DNA from: Thermanaeromonas toyohensis ToBE
GTDB lineage: Bacteria > Bacillota > DSM-521 > Neomoorellales > Neomoorellaceae
NCBI RefSeq assembly: GCF_900176005.1
Contig: NZ_LT838272.1
Location: 186,001 to 250,000, forward strand
Length of the DNA: 64,000 bases
Direction of reading: 5' to 3'
Shown here: one piece after another, positions 1-64,000 of the stretch
How positions within the stretch are numbered: the stretch's first letter is position 1
Layout: each line of letters begins with the position of its first letter
Translations under genes and position numbers: made by a program
Notes under the pieces: generated by a model
What the model was told of the DNA's origin: nothing
The model's input: the letters and a program-made list of their open reading frames with translations, nothing else
The model's database searches: none

Positions 1-1
1 C

Positions 2-403
2 CATATCCTGAGGAAACCTGGGAAGCTTTCCCCGGAAGAATGGGAGATCATACGCCAGCACCCCTATTATGGAGCCAGGATCTTAGGTGAGGCGCCACGC
101 CTTAAGACGGCGCGGGATATAGCCTTGCATCACCATGAAAAATGGGATGGCAGCGGCTACCCCCAGGGGCTAAAGGGCGAGGAGATTTCCCTAGCCGGCC
201 GGATCGTAGCCCTGGCGGATATTTATGATGCCTTACGTAATAAGCGTAGTTATAAGCCAGCCTTTTCCCACGAGGAGGTTTTTAAAATTATAACCTCTGG
301 CGATGGACGGGTGGAGCCCTCCCATTTTGACCCTTATGTATTAGAAACCTTCCGCAAGATAGCTCCCCGCTTTGAAGAGATTTACGAATCCTTGAAAGAC
401 TAA
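2..403 (+). CDS. HD-GYP domain protein, C-terminal part
   Basis: The reading frame is open from the window edge, so only the last 133 residues of a longer protein are visible. They carry the second half of an HD-GYP domain: a KPGKLSPEEW segment, then HHEKWDGSGYP (the GYP signature), then an AxxVALADIYDAL helix typical of the family. HD-GYP proteins usually hydrolyse cyclic di-GMP in the cytoplasm; the HD pair itself lies upstream of the window. The next gene carries a complete version of the same domain, so this looks like a tandem signalling pair. An internal ATG at 125 is not a plausible start because conserved sequence continues upstream of it. Confidence 0.9.
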   Translation, partial: HILRKPGKLSPEEWEIIRQHPYYGARILGEAPRLKTARDIALHHHEKWDGSGYPQGLKGEEISLAGRIVALADIYDALRNKRSYKPAFSHEEVFKIITSGDGRVEPSHFDPYVLETFRKIAPRFEEIYESLKD

Positions 404-752
404 GCCGCCGGAAAGGCTTTATTCCAAATTTAATGTAGAATTTTGGAGGAATTGGAGAAAAAAGATCGAATATAAATCTAGGAAAATTAAGGATATCGGG
501 TAAGTGATAAGAGAGGGTGGAGGGTATGCTATGCTATTCCATAAATGCAATAAATTTCCTAAATGGGGGGGGGGGGTATATTATACCAACATTGGCAGCA
601 AATGCCATAGCTTAACCGCTTTTGGGAACCTTTCTGCTTCTGTTTTTTCCCTCCTAGACAAGCCTTCCTTAAAGGATCCCTTCCTGCTCATATCTTCTTT
701 ACCCCCACCAGCCCTGCTCTAAAGCTCTAAAAGCTTTTTAGCATCTAAGTTT
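404..752. other. Intergenic region with a 12-G homopolymer
   Basis: No convincing gene is visible. A run of twelve G residues lies at 565-576. A 72-codon frame at 504-722 crosses it, but its translation is low in complexity and has no recognisable domain. A short AAAGCT/AGCTTT repeat near 722-738 could form a weak hairpin before the next gene. Confidence 0.5.
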
Positions 753-1739
753 ATGGGGGCGAATTTTAAGGTGCAGGTAGACTTATATGGGCAGGGCCAG
801 CAGGGTGGTAGCAGGATATACCGCCTCGTTTTTCCCTCCCCTTTAGCCCGGATATTGTTCCGTAGTTTAGCCTTGATCTTGCTAACCTCTATAACCTTAG
901 CTAATCGGTATAGCCGGAGCTTGTCTTTCCAAATACTTTTAGATTTCTTTTATTTAATCCCTATCACTATAGCCTCACTAGATTCTTTAAATACTGGGCT
1001 AATATTTGCTTGCCTTTCTGGAGTTTTACGCTTAATTTTAAACCCTGTCCTCTTTGTCTCCCTAAAAGCCACAGATTATGTGGACTTTCTGGTGGTTACT
1101 AGTTTCTATTTATTAGACCCCTTAGGGATTGAGCTTTTGAGGCGCCTGGCCTGGCAGAGGCGGATGCTGGAACAAAATTTAAAGGTTACGACGGAAGCTT
1201 TGCTGGAGGCCTTGCAGCTCCGGGACCATTATACTGGCCAGCACTCGCGGGAAGTAGCCTTATATTCCCGGCTTATAGGCGAGGCATTGGGCTTAACAAG
1301 GGTGGAACAAGAAGAATTGTACCTGGCCGGTCTTTTGCATGATCTGGGGAAAATAGGCATAGACGATGCTTGTTTAAATAAACCGGGCCCGCTTACACCT
1401 GAGGAATGGGCCATTATACACCAGCATCCTAGGCTGGCTTACCAGATAGTTAAGAAGGTGGTGGGCGAGGGAAGTAGGGTAGCCCGGGCAGTGTTGTATC
1501 ATCACGAACGTTACGATGGCCGGGGTTACCCGGAGGGGTTAAAGGGTAAAGCTATCCCTTTAGAGGCCCGCATTTTGGCTGTGGCTGATTGTTTTGATGC
1601 CATGACTACGGATCGTGTATACCGGCGGGCCCTAACTCGTGAGCAGGCTATAGAGGAGCTAAAAAGGTGCGCGGGAACCCAATTTGATCCTGAGATCGTA
1701 GATGTGTTTTGCCGGATACTAGAGGGGAAGAGGAATTAA
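753..1739 (+). CDS. Membrane-anchored HD-GYP domain phosphodiesterase
   Basis: A 328-residue protein with two parts. The first 130 or so residues are hydrophobic, with about three to four membrane segments and no known sensor domain. After a short helical linker comes a full HD-GYP domain: the metal-binding HD pair in HDLGKIGI (about residue 196) and HHERYDGRGYP (about residue 250). By family this is probably a cyclic di-GMP phosphodiesterase acting at the membrane, with the N-terminal region sensing an unknown signal. The ATG at 753 has only a weak ribosome binding site, so a start slightly downstream (GTG near 771) is possible. A partial HD-GYP gene lies upstream and a receiver-domain gene downstream. 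Confidence 0.88.
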   Translation: MGANFKVQVDLYGQGQQGGSRIYRLVFPSPLARILFRSLALILLTSITLANRYSRSLSFQILLDFFYLIPITIASLDSLNTGLIFACLSGVLRLILNPVLFVSLKATDYVDFLVVTSFYLLDPLGIELLRRLAWQRRMLEQNLKVTTEALLEALQLRDHYTGQHSREVALYSRLIGEALGLTRVEQEELYLAGLLHDLGKIGIDDACLNKPGPLTPEEWAIIHQHPRLAYQIVKKVVGEGSRVARAVLYHHERYDGRGYPEGLKGKAIPLEARILAVADCFDAMTTDRVYRRALTREQAIEELKRCAGTQFDPEIVDVFCRILEGKRN

Positions 1740-1740
1740 A

Positions 1741-1815
1741 TGCTTAAGTATAGCTTGCGTGGCTTCCTATACGGAAGAGCACACGGCAGCCATGGAAGAG
1801 TTGGCGGCACTTTAA
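1741..1815 (+). pseudogene. Short remnant resembling a chemoreceptor signalling helix
   Basis: Read from 1741, the frame gives SIACVASYTEEHTAAMEE followed by LAAL and a stop. This resembles the glutamate-rich helix of methyl-accepting chemotaxis proteins (typically VAxxTEEQTAxMEE). No start and no other chemoreceptor part is visible, so it is probably a decayed fragment between two signalling genes. The match is short and could be chance. Confidence 0.35.
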
Positions 1816-1840
1816 AATGGGTAGATTGGAGGCTAAAATA

Positions 1841-2212
1841 ATGGGTGCTACCATCTTGATCATCGAGGATACGGAAGCCCATCGCGTGCTGCTTAGAGAT
1901 ATACTGGCCCTCACCGGGAAGGAAATTATTGAGGCTACTAATGGGGAAGAAGGGATTCGCCTGGCAAAGGAAATAAAGCCTGAGTTGGTGTTTATGGATC
2001 TCCATTTACCTGATATGGACGGCATTACCGCTACTAAAATTTTAAAAGAAGATCCTTTAACGGGAGATATTCCAATAGTAGCTATAGGTTCCTATGAATC
2101 TTCTCAAGAGAAGCGTCTTTTTTTAGCTATAGGGGGGAATGTTTATTTAAGCAAACCCTTAGATGTGGAGGTTATCTTAAGCGTGGTAAAGCAATTACTG
2201 GCCCGCCATTAA
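1841..2212 (+). CDS. Single-domain response regulator (CheY-like receiver)
   Basis: A 123-residue stand-alone receiver domain. The acidic pocket is in ILIIEDTE, the phosphorylated aspartate in MDLHLPDMDG (about residue 55), and the conserved lysine in YLSKPLD near the C-terminus. There is no output domain. A longer frame opens at 1817, but ATG 1841 is preceded by GGAGG at 1828-1832 with an 8-base gap, so 1841 is chosen. The partner kinase is not in the window. A broken GGDEF fragment follows on the same strand, so this may once have been, or worked beside, a receiver-GGDEF diguanylate cyclase. Confidence 0.85.
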   Translation: MGATILIIEDTEAHRVLLRDILALTGKEIIEATNGEEGIRLAKEIKPELVFMDLHLPDMDGITATKILKEDPLTGDIPIVAIGSYESSQEKRLFLAIGGNVYLSKPLDVEVILSVVKQLLARH

Positions 2213-2290
2213 ATCGATGGTTCCCAGGCGTTCCGCCAACTGTTCAATGCGTTTGCAAACATCAAGAGAAATCCTGTCCAGGGACAGTGA

Positions 2291-2608
2291 GGAAGGATTT
2301 TCTTAACGCCCTTAAAAATAAAAAAAGTATAAGGGAAGATGATCTAGCGGCCCGTTATGGAGGAGATGAATTTGCAGTATTATTTGCGCGCAAGGGCCTC
2401 TGCCAGAAAAGTTTAAGGTGAGGCTTAAAGCGAATTTAGAGGCTGAACTGGCTAAATTAAAGAATGAAAACCTAAAAGAGCTTGGCTTTTCTTTAGGGTT
2501 AGCTTATTACCCGCTAGATGGGCAGGACGTTCATTCCCTTTTACGCATAGCTGATGGATAGGCCGTATGTATTTAGAAAAGGAGCTTAAAAAGAAGGATT
2601 TGATATAG
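2291..2608 (+). pseudogene. Decayed GGDEF (diguanylate cyclase) domain
   Basis: Three pieces of one GGDEF domain can be read in different frames. The first gives DDLAARYGGDEFAVLF, containing the GGDEF signature, and stops at 2419-2421. The second, from about 2398, gives LPEKFKVRLKANLEAEL and later FSLGLAYYPLDGQD, stopping after RIADG. The third, 2561-2608, gives GRMYLEKELKKKDLI. These are in the order of a normal GGDEF domain but are separated by two frameshifts, and no start codon or N-terminal region is visible. It cannot make a working cyclase. Confidence 0.8.
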
Positions 2609-2847
2609 GGGGCTTGGAATTTGAAGTTGTGGTAGCCAAAAACCGGGGCTATTGCCTATATCTAGATGCCCCTTCGGTGTATATTTTCTTTTAACTCAGG
2701 CAAATAGCTATTATTATCCCCAATACCTTTGCTATAACCGGATGCCTAAGAATATAAGGTATTAAGCCCATGTTTGCTTTAATTTAAGCGCAGATAGGAC
2801 GCTACAATAGGAGCGAAAGAATAGATACAGAAGGCAAGTCTGGCCTT

Positions 2848-3345
2848 TCAACCAGGGATATACTTGTTATTGTAGATGCCTTTTTCCATCCTGTTCCGTT
2901 TTCCTTTGGGGTAGCTGGATATTTTCTTGCCTAGCCAGCGAGTATAAAGCACCCCTGCTTTGGTAAAACTGGCAGGGCAAACCCTAGGCCCGCTAAAATC
3001 ATTTTCTACTACTACAGCGATATATTCGGGGCCCAGGGTAGCCAGCATTCCCTCTATCTCTGCCCCTAGATTTCCCCGGGCCGTACTATCAATTCTCTTT
3101 CCAAAATAGGAAACCCCAGCCTGACGAAGTATAGAAACCGTTTCTTCTACACGCCGCCGGGCCTCAGCAGGAACTACCCCGCGGCTAAAAGTATTAACAA
3201 CTAGCCCTTCCCAATTTACTGTAAGTAATTCGGGTAACATCCGATAATTAATAACCGTTACTATCTTCAAACCTTTCTTAGCAAATAATACGCCTGTGGC
3301 ATTAGCGCCCGTAAGATCATCCGCCACTACCGCCCATTTTGCCAT
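2848..3345 (-). pseudogene. Truncated four-carbon acid sugar kinase (DUF1537 family)
   Basis: The first 115 or so residues match the N-terminal domain of the four-carbon acid sugar kinase family: AVVADDLTGANATG, then GKRIDSTARGNLGAEIEGML. Full-length members are about 400-450 residues; this frame stops at 165. After VVVENDFSGPRV the sequence no longer follows the family, and the nucleotide-binding C-terminal domain is absent. The gene lies 26 bases behind the DeoR-type regulator on the same strand, the usual arrangement for a sugar-acid operon. It is probably a dead remnant, although the N-terminal frame is still intact. Confidence 0.75.
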
Positions 3346-3371
3346 TCTGTATCGCCAACCCTTTCAAGTCT

Positions 3372-4151
3372 TTAAACTGTATTATCTGGCTCAGCCAATA
3401 TTAAATTAATCCCCTGCCGCTCCATCTCAGCTACTATTTGTGGAGCAAGCTGGTTGTCGGTAATAATAAGGTCCACAACCTTAAGCTCACAAACCTTGGC
3501 AAAAGCCTTCCGACCGAACTTGGTATGATCTGCTACCAGCACTGCTTTAGCTGCACTGGCTACCATAGCCCTTTTTAAGTGGACCTTATCCAAAGTAGGG
3601 GTGTATAAGCCTGCTAGGTCAACAGCGCCGGCTCCTAAAAAAGCTATGTTCACACTAATGGAACGCAAAAAAGCGAGCGCTTCTTCTCCTAGTAGGCAAT
3701 ACACGCCCGGCTGAACTTCTCCTCCGGTAGTTAAGACCTTAAACCCTGGTACATCAGCCAGTTCTATAGCAATATTTAAATCGTTAGTTACTATAGTTAA
3801 ATTCTCTTTAGACTTCTTTAAACACCGAGCCACTTCTAGGGTAGTGGAACCTGCATCTAGGATCACCGTGCTATTATTTTCCACTAGACCAGCAGCCACC
3901 TTAGCAATTCCCCTCTTAAGCTCTAGATGGGAAGTAACTTTCGAGCGATAAGGTATTTCTCCAATCAAACCATTTCTGGACAATGCTCCACCTCTAGACC
4001 TAGCCAGAAGCCCCTCATTCTCTAAAGCCTTCAGATCCCGCCGGATGGTCATAGTGGAAACCCCAAAAGCCGAAGCAAGTTCGGCTACCTCCGCCCGGCC
4101 TTCCCGTAATATCCATTGCAAGATCTTTTGCCTGCGCTCTAGGGTGAGCAT
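3372..4151 (-). CDS. DeoR-family transcriptional regulator
   Basis: A 259-residue regulator of sugar metabolism. The N-terminal winged helix-turn-helix reads AELASAFGVSTMTIRRDLKA (about residues 20-40), followed by the GLLARSRGGAL turn typical of the family. The C-terminal DeoR sensor domain has the ILDAGSTTLEVA phosphosugar-binding loop and TNDLNIAIELA. It is transcribed with the truncated four-carbon acid sugar kinase and points away from the SorC-led operon, sharing an upstream region of about 200 bases. Its original target was probably the sugar-acid genes now reduced to the kinase fragment; it might also act on the divergent operon. Confidence 0.9.
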   Translation of the reverse strand: MLTLERRQKILQWILREGRAEVAELASAFGVSTMTIRRDLKALENEGLLARSRGGALSRNGLIGEIPYRSKVTSHLELKRGIAKVAAGLVENNSTVILDAGSTTLEVARCLKKSKENLTIVTNDLNIAIELADVPGFKVLTTGGEVQPGVYCLLGEEALAFLRSISVNIAFLGAGAVDLAGLYTPTLDKVHLKRAMVASAAKAVLVADHTKFGRKAFAKVCELKVVDLIITDNQLAPQIVAEMERQGINLILAEPDNTV

Positions 4152-4355
4152 TAGGGAACCCTTTCTTTGTTCAGTAGTGTTCTATAAGCTGATGTTGGTT
4201 GCTTTGAATCTAGCTGGCCTGTTTCAGGATTAAAATACCTAAGGCTAAGAGGCGATTTTCATATTTAATGTCAGCAGGATTTAAGCAATGCATGGCGAAT
4301 ATATTTATAGGCTGAACAAATTACCAGCACAAATGTGCAAATTGAGGGGACATAT

Positions 4356-5312
4356 ATGAATAGCGAGATAAAAACTATCATCCAAGTGGCGCGACTATAC
4401 TACGAAAAAGGTTTAACTCAACAAGAAATTGCTACCGAAATGCAGCTTTCGAGATCAACCGTTTCCCGCTTACTTGAAAAGGCTCGTAAAGAAGGTTTTG
4501 TGGAAATCCGTGTGCTTGATCCTTATAACCACAATCAAGACCTTGCCCGGACTTTACAGCAGCGGTTTAACCTTAAGGCTTGTGTTATAACATCAACCGG
4601 GGTTTCTGAACGCACCTCTAGGCGAGCAATTGGCTTAGCGGCTGCAGGTCTGCTCGATGAAATCCTTAAGGAAGGCGATGTACTAGGTGTTTCCTGGGGC
4701 AGTACGCTATACGAACTGGCAATTAATCTTAATGGCGTAACTCCAAGGGCGATACAGGTAGTTCCGTTATTAGGTGGGATGGGACAATTACCACGTCATT
4801 TTCAGGTTAATGAGTTGGCCAATATGTTTGCTCAAGCTTTTGGTGGTACTGCCTACGCTCTCCATGCTCCCGCCTTAGTAGGTTCTGCCGAAGTTAAAAG
4901 AGCCTTAATTAACGATCCTAGTCTAAGGCCAGTAATAAGTTTATGGTCCCAGATCACCGTAGCTGTAGTTGGCATTGGACCACCCATATCCGTGTCCCCC
5001 ATGTTATCGACCAATTATTTTGGTGATAGCGATGTCCTTGCTTTGATGCACCAAGGAGCAGTGGGGGACATTTGTGCTCGCTTTTTCAATGAATACGGTC
5101 GTCTTTGCCAGGCATCGGTAAACGAACGTATTATTGCTGTGGATTTAGAAGATTTGCGACGGATACCCACTGTAATTGGTGTTGCAGGCGGTCCTGAAAA
5201 AGTACGGAGCATTTTGGGAGCCTTACGCGGGCGGTGGATCAATACTTTGGTTACAGATCTTAGCACAGCTGAGGAGTTAATACGCAGTATTAGGGAGGAC
5301 AGATTAGAGTGA
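4356..5312 (+). CDS. SorC-family sugar-binding transcriptional regulator
   Basis: About 318 residues. The N-terminal helix-turn-helix is LTQQEIATEMQLSRSTVSRL; the C-terminal SorC effector domain includes VLGVSWGSTLYELA, VVPLLGGMG and VAGGPEKVRSILGAL. The family binds phosphorylated sugars and controls neighbouring catabolic genes (LsrR, CggR and SorC are members). A GTG at 4335 is in frame, but ATG 4356 has GAGGGGA just upstream and is preferred. The next gene overlaps its last bases (GTGA), so the regulator heads and probably controls the operon running to 13835. A short repeat, GCACAAATGTGC, at 4328-4339 lies close to the start and might be part of its operator. Confidence 0.9.
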   Translation: MNSEIKTIIQVARLYYEKGLTQQEIATEMQLSRSTVSRLLEKARKEGFVEIRVLDPYNHNQDLARTLQQRFNLKACVITSTGVSERTSRRAIGLAAAGLLDEILKEGDVLGVSWGSTLYELAINLNGVTPRAIQVVPLLGGMGQLPRHFQVNELANMFAQAFGGTAYALHAPALVGSAEVKRALINDPSLRPVISLWSQITVAVVGIGPPISVSPMLSTNYFGDSDVLALMHQGAVGDICARFFNEYGRLCQASVNERIIAVDLEDLRRIPTVIGVAGGPEKVRSILGALRGRWINTLVTDLSTAEELIRSIREDRLE

Positions 5313-6382
5313 AAGTTGGTCTAATAGTCAATTTCCGGGCTGGTCGTGGCCCGACACATAATCTTCCGCTTATTACTACACTGTTACCACAGCTATTATC
5401 CGGTTTGAGGATCATCATGCCGGTTACAGCGGTCCTAGTTTCAGAGGAAACGGTAGCAACGGCTATTACCCGCGAAATCGGTTTACCGGTAGTACCCCTG
5501 CCCGTGACATCGAGGGGTAATAGGAACGAAACTATTACGGCCGCGCGTTTGGCCTGCCAAATGGGCGCTGAAGTTTTAGTAGTTGTGGGGGGAGATGGTA
5601 CCCTAGCGGATGCTGCACTAGGTATCTTATTAGCTCAAAAGGTGTTACCAGTTGGTGGACTGGCGGCTAAGACCCGGCTTTTAGGTGTGGGAATTGGGAC
5701 GACCAACGTAGGGCCGCTTGTCGCTTTCAAAGGAGAAGAATTATTAGGCGCTACTGTGGTACAACTCGAGCAGTGGCTTCGGGCTTTGCAGCCCTTTAAT
5801 CCCCCGGCGCTAGTCGCTGAAGTCGCTGACGAAATTCTAGGGGTGGGATTTAATGATTGTACCTTCGGTTTTACCGTTCCGGCCACGGTAGACGGTCAGC
5901 GGTGGGATGTCGACGCTACTGCCCTTTTGGCAGGCCGACATGAACGGGGTTCAGTTGGACCGATTGGCGGGCCAAATACTGAGGTCTGGTTGAGGCGTAG
6001 TAAACACGAGTTGCTAGTGGGCAAAGGGCATAAAATAGGTCAAATAATAATCGGCACAGTTGACGGTCGTTACATTGGTAAGGCCGTGTCTGGCGGTGTT
6101 TGCCTTGCAGCCCTAGCAGGGGCACCAGCAGCTTTAGTGCTGGCTGATAAACCTTTGACGCGGATTAATATTGATGCTAGTAAGTTGGAAGCTATAGAGC
6201 CTGTAACAAGCCAGTGTTTTAGTTTGTTTACTGGAGATAAAGTAACAGTGAAGGGTTTAGTTAATAATACTGTTATCTGCGTCGATGGTAATCCCTTAAG
6301 TCAACTAAGTGTCGAAAAAAAGGTGACGGTAATAGTAGATACTGCCCTCGTAACCTGTCTTAGGCCTGTTAACAAACATTAA
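5309..6382 (+). CDS. ATP-NAD kinase-like protein
   Basis: A 357-residue protein of the NAD-kinase/diacylglycerol-kinase fold. The nucleotide-binding signature VVVGGDGTLADAA lies near residue 95, preceded by an N-terminal KVGLIVNFRAGRG loop and followed by VGIGTTNVGP. The later part is less conserved than in housekeeping NAD kinase, and the protein fits the group of orphan ATP-NAD kinase-like proteins found in catabolic operons (as with AcoX). The GTG start overlaps the stop of the SorC regulator, indicating translational coupling. The true substrate is unknown; possibilities are phosphorylation of a nucleoside or sugar intermediate, or local NADP supply for the dehydrogenase two genes downstream. 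Confidence 0.75.
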   Translation: MKVGLIVNFRAGRGPTHNLPLITTLLPQLLSGLRIIMPVTAVLVSEETVATAITREIGLPVVPLPVTSRGNRNETITAARLACQMGAEVLVVVGGDGTLADAALGILLAQKVLPVGGLAAKTRLLGVGIGTTNVGPLVAFKGEELLGATVVQLEQWLRALQPFNPPALVAEVADEILGVGFNDCTFGFTVPATVDGQRWDVDATALLAGRHERGSVGPIGGPNTEVWLRRSKHELLVGKGHKIGQIIIGTVDGRYIGKAVSGGVCLAALAGAPAALVLADKPLTRINIDASKLEAIEPVTSQCFSLFTGDKVTVKGLVNNTVICVDGNPLSQLSVEKKVTVIVDTALVTCLRPVNKH

Positions 6383-6413
6383 TTAGACGCAATGCTTAAA
6401 GGAGGAGATGTTT

Positions 6414-7208
6414 TTGACAGGCCAAGAATTGCGTTTGCGCCGCTTGTTTCCACCAGAAGGAGCCCTAATTGTGGCACTAGATCACGGACTTTTTCAAGGG
6501 CTTCAAGGAGGACCAGAAGACCCGGTAGGGATAATTAGGGGGCTTGTGTCGGAGCCGATAACTGGCTTGCTCCTAAGCCGGGGGCTATGGAAACTGTTAC
6601 CACCAGACTGTTATACTAAAGCCCTTTTATTACGAGTAGATGCCGCTACCTCATTTCCTGATGTGCCAGACACGGTTCAGGTTACTAGTGCGGCTTGCGC
6701 CTTGCGTCTAGGGGCAGATGGCATCTTGACAATGGGTTTGTTGCGCCAGGGAGAAAATAATAGCCTTTTACGGTATTTAGGGTTACTAACCGAGGAGGCC
6801 CACGCCAACGGCCTGCCGGCTATAGTAGAACTGATGCCACGTCATGATAGTCTGCCCGTTCGGGACGCTTTGCGCATCAGCGCCGAGTTAGGCTTTGATG
6901 CTGCCAAAATTTTCCTTCCACTAGCCCAAGATGAATTTACCAGCTTTGTTAGTTTAATTGGAGCTAGTCCTATTCCTGTTGCCGTTGCCGGCGGGCAACC
7001 TTTAGCTACAGAATTAAAACTTCTAGAGCTTGTGCGGGAAATCCGCAGTGCCGGCGCAGCCGGTCTAATTTTCGGCCGGAATATTTGGTCCCATCCCCAG
7101 CCGCGAGCAATTATTCGTTCGCTTAGTGCTGTTTGGCAAGGAGATTTAACTCCAAGAGAAGCTTATGACCAATACTTAGGTATGGCAAGCGAGGCGGTAT
7201 GCCAGTGA
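6414..7208 (+). CDS. DhnA/LsrF-type class I aldolase
   Basis: About 264 residues. The N-terminal LIVALDHGLFQG is the hallmark of the DhnA/FbaB/LsrF aldolase family, and GFDAAKIFLP supplies the likely Schiff-base lysine. GLIFGRNIWSHPQP near the C-terminus is the phosphate-binding strand. Such enzymes cleave or join phosphorylated keto-sugars in the cytoplasm. An ATG at 6408 is only two bases from the GGAGGA site, so TTG 6414 (MTGQELRLRR) is the likelier start. The dehydrogenase gene overlaps its 3' end by ten bases. Its place beside a SorC regulator recalls LsrR/LsrF, but the transporter and kinase here differ from those of the Lsr system. Confidence 0.85.
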   Translation: MTGQELRLRRLFPPEGALIVALDHGLFQGLQGGPEDPVGIIRGLVSEPITGLLLSRGLWKLLPPDCYTKALLLRVDAATSFPDVPDTVQVTSAACALRLGADGILTMGLLRQGENNSLLRYLGLLTEEAHANGLPAIVELMPRHDSLPVRDALRISAELGFDAAKIFLPLAQDEFTSFVSLIGASPIPVAVAGGQPLATELKLLELVREIRSAGAAGLIFGRNIWSHPQPRAIIRSLSAVWQGDLTPREAYDQYLGMASEAVCQ

Positions 7209-8245
7209 AGGCAGCATTTTATATAGAACCAGGGCAGATAGAAATACGGGAAGTATCTTTACCCCCGTTAGAAAAAGGGGATTGGCTAATTAAAGTAATG
7301 GCGAGCGGCGTATGCGCTACTGATGCCAAGACTTACTTGCGGGGCCATCCATTTATAAAGCCACCAGCAGTTCTCGGGCATGAAGTGGCAGGAGTAGTGG
7401 TAGCTGCCCCAGTGGGGATTAATAACAAAGACGGGCCGCAGGAAGGGGACCGTGTGGTGGTGGCGCCTTATATTCCTTGTGGCCGTTGTTACTGGTGCAG
7501 CAATGAGCAGCCGACCCAGTGCACTGCCCTTTTTGCTACTAGCATTGAACCTGGCGGTTTTGCGGAATATGTACGTGTACCAGCAAATACTGGGGGTCGG
7601 GCGCTTTATCGCCTTCCTGACGACCTTGATTATGCTGAGGCTAGCCTGACAGAACCAGTAGCCTGTGCTTTACACGGCATTGAGGCTTCTCGCATTAAAG
7701 CCGGGCAAACAGTGCTTGTTATTGGTGATGGACCAATGGGTATCCTTTTGGCCCGCCTGGCTAAAGTCTTTGGCGCTCGCGTTTTTCTAAGTGGGATGTT
7801 ACCCCACCGTCTGAAAATTGCTGCCCAGGGCCTAGATGGCATTTTCGACGCCTGCCACGAGGAAGTTGACCTACGCCCTTATACCTGCGGGCGCGGGGCT
7901 GATGTGGTACTAATTGCTGTAGGCGTACAAGAGGCGATCAGTTACGGAGTCCGTAATGTGCGTCGGGGTGGTATAGTTAACTTTTTTGCAGGGCTTCCTA
8001 AAGGTACGACTTTCCCGCTGGACCTAGAGCAGGTTCATTATGGAGAAGTTACTTTCATGGGTACTTTCGGTTTTACGCCTGGACAATTTGCCCGCGCACT
8101 CGAATTTATCGCTTCCAGACAAATATATTTAGCCGATCTTATTACCGCACACTACTCTTTGATGGAGACAGAACAAGCCCTAAAAGATACACTGGCTTGT
8201 AACGGCCTTAAGAGCTTAATACTTCCTTGGGGAGGTGAGGTATAG
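7199..8245 (+). CDS. Zinc-dependent medium-chain alcohol/polyol dehydrogenase
   Basis: A 348-residue member of the medium-chain dehydrogenase family. The catalytic zinc site includes GVCATDAKTY and LGHEVAGVV. The structural zinc site is complete, with four cysteines in CGRCYWCSNEQPTQC. The Rossmann segment follows as VLVIGDGPMGILLARLAK. It probably oxidises a sugar alcohol or hydroxyl group of the imported substrate with NAD(P). It overlaps the aldolase gene and precedes the ECF transporter, so it is part of the same catabolic transcript. Confidence 0.88.
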   Translation: MPVKAAFYIEPGQIEIREVSLPPLEKGDWLIKVMASGVCATDAKTYLRGHPFIKPPAVLGHEVAGVVVAAPVGINNKDGPQEGDRVVVAPYIPCGRCYWCSNEQPTQCTALFATSIEPGGFAEYVRVPANTGGRALYRLPDDLDYAEASLTEPVACALHGIEASRIKAGQTVLVIGDGPMGILLARLAKVFGARVFLSGMLPHRLKIAAQGLDGIFDACHEEVDLRPYTCGRGADVVLIAVGVQEAISYGVRNVRRGGIVNFFAGLPKGTTFPLDLEQVHYGEVTFMGTFGFTPGQFARALEFIASRQIYLADLITAHYSLMETEQALKDTLACNGLKSLILPWGGEV

Positions 8246-8321
8246 AGCGTAATAGAAAAAGAAGGAAGTTTTCGATCTATTGCTGTGTATAGTATTAAAA
8301 AAACTTTTAGGAGGGAACAGC

Positions 8322-9080
8322 ATGACAGAATTTTTGAAGAGCCTCCTTAGTAGTTTAGGAAGCATTGGACGGAGTATCGGTTTTCAGACGATGAATGTTA
8401 TTGGTACCTTTTTGCTCGTTATTATGACTTTGATCCTTATTGGAGAAATGTTTAACTACCAGGTAGTCTTAACGCCTTGGCCGCGCCTAGTTAAACGCCA
8501 GCGCCGATGGAATACAAAATCAATTGCCGTTATGGGTATGACAGCGGCACTGTCAGTTATTTTACAGGCTGTAGGGGCCGTTATTGTCCTTGTTCCGGGG
8601 ACTATTACTTTTCGTGCTGATGCCATGGTTCGTTTTCCTTTCGGGGCCATTTTTGGAATGCCGGCGGTATGGGGAGTAGGGTTAGCTAATTTGCTTGGCG
8701 ACGCCCTGGCAGGAACCCTCGGGCCAGGAAGTATTGGCGGGGCAGTAATTTCCTGGTGGATGCCCTACTTGTTCTACCGGCTTATGCGGCAGCCGGAGGA
8801 ACGTAACATGATCAAAGGAAGCGCATGGTTCAAATATTACGCCATTAGTTTGCTCTGGTGCCTTATCGGTTCGTTTTACCTGTGTTCTTCCTTCCAGTGG
8901 TTACGCTTGTTACCGACGGAAGTTATCTGGGTAGGCGTATTCCCAGCTGTTATAGTAACTACTTTTATTGGTGGTCTCGCCGGTCCCCTAGTTGCTCGGA
9001 TTGTGGGCCCGGCAGCAGATAAATACGGTCTGTCATTAGATAAAATGCGTTTTGAAGTTGAAAGCGAGTATAACAGCTAG
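8322..9080 (+). CDS. ECF transporter substrate-binding (S) component
   Basis: A 252-residue integral membrane protein with about six hydrophobic segments, the size and profile of an energy-coupling factor S component. It is followed by the ATPase and EcfT genes, which completes the transporter. The RADAMVRFPFGAIFG stretch and GVGLANLLGDALAGTLGPGS loop are the most conserved-looking parts. ATG 8322 is chosen over an upstream ATG at 8280 because AGGAGG lies at 8309-8314. The substrate cannot be read from the sequence; the operon around it suggests a sugar, nucleoside or related glycoside rather than a vitamin. Confidence 0.8.
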   Translation: MTEFLKSLLSSLGSIGRSIGFQTMNVIGTFLLVIMTLILIGEMFNYQVVLTPWPRLVKRQRRWNTKSIAVMGMTAALSVILQAVGAVIVLVPGTITFRADAMVRFPFGAIFGMPAVWGVGLANLLGDALAGTLGPGSIGGAVISWWMPYLFYRLMRQPEERNMIKGSAWFKYYAISLLWCLIGSFYLCSSFQWLRLLPTEVIWVGVFPAVIVTTFIGGLAGPLVARIVGPAADKYGLSLDKMRFEVESEYNS

Positions 9081-9095
9081 TTGTAATTCAAATAT

Positions 9096-9126
9096 AAGCG
9101 GCAACCCCAAACTAGGGTTGCCGCTT
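9096..9126 (+). terminator. Strong intercistronic hairpin
   Basis: A perfect 12-bp stem (AAGCGGCAACCC pairing with GGGTTGCCGCTT) with a 7-base loop lies between the S-component and ATPase genes. No clean T-run follows, only a T-rich stretch 15 bases later. It may be a weak terminator or an mRNA-stabilising hairpin that sets different levels for the S component and the energising module. Confidence 0.6.
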
Positions 9127-9179
9127 GCTCGAAAGCGTTTTATTATTTTCCGGATTATACCAGGAGGTTATGTTAAGTT

Positions 9180-10913
9180 ATGGACTTTGTTATTGAGTTG
9201 AGCGGCATTAGTTATAGTTACCCTGGCCGCGAGAACCAACCGGTGCTGAAGGATATTAATTTAAAGGTAAGACGCGGTGAGTTTATTGTAGTTACAGGCC
9301 GGACAGGTTCGGGGAAAAGTACACTTTGCTATATCTTAAATGGCCTTATTCCCCATTTCTTTGGCGGTGTCCTTCAGGGGACAGCCCGTGTAGCAGGTTT
9401 AGAAGTGGCAAAGGCGACTATTACTGATTTGGCTAGCCGGGTGGGAATTGTTTTTCAAAATGCGGAATCGCAATTAGTAGGCTTAACAGTCGAAGAGGAT
9501 ATCCAATTTGGCTTAGAAAACCTCTGCCTTCCTCCGGCAGTAATATTAGAACGTAGCCGCTGGGCTATGGCTGTAACCGGCTTAGCAGGACTGGAAGGCC
9601 GTTCTCCTTGGCGTTTATCAGGTGGCCAAAAGCAACGAACAGTTATTGCGGCAGCATTAGCCATGTACCCCGAGGTATTGGTGCTGGACAATCCTACTGC
9701 TGAACTAGATCCCTTGGGTAAAGCTGAAGTACTTGCTGTTATCGAACGCTTAAATAAGGAGATGGGCTTGACAGTTGTACTTTGTGAACAAGACCTGGAA
9801 CGTAGTGCATCTTTAGCTGACCGGATAGTTGTCTTAGATGCCGGGCGGATAATTTTAGACGATCAGCCGGAAGCTATCTTTGACAACGCCGAAACTTTGC
9901 AAAGGCTGGGACTAAGGTTACCTCAAGTAACTGATTTGGCCCTGCGTTTGAGGGCTTCAGGCAAATGGACTGGGCCTTTACCCGTGTCCGTAACGGGTTT
10001 TTTAAGTAATCTTCCACCTAAGGTCCAGTGTATTACTTCCACGGTTAATTACGGTGGCGAACCGTTATCAAAATCGGCAGAGAAAGTTAGTACCAATACG
10101 GCTAAAATTATAGTCGATAACGTTAGCCATATCTATCCAGATGGTACAAAAGCTCTGGATGGGGTATCCTTACGGGTTTTCCAGGGGGAAATACTAGCGA
10201 TATTAGGACATAATGGCTCGGGTAAAACGACGCTAGCCAAACATTTCAACGGTCTGTTGCGTCCAACAACAGGTCGTGTTTTGGTAGATGGAATAGATAC
10301 TAAGAATGCCACCGTCGCCCAATTGGCAAATAGAGTTGGATATGTTTTTCAAAACCCAGACCATCAAATTTTCGCGAAAACCGTGGCCGAAGAACTGGCG
10401 TTTGGACCACGCAACCTGGGCTGGCCAGAAGAGCAAGTGCAGGAGGCAGTGGAGGTCGTTCTTAAAGAATTCAATCTCCAAAAGTATCGCGAAAAAGATC
10501 CGTTTTTCCTAGGATTAGCTGAACGCAAGCTATTGGCTATTGCTTCGATATTGATTATGAAACCCCAGATTTTGGTGTTGGACGAGCCAGCAACAGGAGC
10601 TGATTACACTATCAACACCAGAATTATTGACTATATCCAGGAACTTAACAAGAAAGGGATGACCATAGTTGTCATTACTCACGATGTCGAAGCGGCTGCC
10701 GGCTATGCCCATCGCTTGGTGGTAATGAAAAGTGGCCAAGTAGTTTTGGCGGGAGAACCAGGGTTTGTTTTCCGCCATGAAGAGTTATTACGGCAATGTT
10801 ATATTGAAGCGCCACCTGTAACTAAAATAGGACAAGAATTGAACAGAGTTGGCTGGCAGGGCGACATGTATACAGTAGAGCAGGCGTATGCAACCTTAGC
10901 GCGATTACTTTAG
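9180..10913 (+). CDS. ECF transporter ATPase, EcfA1-EcfA2 fusion
   Basis: A 577-residue protein with two ABC ATPase domains in tandem, which power ECF import. Domain 1 has Walker A GRTGSGKST (about residue 40), signature LSGGQKQR and Walker B VLVLDNPTAELDP; the usual Asp-Glu of Walker B is Asp-Asn here. Domain 2 has Walker A GHNGSGKTT (about residue 345) and Walker B ILVLDEPATGAD, but its signature region reads LGLAERK instead of LSGGQ. Each domain therefore departs from consensus at one catalytic element, suggesting that the two ATP sites are unequal. It is flanked by S-component and EcfT genes. Confidence 0.92.
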   Translation: MDFVIELSGISYSYPGRENQPVLKDINLKVRRGEFIVVTGRTGSGKSTLCYILNGLIPHFFGGVLQGTARVAGLEVAKATITDLASRVGIVFQNAESQLVGLTVEEDIQFGLENLCLPPAVILERSRWAMAVTGLAGLEGRSPWRLSGGQKQRTVIAAALAMYPEVLVLDNPTAELDPLGKAEVLAVIERLNKEMGLTVVLCEQDLERSASLADRIVVLDAGRIILDDQPEAIFDNAETLQRLGLRLPQVTDLALRLRASGKWTGPLPVSVTGFLSNLPPKVQCITSTVNYGGEPLSKSAEKVSTNTAKIIVDNVSHIYPDGTKALDGVSLRVFQGEILAILGHNGSGKTTLAKHFNGLLRPTTGRVLVDGIDTKNATVAQLANRVGYVFQNPDHQIFAKTVAEELAFGPRNLGWPEEQVQEAVEVVLKEFNLQKYREKDPFFLGLAERKLLAIASILIMKPQILVLDEPATGADYTINTRIIDYIQELNKKGMTIVVITHDVEAAAGYAHRLVVMKSGQVVLAGEPGFVFRHEELLRQCYIEAPPVTKIGQELNRVGWQGDMYTVEQAYATLARLL

Positions 10914-10950
10914 GGGATTTTTATTAGCACAAAGGAAGTGGGGGGACATC

Positions 10951-11763
10951 ATGGCAAATATTAGGGTTGATTTCTTTCAGGGTGGTAATTCACTAGTTAC
11001 TCGGTTGGATCCACGGACCAAATTGCTCTATGTTGCCTGGATATTTATCATGATTATAGTTTTTAGCCACCCTTTATACCAGGCTTTGACTTTTTGTACA
11101 ATACTAGCCATGATTATCGCAGGTCGTTTATCCTGGCGTCAGGTATTTCGTAGTGGACGGCTTGGTATCTACGTAGGTCTTTTTTCCTGGTTGTTATGGA
11201 TGATATTTTTGCATAATACAGGCCGTCCCCTGGCTAAAATACCCCTTTTGCCATGGCCAATCACTGACCTAGGCTTTACTTATGGATTGGGAGTAGCTTT
11301 TCGGATTTTTAGTTTGTTTTTCGCCTTTATAGTAGTTGCCATGACGACCAGTCCTAGGGATTTAATAGCTGGCCTTTACTATTTACGGCTACCTTTTGCT
11401 TTCTCCTTTGTAATTGGCATTATTCTCCGGTTAATTCCCCACTTTTTAGCGGAGCATGCGACTATTGTAGAAGCTCAAAAATCTCGGGCCTGTGAATTCG
11501 ATAAGGGAGGCTTGTGGACTAGATTTAAAAAGCATACAGCTTATGTTATTCCCTTGTGCTTGCGCTCCTTGAAGATTGTGAGTGATATGAGTGTAGCTAT
11601 GGAATCGCGGGCTTTTGATCCTAATAGACCCCGTACATTAATCAACCGGCCAGCTTTCCAGACTATAGATTACATCCTGTTGGCAGTTATGGCTGTATGG
11701 TTGATTACTGCTGTTACCCTAAGGTTACATGGCTATGGCGGAGTTATTCCAGGGCTGTTGTAA
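10951..11763 (+). CDS. ecfT: ECF transporter transmembrane component EcfT
   Basis: A 270-residue CbiQ/EcfT-family membrane protein, with DPRTKLLYVAWIFIM at the N-terminus and several membrane segments. Two coupling motifs face the ATPase: AQKSRACEFDKGG (about residue 172) and AMESRAFDP (about residue 212), corresponding to the Ala-Arg-Gly motifs of the family. It joins the S component to the ATPase pair. The ATG at 10951 follows GTGGGGGAC. The PfkB kinase gene starts 14 bases after its stop. Confidence 0.9.
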   Translation: MANIRVDFFQGGNSLVTRLDPRTKLLYVAWIFIMIIVFSHPLYQALTFCTILAMIIAGRLSWRQVFRSGRLGIYVGLFSWLLWMIFLHNTGRPLAKIPLLPWPITDLGFTYGLGVAFRIFSLFFAFIVVAMTTSPRDLIAGLYYLRLPFAFSFVIGIILRLIPHFLAEHATIVEAQKSRACEFDKGGLWTRFKKHTAYVIPLCLRSLKIVSDMSVAMESRAFDPNRPRTLINRPAFQTIDYILLAVMAVWLITAVTLRLHGYGGVIPGLL

Positions 11764-11776
11764 GGAGGTGTCTTTA

Positions 11777-12811
11777 ATGATACCGGCAGAGGCTCAGTGC
11801 CATGGAGATAATCAACATGATAATCAAACACGGAAACCTGTTAACACTTATGATATTGTTACAGTTGGAGCCGTCGCTCTTGATATAATAGTCCAGGTGG
11901 ACACTTTTCCTGGGGCCGATCAGCTGGTTCTGGCTAAGGAAGTGCGACGCGACGCTGGGGGGTCAACAGCCAATATAGCTGTCCGTCTGGCCCAGTTAGG
12001 GGAACGCGTAGCCTTTGCCGGTCTAGTCGGTGACGATGCAGCTGGCGAATACTTGAAGCAAGCCTTTATCAGGGAAGGAGTTGCTACAGAATTAATTACT
12101 ACAGTACCTGGCGGTAGTACAGCGACTGCTGTTGTAATGGTTAATCCCGCGGGGCAACGTGCCATCCTTTCTTTAGGGGGGACCGCTCTATATAACGAAA
12201 TCGCCCAAGTTCCATCCAGGGTCTGGGAGAGCAAGTTACTTTATATTGGTGAGGCCTACTTACCATTGGTCCGCCAGTTGGTAACCGGTGCCTGTTCCCG
12301 GGGCCAGCAAGTATTTTACGGACCAGGCGGCATTTTCGTACGGGAGGGTTGGACCGCCCTCGCTCGGGCTATCCAGGGAGTTAAGGGCCTTTTTCTCAAC
12401 TGGGAAGAATGTATGCTTTTACTAAGTTGCCAAGTAAGGATACCTTATCAACTACCCGCACTAGGCGAATGGTTGGCCCGGGCCATCAAAAAGGCGGGTT
12501 GGTGGCAGGGGGGGCTAAGGGAGATAGTTGTCACTCTTGGCGCCCAGGGCTGTATCTGGCTAGCTCCTGATGGTTTATTTTGGCAACCAGCGATAGCGGC
12601 CAGGGTAGTCGATACTACCGGAGCCGGCGATGCTTTTACGGCTGGGTACTTGGCGGCTTATTTAAAAGGGTGGCCTGTGGAAACACGGTTAAAGTTTGCC
12701 ACTGCCTGCGCTTCTCTGGCTATTGAGGGACCGGGGGCGCGCTGGGGGCGGATTACACCTGCAGCAGTAGCAGCCAGGTTACAACAGGAAGGTGGCATGG
12801 CTAGTGCTTAA
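11777..12811 (+). CDS. PfkB-family carbohydrate/nucleoside kinase
   Basis: About 344 residues of the ribokinase (PfkB) family. It has GAVALDIIVQVDTFPGAD near the N-terminus, GGSTANIAVRLAQLG as the substrate region, and DTTGAGDAFTAGYLAA as the catalytic anion hole and base near residue 275. It should phosphorylate a sugar or nucleoside in the cytoplasm. ATG 11777 follows TAAGGAGGTG and is chosen over an upstream in-frame ATG at 11729 that lies inside ecfT. It overlaps the ADP-ribosylglycohydrolase gene, the same pairing seen in E. coli yegU-yegV, which supports a glycoside or nucleoside pathway. Confidence 0.88.
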   Translation: MIPAEAQCHGDNQHDNQTRKPVNTYDIVTVGAVALDIIVQVDTFPGADQLVLAKEVRRDAGGSTANIAVRLAQLGERVAFAGLVGDDAAGEYLKQAFIREGVATELITTVPGGSTATAVVMVNPAGQRAILSLGGTALYNEIAQVPSRVWESKLLYIGEAYLPLVRQLVTGACSRGQQVFYGPGGIFVREGWTALARAIQGVKGLFLNWEECMLLLSCQVRIPYQLPALGEWLARAIKKAGWWQGGLREIVVTLGAQGCIWLAPDGLFWQPAIAARVVDTTGAGDAFTAGYLAAYLKGWPVETRLKFATACASLAIEGPGARWGRITPAAVAARLQQEGGMASA

Positions 12812-13835
12812 GCAGTATTTTACGGTCGAACTGGAAAAATACCTTGGCTGCCTTTGGGGTTTAGCTTTAGGCGATGCTATGGGCATGCCGACGGAATTTT
12901 TAACTCCGGAAGAAATTGCCAGTAGGTTTGGAGGTAAAGTACAGGAGTTGCGGGAACCTTTAGTTTCCCATCCCCGGGCAGGTTGTCCCGCTGGTGCAGT
13001 AACAGACGATACAGGTCAAGCCATCGCGCTGGCTAAGGCCCTTATTACCTATCAGCGCTTGACCCCTGAGTTAGTTGCTAATGCTTTAGTTCAATGGGCA
13101 ATTGAAGTAGACGCTTTTGGTAAAGGGTTTCTTGGCCCTTCAACAGCTTATGCTCTAAAAGCCCTGCAAAAAGGAGCAACACCTGCCGAGGCTGGTCGTC
13201 AAGGTAAAACCAATGGCGGGGCGGTGCGCATAGCACCAGTTGCTCTTGTCTTTAGTGATAATTGGCAGCTGCTGATGGAGCAAACTGCTATTGCCTGTTT
13301 ACCTACCCATGGTACCACCCTGGCTATTTCGGCGGCCGCTGCTGTTAGTGCAGCTATTGCCGCGGCGTTGGTACCAGGAGCCAGTGTGGAGGATGTTCTG
13401 AAGGCCGCGCGCTTGGGGGCTGTGGCCGGCCGCGATTATGGTTACCCCTGTTGGACGCCGTTACTGGAACGACGCTTGGATCTAGCCTTGGAAATTATTT
13501 CCCGTTATGCCGAAAGAGCGGACCAGATACGGGCGCTTTATGAGTTAATTGGCGTAGATATGACAGTTACTGAAAGCGTAATTACTGCCCTGGCTCTAGT
13601 GGCAGTTACGGGTGGTGAACCAATGCCGGCTATTATAGAAGCTGTTAATATGGGTGGTGATACAGATACCATAGCGGCCATTGCTGGAGCCATTTGTGGA
13701 GCCTTAAGAGGTTCTCGGGCTTTTGATGTTACCCTCGTTTCCCAAGTAGAAAGAGTTAATAGCTTAGATTGTAAAAAACTGGCGATAGAGTTATTGGAAC
13801 TCAGGAAAACGTATATGCAGCGATATTCTTTTTAA
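12792..13835 (+). CDS. ADP-ribosylglycohydrolase family protein
   Basis: A 347-residue member of the ADP-ribosylglycohydrolase family. The first metal ligand set is in AVTDDTGQAIALA (about residue 73) and the second in MGGDTDTIAAIAGAICGA (about residue 285), with NGGAVRIAPVAL between. These metal-dependent enzymes split glycosidic bonds to ADP-ribose or related ribosides. GTG 12792 overlaps the kinase gene; GTG 12804 is an alternative. Ending a transport-kinase-aldolase operon, it more likely hydrolyses an imported ribosyl compound than reverses protein ADP-ribosylation. That role is inferred from context only. Confidence 0.85.
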   Translation: MAWLVLKQYFTVELEKYLGCLWGLALGDAMGMPTEFLTPEEIASRFGGKVQELREPLVSHPRAGCPAGAVTDDTGQAIALAKALITYQRLTPELVANALVQWAIEVDAFGKGFLGPSTAYALKALQKGATPAEAGRQGKTNGGAVRIAPVALVFSDNWQLLMEQTAIACLPTHGTTLAISAAAAVSAAIAAALVPGASVEDVLKAARLGAVAGRDYGYPCWTPLLERRLDLALEIISRYAERADQIRALYELIGVDMTVTESVITALALVAVTGGEPMPAIIEAVNMGGDTDTIAAIAGAICGALRGSRAFDVTLVSQVERVNSLDCKKLAIELLELRKTYMQRYSF

Positions 13836-13939
13836 CCTCATCATTAAGCCTGCTTTTCGAATAAGAACGGCTTCTATCGCGAATGTTTCAAAACCTGCAG
13901 TAGCAGGGGGGCCAAGGTAGCTACCGCTTTCAGGTTTTG

Positions 13940-14178
13940 CTGTACAGCCTCTGCAGGTAGAGTAGCTTTCGTTTAGCCCCGCTTTATAGGCTGCCGCTAC
14001 AGCCCCACAGGTCCAGTGGTCGCAAGGGAGATCTGAAAATCTCGCTGCTGGCAGCTTTTGTTCTTCTAGTCCTAGAGCTCGTACCAGAAAAGTTACAAAC
14101 TGAGTCTGGGTAATAGGGGTATCCGGGGCAAATAAATCTTCTGGTACCCCTTTGGCAAGGAGTCTTTTGGCGGCCCCT
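13940..14178 (-). pseudogene. Remnant of an S-layer homology (SLH) domain
   Basis: On the minus strand the frame reads KRLLAKGVPEDLFAPDTPIT, then QFVTFLVRALGLEEQ, then ARFSDLPCDHW and AVAAAYKAGL. This is the pattern of one SLH module, which attaches proteins to the cell wall. Only about one module is present, with no start, signal peptide or second module, and neighbouring sequence does not continue the domain. It is the leftover of a surface protein gene. The rest of the gap 13836-14205 holds nothing else recognisable. Confidence 0.75.
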
Positions 14179-14205
14179 CAAGGAATGTCGAATGGTTTAT
14201 AGCTG

Positions 14206-14235
14206 TTGACAAACCCTCCTCGACGGGGGTATTAT
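14206..14235 (+). promoter_or_regulatory. Sigma-A type promoter of the MarR/efflux operon
   Basis: TTGACA at 14206-14211 and TATTAT at 14230-14235 are separated by 18 bases. The start of transcription would fall near 14242, so the 38-bp repeated site that follows overlaps the initial transcribed region, a good position for a repressor. Confidence 0.75.
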
Positions 14236-14243
14236 TTTAGGTG

Positions 14244-14281
14244 TATTTACTTCGCTTTCGTAATTTACGTTTTAGAAACAG
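14244..14281 (+). promoter_or_regulatory. Candidate MarR operator, copy 1 of a 38-bp repeated site
   Basis: Contains CGTAATTTACG at 14259-14269, palindromic apart from its centre base. A second copy of the whole 38-bp element lies at 22842-22879, with only five base differences. Copy 1 sits just after the -10 box and before the marR start, consistent with autorepression by MarR. Confidence 0.6.
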
Positions 14282-14291
14282 GTGAGGGATA

Positions 14292-14723
14292 ATGCGTTAC
14301 ATTCGCTTACTTGAGCTTTTGGGCCGGATACATGGGAGGCTGGCGCGGCGGCTGGCACCGGCTTTCTATGCTGAGGACCTATCGGGTACCGAGATGATCG
14401 TATTGTGGAAAGTAGCAAAGAAGGGGCCGTGGCGGGTTAGTGAGCTGGCCAGTTTCCTAGGCATCCCTCCTAGCACCTTTACCGGCATCCTTGATCGCTT
14501 AGTAGCGCGGGGGCTAGTAGAGAGGGTAATGGATCCAGCGGACCGGCGGAGCTTCTTGGTGCGAGGTACCCCTTCCCTTAAGCAGGTGCTAGAAAGGGTG
14601 GCAAGCCGGGTGGAAGAGATACTGGATAAAACTTTATCCGGTTGGCCAGAAGAAGAGTACCGGATATTAATTAAAGCCTTAGAAGGATTAGATCGCTACT
14701 TGGACCAGCCGCTAAAAGAGTGA
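14292..14723 (+). CDS. MarR-family transcriptional regulator
   Basis: A 143-residue winged-helix repressor. The DNA-binding region is RVSELASFLGIPPSTFTGIL, followed by the wing DRLVARGLVERVMDPADRRS, both typical of MarR. Such proteins usually repress drug-efflux genes and release DNA on binding small phenolic or hydrophobic ligands. It is the first gene of a co-directional run of pumps and adaptors ending at 22732, with a 45-base gap to the MFS gene. The likely operator is the 38-bp element just upstream. Confidence 0.92.
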   Translation: MRYIRLLELLGRIHGRLARRLAPAFYAEDLSGTEMIVLWKVAKKGPWRVSELASFLGIPPSTFTGILDRLVARGLVERVMDPADRRSFLVRGTPSLKQVLERVASRVEEILDKTLSGWPEEEYRILIKALEGLDRYLDQPLKE

Positions 14724-14768
14724 AAAAAGGTATCTCGAAAGGCCAGCCGTTAAAGGAGTGAAGAAAGA

Positions 14769-16307
14769 ATGGAGGAAGCCAGAGAAAAAGGGAAACTAGG
14801 GAAAAGCCCTAGTAGCTTTTGGGCTTTACCCGTACTGGTAGCCCTTATCGGGCCCTTCATGGCTATTCTGGATTCAAGCATTGTCAATGTAGCCATCCCC
14901 ACTATCATGCGCGTGTTTAACACTGACACGGCCACGGTGGAATGGGTAGTCACCATATATATGCTTTCCTTGGGGGTGGTGGTCCCTTTAAGCGGCTGGA
15001 TGGGTGACCGCCTGGGATTAAAGAGGCTCTACATCCTATCCCTGGCTATATTTACCTTAGGCTCTTTTCTATGCGCTTTTAGCTTTAACATATATTCCCT
15101 TATCGCAGCCAGAGTAATCCAGGCTGTGGGGGGAGGTATGATTATGCCTACCACCATGGCCATGATCTACCGCATGGTGCCCCGGGAGCGCTTTGGTAGC
15201 GCCATGGGGGTCTTCGGTATAGCTATTCTAGTGGCACCAGCTATCGGACCTACCCTGGGTGGTTATCTGGTAGAGTATGTGGATTGGCGCTGGATTTTCA
15301 CTATAAACTTACCAGTTGGTTTGCTGGGTATATTGCTTTCCCTTTTCTTCTTGCCAGAATTTCCAGGAATCCCTATCGGCCACCTGGATATAGGCGGGGC
15401 AGTTACTTCGGGCACCGGCCTTTTCTGCCTGCTTTTAGCCTTGAGCAAAGGTAACGACTGGGGATGGAGACAAGAGAACACGGTTTTATTACTTTATACA
15501 AGCGCTGTCTGCCTGGGACTTTTTGTATATCTGGAGCTTACCCAAGAAAACCCCTTGCTGGACCTCCGAGTGTTCCGTTATCCCACTTTTACTCTAGCTA
15601 ACCTTATGGTGATCCTCACTACTATAAGCCTTTTCGCCGGTGTATTTTATGTACCTCTTTTTCTCCAGACAGTGAAGGGTTTAGGGGCTATGGAGACAGG
15701 TCTTCTCATGATGCCGGCCGCCCTTACCTCCGGCCTCTTGATGCCTATAACTGGTCGCCTTTATGATCGGGTGGGCCCCAAGCCTTTATGTTTGGCTGGC
15801 TTACTTCTTCTAGCTTATACTACCTATCAGTTTCATAATTTGGATATAGTTACCTCTACCAATTCTATAAAGTTTTGGCTGGTACTGCGGAGTATAGGCA
15901 TGTCCATGGCTATGATGCCCGCCCAGACCGCGGCTTTAGCGGTTATCCCTGTGGAGTTGGTGGGGAGGGCTTCGGCTATTACAAACATTATAAACCGTGT
16001 TTCGGGTTCCTTCGGCATCGCTGTTTTGACGGCTATCCTTACCAACCGGCAGGCCTTGCACAGCGCCCACTTAGCCTGGCAGATTACAGGGACTAATCCG
16101 GCCGTGCAGTATTTTTTGCAGCAGGCCGGACCAAGCCCAAGCCTGGGTCTTGTTTACTTAAACGGGATAGTTCAGAGGGCTTCTTTCATCCGGGCGCTGA
16201 ATGATATTTTTGTGATTATGGCGGTTTTGGCTTTAACCGGCCTTTTACCTTCCTTTTTTCTAGAAAAAGGGAGAGATAAACCTAGTCCTTTAGTGGGAAG
16301 CGAATAG
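14769..16307 (+). CDS. EmrB/QacA-type MFS multidrug exporter (DHA2 family)
   Basis: A 512-residue drug:proton antiporter with about 14 membrane segments. It has the family marker LDSSIVNVAIPTI near the N-terminus, GDRLGLKRLY as the loop 2-3 motif and GPTLGGYL as the antiporter motif C. It exports hydrophobic compounds across the cytoplasmic membrane. RBS AAAGGAG lies 8-10 bases before ATG 14769. The next gene encodes an EmrA-like adaptor, so the two probably form an EmrAB-type pair. Confidence 0.93.
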   Translation: MEEAREKGKLGKSPSSFWALPVLVALIGPFMAILDSSIVNVAIPTIMRVFNTDTATVEWVVTIYMLSLGVVVPLSGWMGDRLGLKRLYILSLAIFTLGSFLCAFSFNIYSLIAARVIQAVGGGMIMPTTMAMIYRMVPRERFGSAMGVFGIAILVAPAIGPTLGGYLVEYVDWRWIFTINLPVGLLGILLSLFFLPEFPGIPIGHLDIGGAVTSGTGLFCLLLALSKGNDWGWRQENTVLLLYTSAVCLGLFVYLELTQENPLLDLRVFRYPTFTLANLMVILTTISLFAGVFYVPLFLQTVKGLGAMETGLLMMPAALTSGLLMPITGRLYDRVGPKPLCLAGLLLLAYTTYQFHNLDIVTSTNSIKFWLVLRSIGMSMAMMPAQTAALAVIPVELVGRASAITNIINRVSGSFGIAVLTAILTNRQALHSAHLAWQITGTNPAVQYFLQQAGPSPSLGLVYLNGIVQRASFIRALNDIFVIMAVLALTGLLPSFFLEKGRDKPSPLVGSE

Positions 16308-16331
16308 AAAGCGAGGAGTGGGTGCAAGGTG

Positions 16332-17033
16332 ATGAAAAATAAGAGGGTAAAGGTAGTCTTTTTGGTTCTTATACTTTCTCTTATAGGGGCAGGCGCTATA
16401 GTAGGATATTACTACTACGAATGGCGAAATTTCGTGACCACAGAGGATGCCCGGGTAGCTGCGGATATGGTGACCGTTACACCGGAAGTGCCGGGGAGGC
16501 TGGTGCAATGGAATGTTAAAGAGAGCGATAAGGTAAAGGCCGGCCAGCTCCTTGGCCGCCAGGATCTGGAGCCTAGCCTTACTTCTACTGCTACAGGCCC
16601 CCAGGCCTTAGCGGGAGCAGCAGGAGTAATGGCTTCCAAAGCCGAGATACGCTCGCCCATAAGCGGGGAGATCATACAGTCCAAGGCGGTGGTGGGATCC
16701 CTTGTTAGCCCGGGTACCCCTTTGGCTGTGGTGGCAGATACTGAACATGCTTATATAAGCGCTAACATCAAGGAAACGGAGATCAATAGAGTAAAGGTGG
16801 GCCAAAAGGTGGAGGTGAGGATAGACGCCTACCCAGGGAGGGTGTTCTCGGGTCGGGTGGCCAGCATAGGACGGGCTACTACCTCGGTATTTTCTTTGCT
16901 CCCCAGTCAAAATTCAAGCGGCAACTATATAAAAGTAACTCAAGTTATTCCAGTTAAAATCACCCTTATAGATGCTGGAGATATAAAGCTTTTCCCAGGG
17001 ATGAGTTCTACGGTGAAAATCCATGTTAGATAA
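16332..17033 (+). CDS. Short EmrA/HlyD-like membrane fusion protein
   Basis: About 233 residues with one N-terminal membrane anchor (VVFLVLILSLIGAGAIVGYY). The two halves of a lipoyl domain (VTPEVPGRLVQWNVKESD and AEIRSPISGEII) are separated by only about 45 residues. In EmrA and HlyD a long coiled-coil hairpin sits there; here it is almost absent, so the adaptor is unusually short. The C-terminal beta-barrel (VKVGQKVEVRIDAYPGRVF) is intact. The start is ATG 16332 or the adjacent GTG 16329. It follows the MFS gene by about 24 bases and should work with it. Confidence 0.85.
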   Translation: MKNKRVKVVFLVLILSLIGAGAIVGYYYYEWRNFVTTEDARVAADMVTVTPEVPGRLVQWNVKESDKVKAGQLLGRQDLEPSLTSTATGPQALAGAAGVMASKAEIRSPISGEIIQSKAVVGSLVSPGTPLAVVADTEHAYISANIKETEINRVKVGQKVEVRIDAYPGRVFSGRVASIGRATTSVFSLLPSQNSSGNYIKVTQVIPVKITLIDAGDIKLFPGMSSTVKIHVR

Positions 17034-17067
17034 AGTATTTGGCTTAAAAGAATGGGGGAGATAGAAA

Positions 17068-18327
17068 GTGTTATGGGGGAGAGAAAACCTTAAGCTCTTT
17101 ATAGCCATTGTAATAATACTTCTAATGATTTTGGCCCTGGGGCTCGTAGCTTACAGCAAGGAGGTAAGCCAGGGTACAAGTGAAAGAATCCCTGTAAAGG
17201 TAGTAGTGGTGGGCAAGGGCCAAGTGGAGTCTACGGTAGAGGTGGCAGGCTCTTTACTTCCCTATCGTTCGGCTAATGTGACGGCCAAGCTGGCTGGGCA
17301 GGTAAGCGCAGTCCACGCGGATGTGGGGGAGGAGGTGAAGGCTGGCCAGCTTTTAGTAGAGCTAGATTTAAAAGAATTAAAGGCTCAGCTTAAGCAGGCA
17401 GAAGCAGGAGTGGAGCAAGTAAAAGAGCAGGCTGAGCAGGCCAAGATAAGCATTGAAACGGCCAAGCTAAGTAGAGAAGTCGCTAGGCTTAACGCTGAAA
17501 CGGCTAAAGCGGACCTGGACAATGTGGAGAAAAGTTACAGCCGTGTGAAGGCTTTAGTAGAGGCAGGTGCTGCTCCGCAAAGTCAATTGGATGAGCTAGA
17601 GACTAAGCTTTTCCAGGCAAGAAAACGTTACGAGGTAGCCCAAAAGCAGTATGATCTGGCGGTTAAGCAGCAGGAAGCTGCGGAAAAGCAATATGCTATA
17701 GCCACCGGACCGGGCTTGGCCCAGGCAGAGGCAGCTAAGAATGTGCTGGAAGCCCAGCTGACCAACGCCCAAATATTTTCACCTTTGAGTGGCATAGTAA
17801 CCAACCGTTACATAAACCCAGGGGAGATAGCGGCGCCAGGCGTCCCCCTTTTAAGTATAGCGGAAACGTCCTCTTTAAAGCTTTTCGCCACGGTACCCCA
17901 AGAAAGGGTATCTTATCTGGCCCTGGGGCAAAAGGTTTCTGTGTTAGTAGATGCTTTTCCAGGGAAGGAATTTAAAGGAGAGATAGATAGAATAGGGCCT
18001 TTGTCTGTCTCTTATGGGCAGCGCTTTCCAGTAGAGATAAAGGTGGCTAATCCAGGCGAGCTTAAGCCCGGCATGACGGCTAAAGCCCTATTCCACCTTA
18101 AGGGAGAAGAGGGTCTAATAGTGCCGGCCAGTGCCCTCCAAAGGGAGGCGGGAGAGATTTTTGTATTTGTAATAGATCCCCAAGGAGTGGCGCGGCGGAG
18201 GGCGGTTACTTTGGGACTGGGCAATGAAGAAAAAGTAACGGTTCTTAAGGGTTTAAGCGAGGGGGAACAGGTAGCCATTACCAATGTAACGGCTTTGCAG
18301 GATGGGATGATAGTAAAAATAGACTAG
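17068..18327 (+). CDS. RND-type periplasmic-adaptor (membrane fusion) protein
   Basis: A 419-residue adaptor. After an N-terminal membrane anchor come the first lipoyl half (AGQVSAVHADVGEEVKAGQL), a long alpha-helical hairpin rich in Ala, Glu, Lys and Gln (about residues 105-230), the second lipoyl half (AQIFSPLSGIVTNRYI), and beta-barrel and membrane-proximal domains. GTG 17068 is preceded by GGGGGAGAT. It links an inner-membrane pump to outer parts of the envelope. A second adaptor of the same class follows, then the RND pump, so two adaptors may serve one pump. Confidence 0.88.
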   Translation: MLWGRENLKLFIAIVIILLMILALGLVAYSKEVSQGTSERIPVKVVVVGKGQVESTVEVAGSLLPYRSANVTAKLAGQVSAVHADVGEEVKAGQLLVELDLKELKAQLKQAEAGVEQVKEQAEQAKISIETAKLSREVARLNAETAKADLDNVEKSYSRVKALVEAGAAPQSQLDELETKLFQARKRYEVAQKQYDLAVKQQEAAEKQYAIATGPGLAQAEAAKNVLEAQLTNAQIFSPLSGIVTNRYINPGEIAAPGVPLLSIAETSSLKLFATVPQERVSYLALGQKVSVLVDAFPGKEFKGEIDRIGPLSVSYGQRFPVEIKVANPGELKPGMTAKALFHLKGEEGLIVPASALQREAGEIFVFVIDPQGVARRRAVTLGLGNEEKVTVLKGLSEGEQVAITNVTALQDGMIVKID

Positions 18328-18414
18328 TAATAAGCTCAAGCGAAGATTTTAGCTGGGAAGCAGTAGTAATAGCACGCGTTAGGGTTAGAAGCTGTGGGGA
18401 GGGGAGCGGGGAGC

Positions 18415-19611
18415 ATGGGTTCTAGGCGAAGATTACTGCTGATTTTTTTAACTTTTAGCCTGTTAGCTGCAAGTTGTGGTAAAAGAGGCCCCCAGGAAAC
18501 TGAAGAGCCTAAAGTAGCGGTGGAACTTAAGAAAGCGGAGTTAGGAAGTATTACGCGCCTGGCCAGCGCTACCGGGATTATTGCAGCCCGGGAGGAGGTG
18601 AAGGTGGGAGCCCCTTTACCAGGCCGCCTGACTAAAGTGTATGTGCAGGTGGGCGACAGGGTAAAGGCAGGGGATGTGGTGGCTGAGCTAGATAATGAAG
18701 ACGTAAAAGCCAGGCTAGATCAAGCGAAGGCAGGGTTAGAACAAGCTCGGGCGGCTTTGAGCCAGCTGGAGGCCAACCGTGCCCAGTTGGAAGCTAATTT
18801 GCGTCAGGCGGAAGCCAATGCCAGTAACAGCCGTGCTAATTGGGAAAGGGTTAAAGCCCTTTATGAAGCCGGGGCAGCTTCTAAACAGCAGCTGGAGCAA
18901 GCCCAGACGGCCATGGAAGTAAGCCAAGCCCAGGTGGAGGCGGCTAGGGCGGCTCTGGAAGCCCTTAAAGCCCAGCGTTCTGCCCTTTCTTCCCAGGTGG
19001 CTAGTGCCGAAGCTGTGGTACGCCAGGCGGAAGTGGCCTTATCTAACACCTACATAAAAGCTCCGGTAGAAGGCGTGGTAACAGCTAAGCTTTTAAATCC
19101 AGGGGAGATAGCTCAGGGTCCTATTTTGCAATTGTCTACGGATAAAGATATAGAAGTCAACTTCCAAGTGACGGAGCGAGACATAAATTTCTTAAAAGAA
19201 GGTGCAGAGGTTAAGATATTAGTACCAGCGCTAGGACGGGAATTTAAGGGTAGGATAAGCACTTTTAGCCCCGCGGCGGACCAGCGGACACGGTCTTACA
19301 CAGTTAAAGCGAAATTTACCAGTAGCCCTGAAGGATTACACCCTGGCATGACAGCCATTATCTATTATCTCACTGAGCGGGTGGATAACGCTGTCCTGGT
19401 GCCCAAGAATGCAGTAGTCAAAAGAGGAGCCCAGGATATAGTGTTTACTGTGGAAGAAGGCCGGGCTGTAGGCCGGCCGGTTACCCTGGGGATCGCGGAC
19501 AGCGAGAAGGTAGAGATAAAAGAGGGCCTGGCTGCAGGCACTCCTATAGTAGTAAAGGGCCAGGATTTCTTGAGTGAAGGTCAATTGGTGGAAGTGGTGA
19601 AAGGGGAATGA
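18415..19611 (+). CDS. RND-type adaptor lipoprotein
   Basis: About 398 residues with a lipoprotein signal ending LLAASCGKRG, so it is probably lipid-anchored on the outer face of the membrane. The layout matches the preceding adaptor: lipoyl half (GRLTKVYVQVGDRVKAGD), long coiled-coil hairpin (about residues 100-210), second half (NTYIKAPVEGVVTAKLLNPG), then barrel domains. ATG 18415 follows GGGGAGC and is preferred to a GTG at 18394. The RND gene begins five bases after its stop, so it is the closest partner of that pump. Confidence 0.88.
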   Translation: MGSRRRLLLIFLTFSLLAASCGKRGPQETEEPKVAVELKKAELGSITRLASATGIIAAREEVKVGAPLPGRLTKVYVQVGDRVKAGDVVAELDNEDVKARLDQAKAGLEQARAALSQLEANRAQLEANLRQAEANASNSRANWERVKALYEAGAASKQQLEQAQTAMEVSQAQVEAARAALEALKAQRSALSSQVASAEAVVRQAEVALSNTYIKAPVEGVVTAKLLNPGEIAQGPILQLSTDKDIEVNFQVTERDINFLKEGAEVKILVPALGREFKGRISTFSPAADQRTRSYTVKAKFTSSPEGLHPGMTAIIYYLTERVDNAVLVPKNAVVKRGAQDIVFTVEEGRAVGRPVTLGIADSEKVEIKEGLAAGTPIVVKGQDFLSEGQLVEVVKGE

Positions 19612-19615
19612 AGAG

Positions 19616-22600
19616 ATGAACCTACCCCGGTTAGCTGTAAACCGGCCGGTGGCCGTACTTATGAGCATCCTGGCGGCCATGCTTTTAGGTATGGTAGCTT
19701 TAACCCGCCTCCCGATAGACCTTTTGCCGGAGCTAAATTTACCTTATGCGGCAGTGATAACAAACTACCAAGGGGCAGGACCAGAAGAGGTGGAGAAGTC
19801 CATAAGCAAGCCTCTAGAGGAGGCCCTGGGCACTGTCCACGGGATAAAAAACATCCGCTCTATGAGCATGATGGGTACCTCCGTATTGGTTTTAGAGTTT
19901 GAATGGGGTACTAATATGGACTTTGCTACCCTGGAGATGCGGGAGAGGATCGACCGGGTCCAGGGGTTTTTACCCGACGGGGCAGACAAGCCCATGGTGG
20001 TTAAAATGGACCCCAATATGATGCCCGTGATGACCCTGGCTTTATACGGGGATAAGGATGAGGCGCGGCTTAAGGATCTGGCCGAAAATATAGTTAAAAA
20101 GAGGCTTGAGCGGCTAGAAGGGGTAGCAGCTGTCAGCGTAACGGGAGGCTTTAAGCGGGAAATACAAGTGCTGGTATACCCTGAACGCCTAAACTTTTTC
20201 GGGCTCTCCCTCGCCCAGGTGGTTCAAACCCTGGCGGGGGAAAACACCACTTTTGCTGCAGGCAAAGTGGAGGATGCCGGTAAAAATGTACTAGTACGGG
20301 TCACGGGAGAATTCAAAAGCTTAGAAGAGATAGAAAGAATAGGCTTTCCCACTTCGGGTGGAGGGATCGTACGCTTAAAGGATATAGCTAAAGTAGAGGA
20401 TACCCATGCCGAACGCACAAGCCTTGCCTTGCTGGATGGCAGGCCGGCCATAGGTTTATCCATACAGAAGCAGGCGGGGGCCAATACAGTGGCCATCTCC
20501 CGGGAAGTGAAGAAAGCTATAAGTGAGATGGCCAGTAGTTTACCCCCGGGGGTAAAGGTAGAGCCCATAGTGGACAATGCCAAGTACATAGAGGCAGCCA
20601 TCCAGGGGATATACCGGGATATGCTTTGGGGTAGCCTCCTGGCCATGGCCTTAATCCTCCTTTTTCTTAGAAACTTTAAGTCTACCCTGGTCATCGGCCT
20701 TACCATACCTGTTTCCGTGATCACTACCTTTGTCCTTCTTTACTTTGACCGCCTTAATTTGAACCTTATAACCCTAGGAGGGCTCTCCTTAGGTATAGGC
20801 CGCATGGTGGATGATGCTATCGTAGTATTTGACAATATCTACCGTCACCGCCAGCTAGGGGAGGAACCGGTCCAGGCGGCCATAAGCGGGACCGGAGAGG
20901 TGGCCAACGCAGTGGTGGCTTCCACCCTTACCACCATAGGTGTCTTTTTGCCGGTGGCCTTTGTCCAAGGGTTGGCCTCCCAGCTTTTCACGCCTATGGC
21001 CTTTACCGTGGCCTTATCCCTTCTGGCCTCCCTGGCTGTATCTCTAACCGTTACTCCTATGCTGGCTGCCCGTATCCTGGCCGGAGAATTGCCTAAAGAA
21101 GAAAGAACAGGGCGGGGCCTTTGGCAGGTGCTCTGGTCTGGCTCCTGGCTTACCTCTTTAACCTCTTTTTATAAGCGGGCCCTACAGTGGAGTTTAAACC
21201 ACCGGCCGGCTGTGATCTTATTTACTTTAGCTATTTTTACCGGCGGGCTAGCTTTAATCCCGGCAGTGGGAGTAGAGTTTTTCCCCGCTTCGGATGAAGG
21301 AACTATAAATATTAGCCTGGAATTACCTAAAGGTACTCTTCTATCTGAGACCTCTCGGGTTGCAGAGAGAATAGTGGAAATAATTAAGGGGGAACCCGAG
21401 GTTAAGAGTATTTACGAGGTAGTAGGCGGTTCTACAAGCCAGATGAGTATTTTAAGCGGGGAGACACCGGAGATAGCCAGCATAACGGTGAGGCTGGTAG
21501 ACCGGTCGGAAAGGCGGCGCAGTTCAGAAGAAGTAGCCTCGGCCTTGCGCCGGAAGCTAAGGCAGATCCCTGGGGCTAAAATTACAGTGACCGCGGCCTC
21601 GGGCTTTGAGAGCGGGGGTCTGACACAAGCGCCGGTGCAGGTGGATATCCACGGGGATGATTTGTTTACTCTGAAAGAGTTGGCTCTGCAGGTTAAACAA
21701 ATAGTATCTCAGGTACCGGGGACAGTGGGGGTGGAGAGCTCCTTTACCCAGGGCAGGCCCCAGGTAGAGGTAATAGTCGACCGCGAGAAGGCTGCCCTCT
21801 ATAATTTGTCTTCCGCGCAAGTGGGGAACATTGTAGCTTCAGCTGTGGGAGGGAAAGTGGCTACCCGCTACCGCGTGGGAGGAGAAGAGTACGATGTAAG
21901 AGTCCAGTTACCCCTTTCTTCCCGCCGCACCTTAATGGATCTAGAAAACCTTACCGTACCTTCTCCCCTAGGGATCCAAGTGCCTCTAAAAGAAGTGGCC
22001 CGCTTTAAAATAGATACCACCCCCTCTACCATAAATCGCTACAATCAAGAGAGGGTAGCTAGCGTCACCGCCAACATATCGGGTCGGCCTTTAGGGGATG
22101 TTATACAGGATATAAGGAGAGGCTTGAGCGAGCTTAAGCTTCCACCGGGTTATCGGTTTGAATTTACCGGCCAGAACAAGATGATGCTGGAATCCTTTGG
22201 CCAGCTAGGCATGGCTTTAGTGATGGCTATCCTTTTGGTGTACATGATCATGGCCGCCCAGTTTGAATCCTTATTTCATCCTTTTATAATCATGTTTTCC
22301 ATTCCTATCTCCTTAACGGGAGTAGTCCTCGCTTTGCTCTTAACTCGCCGCACCTTTAGCGTCACCGCTTTCCTAGGAGTTATAATGCTGGCAGGGGTAG
22401 TGCTATCTAACGCTATCGTGCTGGTGGATTATATTAACCTTTTGCGCCGCCGGGGGCTGCCCCGGGAAGAGGCTATCCTGCAAGCTGGGGCTACTAGACT
22501 GCGGCCCATACTGCTAACCGCTTTTACTACTATCCTAGCCATGCTTCCTTTAGCAGTAGGGCTGGGGGAGGGAGCTGAAATGCAGGCGCCCCTGGCCACG

Positions 22601-22732
22601 GCTGTTAGCGGGGGACTTTTGGTTTCTACCCTTTTGACCCTGGTATTTATACCTGTGCTGTATACCCTCCTTGAGGATTTAGGAATAAGGCTTTTCTGCC
22701 GTTTTAAGGTAAGCAAGGGGATGGGCGCATAA
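19616..22732 (+). CDS. RND-family efflux pump (AcrB/HAE type)
   Basis: A 1038-residue pump in two homologous halves, each with one N-terminal membrane helix, a large extracytoplasmic domain and a bundle of helices. The proton-relay aspartates are in GRMVDDAIVVFDN (about residue 400). The second half repeats the pattern, with GVVLSNAIVLVDYINLLRRR near residue 940. The length is normal for the family. RND pumps usually feed a TolC channel in an outer membrane; the only TolC-like gene here is 5 kb downstream in the ECF-sigma unit. A terminator follows the gene. Confidence 0.95.
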   Translation: MNLPRLAVNRPVAVLMSILAAMLLGMVALTRLPIDLLPELNLPYAAVITNYQGAGPEEVEKSISKPLEEALGTVHGIKNIRSMSMMGTSVLVLEFEWGTNMDFATLEMRERIDRVQGFLPDGADKPMVVKMDPNMMPVMTLALYGDKDEARLKDLAENIVKKRLERLEGVAAVSVTGGFKREIQVLVYPERLNFFGLSLAQVVQTLAGENTTFAAGKVEDAGKNVLVRVTGEFKSLEEIERIGFPTSGGGIVRLKDIAKVEDTHAERTSLALLDGRPAIGLSIQKQAGANTVAISREVKKAISEMASSLPPGVKVEPIVDNAKYIEAAIQGIYRDMLWGSLLAMALILLFLRNFKSTLVIGLTIPVSVITTFVLLYFDRLNLNLITLGGLSLGIGRMVDDAIVVFDNIYRHRQLGEEPVQAAISGTGEVANAVVASTLTTIGVFLPVAFVQGLASQLFTPMAFTVALSLLASLAVSLTVTPMLAARILAGELPKEERTGRGLWQVLWSGSWLTSLTSFYKRALQWSLNHRPAVILFTLAIFTGGLALIPAVGVEFFPASDEGTINISLELPKGTLLSETSRVAERIVEIIKGEPEVKSIYEVVGGSTSQMSILSGETPEIASITVRLVDRSERRRSSEEVASALRRKLRQIPGAKITVTAASGFESGGLTQAPVQVDIHGDDLFTLKELALQVKQIVSQVPGTVGVESSFTQGRPQVEVIVDREKAALYNLSSAQVGNIVASAVGGKVATRYRVGGEEYDVRVQLPLSSRRTLMDLENLTVPSPLGIQVPLKEVARFKIDTTPSTINRYNQERVASVTANISGRPLGDVIQDIRRGLSELKLPPGYRFEFTGQNKMMLESFGQLGMALVMAILLVYMIMAAQFESLFHPFIIMFSIPISLTGVVLALLLTRRTFSVTAFLGVIMLAGVVLSNAIVLVDYINLLRRRGLPREEAILQAGATRLRPILLTAFTTILAMLPLAVGLGEGAEMQAPLATAVSGGLLVSTLLTLVFIPVLYTLLEDLGIRLFCRFKVSKGMGA

Positions 22733-22756
22733 GAGGTAAGCCGTAAGAGGCTAAAG

Positions 22757-22810
22757 CGCCTGGGAAAAGAGGTTAAACAATCCCTTAATCTCTCTTCCCA
22801 GGCGTTTTCT
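22757..22810 (+). terminator. Rho-independent terminator of the efflux operon
   Basis: CGCCTGGGAA pairs with TTCCCAGGCG, extended by AGAG/CTCT and TTAA/TTAA pairs around a short loop, and followed by TTTTCTTT. It ends the transcript that began at the marR promoter. Confidence 0.85.
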
Positions 22811-22841
22811 TTGGATTCCTTTGCGGTAAAATTTTTGCAAC

Positions 22842-22879
22842 TATTTATTTCGATTTCGTAATTTACGATAAAGAAACAG
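22842..22879 (+). promoter_or_regulatory. Copy 2 of the 38-bp repeated site
   Basis: Matches 14244-14281 at 33 of 38 positions and contains the same CGTAATTTACG core (22857-22867), here extended to a 13-bp TCGTAATTTACGA palindrome. It lies just after the efflux-operon terminator and before the short terminated stretch that precedes the sigma gene. No promoter as clear as that of copy 1 is visible. Confidence 0.6.
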
Positions 22880-22925
22880 CCTCGCATTTCTTAAGGTGAG
22901 AGCGCGGTGGTCGTTTTTTCTTTTG

Positions 22926-22953
22926 CTCGTGGCGCGGGGCCACGAGGTTTTTT
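22926..22953 (+). terminator. Rho-independent terminator before the sigma factor gene
   Basis: CTCGTGGC and GCCACGAG form an 8-bp stem with a 5-base loop, followed by GTTTTTTG. It would stop transcripts starting near copy 2 of the 38-bp site and insulates the sigma gene, whose own promoter lies 30 bases further on. Confidence 0.85.
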
Positions 22954-22982
22954 GTGTTTAAAAAAATTTGCTTTTTGTTCGC

Positions 22983-23006
22983 GAAACTTTCTGCCCTCTC
23001 CTTCGT
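22983..23006 (+). promoter_or_regulatory. ECF-sigma promoter, copy A (before the sigma gene)
   Basis: GAAAC at 22983-22987 and TCGT at 23003-23006, 15 bases apart, with the extended form CGAAACTTT...CTTCGT. The same arrangement and spacing occurs before the anti-sigma gene and before the stalk-protein gene, indicating autoregulation by the sigma factor encoded just downstream. Confidence 0.75.
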
Positions 23007-23058
23007 GATTATTACCGAAGTCACGACCCAACCTGGGCTATTTAAAGGGAGCTTATCT

Positions 23059-23637
23059 ATGCCTGAAGTTGAGACTCTAATAGCCAAGGTGCAGGAGGGG
23101 GATACTTCTGCCTTTGAGGAGCTGGTGATGCTTTATAAGGATAAAGTATATTCCCTAGCCCTTACTTTAACAGGAAACCATGTAGATGCAGAAGATCTGA
23201 CCCAGGAAATTTTCTTTAAAATTTATATCTCGCTCCCGGAATTTGCTCAGGGGAAAGGGAGTTTTGAGGCGTGGGTACATAGGATGGGGGTTAACCTTTG
23301 GATAGACTGGTGGAGGCGGCGGAGGAAAATCCGGAGTTTTTCCTTAGAAGGGGTAATGGATTCCAAGGAAGAAGGGGGGAAGTGGGAAATACCTGACGAT
23401 AAAGATGATGTCCAGGAGACAGTGGCTAAGCGAGAATTTTGGCGAGCAGTGTGGAAGGCTTATAGAGAGCTCCCAGAGAGCTACCGCCTTACCTTAAAGC
23501 TAAGAGCTATCGATGAGCTTTCCTATAAAGAAATAGCCGCTACCTTAGGCGAAAGCGAGGCGGCAGTGAAGTCCCGCTTAAACCGTAGCCGCCAGCTACT
23601 TAAAGAAAAGCTTAAAAGCTTGGGATACCTTTCCTAA
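23059..23637 (+). CDS. ECF-type RNA polymerase sigma factor
   Basis: About 192 residues. Region 2 is FEELVMLYKDKVYSLALTLT with the DAEDLTQEIFFKIY core-binding helix and a basic WWRRRRK end. Region 4 has the helix-turn-helix ELSYKEIAATLGESEAAVKS. Sigma-1 and region-3 domains are absent, as expected for an ECF factor. A longer frame opens at 22954 inside the terminator region; ATG 23059 after AAAGGGAGC gives the standard ECF N-terminus. It is followed by its anti-sigma factor and by genes with the same promoter, so it probably runs an envelope response. Confidence 0.93.
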   Translation: MPEVETLIAKVQEGDTSAFEELVMLYKDKVYSLALTLTGNHVDAEDLTQEIFFKIYISLPEFAQGKGSFEAWVHRMGVNLWIDWWRRRRKIRSFSLEGVMDSKEEGGKWEIPDDKDDVQETVAKREFWRAVWKAYRELPESYRLTLKLRAIDELSYKEIAATLGESEAAVKSRLNRSRQLLKEKLKSLGYLS

Positions 23638-23656
23638 AAAAATACCGGTTAGTCAC

Positions 23657-23680
23657 GAAACTTTCCTGCTAAATATTCGT
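23657..23680 (+). promoter_or_regulatory. ECF-sigma promoter, copy B (before the anti-sigma gene)
   Basis: GAAAC at 23657-23661 and TCGT at 23677-23680 with a 15-base gap, in the context ACGAAACTTTCC...ATTCGT. It lies between the sigma and anti-sigma genes, about 85 bases before the anti-sigma start, so the anti-sigma factor can be induced separately as negative feedback. Confidence 0.72.
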
Positions 23681-23764
23681 TTTAAATAATACGAAAGGGT
23701 GCTTAAAGAGATGCTTTCCTGGGACGGGCAGGTCTATTAAGAGGGCAAAAGGTGGTTAAACTTT

Positions 23765-24877
23765 ATGAGATGCTGGAAGGCAAGAAAGTTGCTCTCACCT
23801 TATATAGATGGGGAGCTAGGCGAGGAGGAAAGGTCCTCGCTTGAAGGGCACTTGGCTAATTGTCCTGCCTGCCAGGAAGAGCTGGAGGCATTGCGCAAGA
23901 TATCTGAAGGGTTAAAAGATATATACCGCCAGGTGAAACCCCCGGCTGGTTTTGCGGAAGGAGTCATGGCCCGGATAAAGGCGATAGAGGAAGCAAGTGC
24001 TTCCCCTTGGCAGCTACAGGAGAAGCCGTTAAAGTGGCGCAAGGTAGCGGTGGCTGCTGCTCTTGTAGCGGGAATAGGCTTGGCGGTGCTGCAATATGGC
24101 CGTGCAGGGATAGGCGGGCCAGCGGGAGCTCCTTTGCTGAGCGGGAATATAGCTGCACCGGGAAGTTTAGCAGTAGAGGAGAAAGTAAGGGGCGAAGCTC
24201 CTAGCAATTCCTTAGGAGAGAGAGAAAAGATCCCGGTAGTGAGTAATCCTGGGGCTAAAGAAGGTGATAGGCTTCTAGACCAAAAGAAAGAAGGCCAAAG
24301 TAAGGGAAAGAAAACTTATGCCGGGGTGGAAACTGTGCCTAAAGCTGGCTTAGAGGCAGGGCCGTTGGTCAAGCAAGAAAAGCAAGGTCAGGTAGCTTCA
24401 AGCAGCGTGGGTTCGCCGGCGGTGGGAGGAAAAGCAGAACTCAAGCCCCAGCTATTTTTAAGCAAAGAGCTACATGTGCGCACTACCCTACTTAAACTTG
24501 AGGTGAAAAACCTCCCCTATGCCAAAGAAGTCGTTTTAGCCTTAGCGGAGAAATTTGGGGGTAGTCAGCCCAAAGAAGTTTGGGTTTACCAGCAGGAAGA
24601 GGTGCTCTTAAGAGTTGTCCTTCCAGTAGAGAAGGCGAGCGGGTTTATATCTCAGGTAGTGGCTTTAGGAAAAGAAATGGCCCGGGAAAGGAGCACCGTA
24701 GATTTGACCGGGGAGTATAACCGCAGGCTACTAGAATATCAAGAGCTCGAAGCCAGACAAGATCCGGAAAGCGAGGCAATGGCTAGGGCTTTAAAGAACT
24801 ACCTGGAAGAAACCGGACAAGAAACCCTGGAAGCGGGGAAAGAAGTGATCAATGTGTGGCTTAAGCTACAGCCCTAA
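23765..24877 (+). CDS. Membrane anti-sigma factor with zinc-finger domain
   Basis: A 370-residue protein. Residues 1-50 form a zinc-binding anti-sigma domain, with the HLANCPACQEEL His-Cys-Cys motif (His3Cys-type ZAS). One membrane helix follows at about residues 93-110 (VAVAAALVAGIGLAVL). The extracytoplasmic part starts with a low-complexity Gly/Lys/Glu-rich stalk (about 115-230) and ends in a domain of about 130 residues without a clear family, with long helices at the end. It should hold the upstream ECF sigma factor at the membrane until an envelope signal is sensed. Confidence 0.88.
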   Translation: MRCWKARKLLSPYIDGELGEEERSSLEGHLANCPACQEELEALRKISEGLKDIYRQVKPPAGFAEGVMARIKAIEEASASPWQLQEKPLKWRKVAVAAALVAGIGLAVLQYGRAGIGGPAGAPLLSGNIAAPGSLAVEEKVRGEAPSNSLGEREKIPVVSNPGAKEGDRLLDQKKEGQSKGKKTYAGVETVPKAGLEAGPLVKQEKQGQVASSSVGSPAVGGKAELKPQLFLSKELHVRTTLLKLEVKNLPYAKEVVLALAEKFGGSQPKEVWVYQQEEVLLRVVLPVEKASGFISQVVALGKEMARERSTVDLTGEYNRRLLEYQELEARQDPESEAMARALKNYLEETGQETLEAGKEVINVWLKLQP

Positions 24878-24938
24878 AGGCTCTAAAGTGTATAGAAAAT
24901 ACAGGTAAAGCTTTATGGGTAAAAAATATCGTGGGCGC

Positions 24939-24962
24939 GAAACTTTTGGAGGATATCTTCGT
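24939..24962 (+). promoter_or_regulatory. ECF-sigma promoter, copy C (before the stalk-protein gene)
   Basis: GAAAC at 24939-24943 and TCGT at 24959-24962, again 15 bases apart, in the context GCGAAACTTTT...CTTCGTTATTA. The predicted start of transcription is about 265 bases before the downstream gene. Confidence 0.75.
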
Positions 24963-24969
24963 TATTATT

Positions 24970-25234
24970 ACTTGGAAATGGCAGGGTAAAGAAAGGGAAA
25001 GGAGACACCTCTGGAGCGCCTGGCCGCGCCAGGGATAAGATAAAGCCTTGTGGCAAGAAAGAAGATAAAGGGGGGATGCAGTCCCGGTAGCGCCGTGTTG
25101 GGCCCCCAGAGGATGAGCGAGTGTAACGCGGGGGTGTAGCAAAGGCGGTCGGGGAGGGGAAAGGGAAGAACGGTAAAAGAAGGCATTATCACCTTAAACA
25201 CTATCATTCTTAAAACTTTAGGGAGGGGAGAAAG
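24970..25234 (+). promoter_or_regulatory. Long 5' leader of the stalk-protein gene
   Basis: About 265 untranslated bases separate promoter copy C from the TTG start at 25235. The leader is G-rich and can form local hairpins, for example CCTGGC/GCCAGG near 25019-25033 and CCCCC (near 25106) with GGGGG (near 25130). It does not match a riboswitch I can name. It might control stability or translation of an abundant surface-protein mRNA. Confidence 0.4.
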
Positions 25235-27562
25235 TTGGCAAAAACGAGGAAGAAGTGGCTGTCAATCTTGGTAACCCTCGCTATGCTAGTCGGTTTAATG
25301 GTGCCTTTCGCCGGACCGGCAGCGGCTGTGGGTACGGCGTACACGCCGATTACAGTCCCAACGGTTGAAGATGATACTGCCCATGCCAAGCTAGGCTCAT
25401 TTCAAATAGAAATTGATCCTATGTATTCTTCTGTAACCTCGGAAGCATGGATAGAGCTACCGCAGGATTATGAAATTTATCAGGTGCAGTTTACGGGTCT
25501 CGGTTTAGATGCTTCGAATGCTGTTACAAGAGTTACATTTACGGATCAACAAGCTGTAAATAAGGTAGTTTATGAGGAAAGCGGAAAATATAATACTTTT
25601 GTTACCGTCTCCGACAAAACGAAACGCGGGTTCAAATTATCATTCAGTGGCGGTAATATATCTGGTCAAAAATTCCGCTTGCTCGTAGAATTCACAGATG
25701 TAAAGGTGCCCGCTGGTGCGAGTGGTGATATCAAGGCTACGATCAAGAATATTTCGGGCCAGCTAGTTGATGGCAGCGTGGTAATCGGCAAAATTGCTGG
25801 TGGCGGGCTCCAGGTAGCTGCAGTGGACACCGATACTTTCTCTGATGCTGGAGGCTATGTAAAGATACGCCTTGAAGAAACTGTGGCCGGCAAGCTCAAT
25901 GCGAAAGATGAGCTCAAGCTGGAGCTGCCCGACGGCTTTGAGTGGGGCGACGTCAATATCAATGGCGGAACATTGGACGATACGAAGAATGTAGGCGCAA
26001 AAATCATATATGGTACTTTGGGTAGCAGTGGTGATGTATCGAAAGTCAAGTTCATTTCCGACGGCGATACGCTGAAGATGTCGCTGGTAGACGATGTTTA
26101 CAAGTCTACGGATAAAGTGGCCATAGACTTCTGGGTACCCATCAAGGTAACCGATACCAGTAAAGCTAAATATGGCGATGTGATTGCGAAAGTAAAGGGC
26201 GACTATACTGTGAGCCCGAGCGAAATCATAGTAGGCACCTATGGTGAGTACAAGGCGACTGTTAGCGCTAAAGACTCTTCCAAGGTAGTCTATGCTGGCC
26301 AGCATGATCAGGAAGTTAGCGATATCAAGATCACAGAGGCAATGAAGGAGAGCCTCGTACCAGGCAGGACAATCACGCTCACTTTGCCGCCCAATGCCAG
26401 GTGGTGGAAGATTGACGACCAGCGTGTTGATAATCAACTCAAGCCAGGCGATAGCGTGGATGAGGATAGCGGTATTAAGCTGGTATTCAAAGGCCTCGAA
26501 GGTACCGATGATCGCACAGCGAAGTTTACCGTTGAGCTGGCTTCAGGTAACACTGGTAAAGGTTCTACGGACAAGGCAGAGCTCACCATCGAAAATATCA
26601 CTGTAGACCTCCAAGCTGGCTATACAGGGGATCTAGTAGTTGAAGTTGGCGGTAGCGCCGGTGTAAGTGGCAGGATTACGGTCGCTAAGGTGGTCAATCC
26701 CGTAACAGTAACCGCCGAGAAGACAAACGTACAGCTTGGCAAGGCTAACCAGGTGGCGGGTAAGATTACTATAACTGAGCAGGGAGCAGGTGCTATTGAT
26801 ACTGATGACGGCAAGAGGGAACTGGTGTTAGGGCTGCCGAGCGGTGTGAAGTTTAGCTCTAAGCCCGAAGTTAAGGTAACCAAGGGCGACATCGAGATCG
26901 ACCAAGTCTCCCTTGTGAACGACGATCGCGATCTCAAGATCAAATTTAAGGATGACAGTAACGAAGCTAGCACTATCGAGATTAGCGGTATTTACTATGA
27001 CATCGATCGGACCGTTGGCGAAGGCGATATCCAGGTTAAGGTTGGCGGCCCTGCGCTGGTAATTACCGACACGGAAGGCTATGATAAGGATAAGGATGGA
27101 GTAGTTGATAAAGCCTTCTTCCCGGGCGATGACTATGTTGTGAAGGTCGTCAACGCTACCGTTGTGACTCCGGCTCCGTCCGAGGCCAGGCAGACGGCAG
27201 TGTTCACCATTAATAGCACTACCTACACCGTGAACGGCGTCCAGTCCACTATGGATGTTGCCCCGTACATCAAGGATAGCCGCACTTACCTGCCTATCAG
27301 GTATGTAGCCTATGCCCTCGGCATCTCGCCCGAAAACGTGATCTGGGATGGCGTTAAGGCCACCTTCATCGGGCAGGGCCGCGTGGTTCAAGTCACTCCT
27401 GGCAGCGCGATACTGAGCATCAACGGTGCGCCCGTTACCATGGACGTGGTAGCCGAAGTGGTCAACGGCCGCGTGATGGTGCCGTTCAGGTGGGTGGCCC
27501 AGGCCTTCGGTGCTCAGGTGGACTGGGACGAGGCTACTCAGACCGTCACCATGAAGCTATAA
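25235..27562 (+). CDS. Large secreted protein with C-terminal copper-amine-oxidase-like stalk domain
   Basis: A 775-residue protein. A signal peptide is clear (basic KTRKKW, then LVTLAMLVGLMVPFAGPAAA). The middle 500 residues are beta-rich repeats with many short Asp, Gly, Val and Lys strands and no catalytic motif I recognise. The last 120 residues form a stalk domain: TYTVNGVQSTMDVAPYI, RTYLPIRYVAYALGI and VMVPFRWVAQAFGAQVDWDE. The TTG start at 25235 follows GGGAGGGG. It is under the ECF promoter and shares its unit with a TolC-like gene. It is probably a surface or S-layer-associated structural protein. Confidence 0.82.
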   Translation: MAKTRKKWLSILVTLAMLVGLMVPFAGPAAAVGTAYTPITVPTVEDDTAHAKLGSFQIEIDPMYSSVTSEAWIELPQDYEIYQVQFTGLGLDASNAVTRVTFTDQQAVNKVVYEESGKYNTFVTVSDKTKRGFKLSFSGGNISGQKFRLLVEFTDVKVPAGASGDIKATIKNISGQLVDGSVVIGKIAGGGLQVAAVDTDTFSDAGGYVKIRLEETVAGKLNAKDELKLELPDGFEWGDVNINGGTLDDTKNVGAKIIYGTLGSSGDVSKVKFISDGDTLKMSLVDDVYKSTDKVAIDFWVPIKVTDTSKAKYGDVIAKVKGDYTVSPSEIIVGTYGEYKATVSAKDSSKVVYAGQHDQEVSDIKITEAMKESLVPGRTITLTLPPNARWWKIDDQRVDNQLKPGDSVDEDSGIKLVFKGLEGTDDRTAKFTVELASGNTGKGSTDKAELTIENITVDLQAGYTGDLVVEVGGSAGVSGRITVAKVVNPVTVTAEKTNVQLGKANQVAGKITITEQGAGAIDTDDGKRELVLGLPSGVKFSSKPEVKVTKGDIEIDQVSLVNDDRDLKIKFKDDSNEASTIEISGIYYDIDRTVGEGDIQVKVGGPALVITDTEGYDKDKDGVVDKAFFPGDDYVVKVVNATVVTPAPSEARQTAVFTINSTTYTVNGVQSTMDVAPYIKDSRTYLPIRYVAYALGISPENVIWDGVKATFIGQGRVVQVTPGSAILSINGAPVTMDVVAEVVNGRVMVPFRWVAQAFGAQVDWDEATQTVTMKL

Positions 27563-27578
27563 GCCTACGAAGGCTTCC

Positions 27579-27610
27579 AGGACCCAGGTCCGGGTGCGGA
27601 CCTGGGTCCT
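27579..27610 (+). terminator. Very stable intercistronic hairpin
   Basis: A perfect 13-bp stem (AGGACCCAGGTCC with GGACCTGGGTCCT) and 6-base loop, followed by ATAATTTGGG rather than a T-run. It lies 17 bases after the stalk-protein stop and 20 bases before the TolC-like start. It probably protects the upstream mRNA or reduces read-through into the TolC-like gene. Confidence 0.65.
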
Positions 27611-27629
27611 ATAATTTGGGGGTGGTAGC

Positions 27630-28760
27630 TTGCAAAGGGCCTTACTGGCACTAGTCCTGGTTGCTGTTTTCGTGTTGAGCTTTGGTATGGTAGAAGCAGC
27701 TGCTGCAAAGGATACGCTGAGTTTGGACGAGGCCATCAAGCTGGCCCTGGAGCACGACAGGGGCATAAAGAAGGCGGCGGCCGAGATCGACCGCACTAAG
27801 GCCCTACGGGACCAGGCGCAGGAGGATGTACAGTTTACGCCGGTACTGGGAGGCTACGTCGGCCCCTACGGCCCGCAGATAGAGGCTAACTGGAACAAAC
27901 TGCTTTCCTATGACCTGGCCTGGAGGGTCAGCAAGAGGGACTACGAGGCGAAGATAGACGCCCTGGTACTGGATGTGTGCAAGAAGTACTGGGATGTGCA
28001 GGTTGCCCAGAGCAAGTTAACCCTCCAGGAGAAGCTTAAAGAGCAGGCGCTGGTTAACCTGCAGAACGCCAGGGCTGGTGTAGCCGCAGGCACTATAGCA
28101 CAGTCCATATTAACTATCGCAGAGGCCCAGTACCAGCAGGCAGTGAAGAATTGCGAGCTGGCGCGGCACGAATTGGATGACGCATACAACGCACTGAACC
28201 AGACCATTGGGCTGGATGCTGGCGAAAGACCGGAGCTTACTGACGACGTCAAGTTTGAGCCCTTGAAGGTAGACAGCCTTGAGGCCGAGGTGTCCAGGGT
28301 GCTGGATAAAGACCCCAACGTATGGAAGGCGCGGCAGAATATAGACCTTAAAAAATGGGCGGCGGACATGATGTACTTTATTAAAGGGGTTTACACCCCC
28401 TACGAGGCCAGGCAGAAGGAGTTGGAGGAGGCGGAGCTGGACTACGCCAACGCGCGAGAGGTTATGGCTAAATTTACGCGGACCATTTACTACCAGGCCA
28501 AAAAAGTCGAGGAAGGCTATGCCGCGGCGTTAGAGGCCCTCAAGATGGCGGGGGAAAAGCTGCGCGTGGAAAGGGCCAAATACGAGGTGGGGATATCCAT
28601 TAAAGCAGACGTGCTGGCTGCTGAAGTAGCCGTGGTCCAGGCGAAGCAGGCCCTGGATGACCTGGTGCGGAAGCATGCCTACTTGAAGCTTGCCTTTGAG
28701 AAGCCCTGGGCTGTAAGTACGGGAAGCGGGAGTACTGGGAGCAGTGGGTCTGGCAACTAG
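27630..28760 (+). CDS. TolC-like outer membrane efflux (OEP family) protein
   Basis: A 376-residue protein with a signal peptide (LLALVLVAVFVLSFGMVEAA) and two OEP-type halves. Helical repeats such as LSLDEAIKLALEHDRGIKKA and DALVLDVCKKYWDVQVAQSK alternate with short linkers. The length is close to a small TolC homologue, and it ends in a Gly/Ser-rich tail. The TTG start at 27630 follows GGGGGTGG. TolC proteins normally form channels through an outer membrane; in a Moorella-like cell it may instead sit in the S-layer or wall and serve the RND pumps upstream. Expression is linked to the ECF unit. Confidence 0.8.
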   Translation: MQRALLALVLVAVFVLSFGMVEAAAAKDTLSLDEAIKLALEHDRGIKKAAAEIDRTKALRDQAQEDVQFTPVLGGYVGPYGPQIEANWNKLLSYDLAWRVSKRDYEAKIDALVLDVCKKYWDVQVAQSKLTLQEKLKEQALVNLQNARAGVAAGTIAQSILTIAEAQYQQAVKNCELARHELDDAYNALNQTIGLDAGERPELTDDVKFEPLKVDSLEAEVSRVLDKDPNVWKARQNIDLKKWAADMMYFIKGVYTPYEARQKELEEAELDYANAREVMAKFTRTIYYQAKKVEEGYAAALEALKMAGEKLRVERAKYEVGISIKADVLAAEVAVVQAKQALDDLVRKHAYLKLAFEKPWAVSTGSGSTGSSGSGN

Positions 28761-28808
28761 AGCTGGATCTTTTCAAATTAAGTCTATACTTGCCGTAAAA
28801 CTTTCTTA

Positions 28809-28846
28809 CCCAGGGGAAAGGCTTATGGCCTTCCCCTGGGGGTTTT
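28809..28846 (+). terminator. Rho-independent terminator after the TolC-like gene
   Basis: CCCAGGGGAA pairs with TTCCCCTGGG, extended by GG/CC below a short loop, followed by GGTTTTGG. It closes the ECF-dependent stalk-TolC unit. Confidence 0.8.
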
Positions 28847-28875
28847 GGGAAGGAAAGGGCCTCTAATTGTCTCTA

Positions 28876-28895
28876 GTAACTAAATAGTTAGTTAC
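28876..28895 (+). promoter_or_regulatory. Palindromic operator before the TetR gene
   Basis: GTAACTA and TAGTTAC form a perfect inverted repeat around a 6-base centre, 32 bases before the TetR start. Size, symmetry and position suit a TetR-family operator and suggest autoregulation of the TetR-HlyD-permease operon. Confidence 0.65.
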
Positions 28896-28926
28896 CTGGC
28901 ACAGGCATTTATAAGGGGGCGTTGCA

Positions 28927-29544
28927 GTGAAGGTGTGCGGGATGCAGAGCAGGGAGCGCATCCTGGCGGCGGCCGAAGAAGTTTTCGCTTCCAAAGGACT
29001 CCGGGGAGCGCGGGTAGATGAGATCGCTGCCAGGGCCCAGATCAACAAGCGGATGCTGTATCACTATTTTCAAAGCAAGGAAGACCTTTATACTGCGGTT
29101 CTAAAGGCTAATTTCGAGAGAGCCCTGGCCGCCACCAGCCAGGCATCGAAAAGCAAGGAAGATCCTAGGGAACAAGCCGTCGAGGCGATAAAGACCTACT
29201 TCTATTTCCTGGCCAGGAACCCCAATTACGCCCGGCTAGTATCCTGGGAGGCTCTTGAAGGCGGCCTTTACGCGAGGAGAGTCCTACCCCCCATATGGGA
29301 GGAGGGATTGCCGCGGCTTAAAGCCATATTGGAAGACGGCATGGCCAAGGGGGTTTTCCGCACCGACCTGGACGTGAGGCAGGTCTTAACAAGCGTAAAC
29401 ACCTTATGCATTTCTTACTTCACCCAAAAGGATATACTGGCCATCCTCTGGCAGGACGATCCCACGCGGCCAGAAAACCTGGAAAAACGTTTAAAGCACA
29501 TACTGGACTTGGTTTTAAGGAGTATCCTGCTCATAAAGGGGTGA
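28927..29544 (+). CDS. TetR-family transcriptional regulator
   Basis: A 205-residue repressor. The N-terminal helix-turn-helix is RVDEIAARAQINKRMLYHYF, followed by KEDLYTAVLKA, which is the classic TetR pattern. The C-terminal ligand domain is of the type that includes an RLVSWE segment. GTG 28927 follows AAGGGGGCG; an internal ATG (MQSRERI) is also possible. The adaptor gene begins six bases after its stop and the permease overlaps that in turn, so TetR probably controls these two export genes in response to a small ligand. Confidence 0.92.
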   Translation: MKVCGMQSRERILAAAEEVFASKGLRGARVDEIAARAQINKRMLYHYFQSKEDLYTAVLKANFERALAATSQASKSKEDPREQAVEAIKTYFYFLARNPNYARLVSWEALEGGLYARRVLPPIWEEGLPRLKAILEDGMAKGVFRTDLDVRQVLTSVNTLCISYFTQKDILAILWQDDPTRPENLEKRLKHILDLVLRSILLIKG

Positions 29545-29550
29545 ATATTT

Positions 29551-30723
29551 TTGCGCGAGAAATTTTCCCAAGTGCTATCCTTATTGGTTATCAGCTTTCT
29601 AATAATCACAGGATGCGGTAAGCAGCAGGAAACACTCCTCAAAGTTGACGGAATAGTGGAGGCCGAAGAGGTGGATGTCGCGGCTAAGATACCGGGACGC
29701 CTCCAAGCGATCAAAGCCAGGGAAGGCGACCTGGTCAGAGCGGGGGAAATTTTAGCTTACATAGAAATTAAAGAGTTAAAAGAAAAAGAAAAACAGGCTC
29801 AGGCTGCCGTTGAGGCTGCAAGGGCCCAGTATGAAAAAGCCCAGAATGCCCTCCTGCTCCAAGAAAAGGCAAGCGAGGCTGACCTCCAGGCCGCGCGGGC
29901 AGCCTTAAGCCAAGCCATGTCCCAATACGATAAGGTTAAAAAAGGTCCCCGGGCTCAGCAGGTAGAGCAGGCCCGCGCGAAGCTAGACCAGGCTAAGGCT
30001 GCCCTGGAGGTGGCGGAAAAGTCTTACCAGCGCACCAAGCAACTTTTCGAGTCTGGCGCCGTCTCCCAGCAGATGCTGGATGAAGTGAAAGCTAAGTATG
30101 AAGCGGCCAGGCAAGAGATGCTCTACGCGGAAGAGGGTTTAAGCCTTCTGGAGGAGGGGACACAAGAGGAAGACATACGCGCCGCGGCCGCCGCTGTTCA
30201 GCAGGCCCAGGCCGCCCTATTGAAAGCTGAGGCGGGCAAAATGCAAGACCTGATCGCCCGCAACGCGGTACAAATGGCTGAGGCGGACTTAAAGCGCGCA
30301 GAAGCCGTACTAGCTGAGGTTCGTAGTAGCCTGGAAGAAGCTGCTATAAAAGCCCCCTGTAACGGCATAATTGTTTCTAAGTACGTGGATGAAGGCGAGA
30401 TAGTAGCCGCGGGGATGCCACTCTTCACTATACAGCAGCCGGATAAAAACTGGGTGAACGTTAAAGTCAAGGAAACACAATTAGGCCGCATTAAAGAAGG
30501 CCAGGAGGTGAGCGTAACAAGCCCTGCTTTTCCGGGCAAAACCTTTAGTGGCTGGGTAGAATCTATCAGGCCAAAGCCTGATTATGCCATCCAGCGAGCC
30601 ACCAATGAGAGGGGTGATAAAGACATTATTTCTTATAACGTTAAAGTAAGGCTAGATAACCCTGAGTTTAAGGCGGGGATGTCTGTAACTGTAGACTTCC
30701 AACCCAAGCAGGAGGAAAAGTGA
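29551..30723 (+). CDS. HlyD-type adaptor lipoprotein
   Basis: A 390-residue membrane fusion protein with lipoprotein signal ending FLIITGCGKQ. The first lipoyl half is AAKIPGRLQAIKAREGD, then comes a long Ala/Glu/Gln/Lys coiled coil (about residues 80-255), then the second lipoyl half (AAIKAPCNGIIVSKYVDEGE) and a beta-barrel. It resembles the YhiI/YbhG adaptors that serve ABC-2 type exporters. The start is TTG 29551 after GGGGTGA. The ABC-2 permease gene overlaps its stop (GTGA), so the two products work together. Confidence 0.9.
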   Translation: MREKFSQVLSLLVISFLIITGCGKQQETLLKVDGIVEAEEVDVAAKIPGRLQAIKAREGDLVRAGEILAYIEIKELKEKEKQAQAAVEAARAQYEKAQNALLLQEKASEADLQAARAALSQAMSQYDKVKKGPRAQQVEQARAKLDQAKAALEVAEKSYQRTKQLFESGAVSQQMLDEVKAKYEAARQEMLYAEEGLSLLEEGTQEEDIRAAAAAVQQAQAALLKAEAGKMQDLIARNAVQMAEADLKRAEAVLAEVRSSLEEAAIKAPCNGIIVSKYVDEGEIVAAGMPLFTIQQPDKNWVNVKVKETQLGRIKEGQEVSVTSPAFPGKTFSGWVESIRPKPDYAIQRATNERGDKDIISYNVKVRLDNPEFKAGMSVTVDFQPKQEEK

Positions 30724-31919
30724 AAATGCTCTCCCAAATGTGGTACGTCTGGCTCCGCGAGTGGCAATACATCCTAAGAAACCGGCGTCTGCTCCTTATC
30801 TTAATTGGAGTGCCCCTATTGTACTGCATTTTATTCGGGATTCTTTACAGCAAGCATGTGGTTAATAATATCAACCTAGGCGTGCTGGACATGGATAATA
30901 CCTCTTTAAGCCGCGCGGTCATAACTGCCTTCTGCGATTCTGACCGCTTCAAGTATACGACCAAGCTGGACAACCAAAAGCATATGGAAGTGGCCATGGA
31001 GAGAGGAGAGATCATGGCTGCCATTGTCATCCCTCCAGACTTTACTAGGAACATCAAGAGGGGTACGGGCAGCCAGGTGATGGTAGTAGTCAATGGGGCC
31101 AATATGATTATTGGCAACGCGGTCACTACCGCGGCAAGCGAGATCATCCAGACCTTATCTGCTGGTACGCTACTTAAGAGGTTAGAAGGTAGCGGCCTTT
31201 CGTCCCAGGCGGCCAGCAAGCTAATCCAGCCTATAGTCTTTCGCCTGAGGGTATGGTATAATCCAACATTTAACTATACTAATTTCCTGCTTCTGGGCCT
31301 CATGGCTACTGTAATCCAGCAGGTGGCGCTTCTTTATATGGCTGTGGCTATGGTCAGAGAAAAGGAACAGGGGGCCTGGAGGGAGATAACAGAACGCTAC
31401 CGGAGCGCCTTTGCCGTTACAGTGGGGAAAATTATGCCTTACTTTCTTATCAACCTGGGGACCCTAAACCTCTTGTTTGCAGGAGGTATTTACCTCTTCC
31501 AGGTGCCCTTTAAGGGCAACTACGTCAACCTTTTACTCCTGACACTAGCCTTCCTCGCCTGTATCTTGAGCCTTGGCATTCTGCTTTCTACCATATGCCG
31601 CAATGAACTGGAAGCTACGCAGGTGGCCATGCTGGTGGCTGTTCCCTCTTTTTTGTTTTCCGGCTATACCTGGCCGCTGGCTGCTATGCCGCCCTTAGCC
31701 AAAGCCCTCGCCCGGCTCCTGCCTCTTACTTATTATGCAGATAACGTTAGGAAAATCTTTTTGATGGATGTAAGTCTAAACACTATCCTGCCCGATCTGG
31801 TTGTACTAGCCTCCATGGCCGCAATATTGTTTCTGTTGGCTACTGTGGTGGTAAAACTAAGATATTTTACCCCAGCCTCGCATCCCGAGTCGACTGAGCT
31901 ACCACATAAGGCCCTTTAA
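30720..31919 (+). CDS. ABC-2 type export permease (YbhR/YhhJ-like)
   Basis: A 399-residue membrane protein: one N-terminal helix (LLLILIGVPLLYCILFGILY), a large external loop of about 150 residues, then five helices. VREKEQGAWREITE and FLFSGYTWPLAAMPP are typical of ABC-2 export permeases. GTG 30720 overlaps the adaptor stop; ATG 30726 is an alternative. Operons of this type usually also encode an ATPase and often a second permease; neither follows here, so an ATPase from elsewhere must be used or the system is incomplete. The 157 bases after it contain no clear gene. Confidence 0.88.
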   Translation: MKMLSQMWYVWLREWQYILRNRRLLLILIGVPLLYCILFGILYSKHVVNNINLGVLDMDNTSLSRAVITAFCDSDRFKYTTKLDNQKHMEVAMERGEIMAAIVIPPDFTRNIKRGTGSQVMVVVNGANMIIGNAVTTAASEIIQTLSAGTLLKRLEGSGLSSQAASKLIQPIVFRLRVWYNPTFNYTNFLLLGLMATVIQQVALLYMAVAMVREKEQGAWREITERYRSAFAVTVGKIMPYFLINLGTLNLLFAGGIYLFQVPFKGNYVNLLLLTLAFLACILSLGILLSTICRNELEATQVAMLVAVPSFLFSGYTWPLAAMPPLAKALARLLPLTYYADNVRKIFLMDVSLNTILPDLVVLASMAAILFLLATVVVKLRYFTPASHPESTELPHKAL

Positions 31920-32076
31920 CCTGGACCAGTACCTTAACCACAGGAGGTCTATTCGATTTGGCCATGCCCGGTCGTAACGAGAGGAAACCTTGACAGATGT
32001 TGCTTGCAAGGCCTAATATGAACCTGAGAATGGTAGAGGTGAAGAAAGAGTTTAAGCTTAGGGTGGAGGAATAAAC

Positions 32077-33201
32077 ATGAGTCAGGGAACGTTGTGCTGC
32101 CAGGGATACGTGGACGCCCACATACATGTATGGGAATTCGCCCTCTTCAATCACTTTGCTGACCTGGAAAAATGTTCAAATCTCCAAGAACTAGTGGAAA
32201 CCCTGAAGTCAAGCCTGGTAGAGGGATGGGCCATAGGGGTACGCTTTAACCAGGAAAGGCTGGCCGAAAAAATTATCCCCGAACGGGCCTTCCTGGACTA
32301 TGCTTTCGGCTCAACTCCTGTGGTAATAGTCCGGACCTGCCTGCACCTGGTCGTAGCTAATACGGCCGCCATGCAGAGGCTGGGTTTTTTCGCAGAAAAC
32401 GGCATCTTTTATGAGGCCGAGGTATTTAACCTCCTTAAGACCCTGGTAGCCAGCCTCAATCTAGAGCCAAGATCGATCCTATCCCAAGGCTTAAGGGAGC
32501 TTAAGAAACTGGGGATAGTTAAAGTCATTGACATGAGCATGGATCGAAGCAAGCGTCCCCTCTTCGAGGACCTGAATGAAGGGATCGAAGTGGAGTTCTA
32601 TACGGTGGACTTCGGGCTACTGGATGAAGCTTTAGGGTATAAGGTTTTCCTGGACGGGGGCCTGGGGGCCCGTACCGCGGCCTTAACTGAAGAATACTCC
32701 GACGACCCTGGTAACTATGGCCTCCTCAATTACAGCGATGAAACCCTCCTTGCCCTGGTAAAAAGAGTCCATCAAAAAGGCAAGCCCATCGCTGCCCACG
32801 CTATCGGAGACCGGGCTATTGACCAATTCCTGCGCGTTGTGCGGCAGAGCCGTCACCCCCTGGACCGCCTGGAGCACGTCCAGTATGCCAGAGAAGAGCA
32901 GCTGGAGGCCTTGGCGGAGCTAGAGATACCCGTCTGTATACAGCCTATCTTTTCCCGGGAAATCTCCTGGGCCAAACGCAGGCTGGGCCCGGAGCGGATG
33001 CAGACAGCCTACGCCTGGGGGCTTATGAAGGATAAGGGTATACGTTTGCTGGTCGGCTCCGACGCCCCGGTGGAACACGCCGATCCCCGGGAGGCGGCCG
33101 CATTGGTGGCGGGCCTCTCGGGAGGGCATCATCTTAATTTTGAGGAGGTATTGGACCTTTTTGCGCGGGCCAACCAGGAGTTTTACGACAGCCAAGAATA
33201 G
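32077..33201 (+). CDS. Amidohydrolase family protein (YtcJ-like, short form)
   Basis: A 374-residue metal-dependent hydrolase. The first metal ligands are in YVDAHIHVWE (residues 11-20), further ligands in AAHAIGDRAID and the late aspartate in LVGSDAPVEHADP. These place it in the amidohydrolase_3/YtcJ group, whose usual members exceed 500 residues; the N-terminal beta-domain is missing, since the protein starts directly at the metal site. ATG 32077 follows GGTGGAGG, so the short form seems genuine. Substrate unknown. A separate nitrilase and tautomerase follow, hinting at degradation of a small nitrogenous compound. Confidence 0.82.
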   Translation: MSQGTLCCQGYVDAHIHVWEFALFNHFADLEKCSNLQELVETLKSSLVEGWAIGVRFNQERLAEKIIPERAFLDYAFGSTPVVIVRTCLHLVVANTAAMQRLGFFAENGIFYEAEVFNLLKTLVASLNLEPRSILSQGLRELKKLGIVKVIDMSMDRSKRPLFEDLNEGIEVEFYTVDFGLLDEALGYKVFLDGGLGARTAALTEEYSDDPGNYGLLNYSDETLLALVKRVHQKGKPIAAHAIGDRAIDQFLRVVRQSRHPLDRLEHVQYAREEQLEALAELEIPVCIQPIFSREISWAKRRLGPERMQTAYAWGLMKDKGIRLLVGSDAPVEHADPREAAALVAGLSGGHHLNFEEVLDLFARANQEFYDSQE

Positions 33202-33370
33202 GCTCACTCCCGTAACCTATCCCCCACCCCAGGCTTAATGGCGGCTTTTGGACCCCAAGGTGCTTGGGGGAGCTAGCGCCTCGGAACTTTTTATGCGGTT
33301 CATGGCATTTTGCAACGGGATGTCGAAGAGTTAAAGGGATTTATGAGGGAAATTAAGAGGTGAAAGAAGG

Positions 33371-34108
33371 ATGCGGGTAGCAGTAGTGCAGATGTTTATA
33401 GCTGATAGCCTTAAGGTTAATCTATCGCGAATACTAGCCTTGGCTAGGGAGGCGGCTCGGCGCGGGGCAAAGCTAGTAGTATTCCCAGAGATGTGCCTTA
33501 CAGGTTATAGTTCTAAGGTCCTTAAAAGCCCACGTTTAGAAGAAGAATTAAAGGAAGCCTTGGCTATACTTAGCAGGTGGTCGGTCAAGCTAGACTTAAG
33601 TTTAGTGGTAGGAAGGGCAGAAGTTTCAGAAGGAAAGTATTACAATGCTGCCTCAGTTTTCCTCCCGGACGGCAGGGTACATACCTATTATAAGATCTAC
33701 CTTACGGAAGCGGAAGCCCGTTATTTTTCTCCGGGGAAGACACCTTTAGTGTTTGAGTACTATGGACATCGCTTCGGTATAATTATCTGCCGAGACCAAA
33801 ATTATCCTGAGCTGGCGCAAAGGTTGCGACAAGAAGGGGCGGAAGCCCTGCTTATCCTTTCAGCCCATTTTTACTCCCCACCCGAGGCTAGATGGAAAAT
33901 GGATAAGAACTTAGCTCTTCCCATTGCCCGGGCAGTGGAGAATGCTTTTCCTGTCTTCCTGGCCAACGCGGTGGGGAGCCATATAGGCCTTATAAGCCTG
34001 GGGAACAGCTTAATCGTAGATCCCCAAGGCGTGGTGGTGGCCCGGGCCGGGGAAACAGGAGAGGAAATACTCACCTGGGATCCCTTCCCTCACTCCAACT
34101 CTCCGTGA
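33371..34108 (+). CDS. Carbon-nitrogen hydrolase (nitrilase superfamily)
   Basis: A 245-residue cytoplasmic hydrolase of C-N bonds in amides or nitriles. The catalytic triad is visible: Glu in VVFPEMCLTGY (about residue 40), Lys in TYYKIYLTEAE (about 107) and Cys in GIIICRDQNYPELA (about 140). The ATG follows GGTGAAAGAAGG. It precedes the small tautomerase by 66 bases and they probably share the terminator at 34419. The specific substrate cannot be told from the sequence. Confidence 0.88.
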   Translation: MRVAVVQMFIADSLKVNLSRILALAREAARRGAKLVVFPEMCLTGYSSKVLKSPRLEEELKEALAILSRWSVKLDLSLVVGRAEVSEGKYYNAASVFLPDGRVHTYYKIYLTEAEARYFSPGKTPLVFEYYGHRFGIIICRDQNYPELAQRLRQEGAEALLILSAHFYSPPEARWKMDKNLALPIARAVENAFPVFLANAVGSHIGLISLGNSLIVDPQGVVVARAGETGEEILTWDPFPHSNSP

Positions 34109-34174
34109 GGTAGTTTAATAGCCTTATCCTTCATCTAGCCGTGGAGAGGTTAAGATGAGGAAGGAGGTGAAAAA

Positions 34175-34363
34175 ATGCCTGTGATTCAAATCGATGCAGG
34201 TTCCATGAGCAAAGAGAAAAAGGCAGAACTTATCAAGGCCCTAACTGATACTGCTAGTTCTATCCTAGGTATACCCACCCAAGCCTTTGTCGTTATCATC
34301 CGGGAGAATTCCCCGGATAACATCGGCACCGGTGGCAAACAGCTTTCTGAGTTACACAAGTAA
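34175..34363 (+). CDS. 4-oxalocrotonate tautomerase family protein
   Basis: A 62-residue protein, the normal size of the family, beginning MPVIQID. After removal of Met, the N-terminal proline would be the catalytic base. KAELIKALTDTASSILGIP and the VVIIRENSPDNIG strand fit 4-oxalocrotonate tautomerase-like enzymes, which isomerise enols and act as hexamers. The GGAGGTG site is strong. It lies directly before a terminator and the group II intron; its role with the nitrilase is inferred from position only. Confidence 0.88.
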   Translation: MPVIQIDAGSMSKEKKAELIKALTDTASSILGIPTQAFVVIIRENSPDNIGTGGKQLSELHK

Positions 34364-34418
34364 AATGAAGAGTAAAATGAGGAGAGGAGCTAAAGAAGGG
34401 TATGAAAGGAAGCAGTAC

Positions 34419-34447
34419 GGCCGGGCTTTTAGCACCGGCCATTTTTT
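34419..34447 (+). terminator. Rho-independent terminator used as intron target
   Basis: GGCCGG at 34419-34424 pairs with CCGGCC at 34435-34440 and is followed by ATTTTTT. It ends the nitrilase-tautomerase transcript, and the group II intron begins three bases after the T-run. Confidence 0.88.
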
Positions 34448-34449
34448 AT

Positions 34450-36340
34450 GTGCGCCCGGCATGGGCGTTAACTTGGTGGTGAGAGTCCACTGCAGGCGAG
34501 GCAGCACGAGCCTGCTAGCCGAAGGCAAGGGTGTCCATCGTGAGGTGGAATCCGAAGGAAGCCGGAGGCAAAGCCACGGCCCGATGAACAAGAACCCCAT
34601 AAGAGGCTAAGCCGTTCGGATGAGCTGGCATAACACAGCGAAATCCCAGGCAGACATAAGGACGGCGGAGTATATGGGGCGGGCGCGGGGTGAAGGTTAA
34701 CGCTCTTACCCGGGGAGGCCTGCCGGATAAGCCAGGTAGAGCTGGTAACCCGTGTCGGAAGGCACGGCTGAACTGGCAGGAGGAAGCTTTGGGCATAGTA
34801 CCCTGGGGGTCATGAACTCCAGGGGAAGGCCCGAACATCAAGTCAGAGGTGGGACTGGTGCGTTCGCGAGAAGGGCGAAGAAAGCAGAAAACCCCGGAAG
34901 GGGCCTGCCCACAGGAGGAAGTGGTGAAGCCACGGGGGACTGGGGGAGGGCCGAGTTCTTCTCCGGCACAAGGCGGGACGTCACCTCGCGGAGGCCAAGG
35001 TAGCGGCCTGATGGAGCAGGTGGTGGAAAGAAGCAACATGCTGGCCGCTTTGAGGCGGGTAGAGCGGAACGGAGGCGCGCCCGGCGTAGATGGCATCCCG
35101 ACCGAACGGCTTCGGGACCAAATTCGTGCCGAATGGCCGCGCATCCGGGAGGAATTGCTTACAGGTACCTATAGGCCTAAGCCCGTGCGCCGGGTCGAAA
35201 TCCCGAAACCCGGGGGAGGCAAGCGGCTATTAGGGATACCTACCGCAATGGACCGCCTGATCCAGCAGGCTCTCCTGCAAGTATTGACGCCCATTTTCGA
35301 CCCGCAGTTTTCGGAGGCCAGTTACGGGTTTCGGCCTGGGAGGAGAGCCCATGATGCGGTAAGGAGAGCGCGTCAATACGTGGAAGAAGGATACGAATGG
35401 GTCGTGGACCTGGACATAGAGAAATTCTTTGACCGGGTCAACCACGACATACTCATGGCCCGAGTGGCCCGAAAAGTGACAGATAAGAGAGTGCTTACCC
35501 TTATCCGTCGCTATCTCCAGGCAGGTGTCATGGTAAACGGGGTGGTCGTAGAGACGGTGGAAGGGACGCCGCAGGGCGGGCCTTTAAGTCCACTTTTGGC
35601 CAACATACTCCTGGACGACCTGGACAAAGAACTGGAGAAGAGGGGCCACAAGTTTGTCCGCTATGCTGATGACTGCAACATTTACGTCAAGAGCAAGCGG
35701 GCGGGGGAGAGGGTCATGGCAAGTATCCGTAAGTTCCTGCAGGAACGGTTGAAGCTCAAAATTAACGAGCAGAAAAGTGCGGTAGACCGGCCGTGGAAAC
35801 TGAAATTCCTGGGGTTTAGCATGCACAAGCGCAAGACAGGAGAAATTCTTATCCGCCTGGCGCCTCAGACCATCGAGCGGGTGAAAGGGAAAATTCGGGA
35901 GATAACTGCCCGGAATAAACCCGTGAGTATGGCCGAACGCATAGAGCGTCTCAACGCCTATTTGGGCGGGTGGATAGGATACTTTGCCCTGGCCGAAACG
36001 CCCAGCGTTTTTGAGGAGATAGAAGGCTGGATGCGGAGGAGGCTACGCATGTGCCTCTGGAAGCAGTGGAAGCGAGTACGGACCAGATATCGGGAGCTAC
36101 GCGCATTGGGACTGCCGGAATGGGTGGTACATCAATTTGCTAATGCTCGCAAAGGGCCATGGTGGATGGCTCATGGTCCAATGAATAGAGCCCTGGGTAA
36201 TGCCTATTGGCAGTCCCAGGGCCTCATGAGCTTAACCGAACGCTATTCTTGTCTTCGTCAAGCTTGATGAACCGCCGGATGCGGACCCGCATGTCCGGTG
36301 GTGTGAGAGGACGGGGGCTAGCCGCCCCCTCCTACTCGAT
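34450..36340 (+). mobile_element. Complete group IIC intron
   Basis: The 5' end is GTGCG at 34450, as required for group II introns. Domain V lies just after the reverse-transcriptase stop (about 36270-36303), with a CCGGATGCGG arm pairing with CGCATGTCCGG and a CGC triad at 36273-36275, the variant typical of class C. Domain VI (a GGGGGC/GCCCCC hairpin) follows and the intron ends in CTACTCGAT at 36340. The insertion directly downstream of a terminator hairpin is the known target choice of group IIC introns. The total is about 1.89 kb, with no disruption seen in the encoded protein, so it may still be mobile. Confidence 0.88.
35011..36267 (+). CDS. ltrA: Group II intron reverse transcriptase/maturase
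   Basis: About 418 residues. The reverse transcriptase has GTPQGGPLSPLLANILLDDL and the catalytic FVRYADDCNIYV motif (about residue 215). The maturase (X) domain follows, with LNAYLGGWIGYFALAE and RRLRMCLWKQWKRVR. There is no endonuclease domain, as expected for class C intron proteins. An open frame extends upstream to 34849 inside the intron RNA, but ATG 35011 (MEQVVERSNML) gives the normal N-terminus. It assists splicing and retrohoming of its host intron. Confidence 0.93.
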   Translation: MEQVVERSNMLAALRRVERNGGAPGVDGIPTERLRDQIRAEWPRIREELLTGTYRPKPVRRVEIPKPGGGKRLLGIPTAMDRLIQQALLQVLTPIFDPQFSEASYGFRPGRRAHDAVRRARQYVEEGYEWVVDLDIEKFFDRVNHDILMARVARKVTDKRVLTLIRRYLQAGVMVNGVVVETVEGTPQGGPLSPLLANILLDDLDKELEKRGHKFVRYADDCNIYVKSKRAGERVMASIRKFLQERLKLKINEQKSAVDRPWKLKFLGFSMHKRKTGEILIRLAPQTIERVKGKIREITARNKPVSMAERIERLNAYLGGWIGYFALAETPSVFEEIEGWMRRRLRMCLWKQWKRVRTRYRELRALGLPEWVVHQFANARKGPWWMAHGPMNRALGNAYWQSQGLMSLTERYSCLRQA

Positions 36341-36390
36341 GTGACTTGGCTACAACTGGGGAGAGTATGTATCCTAACCTTAATCTTTTA

Positions 36391-38106
36391 TTATAGAGAA
36401 GGCTTAAACACCAATTTCACGGGCAAACAAGAACCTCCGGGTGGTATAAAATAAAGCTCAGCGGGCCGGTTGGCCTTAAGTTTCCCTAGGAAAATGGCTT
36501 GCTCCGGGGTTTCCACAAACCCCTTCCGGGGGACCTCGATTATATTTCCCTCAAGGACCACTATCCCCCCAAAGTAGCCGCTTACCGGGACTAAGAAAAC
36601 CTCAGTATCGCGAATGGGTAGGAGCTTTAGCTTGTAGAAAGCGCCGTAATTGCCGGTAAGTGAAGGTGCACTACCCTTTCCAGGTAAAAATTCATCTTCC
36701 TGGCCATCAGCGAGGATAAGACTCCCTGTTTCCTGGCCGGTTAAAACAAGCTCTATTTCTATATCAGAGGGCCCGAAGGTTCCCCGCGTGTGTATTCCAT
36801 CTGCCAGCAGATAAGGAAGCTTGTTATATTCCTTGAGCACATCAGTGGTGGTGGGAAGGGCTATGAAAAGGATCTGGAGCTTACCAGTAGCATACACATC
36901 CATAATCCCGTGTACTACTTGGTGCCGTACTGCAGGAGGGGTTATTTTATTAAGGATCAAAGCCTCTCCAGGTTTTAGGCGTAAAGTACGGCTTTGAGTG
37001 GCATTAAAATACTGGATGAGAGCCTCCTTGGCCACCTGGTAGACATTGTTAGAAGGTCCACTGTATCCCTCTTTCTCAATAGTGAGCTCAACTTCTCGCT
37101 GTCCAGGGTTAACAGCCAGTACATATATTCTAAAGGTTAAAGGGCTCTGAATAGCGTGCCAGAAATAGAGCCTTGCTTCTCCTTCTATCTCGTCACGGTA
37201 TAGTATCCCGGGCCGTTCTATATATTCTGGGCTGTCGCTAAAGAGCAGGATAGGGCCTGTATGCTTCTTTATTGGCTTATAAGTGAAGGTGGGAGATATT
37301 TTCTCTTTCGGCCATAGGTCACCAGGTTGGAGGGTGACCGGAGCGGATAACACTTTGATAGTCCGTGAGAAGGGCTTGCTCCAGCTTCCCCGGCTATCCT
37401 TTACCTGCAGAGTAACAGTGTATAGACCTTCTTCGGGGAATACTTCTTGCCGGCCTATCCACCTTTCTTCAACGATGGGGTCTCCTTCGGGATCCTGTGG
37501 CTTTACTGTGTAATGTAGAGGTTGGCCAGCGTAGGCAGGTTGAGAGACTTCGAAGTAGGCCGTGGGAGGCCGGTTAGTGCTCCCTAGGAGGTAAGCTTTT
37601 CCTTCTGGCCATCTGGCGTAAGGGATGTTAAAAACCCTATAAAACATTATAGCGGGGGCAAAGACAAGCTGGCCCACCTTTTGTATTTCTGCTGGTAAGA
37701 TTTCAGCTCCCGGCTGTTCCCCTTCTAAATAAAAGACAATCTTGCTTCCAGGGTAAATAATAGCCTGGCGATTTCCTAAGGAAACTTTTATGGTTTCCGG
37801 TGGACCGGGCTCCCACTGTACCTGACCGCCCAGCTTTTCGGCGAGGGGTCTTAAGGGAACCATAATGTAGTCACCGGATAGGTAGGGCTTCTCAGGCAGT
37901 TCGTCCCGCGTGCCGTCTATCCATATTTCCCTTGAGTTTTCTGAGAAGATGACCTGGGTTGCTGTTGCCGCCAAAGCGGGGTAGGGGAGAAAGATAGTAA
38001 AAAGGGAGAAGATAGCAAAAAGGCAAGGGATAAGAATATATTTGGACCTACGAGGAGCATTGTTAACACAGCTCATAGTCTTGTGGGCTATAAATTTATT
38101 GACCAT
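36391..38106 (-). CDS. Secreted protein with copper-amine-oxidase-like stalk domain
   Basis: A 571-residue exported protein with a signal peptide (LIPCLFAIFSLFTIFLPYPA). Residues about 50-160 form a stalk domain (GDYIMVPLRPLAEKLGGQV, then VFAPAIMFYRVF). A PKD-like beta-sandwich follows (PAYAGQPLHYTVKPQDPEGD, then GLYTVTLQVKDSRGSWSKPF). The remaining 300 residues are beta-rich and unassigned. It probably sits in the wall or outside the cell. It is unrelated in its middle part to the 775-residue stalk protein at 25235. The neighbouring genes do not suggest a more exact role. Confidence 0.78.
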   Translation of the reverse strand: MVNKFIAHKTMSCVNNAPRRSKYILIPCLFAIFSLFTIFLPYPALAATATQVIFSENSREIWIDGTRDELPEKPYLSGDYIMVPLRPLAEKLGGQVQWEPGPPETIKVSLGNRQAIIYPGSKIVFYLEGEQPGAEILPAEIQKVGQLVFAPAIMFYRVFNIPYARWPEGKAYLLGSTNRPPTAYFEVSQPAYAGQPLHYTVKPQDPEGDPIVEERWIGRQEVFPEEGLYTVTLQVKDSRGSWSKPFSRTIKVLSAPVTLQPGDLWPKEKISPTFTYKPIKKHTGPILLFSDSPEYIERPGILYRDEIEGEARLYFWHAIQSPLTFRIYVLAVNPGQREVELTIEKEGYSGPSNNVYQVAKEALIQYFNATQSRTLRLKPGEALILNKITPPAVRHQVVHGIMDVYATGKLQILFIALPTTTDVLKEYNKLPYLLADGIHTRGTFGPSDIEIELVLTGQETGSLILADGQEDEFLPGKGSAPSLTGNYGAFYKLKLLPIRDTEVFLVPVSGYFGGIVVLEGNIIEVPRKGFVETPEQAIFLGKLKANRPAELYFIPPGGSCLPVKLVFKPSL

Positions 38107-38209
38107 AGCTTGATACGCTCCCGTTTAATTTACGGCTATTGTTTGGTATTTGGCGGCAAATTTATAGCCCTGCAGGTCCTTATGAACAGGCCTTTGCTCA
38201 GCTCCTATA

Positions 38210-38587
38210 TTATTCGTCGGTCTCCTTCCTGTCCAATCTTACCTTTTCGCCGTCTCGCACGGCCTTTAATACTTTAGCTTCACCTATTACCTTGCCTACC
38301 ACAGTAACGGGGCTATAGGGCCTTATTTCGCCTGGGCCAGATACAGGTGTGGGACCGAAGAAAACGCACAAGGCATGGCCAGGCGGCCAATAAGCCACAT
38401 CTCCTTCTTGGACTGTCTCTTGGGGTTTTTCTTGCTCAAGCTTAACAGGGATGCTGAAATATATCTCGTCCCCCCAGGTGTTGACAGTAGCTTCAATGGG
38501 TAACGTTTCCCATATTTTCTGGGCAGTGGATGTATTGTTAAGCTCGATCTCAAGCTTTACATTTCCTACTTTAAGCCACACATGCAT
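38210..38587 (-). CDS. Cyclophilin-like fold protein (TM1367 type)
   Basis: A 125-residue protein resembling the small cyclophilin-like proteins of the TM1367 group. LEIELNNTSTAQKIWETLP at the N-terminus, WGDEIYFSIPV, and VAYWPPGHALCVFFGPTP are the recognisable segments. The family has a cyclophilin barrel but usually lacks the proline-isomerase active site, and its function is not established. It starts at ATG 38585 after an AGGTG site (minus strand) and is transcribed toward the stalk-protein gene; the Lon-like protease gene diverges from it. Confidence 0.8.
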   Translation of the reverse strand: MHVWLKVGNVKLEIELNNTSTAQKIWETLPIEATVNTWGDEIYFSIPVKLEQEKPQETVQEGDVAYWPPGHALCVFFGPTPVSGPGEIRPYSPVTVVGKVIGEAKVLKAVRDGEKVRLDRKETDE

Positions 38588-38785
38588 AGGTATTCACCTC
38601 CAAAGTTTATTTTACTAAAATTTGTTTCCATGCTCTAGGTTGTTTTCATCTGCTCCTTTTATCGAAATCCTGCGAGCCATAATTTTAAAGAGAAAAATTT
38701 ATCTCCTGGAGGTGCCTAGAAGGAAACTTCGGAGGCTTGGCGAATTTGGACAGAGAACTGCCATTTTTGCGGGAGGTATATTATT

Positions 38786-41179
38786 TTGAAAAAGATAGCT
38801 GCAGAGGAAGCAAGGGCAATATGCAAGATAGAAGAACTAGGGTGTCTTCATACTGATGATCTTAAACCGCTGGGAACCATTATTGGTCAGGAACGCGCAG
38901 TTAAGGCGTTAGAATTTGGCCTGGATATCCAAGCGGAAGGCTTTAACATCTTTGTGGCCGGAGTACCAGGAACTGGTAGGACTACAGCGGTAAAGTCCTT
39001 CTTGGAAGAGGTGGCCTGTAAGAAGCCAGCGCCGCCAGATTGGTGTTACGTCTATAATTTCCGAGATTCCTACCGACCACGGGCCCTAAGGTTACCGGCA
39101 GGTATGGGGGCCCAACTAGCGAGGGATATGCAAAACCTTATTAAAACAGCCCGCCGGGAAATACCACGTGCCTTTGCTAGTGAAGAGTACGCTAAGAAGA
39201 GGGAAGAGATAACTGCGGCCTTTGACGCTAAGAAAAACGAGCTTCTCCGGGAGCTCCATGCTAAGGCGCAGGCGGCCGGGTTTGTTGTCCAGGCCACGCC
39301 CAACGGCATCTTTATTATTCCCCTTAGGAATGGTCAAATAATTAAAGATGAAGAATTCGCCGAGCTTCCACCAGAGGAACAAACAGACATATTACAGCGG
39401 CGAGCGGCTTTAGAGCAGGAAGTGGCCAGAACTTTCCGGGAGTTACACAAGTTTGAGCACGAAGCTGCCGAGGCTTTACGTCGTCTGGAAAGCGAAATAG
39501 CTGCTTTCGCAGTAGGACATCTATTTGCTCACCTCTTAGAAAAATATAGTGCATTTCCCGATGTGAAGGCTCATTTAGAGGCCGTCCAACAAGATATGGT
39601 GAATAATATCGGACTTTTTCGTAATGAACCACGGGAAAGCGAAAGTATGGTACCTCCCTGGATGCGGGAGACCCCGTTTCGGAAATATGAGGTAAATGTA
39701 ATAGTAGATAATAGCGGACTAACGGGTGCACCTGTAGTTGTAGAACTTAACCCTACTTATGGTGACCTCTTTGGGCGAATCGAAAAAGAAGCTCATTTTG
39801 GCACCTTGGTAACTGATTTCACCATGGTCCGTGGCGGATCGCTTCACCGTGCTAATGGGGGATATATTGTTATCCATGTAGAGGATTTACTCCGCAATCT
39901 ATTCGTTTGGGATGCCCTTAAACGTGCCCTGCGCGATAAGGAGATAACCATCGAGGAACCTGCTGAGAGGCTGGGCCTGGTGGCAGGCAAAAGCCTTCGC
40001 CCAGAGCCCATTCCTTTAGATGTAAAGGTTATCCTGCTAGGGGAGCCCCTACATTACTATATTCTATACTGGTTTGACCGGGATTTCCGAGAACTCTTTA
40101 AAGTTAAAGCTGAGTTCGATACTCGTATGGACCGTAACGCTGAAAACATAAGTAAATACGCGGCCTTCTTCTGCACCCTATGTGGCAAGGAAAATCTATT
40201 ACACCTTGATGCTTCAGCAGTGGCTAAGCTAGTGGAATATGGTTCCCGGTTAGCCGAAGATCAGAAAAAACTTTCTACTCGATTTGCAGAGATAGCAGAT
40301 ATTGTGAGGGAAGCCTGTCATTATGCTCGACGAGAGGGAGCCCTTTATACTACCGCTGTGCACGTTAAAAAGGCTATAGATGCTAGTTTTTACCGTTCCA
40401 ATCTTATCCAGGAACGGATTCAAGAAATGTTTGCCCGCGGGACCTTATTACTAGATGTCACTGGAGCCAAGGTGGGTCAGGTCAACGGGCTTTCTGTGGT
40501 GAGTCTGGGAGACCTCACCTTCGGTAAGCCATCGCGCATTACGGCTACTGTTGCAGCTGGCAAAGATGGTGTTATTGATATAGAGCGAGAAGCACGTCTT
40601 GGGGGTCGTATCCATACTAAAGGAGTGCTCATCTTAAGCGGCTATCTAGCGGGAAAGTATGCCCGGGACATTCCCCTTAGCCTTTCAGCACGGTTAGTTT
40701 TTGAGCAGAGTTACGAAGGTGTTGAGGGAGATAGCGCATCCTGTGCTGAACTATTCGCTTTACTGTCCGCACTAACCGGGATACCCTTGAAACAAAACTT
40801 AGCTGTCACTGGCTCTATCAACCAGAAAGGAGAGGTACAACCCGTAGGGGGTATAAACGAAAAGATTGAAGGATTTTTTGATGTTTGCCGTATTAAAGGC
40901 TTAACAGGGGATCAGGGTGTGGTTATCCCCGCGGCTAACGCTGAAAACCTAATGCTTAGGGAAGACGTAGTAGAGGCTATAAGAGATGAAATGTTTAACG
41001 TTTACCTTATTAATACTGTAGATGAGGGTATCGAACTCCTAACAGGCTTACCAGCGGGTCAGCTCGGGCCTGATGGAAAATTTCCTGAAGGTTCCTTTAA
41101 TGCTCGGGTGGTCGCTAGCCTTACTGAGCTTAACTTGCGAGTAAAGGAAAGTGGAAAAGAGGGGAATGGCGAGAAATAA
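38786..41179 (+). CDS. Lon-like ATP-dependent protease
   Basis: A 797-residue protease of the Lon family without the classic N-terminal LON domain. The ATPase has Walker A GVPGTGRTT near residue 58 and a long helical insert (about 120-260). The C-terminal protease domain has the Ser-Lys dyad: Ser in EGDSASCAELFALLSAL (about 651) and Lys in GGINEKIEGFFDVC (about 692). It degrades damaged or regulatory proteins in the cytoplasm. The TTG start at 38786 follows GGGAGGT. It stands alone between a diverging cyclophilin-like gene and the c-di-AMP riboswitch. Confidence 0.9.
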   Translation: MKKIAAEEARAICKIEELGCLHTDDLKPLGTIIGQERAVKALEFGLDIQAEGFNIFVAGVPGTGRTTAVKSFLEEVACKKPAPPDWCYVYNFRDSYRPRALRLPAGMGAQLARDMQNLIKTARREIPRAFASEEYAKKREEITAAFDAKKNELLRELHAKAQAAGFVVQATPNGIFIIPLRNGQIIKDEEFAELPPEEQTDILQRRAALEQEVARTFRELHKFEHEAAEALRRLESEIAAFAVGHLFAHLLEKYSAFPDVKAHLEAVQQDMVNNIGLFRNEPRESESMVPPWMRETPFRKYEVNVIVDNSGLTGAPVVVELNPTYGDLFGRIEKEAHFGTLVTDFTMVRGGSLHRANGGYIVIHVEDLLRNLFVWDALKRALRDKEITIEEPAERLGLVAGKSLRPEPIPLDVKVILLGEPLHYYILYWFDRDFRELFKVKAEFDTRMDRNAENISKYAAFFCTLCGKENLLHLDASAVAKLVEYGSRLAEDQKKLSTRFAEIADIVREACHYARREGALYTTAVHVKKAIDASFYRSNLIQERIQEMFARGTLLLDVTGAKVGQVNGLSVVSLGDLTFGKPSRITATVAAGKDGVIDIEREARLGGRIHTKGVLILSGYLAGKYARDIPLSLSARLVFEQSYEGVEGDSASCAELFALLSALTGIPLKQNLAVTGSINQKGEVQPVGGINEKIEGFFDVCRIKGLTGDQGVVIPAANAENLMLREDVVEAIRDEMFNVYLINTVDEGIELLTGLPAGQLGPDGKFPEGSFNARVVASLTELNLRVKESGKEGNGEK

Positions 41180-41265
41180 AGTAAAAATCCAAGAAAGAGA
41201 GAAGGGGAAAAGGATCAGTAATCCCCCATGAGTATGGCTATAGATTAAAACAATTTAAGCCGGTT

Positions 41266-41294
41266 TTGACTCGAACCCATAGGGATGCTAGAAT
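41266..41294 (+). promoter_or_regulatory. Sigma-A promoter of the riboswitch operon
   Basis: TTGACT at 41266-41271 and TAGAAT at 41289-41294 with a 17-base spacer. Transcription should begin near 41301, at the 5' edge of the c-di-AMP riboswitch. Confidence 0.75.
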
Positions 41295-41304
41295 AGCCAC
41301 CAAT

Positions 41305-41489
41305 GGAAAAAATAGAGGCGCTGAATTCCCTTAAATCTTAGGGAAGCGGGGGACCCGTATTTTGGGGTGAATCCCGGGAAATTTGGTTCCCGGGTAGGGC
41401 CGCCCCTGGGCCCGAACCCGTCAGCTAACCCCGTAAGCGCAAGGTAGGGGATTGCTCGAGGAAACATGGAGGATCTCCATGATTTTTTA
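41305..41489 (+). promoter_or_regulatory. Cyclic di-AMP riboswitch (ydaO/yuaA type)
   Basis: The RNA shows the conserved blocks of the ydaO class in order: CGCTGAATTCCC, GCGGGGGACCC, TTGGGGTGAATCCCGGG, GGGCC, then AACCCGTCAGCTAACCCCGT and AAGCG. The aptamer spans about 41310-41460. A terminator hairpin follows at once, so binding of c-di-AMP should stop transcription of the operon. In other Firmicutes this riboswitch controls potassium transporters and wall hydrolases; here it precedes an APC transporter and two TrkA-type genes. Confidence 0.9.
41465..41489 (+). terminator. Riboswitch expression-platform terminator
   Basis: CATGGAG and CTCCATG form a 7-bp stem with a 3-base loop, followed by ATTTTTTATT. 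It is the switchable terminator of the c-di-AMP riboswitch. Confidence 0.85.
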
Positions 41490-41558
41490 TTGGCTTTTTT
41501 AAGCAATAAGATTTAAGTAGATACTAAGACTTAAAAGGAGGAAATAAAGTTTTGGCTT

Positions 41559-43121
41559 ATGGGTGCGATGGAAGAAACTAAACTAGAGTTAAGGCGAGAT
41601 GTATCTGTGTGGGGCTCCTTTATGTGGGGTTATGCTGATGTGGGAGCGGATATATATGCAGCCCTAGGGTTAGTGATGCTTTGGGCTAAAGGCGCAAGTG
41701 TTCTGGCTTTTGCCCTGGCAGGGTTAGTATATATAATGATCGGCCTGGCCTATACTGAGCTTGCCGCTACTTACCCGGTAGCTGGGGGAGGGCAGTATTT
41801 TACCCTGCGGGGGCTAGGGGATTTCTGGGGTTTTGTAGCCGGTTCAGCCTTGCTTTTGGATTATACTATCGATATAGCCCTTTTTTCTGCCGCCTCGGCC
41901 GGGTATATTAATTTCTTTGTTCCTTACCTTTTTAACGTGGATGTTAAAGACTTAACGGTAAGCTTAGGTCCCTTCCACCAGGTAAACTTAGTTTGGATGG
42001 CAGAATCCCTTCTTTTGGTAGCCTTCCTTATCTGGCTTAACATTCGAGGCATCCGGGAATCTTCCCTGCTTAATGAGATCTTAGGAGCTATCGATATCCT
42101 TACAGAATCTAGCATCATCGTATTTGGCTTCCTTTTTGCCTGGAAGCCAGAGCTCTTGGCTTACCAGTGGCACACCCAGTTTCCTACCCTTAAGGAATTT
42201 ATGTATGGCTCTTCCCTAGCCATAATTTCCTTTGTAGGGCTAGAATCTATTTCCCAGGCTGCCCAGGAGACCAAGAGGCCAGCCACCATAGTTCCCCGGA
42301 CCTCGGTGACCCTGATTTTCACTGTATTTATTTTTGCCACTGCCTTTTCTACCATGAGCCTAGGGGTTTTGCCTTGGCAGGAACTGGCGGAAGCTATAGG
42401 TGACCCTGTGGCGCGCCTGGCCCATGCTATTCCCTTTATCGGTGTCATCGCCGGGCCCTTTGCTGCCTTGCTCGGTGCTACCATCCTTTTAATTTCTGCC
42501 AATTCAGGGGTGATGAGCGCTTCCCGCCTCACCTACTCTATGAGCCAGTTCCATTTTATCCCGGAATGGTTTAATGCTGTGCACCCGCGCTTCCGCACTC
42601 CTTACCGGACCATACTGGTCTTTTCCCTCATTGGCGTCGTGCAGTTAATCCTTTCCTTTCTTACCCCTAATGCCATGGATACTTTAGGCAATATGTATGC
42701 CTTTGGGGCCACCACAGGGTATATTCTAGTGTTTATAGCCCTGATTAAGCTTCGCTTCTCAGATCCTTATTCACCCCGGCCCTATAAAGTGCCCTTTAAC
42801 ATTAAGGTGAGGTATCATAACCGGATAGTAGAGTTTCCTATTTTGGGAGTATTGGGGATGCTGGGGGTAAGTCTTATCTTGTTTGAAGTTATCCTTACCC
42901 ATGCCATAGGAAGGATAGCTGGCCCAGCTTGGGTTGTTTTAAGCTTTTTGTTTTATGCCTGGTACCGCCGGAAGCATGGCCTCCCTATATTAGGTAGTAT
43001 ACCGCGTGATTGGGAGGCTGAGCAGATGAGGGTTTTGGAGAGCGCCGAAGAATATGAACTCCTGGAACGATATAAGCTAGCCCTCCGGGAACGGAGGAAA
43101 AAGGAGGTAGCCCAGGCGTGA
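41559..43121 (+). CDS. APC-superfamily permease, probable potassium transporter
   Basis: A 520-residue membrane protein with about 12 helices of the amino acid-polyamine-organocation superfamily. ADVGADIYAALGLVMLWAKG in helix 1 and YPVAGGGQYFTLRGLGDFWG after helix 2 are typical. The upstream c-di-AMP riboswitch and downstream Usp and TrkA genes fit a KimA-like potassium importer better than an amino acid permease. KimA itself carries a longer cytoplasmic C-terminal domain; here the Usp domain is a separate gene. ATG 41559 is unusually far (17 bases) from the GGAGG at 41537-41541. Confidence 0.82.
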   Translation: MGAMEETKLELRRDVSVWGSFMWGYADVGADIYAALGLVMLWAKGASVLAFALAGLVYIMIGLAYTELAATYPVAGGGQYFTLRGLGDFWGFVAGSALLLDYTIDIALFSAASAGYINFFVPYLFNVDVKDLTVSLGPFHQVNLVWMAESLLLVAFLIWLNIRGIRESSLLNEILGAIDILTESSIIVFGFLFAWKPELLAYQWHTQFPTLKEFMYGSSLAIISFVGLESISQAAQETKRPATIVPRTSVTLIFTVFIFATAFSTMSLGVLPWQELAEAIGDPVARLAHAIPFIGVIAGPFAALLGATILLISANSGVMSASRLTYSMSQFHFIPEWFNAVHPRFRTPYRTILVFSLIGVVQLILSFLTPNAMDTLGNMYAFGATTGYILVFIALIKLRFSDPYSPRPYKVPFNIKVRYHNRIVEFPILGVLGMLGVSLILFEVILTHAIGRIAGPAWVVLSFLFYAWYRRKHGLPILGSIPRDWEAEQMRVLESAEEYELLERYKLALRERRKKEVAQA

Positions 43122-43336
43122 ACGCCCGCCCCCTTACGTGGCGTGATTATTATCAAGTGATCGCTACTCTGGCCTACCTAGGTATAGGGATAACTATACT
43201 TTTACGTGCTCATACCCTTATGCCTACTTTTCCCTGGATAGTGGGGGGAACTTTTCTGGCCTTTAGCCTTTACCGTTTGTACTTTATCTGGCGATATTTC
43301 CGTTCTTGGAAAATGTTGAGGAGGGATGAACGGTGA
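43118..43336 (+). CDS. Small membrane protein of unknown function
   Basis: A 72-residue protein with two membrane helices (QVIATLAYLGIGITILL and FPWIVGGTFLAFSLYRLYFI) and a basic tail. GTG 43118 overlaps the stop of the permease (GTGA) and its own stop overlaps the next start, so it is translated as part of the operon. I do not recognise a family. Its position between a transporter and a Usp protein suggests an accessory subunit of the transporter. Confidence 0.7.
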   Translation: MNARPLTWRDYYQVIATLAYLGIGITILLRAHTLMPTFPWIVGGTFLAFSLYRLYFIWRYFRSWKMLRRDER

Positions 43337-43890
43337 CCCCCGTGTCCATCCATCCTTTAGGCGCATTACTAGCTTTGATTTTTGTGGTTAGCATGAGCTC
43401 CCTCCTTTGGTGGATGCTCCATTTACCTCCTGTGGTACCTTATGAGGTAGCTCGTATAACAAGCGAAGTGCAGGCTATACGCCGCATACTAGTACCCGTG
43501 GTAGATACTGATTATTCCCGGCGGGCTATTGAGCTGGCCACCCGCTTAGGAGCAGAACAGAAAGCGGAAATAGTGCTCCTTTATGTTTTAGAAGTACCTT
43601 TTACCCTCCCCCTGGGTGCTGCCCTTCCCGGGGCGGAAGAAAAGGCGCACCATATACTGAAGCAGGCTCAAGAGATAGTAGCTTTCCACCATTTGCCTTA
43701 TCGTTCGCGTATCATGCGGGCCCGCACAGCAGGTAGCGGGATCCTAGAGGCTGTAAAAGAGGAAGAAGCCGATATGGTAGTGATGGGGGTCCGGCCACCG
43801 CGGGGGGAACACATTCCTTTAACCCGCACGCCCGAATGGCTTCTTAAATATGCCAACTGCGAGGTTGTGATCGATAAATTACCTGCTTAA
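43333..43890 (+). CDS. Membrane-tethered universal stress protein (UspA)
   Basis: A 185-residue protein. An N-terminal membrane helix (LLALIFVVSMSSLLWWMLHL) is followed by a complete Usp domain: RRILVPVVDTDYSRRAIELA, LLYVLEVP and ADMVVMGVRPPRG. The ATP-binding GxxG loop is not clearly conserved (PPRGEHIPLTRT). The GTG start overlaps the preceding gene. In KimA the Usp-like domain is fused to the transporter; here it appears to be a separate, membrane-anchored subunit, possibly the c-di-AMP or nucleotide sensing part of the system. Confidence 0.85.
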   Translation: MTPVSIHPLGALLALIFVVSMSSLLWWMLHLPPVVPYEVARITSEVQAIRRILVPVVDTDYSRRAIELATRLGAEQKAEIVLLYVLEVPFTLPLGAALPGAEEKAHHILKQAQEIVAFHHLPYRSRIMRARTAGSGILEAVKEEEADMVVMGVRPPRGEHIPLTRTPEWLLKYANCEVVIDKLPA

Positions 43891-43909
43891 GGAGGAGAAA
43901 AGGATAGGT

Positions 43910-44329
43910 ATGCGCGTTCTTATAGTAGGTTGTAGCCGTTTAGGGAGCCGTTTAGCCAGGATTTTGGCGAACTCTGGTCATCAAGTAACTGTGATCGATT
44001 CTAAAGCGGAGGCGTTAGAAAGATTGGGTCCAGATTTCCCGGGGGAGATGGTTAAAGGCGTAGGTATAGATCTGGGCGTGCTAGAAGAAGCTAATATTTC
44101 CCAAGCGGATGTGGTTATCGCTACCACCGATAAGGACAGCACCAACCTGGTAGTGGCGGAGATAGCCCATGAGAAGTACAAGATACCTCGGGTGGTGGCC
44201 CGCCTTTATGATCCGGAAGCTGCGGAAGTTTATCGAAAAAAAGGGTTAGCTATCTTCTGCCCTACTACCGCAGGAGTAGAGTATATCTTGAGCTTAATAG
44301 GAGATCAATCCCAAGGAGGCAAGGCTTAA
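43910..44329 (+). CDS. TrkA-N (RCK) domain protein, potassium uptake regulator
   Basis: A 139-residue NAD-binding regulatory domain only: VLIVGCSRLGSRLARILAN (Rossmann loop), VTVIDSKAEA with the acidic strand end, and ADVVIATTDKDSTNLVVAEI. There is no TrkA-C domain. Such proteins gate potassium channels and transporters by binding NAD or ATP in the cytoplasm. GGAGGAG precedes the ATG. The next gene, one base after the stop, encodes a full TrkA-N plus TrkA-C protein, so the pair may form a mixed ring. Confidence 0.9.
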   Translation: MRVLIVGCSRLGSRLARILANSGHQVTVIDSKAEALERLGPDFPGEMVKGVGIDLGVLEEANISQADVVIATTDKDSTNLVVAEIAHEKYKIPRVVARLYDPEAAEVYRKKGLAIFCPTTAGVEYILSLIGDQSQGGKA

Positions 44330-44330
44330 G

Positions 44331-44999
44331 ATGTACATGATTGTCGCAGGCGGAGGGAAAGTAGGCTATAATTTAACCCTTACCTTGCTTAAGAACGGGC
44401 ACGAAGTTACCCTTATAGAGAAAGATTCCCAGCGCTGCCGCTGGCTAGAGGATCATCTGGGAGATATAGTGGTACATGGCGATGCTACTGAGGTAGGTAC
44501 TTTAGAGGCAGCCGGGGCTAAGCGAGCTAGTATACTGGCTGCGGTCACCGGTTCGGATGAGGATAACATCCTTATCTGCCGCTTGGCCCAGGACATTTTT
44601 GGGATACGGCGAGTCATAGGCCGCGTTAATTATCCCCAAAATGAGGACACCTTCCGCCTTTTAGGGATAAATAACCTGGTTAACAGTACTCGTCTGATAT
44701 ATCACCTTATGTTGCAAGAAGTAAATATATGCGGGCTAGTACCTTTGCTCACCTTAAAAGGCGGCGAATTTGAGTTCGTGGATGTAAGGCTCGCTCCAGG
44801 AGCTCCTGCTGCCCATGTAGCTATCAAGAATCTTATTCTGCCCGAACGCTCCTTACTTTTAGCAGTTTTGAGGGAGGATGAGCTCATTTTTCCCAGGGGT
44901 GATGTGGTTTTGCAGCCCGGTGACCACATTATAGCCATTACGGTGACTAGCGAAGCCGAGGCCTTACGGCGGGCTTTGGTGGGCGAGGTTGAAGAGTAA
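44331..44999 (+). CDS. TrkA-family potassium uptake protein (RCK_N and RCK_C)
   Basis: A 222-residue protein. The N-terminal RCK domain has MIVAGGGKVGYNLTLTLLKN, VTLIEKDSQRC and ILAAVTGSDEDNILICRLAQ. The C-terminal TrkA-C domain (about residues 140-215) includes VLREDELIFPRGDVVLQPGD, a region that in KtrC/CpaA binds c-di-AMP or other ligands. It fits the c-di-AMP riboswitch at the head of the operon: nucleotide control at both gene and protein level. It ends six bases before the convergent NlpC/P60 gene. Confidence 0.92.
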   Translation: MYMIVAGGGKVGYNLTLTLLKNGHEVTLIEKDSQRCRWLEDHLGDIVVHGDATEVGTLEAAGAKRASILAAVTGSDEDNILICRLAQDIFGIRRVIGRVNYPQNEDTFRLLGINNLVNSTRLIYHLMLQEVNICGLVPLLTLKGGEFEFVDVRLAPGAPAAHVAIKNLILPERSLLLAVLREDELIFPRGDVVLQPGDHIIAITVTSEAEALRRALVGEVEE

Positions 45000-45005
45000 A
45001 ATATA

Positions 45006-45941
45006 CTACGGCAGGTAACGCCTGGCACCCAGGTAGCCCTGGGCAAAGAGGGGCTCCGAGAGATAGCTTATGACTACGCCCTGGCGGGAGCGGGAGTTGA
45101 TAAACTTATCATCGCCAAGGTATATGCCTACGTGGGTAGGAACTGAACCCGAGCCTTCGGTGTTGAAAAAGACCAAATCTCCAGGGCGAAGCTCTGCCCT
45201 TTCTACCTTCAGGCCCACCTCAAATTGCTGGTCGGCATCCCGGGGAAGCTTAATGCCGTTTATAAAGTAGGAGATGTAGGTTAACCCCGAACAGTCGATA
45301 CCATAAACACTTACGCCGCCCCAGAGGTAAGGTGCACCCAGCAATTTTTCTGCTGTTTTCACCACGTCAAGGCCGCTCCGCTGATCTGTAGGTCTTCCTT
45401 GAGGCCAGATCTCCACATCCTGTCTCAATAGCCAAGCTGTTTTACGGCCAGGAATCCAGACTTCTACCCAGCCCGGCTTCTGGCTTACTAGGGGGAGATC
45501 TGTACCCAGCACAGCTTCCCCCATCACGGGTGCCGTGGTCGTCGACTCCTGATAAAGCTTGGTTAAGGGGACAGCGACAACCGCTAGTTGTTTTCCTCCT
45601 GGGGGTATATCTTCTATCACTTCGCCGGCTTTAAGCCACCCGATATACCCATCCGGTACCTGGCCTTTGAGCCACTGGCTGTTTCCTTTAGATAATACCT
45701 TAACTTCATCGCCCAGGAGGGCCTGGGTAACTAGTTCTGCCTCGGTGTTAGCTTCAGCGCGAACGTCGGCCACCGCGATCCCCACATAATAGCCTTTGGC
45801 TTGGGGAACAGGCCGTTCCTTCCTTGGGTTTTCCAAAAGTAAAGGCGGCAGCCTTAGCGCTTTATTATACCCTAAAAAGTAACCTCCCGCTAAGGCGACC
45901 GCCACAAGTAAGATGAATAAACTTAAAGGACGGCGTGCCAA
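45006..45941 (-). CDS. NlpC/P60 cell-wall endopeptidase with SH3 domains
   Basis: A 311-residue exported wall hydrolase. One N-terminal signal/anchor helix (LFILLVAVALAGGYFLG) is followed by two bacterial SH3 regions (about residues 50-110 and 118-180). The C-terminal NlpC/P60 domain has Cys in GIDCSGLTYISYFI, His in VPTHVGIYLGDDKF and the third residue in FINSRSRQG. It cleaves peptide bonds in peptidoglycan stems. It follows trpB2 on the minus strand but with a 189-base gap. It converges on the TrkA gene. Confidence 0.92.
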   Translation of the reverse strand: MARRPLSLFILLVAVALAGGYFLGYNKALRLPPLLLENPRKERPVPQAKGYYVGIAVADVRAEANTEAELVTQALLGDEVKVLSKGNSQWLKGQVPDGYIGWLKAGEVIEDIPPGGKQLAVVAVPLTKLYQESTTTAPVMGEAVLGTDLPLVSQKPGWVEVWIPGRKTAWLLRQDVEIWPQGRPTDQRSGLDVVKTAEKLLGAPYLWGGVSVYGIDCSGLTYISYFINGIKLPRDADQQFEVGLKVERAELRPGDLVFFNTEGSGSVPTHVGIYLGDDKFINSRSRQGVVISYLSEPLFAQGYLGARRYLP

Positions 45942-46130
45942 TATTGTTTATCACCTCATTATTAGAATACCCAAACGGAGCGGTCGGCTTCCTCTCTAAC
46001 CCATTTTGCTCCTTTATAGCCTTTTGGTAGGTGGCTCGCTTACCCCTAAGTGTTCTTCTAGGTTTTTTGAGGGCAGGTGGGGCTTAGTGGAAGATGCTTT
46101 TAAGCGTCACCTTTGCCTTGGGCTTAAGCG

Positions 46131-47462
46131 TTACACTTTGGGCAGGCAGGCCAGGCCTTGCTCAAGCATCTCTTGAGTGTATTCTACGTCCTGGAGCTTG
46201 CCAGCAAAATAGTCTTCGTAGGCGCTTAAGTCAAAATGGCCATGCCCGCTTAGGCCGAAGAGGATAGTTTTAGTTTCCCCAGTTTCCTTACATTTCATCG
46301 CTTCATCTATGGCAGCCTTGACAGCGTGGGCGCTTTCTGGGGCAGGAAGGATCCCTTCCTGCTGGGCGAAGAGGACAGCGGCAGCGAAGACCTCATTTTG
46401 ATGATAAGCTTGGGCTTTAATTAACCCATCGGCATAAAGGCGGCTTACCAGGGGCGCTGCCCCGTGGTAGCGCAAGCCTCCAGCATGGATACCAGGCGGG
46501 ACGAAGGAATGGCCTAGGGTATACATCTCAAGCAGTGGGGTCAACCCCACGGTATCGCCGTAATCATAGGCTAGCTTACCTTTGGTCAAGGTGGGGCAGG
46601 CGGCGGGCTCGACAGCTATAACTTTTACTTTTTTGCCTGCAAACACATCCATAAGGAAGGGGAAGGAGAGTCCGGCGAAGTTGCTGCCCCCGCCGTGGCA
46701 GCCGATCACTACATCAGGATAGAGGCCTTCTTGCTTAAACTGCTCCTTGGCCTCCAGGCCTATGATGGTCTGGTGGAGAAGGACGTGGTTTAATACGCTC
46801 CCTAAGGAATAATTGGTATCTCTATGAGTGGCAGCATCCTCTACAGCTTCGCTTATGGCTATACCCAAGCTCCCCAAGCAGTCTGGGTCCTGGGCTAAGA
46901 TTTTGCGGCCAGCCTCTGTACGGTTGCTGGGGCTGGGTATGACCTCGGCACCATACACTTGCATAAAAGAGCGCCGGTAGGGCTTTTGCTGGTAACTTAT
47001 CTTTACCATATAAACTGTGCAATCTAGGCCGAAGAAACGACAGGCTATACTTAAAGCTGTACCCCACTGCCCAGCTCCGGTCTCGGTGGTCAGGCGCTTT
47101 ATGCCCGCCTGGCGGTTGTAAAAGGCTTGGGCTAGGGAAGTGTTCAATTTATGGCTTCCAGCAGGGCTTGTACCCTCATACTTGTAAAATATTTTGGCCG
47201 GTGTCTCCAAAAACTGCTCCAGCCGCCGGGCCCGACGCAAGGGTGTAGGCCGCCAGAGGGCGTATAGATTTAGGACTTCTTCGGGGATGTCTATCCACCT
47301 CTGGGTGCTCATCTCTTGCTCGATAAGGGTTTCCGGGAAAATGACGGCTAGTTCTTCGGGTTTAATAGGCTTTCCTGTAGCGGGGTTTAAAGGCGGCGCA
47401 GGTCTTTTAGGGAGGTCCGCCTGGATGTTGTACCACTTGCGGGGTATTAAGTTTTGGCTCAT
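46131..47462 (-). CDS. trpB2: TrpB2-type tryptophan synthase beta chain
   Basis: A 443-residue PLP enzyme of the TrpB2 group, longer at the N-terminus than classical Trp[16 protein letters not shown], the PLP lysine in [16 protein letters not shown] (about residue 110), [11 protein letters not shown] and the phosphate loop [11 protein letters not shown] are all present. It condenses indole and serine to tryptophan; TrpB2 enzymes often act on free indole without TrpA. No other trp gene is near. Upstream of its start (47463-47630) no T-box or attenuator is recognisable. Confidence 0.93.
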
Positions 47463-47671
47463 CTCCTCTAGGCTCTCCTCTCTCTTAAGAAGTTGACCGA
47501 TAATTTCATTTTACTTTAGCTTTTAAGCCATGTCTATTATTTTTATGGTAAAATTAAAGGGCTGGCAAATCACTAAAGGTAAGCGTTAGCGGCCGAATTT
47601 CTAAAAATGAGTAGAAAGGTGGGGAGAAAGTAGTTGGAATAACGAAGAAAAGGATTATAATAGCGGTAGGG

Positions 47672-49543
47672 TTGCTGCTCGTTCTAGGCTTTATTCTATC
47701 CGCAAAGCTTGTCTGGCCGGCTACCCGGTTGCTTTACGAGATAAAACGAGCCGAGCACGTGGATATTGTAATATATGGTGGAGGATTGGCGGCCTGCGCT
47801 GCCGCTTGGAAAGCCGCCTCATTTGCCTCTGATAAGCGTGTAGCGCTGGTGGTGCCCTATATAGCGCGGCAGTACGGCGGTTTAGCTACAGTAGGGGGGC
47901 AGAATTTCTGGGATGTGCGTTATTGGTCCCGGGATGGCCGGCTACCTCAGGGTGGAAGCTTTGCTCATTGGTTTTATCATACAGGGCCCTTTTACAGCCC
48001 TGCCGAGCTGGCGAAGCTTATAGCTAAAGAATTAGAGAAGCTACCTAATCTTGTAACCCTTTGGGGCCTAGACATCACGGCCGTATATGCCGATGCTAAA
48101 GGGGAACGGCTTAGGGCTTTAGCCCTCCGCTCCCTGGAACGGGGCCCGGAAGGGTATGTGCACTGGAAGGGCAAGGAGAAGTTACTTAAGGCCAAGCAAT
48201 TTATCGATGCTTCTGAAGATGGCCGTTTGAGTTTCTTAAGCGGTAGCGGTGTGACCGTAGGCCGTGCTGATTGGCCTGCCGTTTTACTGCCAGAGGTAGA
48301 GGACCCTCTAGGTACTTCCGCTTCTAGGTGGAAGGAAGAGGCGGCAGGTTACTTGCTACCAGAAAAGCTGGGATTTCCCCGAAACTGGATAGAACTTTTT
48401 ACTAAAGACGCAGTAGGGAGGGTTTTTAGGGAAAGGATTTTACAGTTAGGGGGGTATCAGGAGCTTTCTCCTAGTATTTCTCCAGGTAAGACTAACAGGG
48501 TAGCTCGCCAGCAAGCTGCTACCTTAATGTTTAAGGTAAAGGGTGTGCGGCCTGGGCTTTATAAAGATATGGTTTTTATCCGGAGCCCGCAGGGTGTGTG
48601 GGGTGCTTATGGAGGCCTACGTACCTACAGGGAGAATCCAGTAGTCACCCACTTCAACAAAACCTATGGCCCTCAGGGTTTTGCCCTTAAGCCCTTAAAT
48701 GCTGCCCAGGACGGCCGGGATAGCCCTGAATGGTGGGTTAACAGTTTACTTATCTTTAATGTGGACGGTCGGGCCCACTTCCGGGACCGAGGAAGCAGCC
48801 GTTATCCCCTAGACAAGCTACCCGGTACCCTGGAAACCGATGAGGCCTGGGTGGCAGCAAGGCAACTTCTCCTTAAGCCCGACTTTATACACGCCTTACG
48901 GCAGTTTCCGGGATTTGAAGAAGCGGATCTGGTGAAAGATTCTACTGGGCAGCCGGTTACAGGCGATATCCTTTACCTCCGGGAGACTGTGCACCAGCTC
49001 CGGCGAGGAGGGGGGGTAGGCAAGGAGGCTGGGGATGGCGATTATGCAGTTACTGCCCTAGAAGTTTACTTGGCTGGGCGGGGACCGGGAGAGGGAGCAG
49101 ATGCTGATAATTATGTAAACCGTATAGGTTTAGGGTTTTATTGGCTGGACATAAATGGCTACCGTTTTGAGGACTTGCAAGGGGAGGATGGGGCTTTCCG
49201 CTGGCCCGTAATTTCTTACTTACGCCCCGATTTTGGGCAGAGCTTGCCCGGTTCAACGGCGCGGCCGGAAAATCCAGTGTACCTACCCTTTGAAGCTATC
49301 TTGAGCCCTCGTTTTAGTAACCTCCTGGTACCGGGGGTAGCTGCAAGCATTTCTTCCCTGGCCTGGGCTGAGCTAAGGGTTCTGCCCAACCAGGCTGTGC
49401 TGGGTGATGCGGCCGGGGTCGCGGCAGCTTATGCTGTAGAGCAGGGTATAGATCCTGCTACTTGGGGACCTGGGGAGATAGACGAGATACGGAGAATCTT
49501 AGTGGAAAAATATGGGGCGCGGGTAGACAAGGAGTTTCTTTAG
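47672..49543 (+). CDS. FAD-dependent oxidoreductase, membrane-anchored
   Basis: A protein of about 623-634 residues. The dinucleotide-binding loop is VDIVIYGGGLAACAAAWKAA, and FIDASEDGRLSFLSGSG and NQAVLGDAAGVAAAYAVEQG are typical of FAD-dependent oxidoreductases of unknown substrate. A hydrophobic N-terminal anchor precedes it. TTG 47672 is the first conventional start, but in-frame upstream codons give TKKRIIIAVGLLLVLGF, a natural signal anchor, and GGGGAG lies at 47620-47625. The true start may therefore be a rare ATA (47639) or a sequence error hides it. The reaction cannot be deduced. Confidence 0.75.
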   Translation: MLLVLGFILSAKLVWPATRLLYEIKRAEHVDIVIYGGGLAACAAAWKAASFASDKRVALVVPYIARQYGGLATVGGQNFWDVRYWSRDGRLPQGGSFAHWFYHTGPFYSPAELAKLIAKELEKLPNLVTLWGLDITAVYADAKGERLRALALRSLERGPEGYVHWKGKEKLLKAKQFIDASEDGRLSFLSGSGVTVGRADWPAVLLPEVEDPLGTSASRWKEEAAGYLLPEKLGFPRNWIELFTKDAVGRVFRERILQLGGYQELSPSISPGKTNRVARQQAATLMFKVKGVRPGLYKDMVFIRSPQGVWGAYGGLRTYRENPVVTHFNKTYGPQGFALKPLNAAQDGRDSPEWWVNSLLIFNVDGRAHFRDRGSSRYPLDKLPGTLETDEAWVAARQLLLKPDFIHALRQFPGFEEADLVKDSTGQPVTGDILYLRETVHQLRRGGGVGKEAGDGDYAVTALEVYLAGRGPGEGADADNYVNRIGLGFYWLDINGYRFEDLQGEDGAFRWPVISYLRPDFGQSLPGSTARPENPVYLPFEAILSPRFSNLLVPGVAASISSLAWAELRVLPNQAVLGDAAGVAAAYAVEQGIDPATWGPGEIDEIRRILVEKYGARVDKEFL

Positions 49544-49610
49544 GCTAAGGCAGGTAAAGGATGCTAAAGACCCCTAACAGCAGAAAAGGCAGGTGAAAAT
49601 ATCTTAAAGC

Positions 49611-51005
49611 ATGGCTGAGATAAAACCCTTCCGGGGGTGGCGGTATTCTCCTGGGGTTGGTCCCCTGGACCGTTTAGTAACCCCACCTTATGATGTTATT
49701 GATGCGGCTGCCCAAGAAGAGTATTATCGCCGTCACCCTTATAACATTATCCGCTTAGAATACGGCAAGGTTTACCCCGAGGATACAGAAGAAAATAACC
49801 GTTATACCCGGGCTGCTGCCTATTTTAAGGCCTGGCGGGAAGATAAAGTGCTGGTACCCGAGGACCAGCCTGCTTTATATCTTTATGAGCAGGAGTTTAC
49901 CATTAAGGGATCTAGGCTTACACGTACCGGGCTTATTTGCCGGGTTAAACTGGAGCCCTATAAGAAAGGGATAATATTGCCCCATGAAGAGACCCTCCCC
50001 CGGCATAAGGCGGATCGCTTAGCTTTGCTTAGGGCCTGCGAGGCCAATTTTAGCCCTATCTTTGGGCTTTATATGGATCCGGAAAGGCAAGTGGAGGAAG
50101 TTTTGCGCAGAGCCTTAACTTATGATGGGGGCATCCGAAGGCCAGATGTAGAGTTTACAGATGAAGACGGCCAGGTTCACCGCCTGTGGGTGATTATGGA
50201 TCCTTGGGTTTTAAATCAGGTCGAAGAGCTCCTGGCTCCTAAGCGTATTTTCATAGCTGATGGTCATCACCGTTATGAAACAGCCCTGGCCTATCAAAGG
50301 GAGAGGAGGGAACAGGAAGGCTTCTCCACAGGCGAGCGTCCTTATGATTATGTATTGATGACCTTAGTTAATCTTTACGATCCTGGGCTCGTGATCTTAC
50401 CTACCCATCGCCTGGTCCGCAACCTAGAAAATTTGGATGAAGACAGTTTACTGGAAGGAATTAAAGAACATTTTACCATAGAGCCTTTCTCCTTAGCTCC
50501 CGACTACAGCAATTTTAGCGAGTTCCTAAAGAAAATGGAGGAGAAGGGGGGGCTCCTACCCGAAGGGGTCGCCGAAGAAAAGCTTTTTAAGTCCCCATGC
50601 TTTATGCCCCATGGCCATGCCTTCGGTCTTTACTGTGGTGAGGGCCGTCTCTATCTTCTTACGCTGCGGGAGGAAGGAGACCTTTCTTCTCTCATGCCCC
50701 CAGGACCTTCGCTAGCTTGGAAGGGATTAGATGTATCGGTTCTCCACTGCCTTATTTTGGAAAAACTTTTAGGTATCGGTGGGGTGGAACGAGCCGAGGA
50801 GAAACATTTAGCCTATACCCGTGAAGAAGAAGGGGCCTTGCGGGCTGTGGATAGCGGAGAGTACCAGTTGGCTTTCTTCTTAAATCCCACGCGGGTAGAG
50901 GAAGTCAAACTTGTGGCCGAAGCTGGCGAGAAGATGCCTCAAAAGTCCACCTATTTTTACCCTAAGCTCATTACTGGGCTGGTGATTAATAGCCTGGAGG
51001 AATAA
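49611..51005 (+). CDS. DUF1015 family protein
   Basis: A 464-residue conserved protein recognisable by IKPFRGWRYSPGVGPLDRLV, VTPPYDVIDAAAQEEYYRR and the central FIADGHHRYETALAYQRERR. Members are widespread in Firmicutes and in several anaerobes, but no reaction is established; the conserved His and Arg residues suggest an enzyme. The length is normal. ATG 49611 follows AGGTGAAA. A large hairpin separates it from the S41 protease gene. Confidence 0.85.
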   Translation: MAEIKPFRGWRYSPGVGPLDRLVTPPYDVIDAAAQEEYYRRHPYNIIRLEYGKVYPEDTEENNRYTRAAAYFKAWREDKVLVPEDQPALYLYEQEFTIKGSRLTRTGLICRVKLEPYKKGIILPHEETLPRHKADRLALLRACEANFSPIFGLYMDPERQVEEVLRRALTYDGGIRRPDVEFTDEDGQVHRLWVIMDPWVLNQVEELLAPKRIFIADGHHRYETALAYQRERREQEGFSTGERPYDYVLMTLVNLYDPGLVILPTHRLVRNLENLDEDSLLEGIKEHFTIEPFSLAPDYSNFSEFLKKMEEKGGLLPEGVAEEKLFKSPCFMPHGHAFGLYCGEGRLYLLTLREEGDLSSLMPPGPSLAWKGLDVSVLHCLILEKLLGIGGVERAEEKHLAYTREEEGALRAVDSGEYQLAFFLNPTRVEEVKLVAEAGEKMPQKSTYFYPKLITGLVINSLEE

Positions 51006-51012
51006 AGAAGGG

Positions 51013-51070
51013 AAAAACCTCCTTTTGCCGAATAGCTAAGGGAGGGCTGCTATTCGGAAGGGAGGTTTTT
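51013..51070. terminator. Large two-part hairpin between DUF1015 and S41 genes
   Basis: AAAAACCTCC pairs with GGAGGTTTTT at the base and CCGAATAG with CTATTCGG further in, with small internal loops. It can terminate on either strand. The 3' arm contains GGAGG (51061-51065), the only ribosome-binding site in front of the protease start at 51078. Confidence 0.75.
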
Positions 51071-51077
51071 ATAATTT

Positions 51078-52241
51078 ATGCCCAAGAAATTTATGGCTAA
51101 GGGGAAAGATTGGCTATTTACCTTTATCCTTGGAGCTGCGTTAATGGCTTTCTTATTTGCTTTTCTTTTAGGAAGGCCTGCCCCGGCCTTGGCCAGAGAG
51201 GGGGACTCTTTCTGGCCCCTGCTCTTTGAAGTCCGAGAGCTAATAGAGAAACACTATGCCGGCGAGATAGACCCTTATGCCCTGGAAGAAGGAGCTATTC
51301 AGGGGATGCTAGAAAGCTTAAGGGATCCTTATAGCGAATATTTTAGCCCTCAGAAGATAAAGCTTTACCAGAAAGCTTTGGAACAGGAGTATTCAGGGGT
51401 AGGCCTGGTCTTACAAGAGGAAGGAGGGATCTTTACCATTGTAGGAATTATCCCTTCTTCTCCGGCGGCAAGGCAGGGTTTAAGGCCAGGAGGGGTGCTT
51501 CTTAAAATTGATGGTCAACCTGTACAGGGGCGCACCCTAGAGGAAGTGAAAGGGCTTTTACAAGGAGAAGTAGGTACCGAGGTGCTCTTGGAGATAGCCT
51601 GGCCTTGGGAAGGGGTACCCAGAACCTTTACTTTAAAACGCGAGTTTTTGCGTCAGCAGGTAGTTAGAGCTCAGGCTTTAGATGGCCAGCTCGGATACCT
51701 AGGCTTAACTTCCTTTACCACTTGGATGCCAGAGGAAGCTGCCCGGGCTCTGGATTATTTTAAGGCTTCTGGGGTTAAGGGGATAATACTGGACCTCCGA
51801 GGCAATTCCGGTGGGTACCTGCAGGCCGCTGTAGAAGTAGCCTCCCTCTTCTTACCTCCGGGAGCTCCAGTGGCCCAGGTAGTAAATAAGGCTGGCCAGG
51901 TGGAGATATTACGCTCGGCTGGTCCAGGATTGGATTTACCTCTGGTGGTCCTGGTGGACAAGGATACGGCTAGCGCAGCGGAGCTTTTGGCTGGTGCCTT
52001 GCAGGATGCTGGTTTAGCTTATCTCGTAGGCACCCGTACCTATGGTAAAGGTAGTATCCAGAGTATTATACCTTTAAGCAACGGCGGGGCTTTAAAACTT
52101 ACTACTGGCCATTATCTTACCCCGGCGGGCCGGGAGATCGAGGCCCAGGGGCTTAAGCCTGATAAGGAGATAGAAGACCGTGAGGAGCAATTTAGATATG
52201 CCCGGGATTTGTTACTCAAGCAGGAAAGACCCGCGGCGTAA
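51078..52241 (+). CDS. S41 family C-terminal processing peptidase
   Basis: A 387-residue exported serine protease. An N-terminal signal anchor (WLFTFILGAALMAFLFAFLL) is followed by a PDZ domain (about residues 90-170, with GVGLVLQEEGG and GLRPGGVLLKIDGQPVQGRT). The protease core has LDLRGNSGGYLQAAVEVASL, Ser in VDKDTASAAELLAGAL and Lys in GTRTYGKGSIQSIIPL. It belongs to the CtpA/CtpB type and trims extracytoplasmic proteins, for example in envelope quality control. The only ribosome-binding site lies 12 bases upstream within the preceding hairpin. Confidence 0.92.
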   Translation: MPKKFMAKGKDWLFTFILGAALMAFLFAFLLGRPAPALAREGDSFWPLLFEVRELIEKHYAGEIDPYALEEGAIQGMLESLRDPYSEYFSPQKIKLYQKALEQEYSGVGLVLQEEGGIFTIVGIIPSSPAARQGLRPGGVLLKIDGQPVQGRTLEEVKGLLQGEVGTEVLLEIAWPWEGVPRTFTLKREFLRQQVVRAQALDGQLGYLGLTSFTTWMPEEAARALDYFKASGVKGIILDLRGNSGGYLQAAVEVASLFLPPGAPVAQVVNKAGQVEILRSAGPGLDLPLVVLVDKDTASAAELLAGALQDAGLAYLVGTRTYGKGSIQSIIPLSNGGALKLTTGHYLTPAGREIEAQGLKPDKEIEDREEQFRYARDLLLKQERPAA

Positions 52242-52493
52242 AAAGGGATGATCCTTAGTAAGACTTGCCATGGGGGAAGATATAGGGACTTCCTAGCATA
52301 GGGTTTTTGTGTGTGGCTCAGGAGGTTCGGCCTTCCTGCGTTATTGAGCTGGAAAGGCGGAAGAGGCAGCATGTGATTTTAAGGGACAAATTAGCTGTAA
52401 AAGATTTAAGGTTGCGTAAAATTATTGCGATTTCTGTCCGGCTTATGATAAATTGTTGTAAGGATTTATTTCTCCTGGAGGTGAGAATCCCAG

Positions 52494-55196
52494 GTGGCTG
52501 AAGTAACATTGACTATAGACGGACAACAAATTACTGTACCAGAGGGCGTTACAGTCTTAGAAGCGGCGAGAAGGGCAGGGATTTTTATTCCCACCCTCTG
52601 CCAGGACGACCGGCTTTCCCCTTGGGGTGGTTGCCGGCTTTGCGTAGTAGAGATCAAGGGTATGCGTGGTCTACCTGCTTCCTGCGTAACAATGGTGGCC
52701 GAGGGCATGGTGGTAGAGACAGCTTCTCCGGCTGTGATTGAAGCCCGAAAGGAGATACTTTCCCTTCTACTTGCTAACCATCCCCAGGATTGCTTGACCT
52801 GTAGTAGGAATGGTGACTGCCGCCTGCAGGATTATGCTTACCTGTATGGAGTGCGGGGAGGGGAATACGAAGGGGAACGGCATACGTATCCCCTGGAAGA
52901 GGACAACCCCTTCTTTATCCGGGATATGAACAAATGCATCCTGTGCGGCAAGTGTGTACGGGCCTGCGCGGAGGTGCAAGGCAGGAGTGCTATAGATTTT
53001 GCTTATCGGGGCTTTAATACCCGGGTGGTCCCGGCCCTGGATGTCACTTTAAGAGAATCCGGAGATTGTGTGTTTTGTGGGAATTGTGTGCAGGTTTGTC
53101 CGGTAGGTGCCCTTATTGAGAAGGAGCGCCTCTGGCAGGGGCGCGAATGGGAGTTTAGAAAGGTGCGTAGTATTTGTTCCTACTGCGGTGTAGGATGCAA
53201 TATAACCTTGTATGTTAAGGACGGCCGGGTGGTCAAGATTACGGGGTATGAGAACCCTGAGGTGAATAACGGGTGGCTATGTGTCAAGGGCCGCTTTGGC
53301 TTCGATTATATCCACAGCCCAGATAGGCTCACTCGTCCCTTAATCCGAGAAGGAGAGAGGGGTTCCGGTCGTTTCCGGGAAGCAAGTTGGGAAGAAGCCT
53401 TAAGCTTGGTAGCAGAGAAGCTTAAAGGGATAAAGGAATATTATGGACCTGATGCCTTAGGCTTCTTGTGCTCGGCTAAGTGCACCAACGAAGAGAATTA
53501 TCTTTTGCAGAAGTTAGCCCGGGGGGTGTTGGGCACTAATAACGTTGATCATTGTGCCCGTCTCTGACACTCCTCTACGGTTGCCGGTCTGGCAACCGCC
53601 TTTGGTAGCGGGGCTATGACCAATTCCATAGCGGATATAGCCCAGGCTGATTGCATCTTTATCATTGGTAGCAACACCACGGAGAATCACCCGGTTATCG
53701 CCCTTAAGGTCAAGGAAGCTGTCCGCCGGGGGGCCAAACTTATAGTTGCGGATCCCCGGTATATAGAGCTGGTAGATTGGGCTTACTTGTGGCTCAGGCA
53801 AAGGCCGGGTACAGATCTCGCCCTTCTTAATGGTCTTTTGCATGTTATTGTGAAAGAAGGGCTCTATGACCAGAAATTTATCGGGGAGCGGACAGAAGGC
53901 TTTGAGGAGGTAAAGGTAGCTTTAGAGGAATATACTCCAGAGAAAGTAGAAGAGGTTACTGGCGTCCCAGCCCAGGATATTATCGAGGCGGCCAGGACTT
54001 ATGCGCGGGGCCCACGTTCCAGCATACTTTACGCCATGGGCATTACCCAGCATGTGACCGGTACAGCTAATGTGATGGCCCTGGCCAATCTGGCCATGGC
54101 TTGTGGGCATATAGGTAAGGAAGGTAGCGGAGTTAATCCTTTACGTGGGCAGAATAATGTCCAGGGCGCCTGCGATATGGGGGGGTTACCCAACGTTTTG
54201 CCCGGCTACCAGCCAGTGACGGATGCCGAGGTTCGCCGGAAATTCGCCTCAGCCTGGGGGGTAGAGGAGCTTCCGGCTGAACCAGGGCTTACAGTGGTAG
54301 AGATGATGCGGGCAGCAGAGGAAGGGCGGCTCAAAGGGATGTATATCCTGGGTGAAAATCCAGTCTTGACGGATCCCGATGTATCCCATGTAGAGAAAGC
54401 CCTACGGAATCTAGAGTTCCTCGTGGTCCAGGATATATTCCTGACGGAGACAGCCCGCTTGGCGGATGTTGTTTTGCCTGGAGCAGCCTTTGCTGAGAAA
54501 GAAGGGACCGTGACCAATACAGAGCGGCGGGTGCAACTTATGCACAAGGCAGTTGAGCCGCCAGGAGAGGCTAGGGCTGATTGGGTTATTTTATGCGAGA
54601 TCCTAAAGCGGCTAGGAAGTCAGGACCAGTATTCATCACCAGAAGATGTGATGCGGGAGATAGCCCAGCTCACCCCTAGCTATGCCGGTATAACTTATGG
54701 GCGGTTGGAAGAAAAAGGACTACAGTGGCCGGTACCCTCTCCAGATCATCCCGGCACGCCCATTTTGCATAAAGAAAGGTTCACCAGGGGAAAGGGCCGC
54801 TTCCACGTGGTACATTTCCGGCCGCCGGCCGAAGAGCCGGATGAAGAATATCCCTTCTTGTTTACTACGGGCCGTCTCCTTTATCACTATCATACGGTTA
54901 TCTCCCGGAAGGCTAAAGGCTTAGAGGAAATATGCCCTGAACCCGAGGTGGAGATAAACACAGCGGATGCTCTTTCTTTAGAGATACGGGAGGGCGAAAT
55001 GGTAGAGTTAATTTCCCGCCGCGGGCGGGTGAAAGTTCGAGCCAGAGTGACTGAACGTGTGCCTAAAGGGGTAGTGTTCATGAGCTTCCACTTCTGGGAG
55101 GCAGCTGCTAACCTCTTGACCATAGCTGCCTTAGACCCGGTGGCCAAGATACCTGAATATAAAGCTTGTGCTGTGAAAGTAAGAAAGCTAGCCTAA
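52494..55196 (+). CDS. fdhA: Formate dehydrogenase alpha subunit, selenocysteine-containing
   Basis: One 900-residue gene read through an in-frame TGA at 53565-53567, codon 358, as selenocysteine (context VDHCARL[11 protein letters not shown]). Domains in order: N-terminal [2Fe-2S] ferredoxin ([10 protein letters not shown]), a His-Cys cluster segment ([11 protein letters not shown]), two [4Fe-4S] motifs ([11 protein letters not shown] near 148, [12 protein letters not shown] near 192), the [4Fe-4S] of the molybdopterin domain (CSYCGVGC near 228), then the Mo/W-bis-pterin core and C-terminal domain. It reduces CO2 to formate, the first step of the acetyl-CoA pathway. Length and Sec position equal those of the Moorella tungsten enzyme. 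GTG start after GGAGGTGAG. Confidence 0.95.
53565..53598 (+). promoter_or_regulatory. Bacterial SECIS element of fdhA
   Basis: Ten bases after the TGA codon an 8-bp perfect stem (CGGTTGCC with GGCAACCG, 53578-53585 and 53591-53598) carries the loop GGTCT. The E. coli fdhF SECIS has the same GGUCU in its SelB-binding loop at nearly the same distance. This element directs selenocysteine insertion in place of termination. Confidence 0.92.
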
Positions 55197-55275
55197 AGGC
55201 GAAAAGAAATTTAATGTAGGAGAAAAATAGGTTTTAAAGTGAAGAGATAGTTTAAAAAAAGGAGCCTTGGGGTGG

Positions 55276-56055
55276 ATGAAGGAGGCCCCCTATAGCGACC
55301 TGGTAGTTACCCTCTTTGAACGAGGGGAGGCGCGAAAGGCCGAGGATGCTGTTATTGCTGAATTCCCTTTAGAAGTCATAATTAACGGCCAAAGCCTGGT
55401 GAACCTCCTATGTACCCCTACAGATATGGAGGATTTGGTGGTAGGATTCCTATATTCTGAAGGGATCATTGGAGATCTTAGGGATATAACAGAACTTAAA
55501 ATAACAGGAAACCGGGCTGAAGCAAGAATAAAGGGCGAGTTAAAGGATAACAGTAGCGGGGTGGCTTGGCTCACTTCCGGCTGCGGGCATTACATTACCT
55601 GGCGGGGAAGGCAGGAGGACTGCATCTACGAAGTTAAAGTGGATTCTCCCCTAAAAGTTTCGGCTGCTGCCCTTACCCAGCTTGTAATGGGGCTGGAGAT
55701 AAAGGGTACTTTGTACCATAAGACTAGAGGGGCCCATGGTGCAGCCCTGGCTTCCCCCAACAAGGGGATCTTGATATTACGGGAAGATATAGGTCGGCAT
55801 AATGCCGTGGATAAGGTGGTGGGCTGTGCCTTGCGGCAAGGAATAGAGACTTCTGATAAGCTCCTCCTGACTACTGGGCGTATTTCCTCGGAGATACTTT
55901 ACAAAGTAGCCAGGATGCGGTTCCCCTTTGTAGTCTCCCTGTCAGTGCCCAGCGATTATGCTGTATGGCTGGCTGACCTTTTGAGGATCACCATTGTGGG
56001 ATTTGTGCGCGGGAAAAGGTTTAAGGTTTATAGCCATGCGTGGCGGGTGCTTTAA
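55276..56055 (+). CDS. fdhD: FdhD, sulfurtransferase for formate dehydrogenase
   Basis: About 259 residues. It passes sulfur from a cysteine desulfurase to the molybdopterin cofactor, which formate dehydrogenase needs for activity. Conserved parts are CTPTDMEDLVVGFLYSEGII, HKTRGAHGAALASPNKG, GRHNAVDKVVGCALRQG and TTGRISSEILYKVARM. The usual two-cysteine CGxCG motif appears only as TSGCGHY, keeping one cysteine. ATG 55276 is chosen because AAAAGGAG lies 11 bases upstream, whereas TTG 55267 is too close to it. It lies between fdhA and the NuoE-like gene. Confidence 0.93.
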   Translation: MKEAPYSDLVVTLFERGEARKAEDAVIAEFPLEVIINGQSLVNLLCTPTDMEDLVVGFLYSEGIIGDLRDITELKITGNRAEARIKGELKDNSSGVAWLTSGCGHYITWRGRQEDCIYEVKVDSPLKVSAAALTQLVMGLEIKGTLYHKTRGAHGAALASPNKGILILREDIGRHNAVDKVVGCALRQGIETSDKLLLTTGRISSEILYKVARMRFPFVVSLSVPSDYAVWLADLLRITIVGFVRGKRFKVYSHAWRVL

Positions 56056-56180
56056 AGGATTTAGAAAAAAGGGACAACGCGAGGAGCTTAGGGCCGACCA
56101 GGCTGGAACCTGCTATGCTGGCTTTATAGTGTAGGTATGGGCAAGCCCTTGGGGAGAAGAAAGTAGGAGGTGACAAAAAT

Positions 56181-56663
56181 TTGAGCAATTGCAACTGCCA
56201 TCAGGAAGAAGGTAAGAGGGAGGCTTTGGAGAGGGCTTTTGAGCGTTACGCAGGACAGCGGGGGGCCCTCATTCCTTTGCTCCAGGAGGCACAAGAAATT
56301 TACGGGTATCTCCCGGCGGAGGTCCTGCGAGAAATAGCTCGACGCTTAAAAATCCCCTTTAGCCAAGTTTTTGGGGTAGCTACCTTCTATGCCCAGTTTC
56401 ATCTTAAACCCCGTGGCCGTAATGTTATCCGCATCTGTCAAGGTACGGCTTGCCATGTTCGAGGTGCCTCACGGGTGTTCGAGGCTGTATCTCAAGCTTT
56501 AGGTGTGGGACGTAACGAAACTACCCCTGACCTGCGTTTCACCTTAGAGACGGTGGCTTGTCTAGGCTCCTGCGGGCTGGCACCGGTGATGATGATAAAC
56601 GAGGATACCTACGGGAGACTAACCCCCGAAAAAGTATCCGGAATTCTAGAGAAATACAAATAG
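56181..56663 (+). CDS. NuoE-like [2Fe-2S] subunit
   Basis: A 160-residue thioredoxin-fold ferredoxin of the NuoE/HndA family. The four cluster cysteines are in RICQGTACHVRGA and VACLGSCGLAP, and FGVATFYAQFHLKPRGRN is the usual preceding segment. TTG 56181 follows AGGAGGTGAC. It passes electrons between the flavoprotein encoded next and other clusters. In this cluster it probably forms, with the NuoF-like protein, the NAD(P)-linked electron input/output module of formate dehydrogenase. Confidence 0.92.
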   Translation: MSNCNCHQEEGKREALERAFERYAGQRGALIPLLQEAQEIYGYLPAEVLREIARRLKIPFSQVFGVATFYAQFHLKPRGRNVIRICQGTACHVRGASRVFEAVSQALGVGRNETTPDLRFTLETVACLGSCGLAPVMMINEDTYGRLTPEKVSGILEKYK

Positions 56664-56770
56664 GTAAAGTTGGAGAACACCATGCGCATTAACGCAGGGA
56701 TGCTCATTTTAGATGTCTAATGTGGAGGATTTACCGCTAGTGTTGTGTTGGGTTGCGGGAGGGGATAAAG

Positions 56771-58627
56771 GTGAGAAGCTTGGCTGAATGGCGTGCCTCT
56801 ATACAGGAAGCGCGTTTAAAGCAAAAACTTAAGCCTAGGTTGACTGTGGGACTGGGCACCTGTGGTATAGCAGCTGGGGGGGAAAAGGTCCTTACGAGTA
56901 TCAGAGAGGAAGCCCAGCGGCGAGGATTAGATTTAGATGTAGGGTTCACCTCTTGTGTGGGTATGTGTTACGCCGAGCCCATTGTGGAGGTGGCCTTACC
57001 GGGTAAACCTCGGGTTTTTTATGGTGATATTTCCCCAGCTAAAGTGGGCAAGCTCCTGGAGGTTCATGTGGGTTCTGGCCAGCCAGTCGAAGAATGGGCT
57101 CTGATTCAGGTTACGGATGGGGCAGAGCCTTATCCAGGTATACCCCGCATGGAGGATAGCCTTTACTTTCGCCAGCAAGTGAGGGTGGTCACTTCCCGGC
57201 TAGGACTTACGGACCCGGAAAGCTTAGAGGAATATATAGCTACAGGTGGGTATGAGGCGCTAGAGAAGGTCTTAAGCCAGATGACCCCGGAACAGGTTAT
57301 CGAAGAAATTAAGATTTCGGGTTTAAGGGGGCGGGGAGGGGCTGGATTCCCTACCGGCCTTAAGTGGAGCTTTACCCGTAATGCGCCGGGAGATAAAAAG
57401 TATGTAGTATGTAATGCGGACGAGGGGGATCCGGGGGCCTTCATGGATCGGAGCGTTTTAGAAGGGGATCCCTTCTCGGTCATTGAAGGTATGACCATTG
57501 CGGCTTACGCTATTGGTGCTGATGAGGGATATATTTACTGCCGGGCTGAATATCCCCTGGCCCTTAAACGGTTACGAGGAGCTATTTCTAAAGCTAGAGC
57601 CCACGGCCTCCTGGGCGATAATATTTTAGATTCCGGTTTTAGCTTCCATCTCCATATTAAGGCTGGAGCGGGGGCTTTTGTCTGCGGAGAAGAAACGGCC
57701 CTTCTGGCCTCCATAGAGGGTCGGCGGGGGATGCCCAGAGTGCGGCCTCCTTTCCCAGCCCAAAAAGGGCTCTGGGGTAAGCCCACTAACATCAATAATG
57801 TGGAGACCTACGCCAACGTGCCTTTTATCATCCGGCGGGGTGGGAATTGGTTTGCCTCCATGGGCACGGAGAAAAGCAAGGGTACCAAGGTTTTTTGCTT
57901 GACTGGAAAGGTAAAGAAGACCGGCCTTATTGAAGTGCCCATGGGTATTACCCTACGGGAAGTAATCTTCGGGATAGCCGGAGGTATCCAGGAAGACAGG
58001 AAATTTAAAGCCGTGCAGATAGGCGGCCCATCTGGAGGATGCTTGCCTGAGGAGAAGCTTGACCTCCAGGTGGATTATGAATCCTTGACTGCCGCGGGCG
58101 CCATTATGGGCTCTGGCGGTATGGTGGTCATGGATGAAAATACCTGTATGGTGGATGTGGCCCGCTTTTTCTTAAACTTTACCCAGGCGGAATCCTGCGG
58201 CAAGTGTACCCCATGCCGCGAAGGGACAAAGAGGATGCTAGAGATCTTAACCCGTATATGCGAAGGCCGAGGCCGGATGGAAGATTTGGATACTTTAGAG
58301 CGTCTTGCGCGGGTGATCAAGAATACAGCCCTGTGTGGATTAGGGCAAACCTGCCCTAATCCCATACTTTCTACCCTTCAGTATTTCCGCCACGAGTATG
58401 AGGCCCATATTAGGGATAAGCGCTGTCCAGCCCATGTGTGCCAGGCCTTATTGGTCTTCTCCATCTTAGAAGATAAATGTACTGGCTGCGGTGCTTGCCG
58501 GGTAGCTTGCCCGGTGGGCGCTATAAATGGTGAGCGGAAGCAACCCCACCATATTGATACTTCTCGTTGTATCAAATGCGGAAGCTGCTTAGAAAAGTGC
58601 AAGTTTGGGGCTGTGGTGAAAGTATAA
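56771..58627 (+). CDS. fdhB: NuoF-like flavoprotein, formate dehydrogenase beta subunit
   Basis: About 618 residues. The N-terminal thioredoxin-like [2Fe-2S] domain has GLGTCGIAAGG and FTSCVGMCYAEP. The FMN and NAD(P) site is in GLRGRGGAGFPTGLKW and YVVCNADEGDPGAFMDR. The [4Fe-4S] motif is ESCGKCTPCREG, and two C-terminal ferredoxin motifs are CTGCGACRVACPVGAI and CIKCGSCLEKCKFGAV. GTG 56771 is chosen because GGGAGGGG lies six bases before it. It should carry the NADP- or NAD-reducing reaction for FdhA; specificity cannot be read from the sequence. A terminator follows about 110 bases later. Confidence 0.92.
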   Translation: MRSLAEWRASIQEARLKQKLKPRLTVGLGTCGIAAGGEKVLTSIREEAQRRGLDLDVGFTSCVGMCYAEPIVEVALPGKPRVFYGDISPAKVGKLLEVHVGSGQPVEEWALIQVTDGAEPYPGIPRMEDSLYFRQQVRVVTSRLGLTDPESLEEYIATGGYEALEKVLSQMTPEQVIEEIKISGLRGRGGAGFPTGLKWSFTRNAPGDKKYVVCNADEGDPGAFMDRSVLEGDPFSVIEGMTIAAYAIGADEGYIYCRAEYPLALKRLRGAISKARAHGLLGDNILDSGFSFHLHIKAGAGAFVCGEETALLASIEGRRGMPRVRPPFPAQKGLWGKPTNINNVETYANVPFIIRRGGNWFASMGTEKSKGTKVFCLTGKVKKTGLIEVPMGITLREVIFGIAGGIQEDRKFKAVQIGGPSGGCLPEEKLDLQVDYESLTAAGAIMGSGGMVVMDENTCMVDVARFFLNFTQAESCGKCTPCREGTKRMLEILTRICEGRGRMEDLDTLERLARVIKNTALCGLGQTCPNPILSTLQYFRHEYEAHIRDKRCPAHVCQALLVFSILEDKCTGCGACRVACPVGAINGERKQPHHIDTSRCIKCGSCLEKCKFGAVVKV

Positions 58628-58736
58628 AGAAAAGTATACAGTGGTGACAGGTATTGGGGGAAAGGCAGGAAAGCACAGGGGAGGCAGAGTGCTAACAAAG
58701 AGGTTAAATAAAAATATCGGGCAAAAGATATGGGTC

Positions 58737-58781
58737 AAAAATAGGCGGGGGTAACCGATTTTTAACCTCCGCCTATTTTTT
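58737..58781 (+). terminator. Rho-independent terminator of the fdh cluster
   Basis: AAAAATAGGCGG pairs with CCGCCTATTTTT with the T-run forming part of the stem. Being A-rich on one side and T-rich on the other, it can work in both directions. Confidence 0.85.
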
Positions 58782-58836
58782 GCCGGCAGGGGAAGAAAAG
58801 GAAAAAACGAAAATTTAATATTACCTTGTATTACCC

Positions 58837-58856
58837 ATGTTACATCTCTGTAACAT
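58837..58856 (+). promoter_or_regulatory. 20-bp palindrome before the sigma-54 activator gene
   Basis: ATGTTACA and TGTAACAT form a perfect inverted repeat around TCTC. The TGTAAC/GTTACA half-sites recur upstream of the ferredoxin gene at 60963-61004, so this is probably the activator's own binding site. Confidence 0.68.
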
Positions 58857-58884
58857 AGTAATCTTACAAAGGGGAGGGCTGGTT

Positions 58885-60828
58885 GTGGCTGAAATAGCCT
58901 TTATTGCTCCTTATGAAGATTTGGCTCACGTAGCCCGTCAGGTGAGCCAAGAGTTGGGATTGGAATTGGATATATATGTAGCACGGATGGAAGAGGGAGT
59001 TAAAGCTGCCCAGGAGGCAGCGCGGAAGGGTTGCCAGGTGGTGGTGAGTCGCGGCGTAACAGCTTGGCTTATCCAACAGTCAGGCCTGGATCTACCAGTG
59101 GTAGATGTCCCTATCGGTGGCTATGATATCCTGCGGGCCTATTACCAGGCTAAACAGTTCGGCGGGCCTATCGGGATTGTAGATATTCCCGATGTCATCC
59201 AGGGCCTGGAAAGCCTAGAGAATATATTAGGGGAGACTTTCATCAAATATACCCTTAAGGATCAGGGGGAAGATATCCGGCGGGGGATCCAGGCTGTAAA
59301 AGAGGCTGGAGCGGAAGTGGTCATAGGTAAAATCGCCATGGCCAAGGAAGCCCGCAACTTTGGCCTTAACAGTGTCATAATAACTTCGGGCAAGGAGACA
59401 GTATACCAGGCCTTAAAGGAAGCCCAGCGGGTTCTTCAGGTACGCCAGCAGGAAAAGCGGCGTTCAGAGCAGTTAAAAGCAATACTAGACTTTACCTATG
59501 ATGGAATTCTCGCCTTAGATGAAGAGGGCCGTATTACTGTATTTAATCCAGTGGCAGAGAAATTATCAGGTTGGCGGGCTGAGGAGGCCATTGGCCGGCC
59601 TGTGACCGAAGTTATTCCCGAAGGAAAATTTCACCTTCTTCTCCAAACGGGCAAACCTGAGCTAGGCGAGATTTTGGAAATCGGCAACACCAGGGTCGTG
59701 GCCAATATGGTACCTATAGTGGTGGACGGGAGGACAGTGGGTGTAGTTACTACTTTTCAGAACATAAGTAGCTTCCAAAACTTAGAGCATAAGGTACGGC
59801 GCATGTTATCTGGCCGAGGGCATGTAGCCAAATATACCTTTCAAGATATTTTGGGTCAGAGCCCGGCCCTTTTGGAAGCTGTGTGCCTGGCCAAAGAATA
59901 CGCGGCTACTAATTCTACAGTTCTGATTTATGGGGAGACAGGTACTGGGAAAGAGATGTTCGCCCATGCCTTGCATCTAGCTAGCCCCCGCCGGCAGGGA
60001 CCCTTTGTGGCTGTAAACTGTGCAGCCCTACCCGAGAATCTCCTGGAAAGCGAGCTTTTCGGCTACGTAGAGGGCGCCTTTACCGGGGCGCGTAAAGGGG
60101 GGAAACCGGGCCTTTTTGAGCTAGCTCATAGAGGGACCATTTTCTTAGATGAAATTGGAGAAATGTCTCCACGCTTGCAAGCGCGGGTCCTGCGGGTTTT
60201 GGAAGAAGGGGAGATTATGCGGCTGGGTGATGATCGCGTAATTCCTGTAGATGTGCGGGTTATCGCTGCCACCCACCGGGATCTCAAGGCTATGGTCCGT
60301 GAGCAGGCCTTCCGGGAGGATTTGTATTACCGGATTAATGTGCTGAATCTTACTTTGCCTCCTTTAAGGGAACGGGGGACAGATATTCTCCTCCTTGCCC
60401 AGCATTTTCTAGAGGAATTTTGTCGCAGTTTAAAAAGGCCAGTGGCAAGACTTACTCCAGAGGCTTGCCGGGAGCTTTTGCTTTATCCTTGGCCGGGGAA
60501 TATTAGAGAGCTACGTAATACTATGGAGCGCCTGGCCCTAAGATGCCATGGCGGTGAGATCGGGGCTAAAGAAATACTTCAAGCGCTGGAGCTGGAAACT
60601 GGGAAGAAAATGAAGGAGAACGGAGGTACGGAAAAGGATGAAGGGGGTTCACAGCCTATAAAGAGTAGCTCTTGCTCAGGGCATGTGTTTTTGACTGCAC
60701 AGGTAAAAAAAGTAGAGCGCGGGTTAATTGAGAGGGTACTTTGGGAAACAGGGGGAAACAAAGCGGAAGCTGCCCGTCGGCTAGGTATAAGCCGGACCAC
60801 TTTATGGAGGAAATTAAAGAAGGGTTAA
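58885..60828 (+). CDS. Sigma-54-dependent activator with PrpR_N and PAS domains
   Basis: About 647 residues. Residues 1-180 are a PrpR_N ligand-sensing domain (VVSRGVTAWLIQQSGLDLPV, VGKIAMAKEARN-type end). A PAS domain follows (GILALDEEGRITVFNPVAEK). The AAA+ domain has Walker A YGETGTGKEMF, the sigma-54 contact loop EGAFTGARKGG (near residue 398) and Walker B GTIFLDEIGEMS. The C-terminal Fis helix-turn-helix reads NKAEAARRLGISRTTLWRKL. GTG 58885 follows GGGGAGG; an ATG at 58837 lies inside the palindrome and is rejected. It should activate the -24/-12 promoter at 61115. Confidence 0.93.
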   Translation: MAEIAFIAPYEDLAHVARQVSQELGLELDIYVARMEEGVKAAQEAARKGCQVVVSRGVTAWLIQQSGLDLPVVDVPIGGYDILRAYYQAKQFGGPIGIVDIPDVIQGLESLENILGETFIKYTLKDQGEDIRRGIQAVKEAGAEVVIGKIAMAKEARNFGLNSVIITSGKETVYQALKEAQRVLQVRQQEKRRSEQLKAILDFTYDGILALDEEGRITVFNPVAEKLSGWRAEEAIGRPVTEVIPEGKFHLLLQTGKPELGEILEIGNTRVVANMVPIVVDGRTVGVVTTFQNISSFQNLEHKVRRMLSGRGHVAKYTFQDILGQSPALLEAVCLAKEYAATNSTVLIYGETGTGKEMFAHALHLASPRRQGPFVAVNCAALPENLLESELFGYVEGAFTGARKGGKPGLFELAHRGTIFLDEIGEMSPRLQARVLRVLEEGEIMRLGDDRVIPVDVRVIAATHRDLKAMVREQAFREDLYYRINVLNLTLPPLRERGTDILLLAQHFLEEFCRSLKRPVARLTPEACRELLLYPWPGNIRELRNTMERLALRCHGGEIGAKEILQALELETGKKMKENGGTEKDEGGSQPIKSSSCSGHVFLTAQVKKVERGLIERVLWETGGNKAEAARRLGISRTTLWRKLKKG

Positions 60829-60962
60829 ATAATTAGCTTCGCTTTAACTGTTACTAGAAGTTTTAGTAAAAACCCTTCGGGCATAAGAAAGAAGCTAAAC
60901 CGGCCGCAACTTTAGCTGCGGGGCTAAAAGAGGGATAAAAAGAGGGATAGATTATAGATTAT

Positions 60963-61004
60963 TGTAACGTTACATCGATGTATCTTCCGTTGCAATAATG
61001 TAAC
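60963..61004 (+). promoter_or_regulatory. Upstream activating sites for the sigma-54 promoter
   Basis: TGTAACGTTACA (60963-60974) is a perfect 12-bp palindrome. GTTGCA-ATAA-TGTAAC (60989-61004) is a near-perfect inverted repeat with the spacing of the site at 58837. Both lie 110-150 bases upstream of the -24/-12 promoter, the usual position for enhancer-binding proteins. Confidence 0.7.
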
Positions 61005-61114
61005 AAAAGACTTCTCCAGTTTATTGGCAAGTTTACTTTGCTTTTTAGGCCGAAGCCTTGTTTTTCTTACCGGTTTTGGCTTTAGGACTATAAGGGAATA
61101 AAAAGCTATAGATC

Positions 61115-61130
61115 TGGCACATTTCTTGCA
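61115..61130 (+). promoter_or_regulatory. Sigma-54 (-24/-12) promoter
   Basis: TGGCAC-ATTTC-TTGCA matches the sigma-54 consensus exactly, with the invariant GG at 61116-61117 and GC at 61128-61129. Transcription would start near 61141 and read the four oxidoreductase genes. Confidence 0.88.
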
Positions 61131-61259
61131 TAGATCCTTATGGATAGAGATGACTATGGTTACGGAGAGATACGAATTTAGGAACAAATACGAAGTAAGC
61201 AGATACGCAAGATGCCAGGAAAAGGACGGGACTGTAAAATTTTAGAAGGGAGGATAGCC

Positions 61260-61550
61260 TTGGCTTTAAAGAATCTCCCTGTAGTCCCTTCAGCTCCACC
61301 CGGGACTATGGCCTTAAAGCCGGTGGCGGCTACTTGGCGCGAAAGATATCCCCGGATAATCCGGGAACGTTGTAACGCTTGCGGTGAGTGCTTGTACTTT
61401 TGCCCGGAGGGAGCTTTAAGGCTAAAGGAGCATGAATTGGAAATAAACTTGGATTTTTGTAAGGGTTGTGGCATTTGTGCCCATGAATGTAAGAAGGATG
61501 CTCTGCATATGGTAGCTGAATATACAGGGCCCAAGGGATTGCTGGGATAA
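61260..61550 (+). CDS. 2-oxoacid:ferredoxin oxidoreductase delta (ferredoxin) subunit
   Basis: About 96 residues with two [4Fe-4S] motifs: CNACGECLYFCPEGA and CKGCGICAHECKKDA. This is the PorD/VorD-type ferredoxin subunit that carries electrons from the TPP site to external ferredoxin. TTG 61260 follows GGGAGG with a six-base gap and is preferred over ATG 61212, which lacks a ribosome-binding site. It is the first gene behind the sigma-54 promoter and is followed by alpha, beta and gamma subunit genes. Confidence 0.9.
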   Translation: MALKNLPVVPSAPPGTMALKPVAATWRERYPRIIRERCNACGECLYFCPEGALRLKEHELEINLDFCKGCGICAHECKKDALHMVAEYTGPKGLLG

Positions 61551-61578
61551 AGGTATAGGGGAAGGGAGAAAAGAATAG

Positions 61579-62745
61579 ATGCGGCAGCTCCTAGATGGGA
61601 ACGAAGCTACTGCTATGGCGGCGCGGCTTGTGCGAGTGGAAGTTCTTGCTTCTTACCCTATCACTCCAGCCGCACCAGCCATGGAACGGATCACCCGTTT
61701 TATTGCCGAAGGGACTCTTCAGGCTAAGTTCATCCGGGTAGAATCTGATCACAGCGCCTTGGCTGCCGCTGTAGGCGCAGCCCTGGCAGGTGCCAGACCC
61801 CTGGTTATCACCAACTCCCAGGGTTTAGCCTATATGAGCGAGGTATTATACCATGCCTCGGGGCTCAGGCTGCCCATAGTTATGGCTGTAGTGAACCGGG
61901 GCTTAGCAGCACCCCATACCCGTTTTCCTGATCATGGAGATGCGGTAGCCCAGGAAGCTTGTGGGTGGATACAGCTCTTTTGTGAGAACAATCAAGAGGT
62001 TCTAGATACTTTAATCCAAGCTTATCGCCTAGCGGAGGATGAACGGGTGAGACTCCCGGTAATGGTGCATTATGAAAGCTATATTCAGTCCCATACCCGC
62101 GAAGTAGTGGAGGTTCCGGCTGCAGAAGATGTAGATAAATTTTTACCTTTATACCGCCGGCCGGCTCTAGATGTTAATAACCCGCAAGCAGTAAATGTAG
62201 TCACCGGGCCCGACTTGTATATGGACTATAAGTACCAGCAGGATAAGGCCCTACAGGATGCTGCGGGAGTGCTTCGTGAGCTAGATCTTGCTTATGCTGA
62301 ATTAACTGGCCGGAGCTGGGGGGGAACGTTAAAGGGTTACCAGTTGGAAGGTGCACTGCATATCTTCGTTACCATGGGATCGCTAGCCAGCACATGCCGC
62401 GAAGCGGTAGATGTTCTACGGGGAGAGGGTTTACCAGTGGGGCTGTTAAAGGTACGGGCCTTCCGCCCCTTCCCCAGGGAGGAAGTGCGGTTCCTTTTAA
62501 GGGAGGCTCGCTCGGTAACGGTTTTGGATAAAAACATTGTTTACGGTTCGGGAGGAGCCTTGGCTAGGGAGGTGCGGGCTTCTCTGTACGGGCTAGCCCC
62601 AGGACCTTCTGTCTATAGTTACATTGCCGGTCTCGGTGGCCGGGATGTAACTTTAGAAGATGTAATCCGCATCTACAAGAGAGTAGAGGAAAAAGTTAAA
62701 GCCAACCAGGAACCTGTATCCTACGAGTGGTATGGAATAGAGTAA
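61579..62745 (+). CDS. 2-oxoacid:ferredoxin oxidoreductase alpha subunit
   Basis: A 388-residue PorA/VorA-type subunit. LLDGNEATAMAARLVRVEVL and SYPITPAAPAMERI form the N-terminal TPP-interacting domain; ESDHSALAAAVGAALAGARP and TNSQGLAYMSEVLYHASGLR are also typical. The C-terminal domain includes VTMGSLASTCREAV and VGLLKVRAFRPFP. It oxidises a 2-oxoacid with coenzyme A to acyl-CoA, CO2 and reduced ferredoxin, or works in reverse. The substrate (pyruvate, branched-chain, aryl or other) cannot be settled by reading. ATG 61579 follows GGGGAAGG. Confidence 0.92.
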   Translation: MRQLLDGNEATAMAARLVRVEVLASYPITPAAPAMERITRFIAEGTLQAKFIRVESDHSALAAAVGAALAGARPLVITNSQGLAYMSEVLYHASGLRLPIVMAVVNRGLAAPHTRFPDHGDAVAQEACGWIQLFCENNQEVLDTLIQAYRLAEDERVRLPVMVHYESYIQSHTREVVEVPAAEDVDKFLPLYRRPALDVNNPQAVNVVTGPDLYMDYKYQQDKALQDAAGVLRELDLAYAELTGRSWGGTLKGYQLEGALHIFVTMGSLASTCREAVDVLRGEGLPVGLLKVRAFRPFPREEVRFLLREARSVTVLDKNIVYGSGGALAREVRASLYGLAPGPSVYSYIAGLGGRDVTLEDVIRIYKRVEEKVKANQEPVSYEWYGIE

Positions 62746-62761
62746 CAGGAGGTAGCTTAAA

Positions 62762-63610
62762 GTGGATTTATTTACAGGGGGACATATGGGTTGCCGCGGA
62801 TGCGGGGCGGCTATTGCTGTGCGCCAGGCTATGGAGGCCCTGGGTCCGCGTACTATTATTGTGATACCCGCCTCTTGTATGGCCACTATAGGGGGGTCAG
62901 GGTTAAAGACCGCCTGGCGTATCCCCTTCTACCATTCCCTTTTTGAGTGCGCTCCAGCGGTGGCTTCTGGTATCCGGGCGGCTTTAGAGGTGCAGGGAAT
63001 AAAGGGGGTAAACGTGGTTTCTTGGGCGGGAGATGCCGGGACGGCGGACATCGGATTTCAATCCTTAACTGGTGCTGCTGAACGGGAGGAGGATATAATA
63101 CACGTCTGCTACGATAACGAAAGTTATATGAATACTGGCGGCCAGGCAGGGGGGACTACACCCTTTAGGGCTTGGACTCCTGATACGCCTTCCGGCAAGA
63201 CGACACGGCATAAGGATATGCTGGCCATCATGGCTGCCCACCGGCCAGCCTATCTAGCTACGGCTTCTATCGCCTATCCGCAAGATTTCATAGACAAACT
63301 CAAACGGGCTAAAGAAATCAAAGGTTTCCGTTATATTCACGTCCTGGCTCCCTGCTACCGTGGCTGGGGAATAAAGGAAGAGGAGACGGTAGAAATGGCT
63401 AGGCTAGCGGTGGAATGCGGTCTCTGGGAACTATACGAAATTAGGGCGGGGGAGCGACGGGTCACCGTAATCCCGGAGCGCCGGGTACCAGTGCGGGAAT
63501 ACCTCCTCAGGCAGCAACGCTTCCGTACTCTTAGTGAAGAGGATTTAGCTTTCTTCCAGGTAGAGGCAGGCTTTTTAACCAACTTGTCAGGAGGGGAAGG
63601 TGCTCTTTAA
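62762..63610 (+). CDS. 2-oxoacid:ferredoxin oxidoreductase beta subunit
   Basis: A 282-residue TPP-binding subunit. The N-terminal GHMGCRGCGAAIAVR holds the proximal cluster cysteines, and VSWAGDAGTADIGFQSLTGA with HVCYDNESYMNTGGQAGGTT is the TPP-magnesium motif. A further conserved cysteine is in VLAPCYRGWG. GTG 62762 follows ACAGGAGG. It forms the catalytic core with the alpha subunit encoded just upstream. Confidence 0.92.
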   Translation: MDLFTGGHMGCRGCGAAIAVRQAMEALGPRTIIVIPASCMATIGGSGLKTAWRIPFYHSLFECAPAVASGIRAALEVQGIKGVNVVSWAGDAGTADIGFQSLTGAAEREEDIIHVCYDNESYMNTGGQAGGTTPFRAWTPDTPSGKTTRHKDMLAIMAAHRPAYLATASIAYPQDFIDKLKRAKEIKGFRYIHVLAPCYRGWGIKEEETVEMARLAVECGLWELYEIRAGERRVTVIPERRVPVREYLLRQQRFRTLSEEDLAFFQVEAGFLTNLSGGEGAL

Positions 63611-63689
63611 CCTCCATCCCTATAGTTGCAAAAGTCTACCTCAAAGTTAGTGGATAACACCGGAGGCTCTTTTTAAGGGAGGCAGGAGG

Positions 63690-64000
63690 ATGATAGAAAT
63701 ACGTTTTCACGGCCGTTATGGCCAGCCAGTTACACCTTGGGCCATGGCCATAGCGGAGAAGGCCTTAAAACAGGGATATTATGTTCAGGTGTTTGAAAAC
63801 TTCGGTGCTTTCCGTCCGGGAGCGCCCTTGCATACTACGGTTAGAATCAGCGATACTTTCATTTACACTCGTTCCTCGAATAAGACTACACCCGATATAG
63901 TAGTGGTGCTGGATAACAGCCTTTTTAACGTTGTCGATGTTACCCAGGGGCTTAAAAAAGGAGGAGTAGTAATAGCTGCTGGGCTGTCCCAAGAAGTAGC
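63690..64000 (+). CDS. 2-oxoacid:ferredoxin oxidoreductase gamma subunit, 5' part
   Basis: The first 103 residues are visible; the gene continues past the window edge. IEIRFHGRYGQPVTPWAMAI corresponds to the start of PorG/VorG gamma subunits, normally RxxGRGGQGV; here the glycine-rich loop reads GRYGQPV. ENFGAFRPGAPLHTTVRISD and PDIVVVLDNSLFN agree with the family. ATG 63690 follows GGCAGGAGG directly. It completes the delta-alpha-beta-gamma order of the operon. Confidence 0.88.
   Translation, partial: MIEIRFHGRYGQPVTPWAMAIAEKALKQGYYVQVFENFGAFRPGAPLHTTVRISDTFIYTRSSNKTTPDIVVVLDNSLFNVVDVTQGLKKGGVVIAAGLSQEV

Follow-up and report, generated by a model that had tools for sequence, protein, structure and literature searches.

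Judging from their sequence, placement and conservation, three copies of a single motif, designated P1, P2 and P3, very likely serve as promoters for the ECF sigma factor whose gene lies at 23059-23637. The features of this locus, in coordinates of the window (the whole 64-kb stretch of DNA that was analysed), are as follows.

22926..22952, + strand: terminator-like hairpin with T-run (8-pair stem, then GTTTTTTG), a consensus match only; closes the upstream RND-pump gene
22982..23006, + strand: P1, predicted sigma promoter, CGAAACTTT-N11-TTCGT; predicted start ~23011-23014
23059..23637, + strand: ECF sigma factor, 192 aa (Sigma70_r2 2.4e-19, Sigma70_r4_2 7e-13)
23656..23680, + strand: P2, predicted anti-sigma promoter, CGAAACTTT-N11-TTCGT; predicted start ~23685-23688
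23765..24877, + strand: anti-sigma factor, 370 aa, with N-terminal zinc-binding domain, hydrophobic helix and C-terminal DUF4349-like domain
24938..24962, + strand: P3, predicted promoter of the stalk-domain gene, CGAAACTTT-N11-TTCGT; predicted start ~24967-24970; this genome only
25067..25086, + strand: AAAGGGGGGATGCAGTCCCG, the conserved core of the leader 5ʹ of the stalk gene; without Rfam match
25235..27562, + strand: secreted protein of 775 aa whose C-terminus carries a PF07833 (stalk) domain (3.8e-41); predicted P3 target
27579..27610, + strand: strong hairpin in the gap between the stalk and TolC-like genes; lacks a clear U-run; seen in six loci
27630..28760, + strand: TolC-like protein (OEP family), 67 bp beyond the stalk gene

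The motif GAAAC-N15-TCGT occurs at 22983-23006, 23657-23680 and 24939-24962, where the earlier note had placed it, always on the + strand, and the window contains no further match. Shuffled versions of the window held 0.25 copies on average and none of 100 reached three, in agreement with the claim that the repetition is hard to explain by chance. The extended context described in the note likewise holds, CGAAACTTT and TTCGT being common to all three copies. Moreover, each copy is located between genes and oriented toward the gene it was proposed to serve: P1 is flanked by the RND stop at 22732 and the sigma ATG at 23059, P2 by the sigma stop at 23637 and the anti-sigma ATG at 23765, and P3 by the anti-sigma stop at 24877 and the TTG that starts the stalk-domain gene at 25235. 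An AT-rich, TATWA-like stretch is found 3ʹ of the sites, at the expected transcription start. Upstream of P1, the hairpin at 22926..22952 closes the RND-pump gene, and sigma is therefore predicted to begin a new transcription unit. Ortholog alignments lend no support to a longer sigma ORF starting at GTG 22954.

A genome-wide scan, put forward in the earlier note as a check on the bare motif, went against it. GAAAC-N15-TCGT has 11 matches in the 3.33-Mb genome versus 42 for the reversed control, and most of the eight that lie outside the locus are within ORFs. The extended pattern CGAAACT-N13-TTCGT has three genomic matches, which are P1, P2 and P3 (control, one match); locus specificity is a property of the extended motif, not of the bare motif. 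When up to three mismatches are allowed, the genome yields 215 matches versus 392 for the control, which leaves no basis for calling additional targets. The sole genomic match with one mismatch was rejected as an extra target, as it sits inside a hydrogenase-like gene.

Genome-wide scans were made with patterns; in addition, a weight matrix built from the sites of relatives alone was run on the 64-kb window. P1 (38.8 bits), P3 (28.2) and P2 (17.4) occupy the first three ranks, and the best score among 30 random 64-kb sequences is 16.3 bits. As P2 barely exceeds this random maximum, its assignment rests mainly on conserved position. When the relatives are included, the invariant core of the site is CGAAACTT-N14-CGT, which ends in CGT because several anti-sigma sites read GCGT in place of TCGT.

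An alternative is that a dimeric regulator, such as the TetR protein encoded nearby, uses the same sites as operators by binding the dyad CGAA-N14-TTCG. Most sites do contain a CGAA/TTCG inverted repeat, and a TetR gene lies near sigma in three genomes. However, conservation is lopsided, with CGAAACTT kept on the left and strictly just CGT on the right; several anti-sigma sites read GCGT or ATCGT, which breaks the dyad, and 3 of 9 arm positions match. Furthermore, the gene-facing orientation is invariant, which is unexpected for a dyad, and the L087 and L088 clusters have sites without a TetR match in the loci read. An operator function is accordingly considered highly improbable, and the sites are best treated as promoters.

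The identity of the presumed cognate sigma factor, as named in the earlier note, is borne out by its Pfam Sigma70_r2 and r4 matches. The protein carries PF04542 and PF08281 above cutoff and no other sigma domains, the content that defines ECF (group 4) factors, and scores 96.4 bits against TIGR02937 (cutoff 42.9). Its relatives of solved structure include SigE, SigW and RpoE. The anti-sigma factor encoded downstream has the class I zinc-binding signature, H-x3-C-x2-C plus an N-terminal Cys; the residues concerned (C3 and H29-x3-C33-x2-C36) are invariant in 7/7 orthologs. One hydrophobic helix spans residues ~91-114. DUF4349 is matched by all seven orthologs, with the window protein scoring below the Pfam cutoff. 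In the predicted structure (mean pLDDT 64.9, with a confident C-terminal domain), the fold of the N-terminal domain resembles RslA at a TMt of ~0.63-0.68 with a nonsignificant E value, and the C-terminal domain has no significant structural match in the PDB. A literature search for ECF sigma factors together with DUF4349 found no paper.

Conservation among relatives ties the sites to this sigma factor. A close sigma ortholog (55-100% identity; next-best matches ≤42%) is present in six of the 18 family genomes compared, and each of these six has a site both before sigma and before anti-sigma. In the genomes lacking the ortholog, the extended pattern was found in 1 of 12, as a single match on the opposite strand and inside an ORF. 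Co-occurrence of motif and ortholog gives a Fisher p of ~4e-4, in which independence is overstated because the genomes are related. All sites face the downstream gene with identical spacing. The zf-HC2 anti-sigma gene adjoins sigma in most related loci, and a site precedes it in seven of eight, including loci in which sigma is not adjacent. The exceptions to adjacency are G004, through rearrangement, and G336, through an insert. In G004, anti-sigma comes first, followed by the stalk gene, the TolC-like gene, the pump genes and finally sigma, and both sites are retained. G336, a member of another family, has two clusters; in the first, the insert splits sigma from anti-sigma, and a good site, which was not among the training sites of the matrix, is found before anti-sigma only. 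This small insert (L130:6774-7900) resembles, by eye, a DUF433-type gene pair, and the anti-sigma motif is at 7989. In the second, more distant cluster, sigma and anti-sigma abut, and sigma is preceded by a -35-like CGAAACTTTT with a different -10 region. The full site before sigma is absent in both G336 clusters.

Because relatives keep the first two sites, the locus is very probably self-controlling. The same conservation before sigma and anti-sigma backs the autoregulation and feedback claimed in the earlier note, and conservation in relatives also supports its anti-sigma assignment, here a zinc-finger protein, and the predicted separate promoter of that gene. Autoregulation combined with separately promoted feedback inhibition is a prediction well supported by this comparative evidence.

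Alternatively, a different ECF sigma factor of this organism could read the sites as its promoters. Three further ECF matches are present, and overlapping specificity is possible among ECF sigmas. This assignment is very unlikely given that the motif tracks the ortholog of the adjacent sigma across the 18 genomes. In addition, the ECF paralogs of ~40% identity, which occur in most motif-less genomes, have GGAACTTTT...TGTCTAA upstream. This Firmicutes class is related to the locus sigma in regions 2 and 4 and differs from it in upstream motif. As these paralogs carry their motif across the phylum, the locus motif is not the general ECF promoter of these bacteria; a distinct motif for a different paralog class is what would be expected if promoter and sigma were matched. 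The adjacent sigma factor thus remains the preferred reader of P1, P2 and P3.

Two known systems resemble the locus, as does the broader group of autoregulated ECF sigma factors. SigW of Bacillus subtilis, which is paired with RsiW, recognizes promoters of the form TGAAAC-N16-CGTA. The -35 core and the GAAAC-N16-CGT spacing agree with the locus sites, whereas the latter have CGAAACTT for TGAAAC and TTCGTG for CGTA. Among NCBIfam models, the one for SigW matches sigma best (5.4e-37); the score of 127.4 bits is under the 209-bit equivalog cutoff, which leaves the protein outside SigW proper. Sigma also matches the SigW structure 5wuq (7.1e-25), and the anti-sigma factor matches RsiW weakly (E 0.027). 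Unlike the SigW-RsiW system, the locus has an anti-sigma gene with its own promoter copy and a DUF4349-like outer domain, and its regulon appears limited to one locus. The second system is Tt-RpoE1/Tt-TolB of Thermoanaerobacter tengcongensis, in which an ECF sigma factor activates its own gene and is restrained by a membrane anti-sigma factor encoded downstream (PMC3397946). The locus shares the thermophilic Firmicute origin and the downstream gene for a membrane anti-sigma factor, and own-gene activation is predicted for it; however, Tt-TolB has a TolB-like domain and begins 2 bp after sigma, with no separate promoter region (PMC3397946), whereas the sigma/anti-sigma gap at the locus is 127 bp and contains P2. 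A literature search on ECF regulation in Moorella found no paper.

What the DNA shows directly is where the sites are, how far they are conserved and which domains the proteins contain; the mechanism is most likely the standard one, and self-control is a common design. The membrane-anchored anti-sigma factor would hold sigma until an envelope signal, presumably sensed by the extracytoplasmic DUF4349-like domain, frees it. Sigma bound to RNA polymerase would then read CGAAACTT as the -35 element and TTCGT as the -10 element, starting transcription near the predicted positions. Output from P1 would supply more sigma, a positive loop, and output from P2 would supply more anti-sigma from its own promoter, a negative loop. 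In this genome, P3 would additionally drive the secreted stalk-domain surface protein. Such a circuit provides a testable promoter consensus for Moorella-like thermophiles, whose regulation is little known, and joins sigma, anti-sigma, surface protein and TolC-like protein in a compact conserved module. The separate anti-sigma promoter, retained after gene separation, illustrates a preserved negative loop.

P3 differs from P1 and P2 in its distribution. An equivalent before the stalk gene is absent in all six other loci examined, which would fit a functionless chance or decayed copy, with P1 and P2 alone real and the stalk gene read from P2. This is improbable: P3 scores 28.2 with the relatives-only matrix against 17.4 for P2, far above random, it is intergenic and correctly oriented, and another genome has likewise acquired a third site, upstream of an envelope-type gene (L085:12483). 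That copy, in G017, precedes an HlyD-type efflux gene, unlike the target of P3. As a functional promoter, P3 looks like a recent local addition, and the regulon is read as a small core (sigma, anti-sigma and any genes sharing the anti-sigma transcript) that has acquired single promoters in different lineages. P3 in this genome would lift the stalk protein without lifting anti-sigma, a concrete case of one lineage's sigma regulon gaining a target. The name "stalk protein" derives from the PF07833 domain alone.

Least explained among the elements seen at the locus is the stalk-gene leader. In 7/7 related loci (the window, L085, L105, L087, L088, L130 and L131), its core, AAGGGGGGATGC-N-GTCCCG (with CTATCC in two of them), is found 160-360 bases 5ʹ of the stalk gene, and a stricter form matches these loci only among 22 genomes of the class scanned. 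A GGGGTRG-N-GATA segment is common to three leaders, which also have an upstream hairpin in common; at least one compensatory pair was seen by eye. Rfam gave no leader match for the window and six stalk-gene leaders, and the 270-nt window leader folds with a stability no greater than that of shuffled sequences (z -0.73). Two candidates were set aside: a short leader peptide, as the frame following the ATG is not conserved, and an extra leader-like match on contig 3 of G017, which falls within coding sequence. Tentatively, an undescribed cis-acting RNA, made up of the conserved-core leader, the upstream hairpin present in several genomes and the strong 3ʹ hairpin, might control the stalk-domain cistron. 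If so, the leader and 3ʹ hairpin would separate the output of this cistron from that of the preceding anti-sigma and following TolC-like genes.

The 3ʹ hairpin is present in the gap between the stalk and TolC-like genes in 6/6 loci checked (the window, L085, L087, L088, L105 and L130), differing in sequence and similar in position. Its role may be to shield the stalk mRNA at its end, to terminate part of the transcripts, or both. The earlier note had named both downstream genes as targets. The stalk-domain gene is supported as a predicted target, through P3 and in this genome only. The TolC-like gene, which lies behind the hairpin and has no sigma motif of its own in the window scan, is a possible downstream target through read-through, and co-regulation is plausible from conserved gene order. 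The genes 3ʹ of P3 encode, in order, the stalk protein, the TolC-like protein, a TetR regulator, an HlyD protein and ABC-2 transporter components.

No Omp85 match was found in the genome, and an outer membrane is therefore unlikely. Thermanaeromonas toyohensis belongs to this bacterial group. It is listed as a monoderm (PMC11448272). The TolC-like gene (27630-28760) and the RND pump gene (19616-22732) coexist in this genome without an Omp85 match.

Elsewhere in the window, pieces of a group II intron at 34534-36340 (D1-D4 and domain V matches) flank a 472-aa ORF at 34849-36267. Additionally, a c-di-AMP riboswitch (41309-41454, 101 bits) is located upstream of an ORF at 41559-43121.
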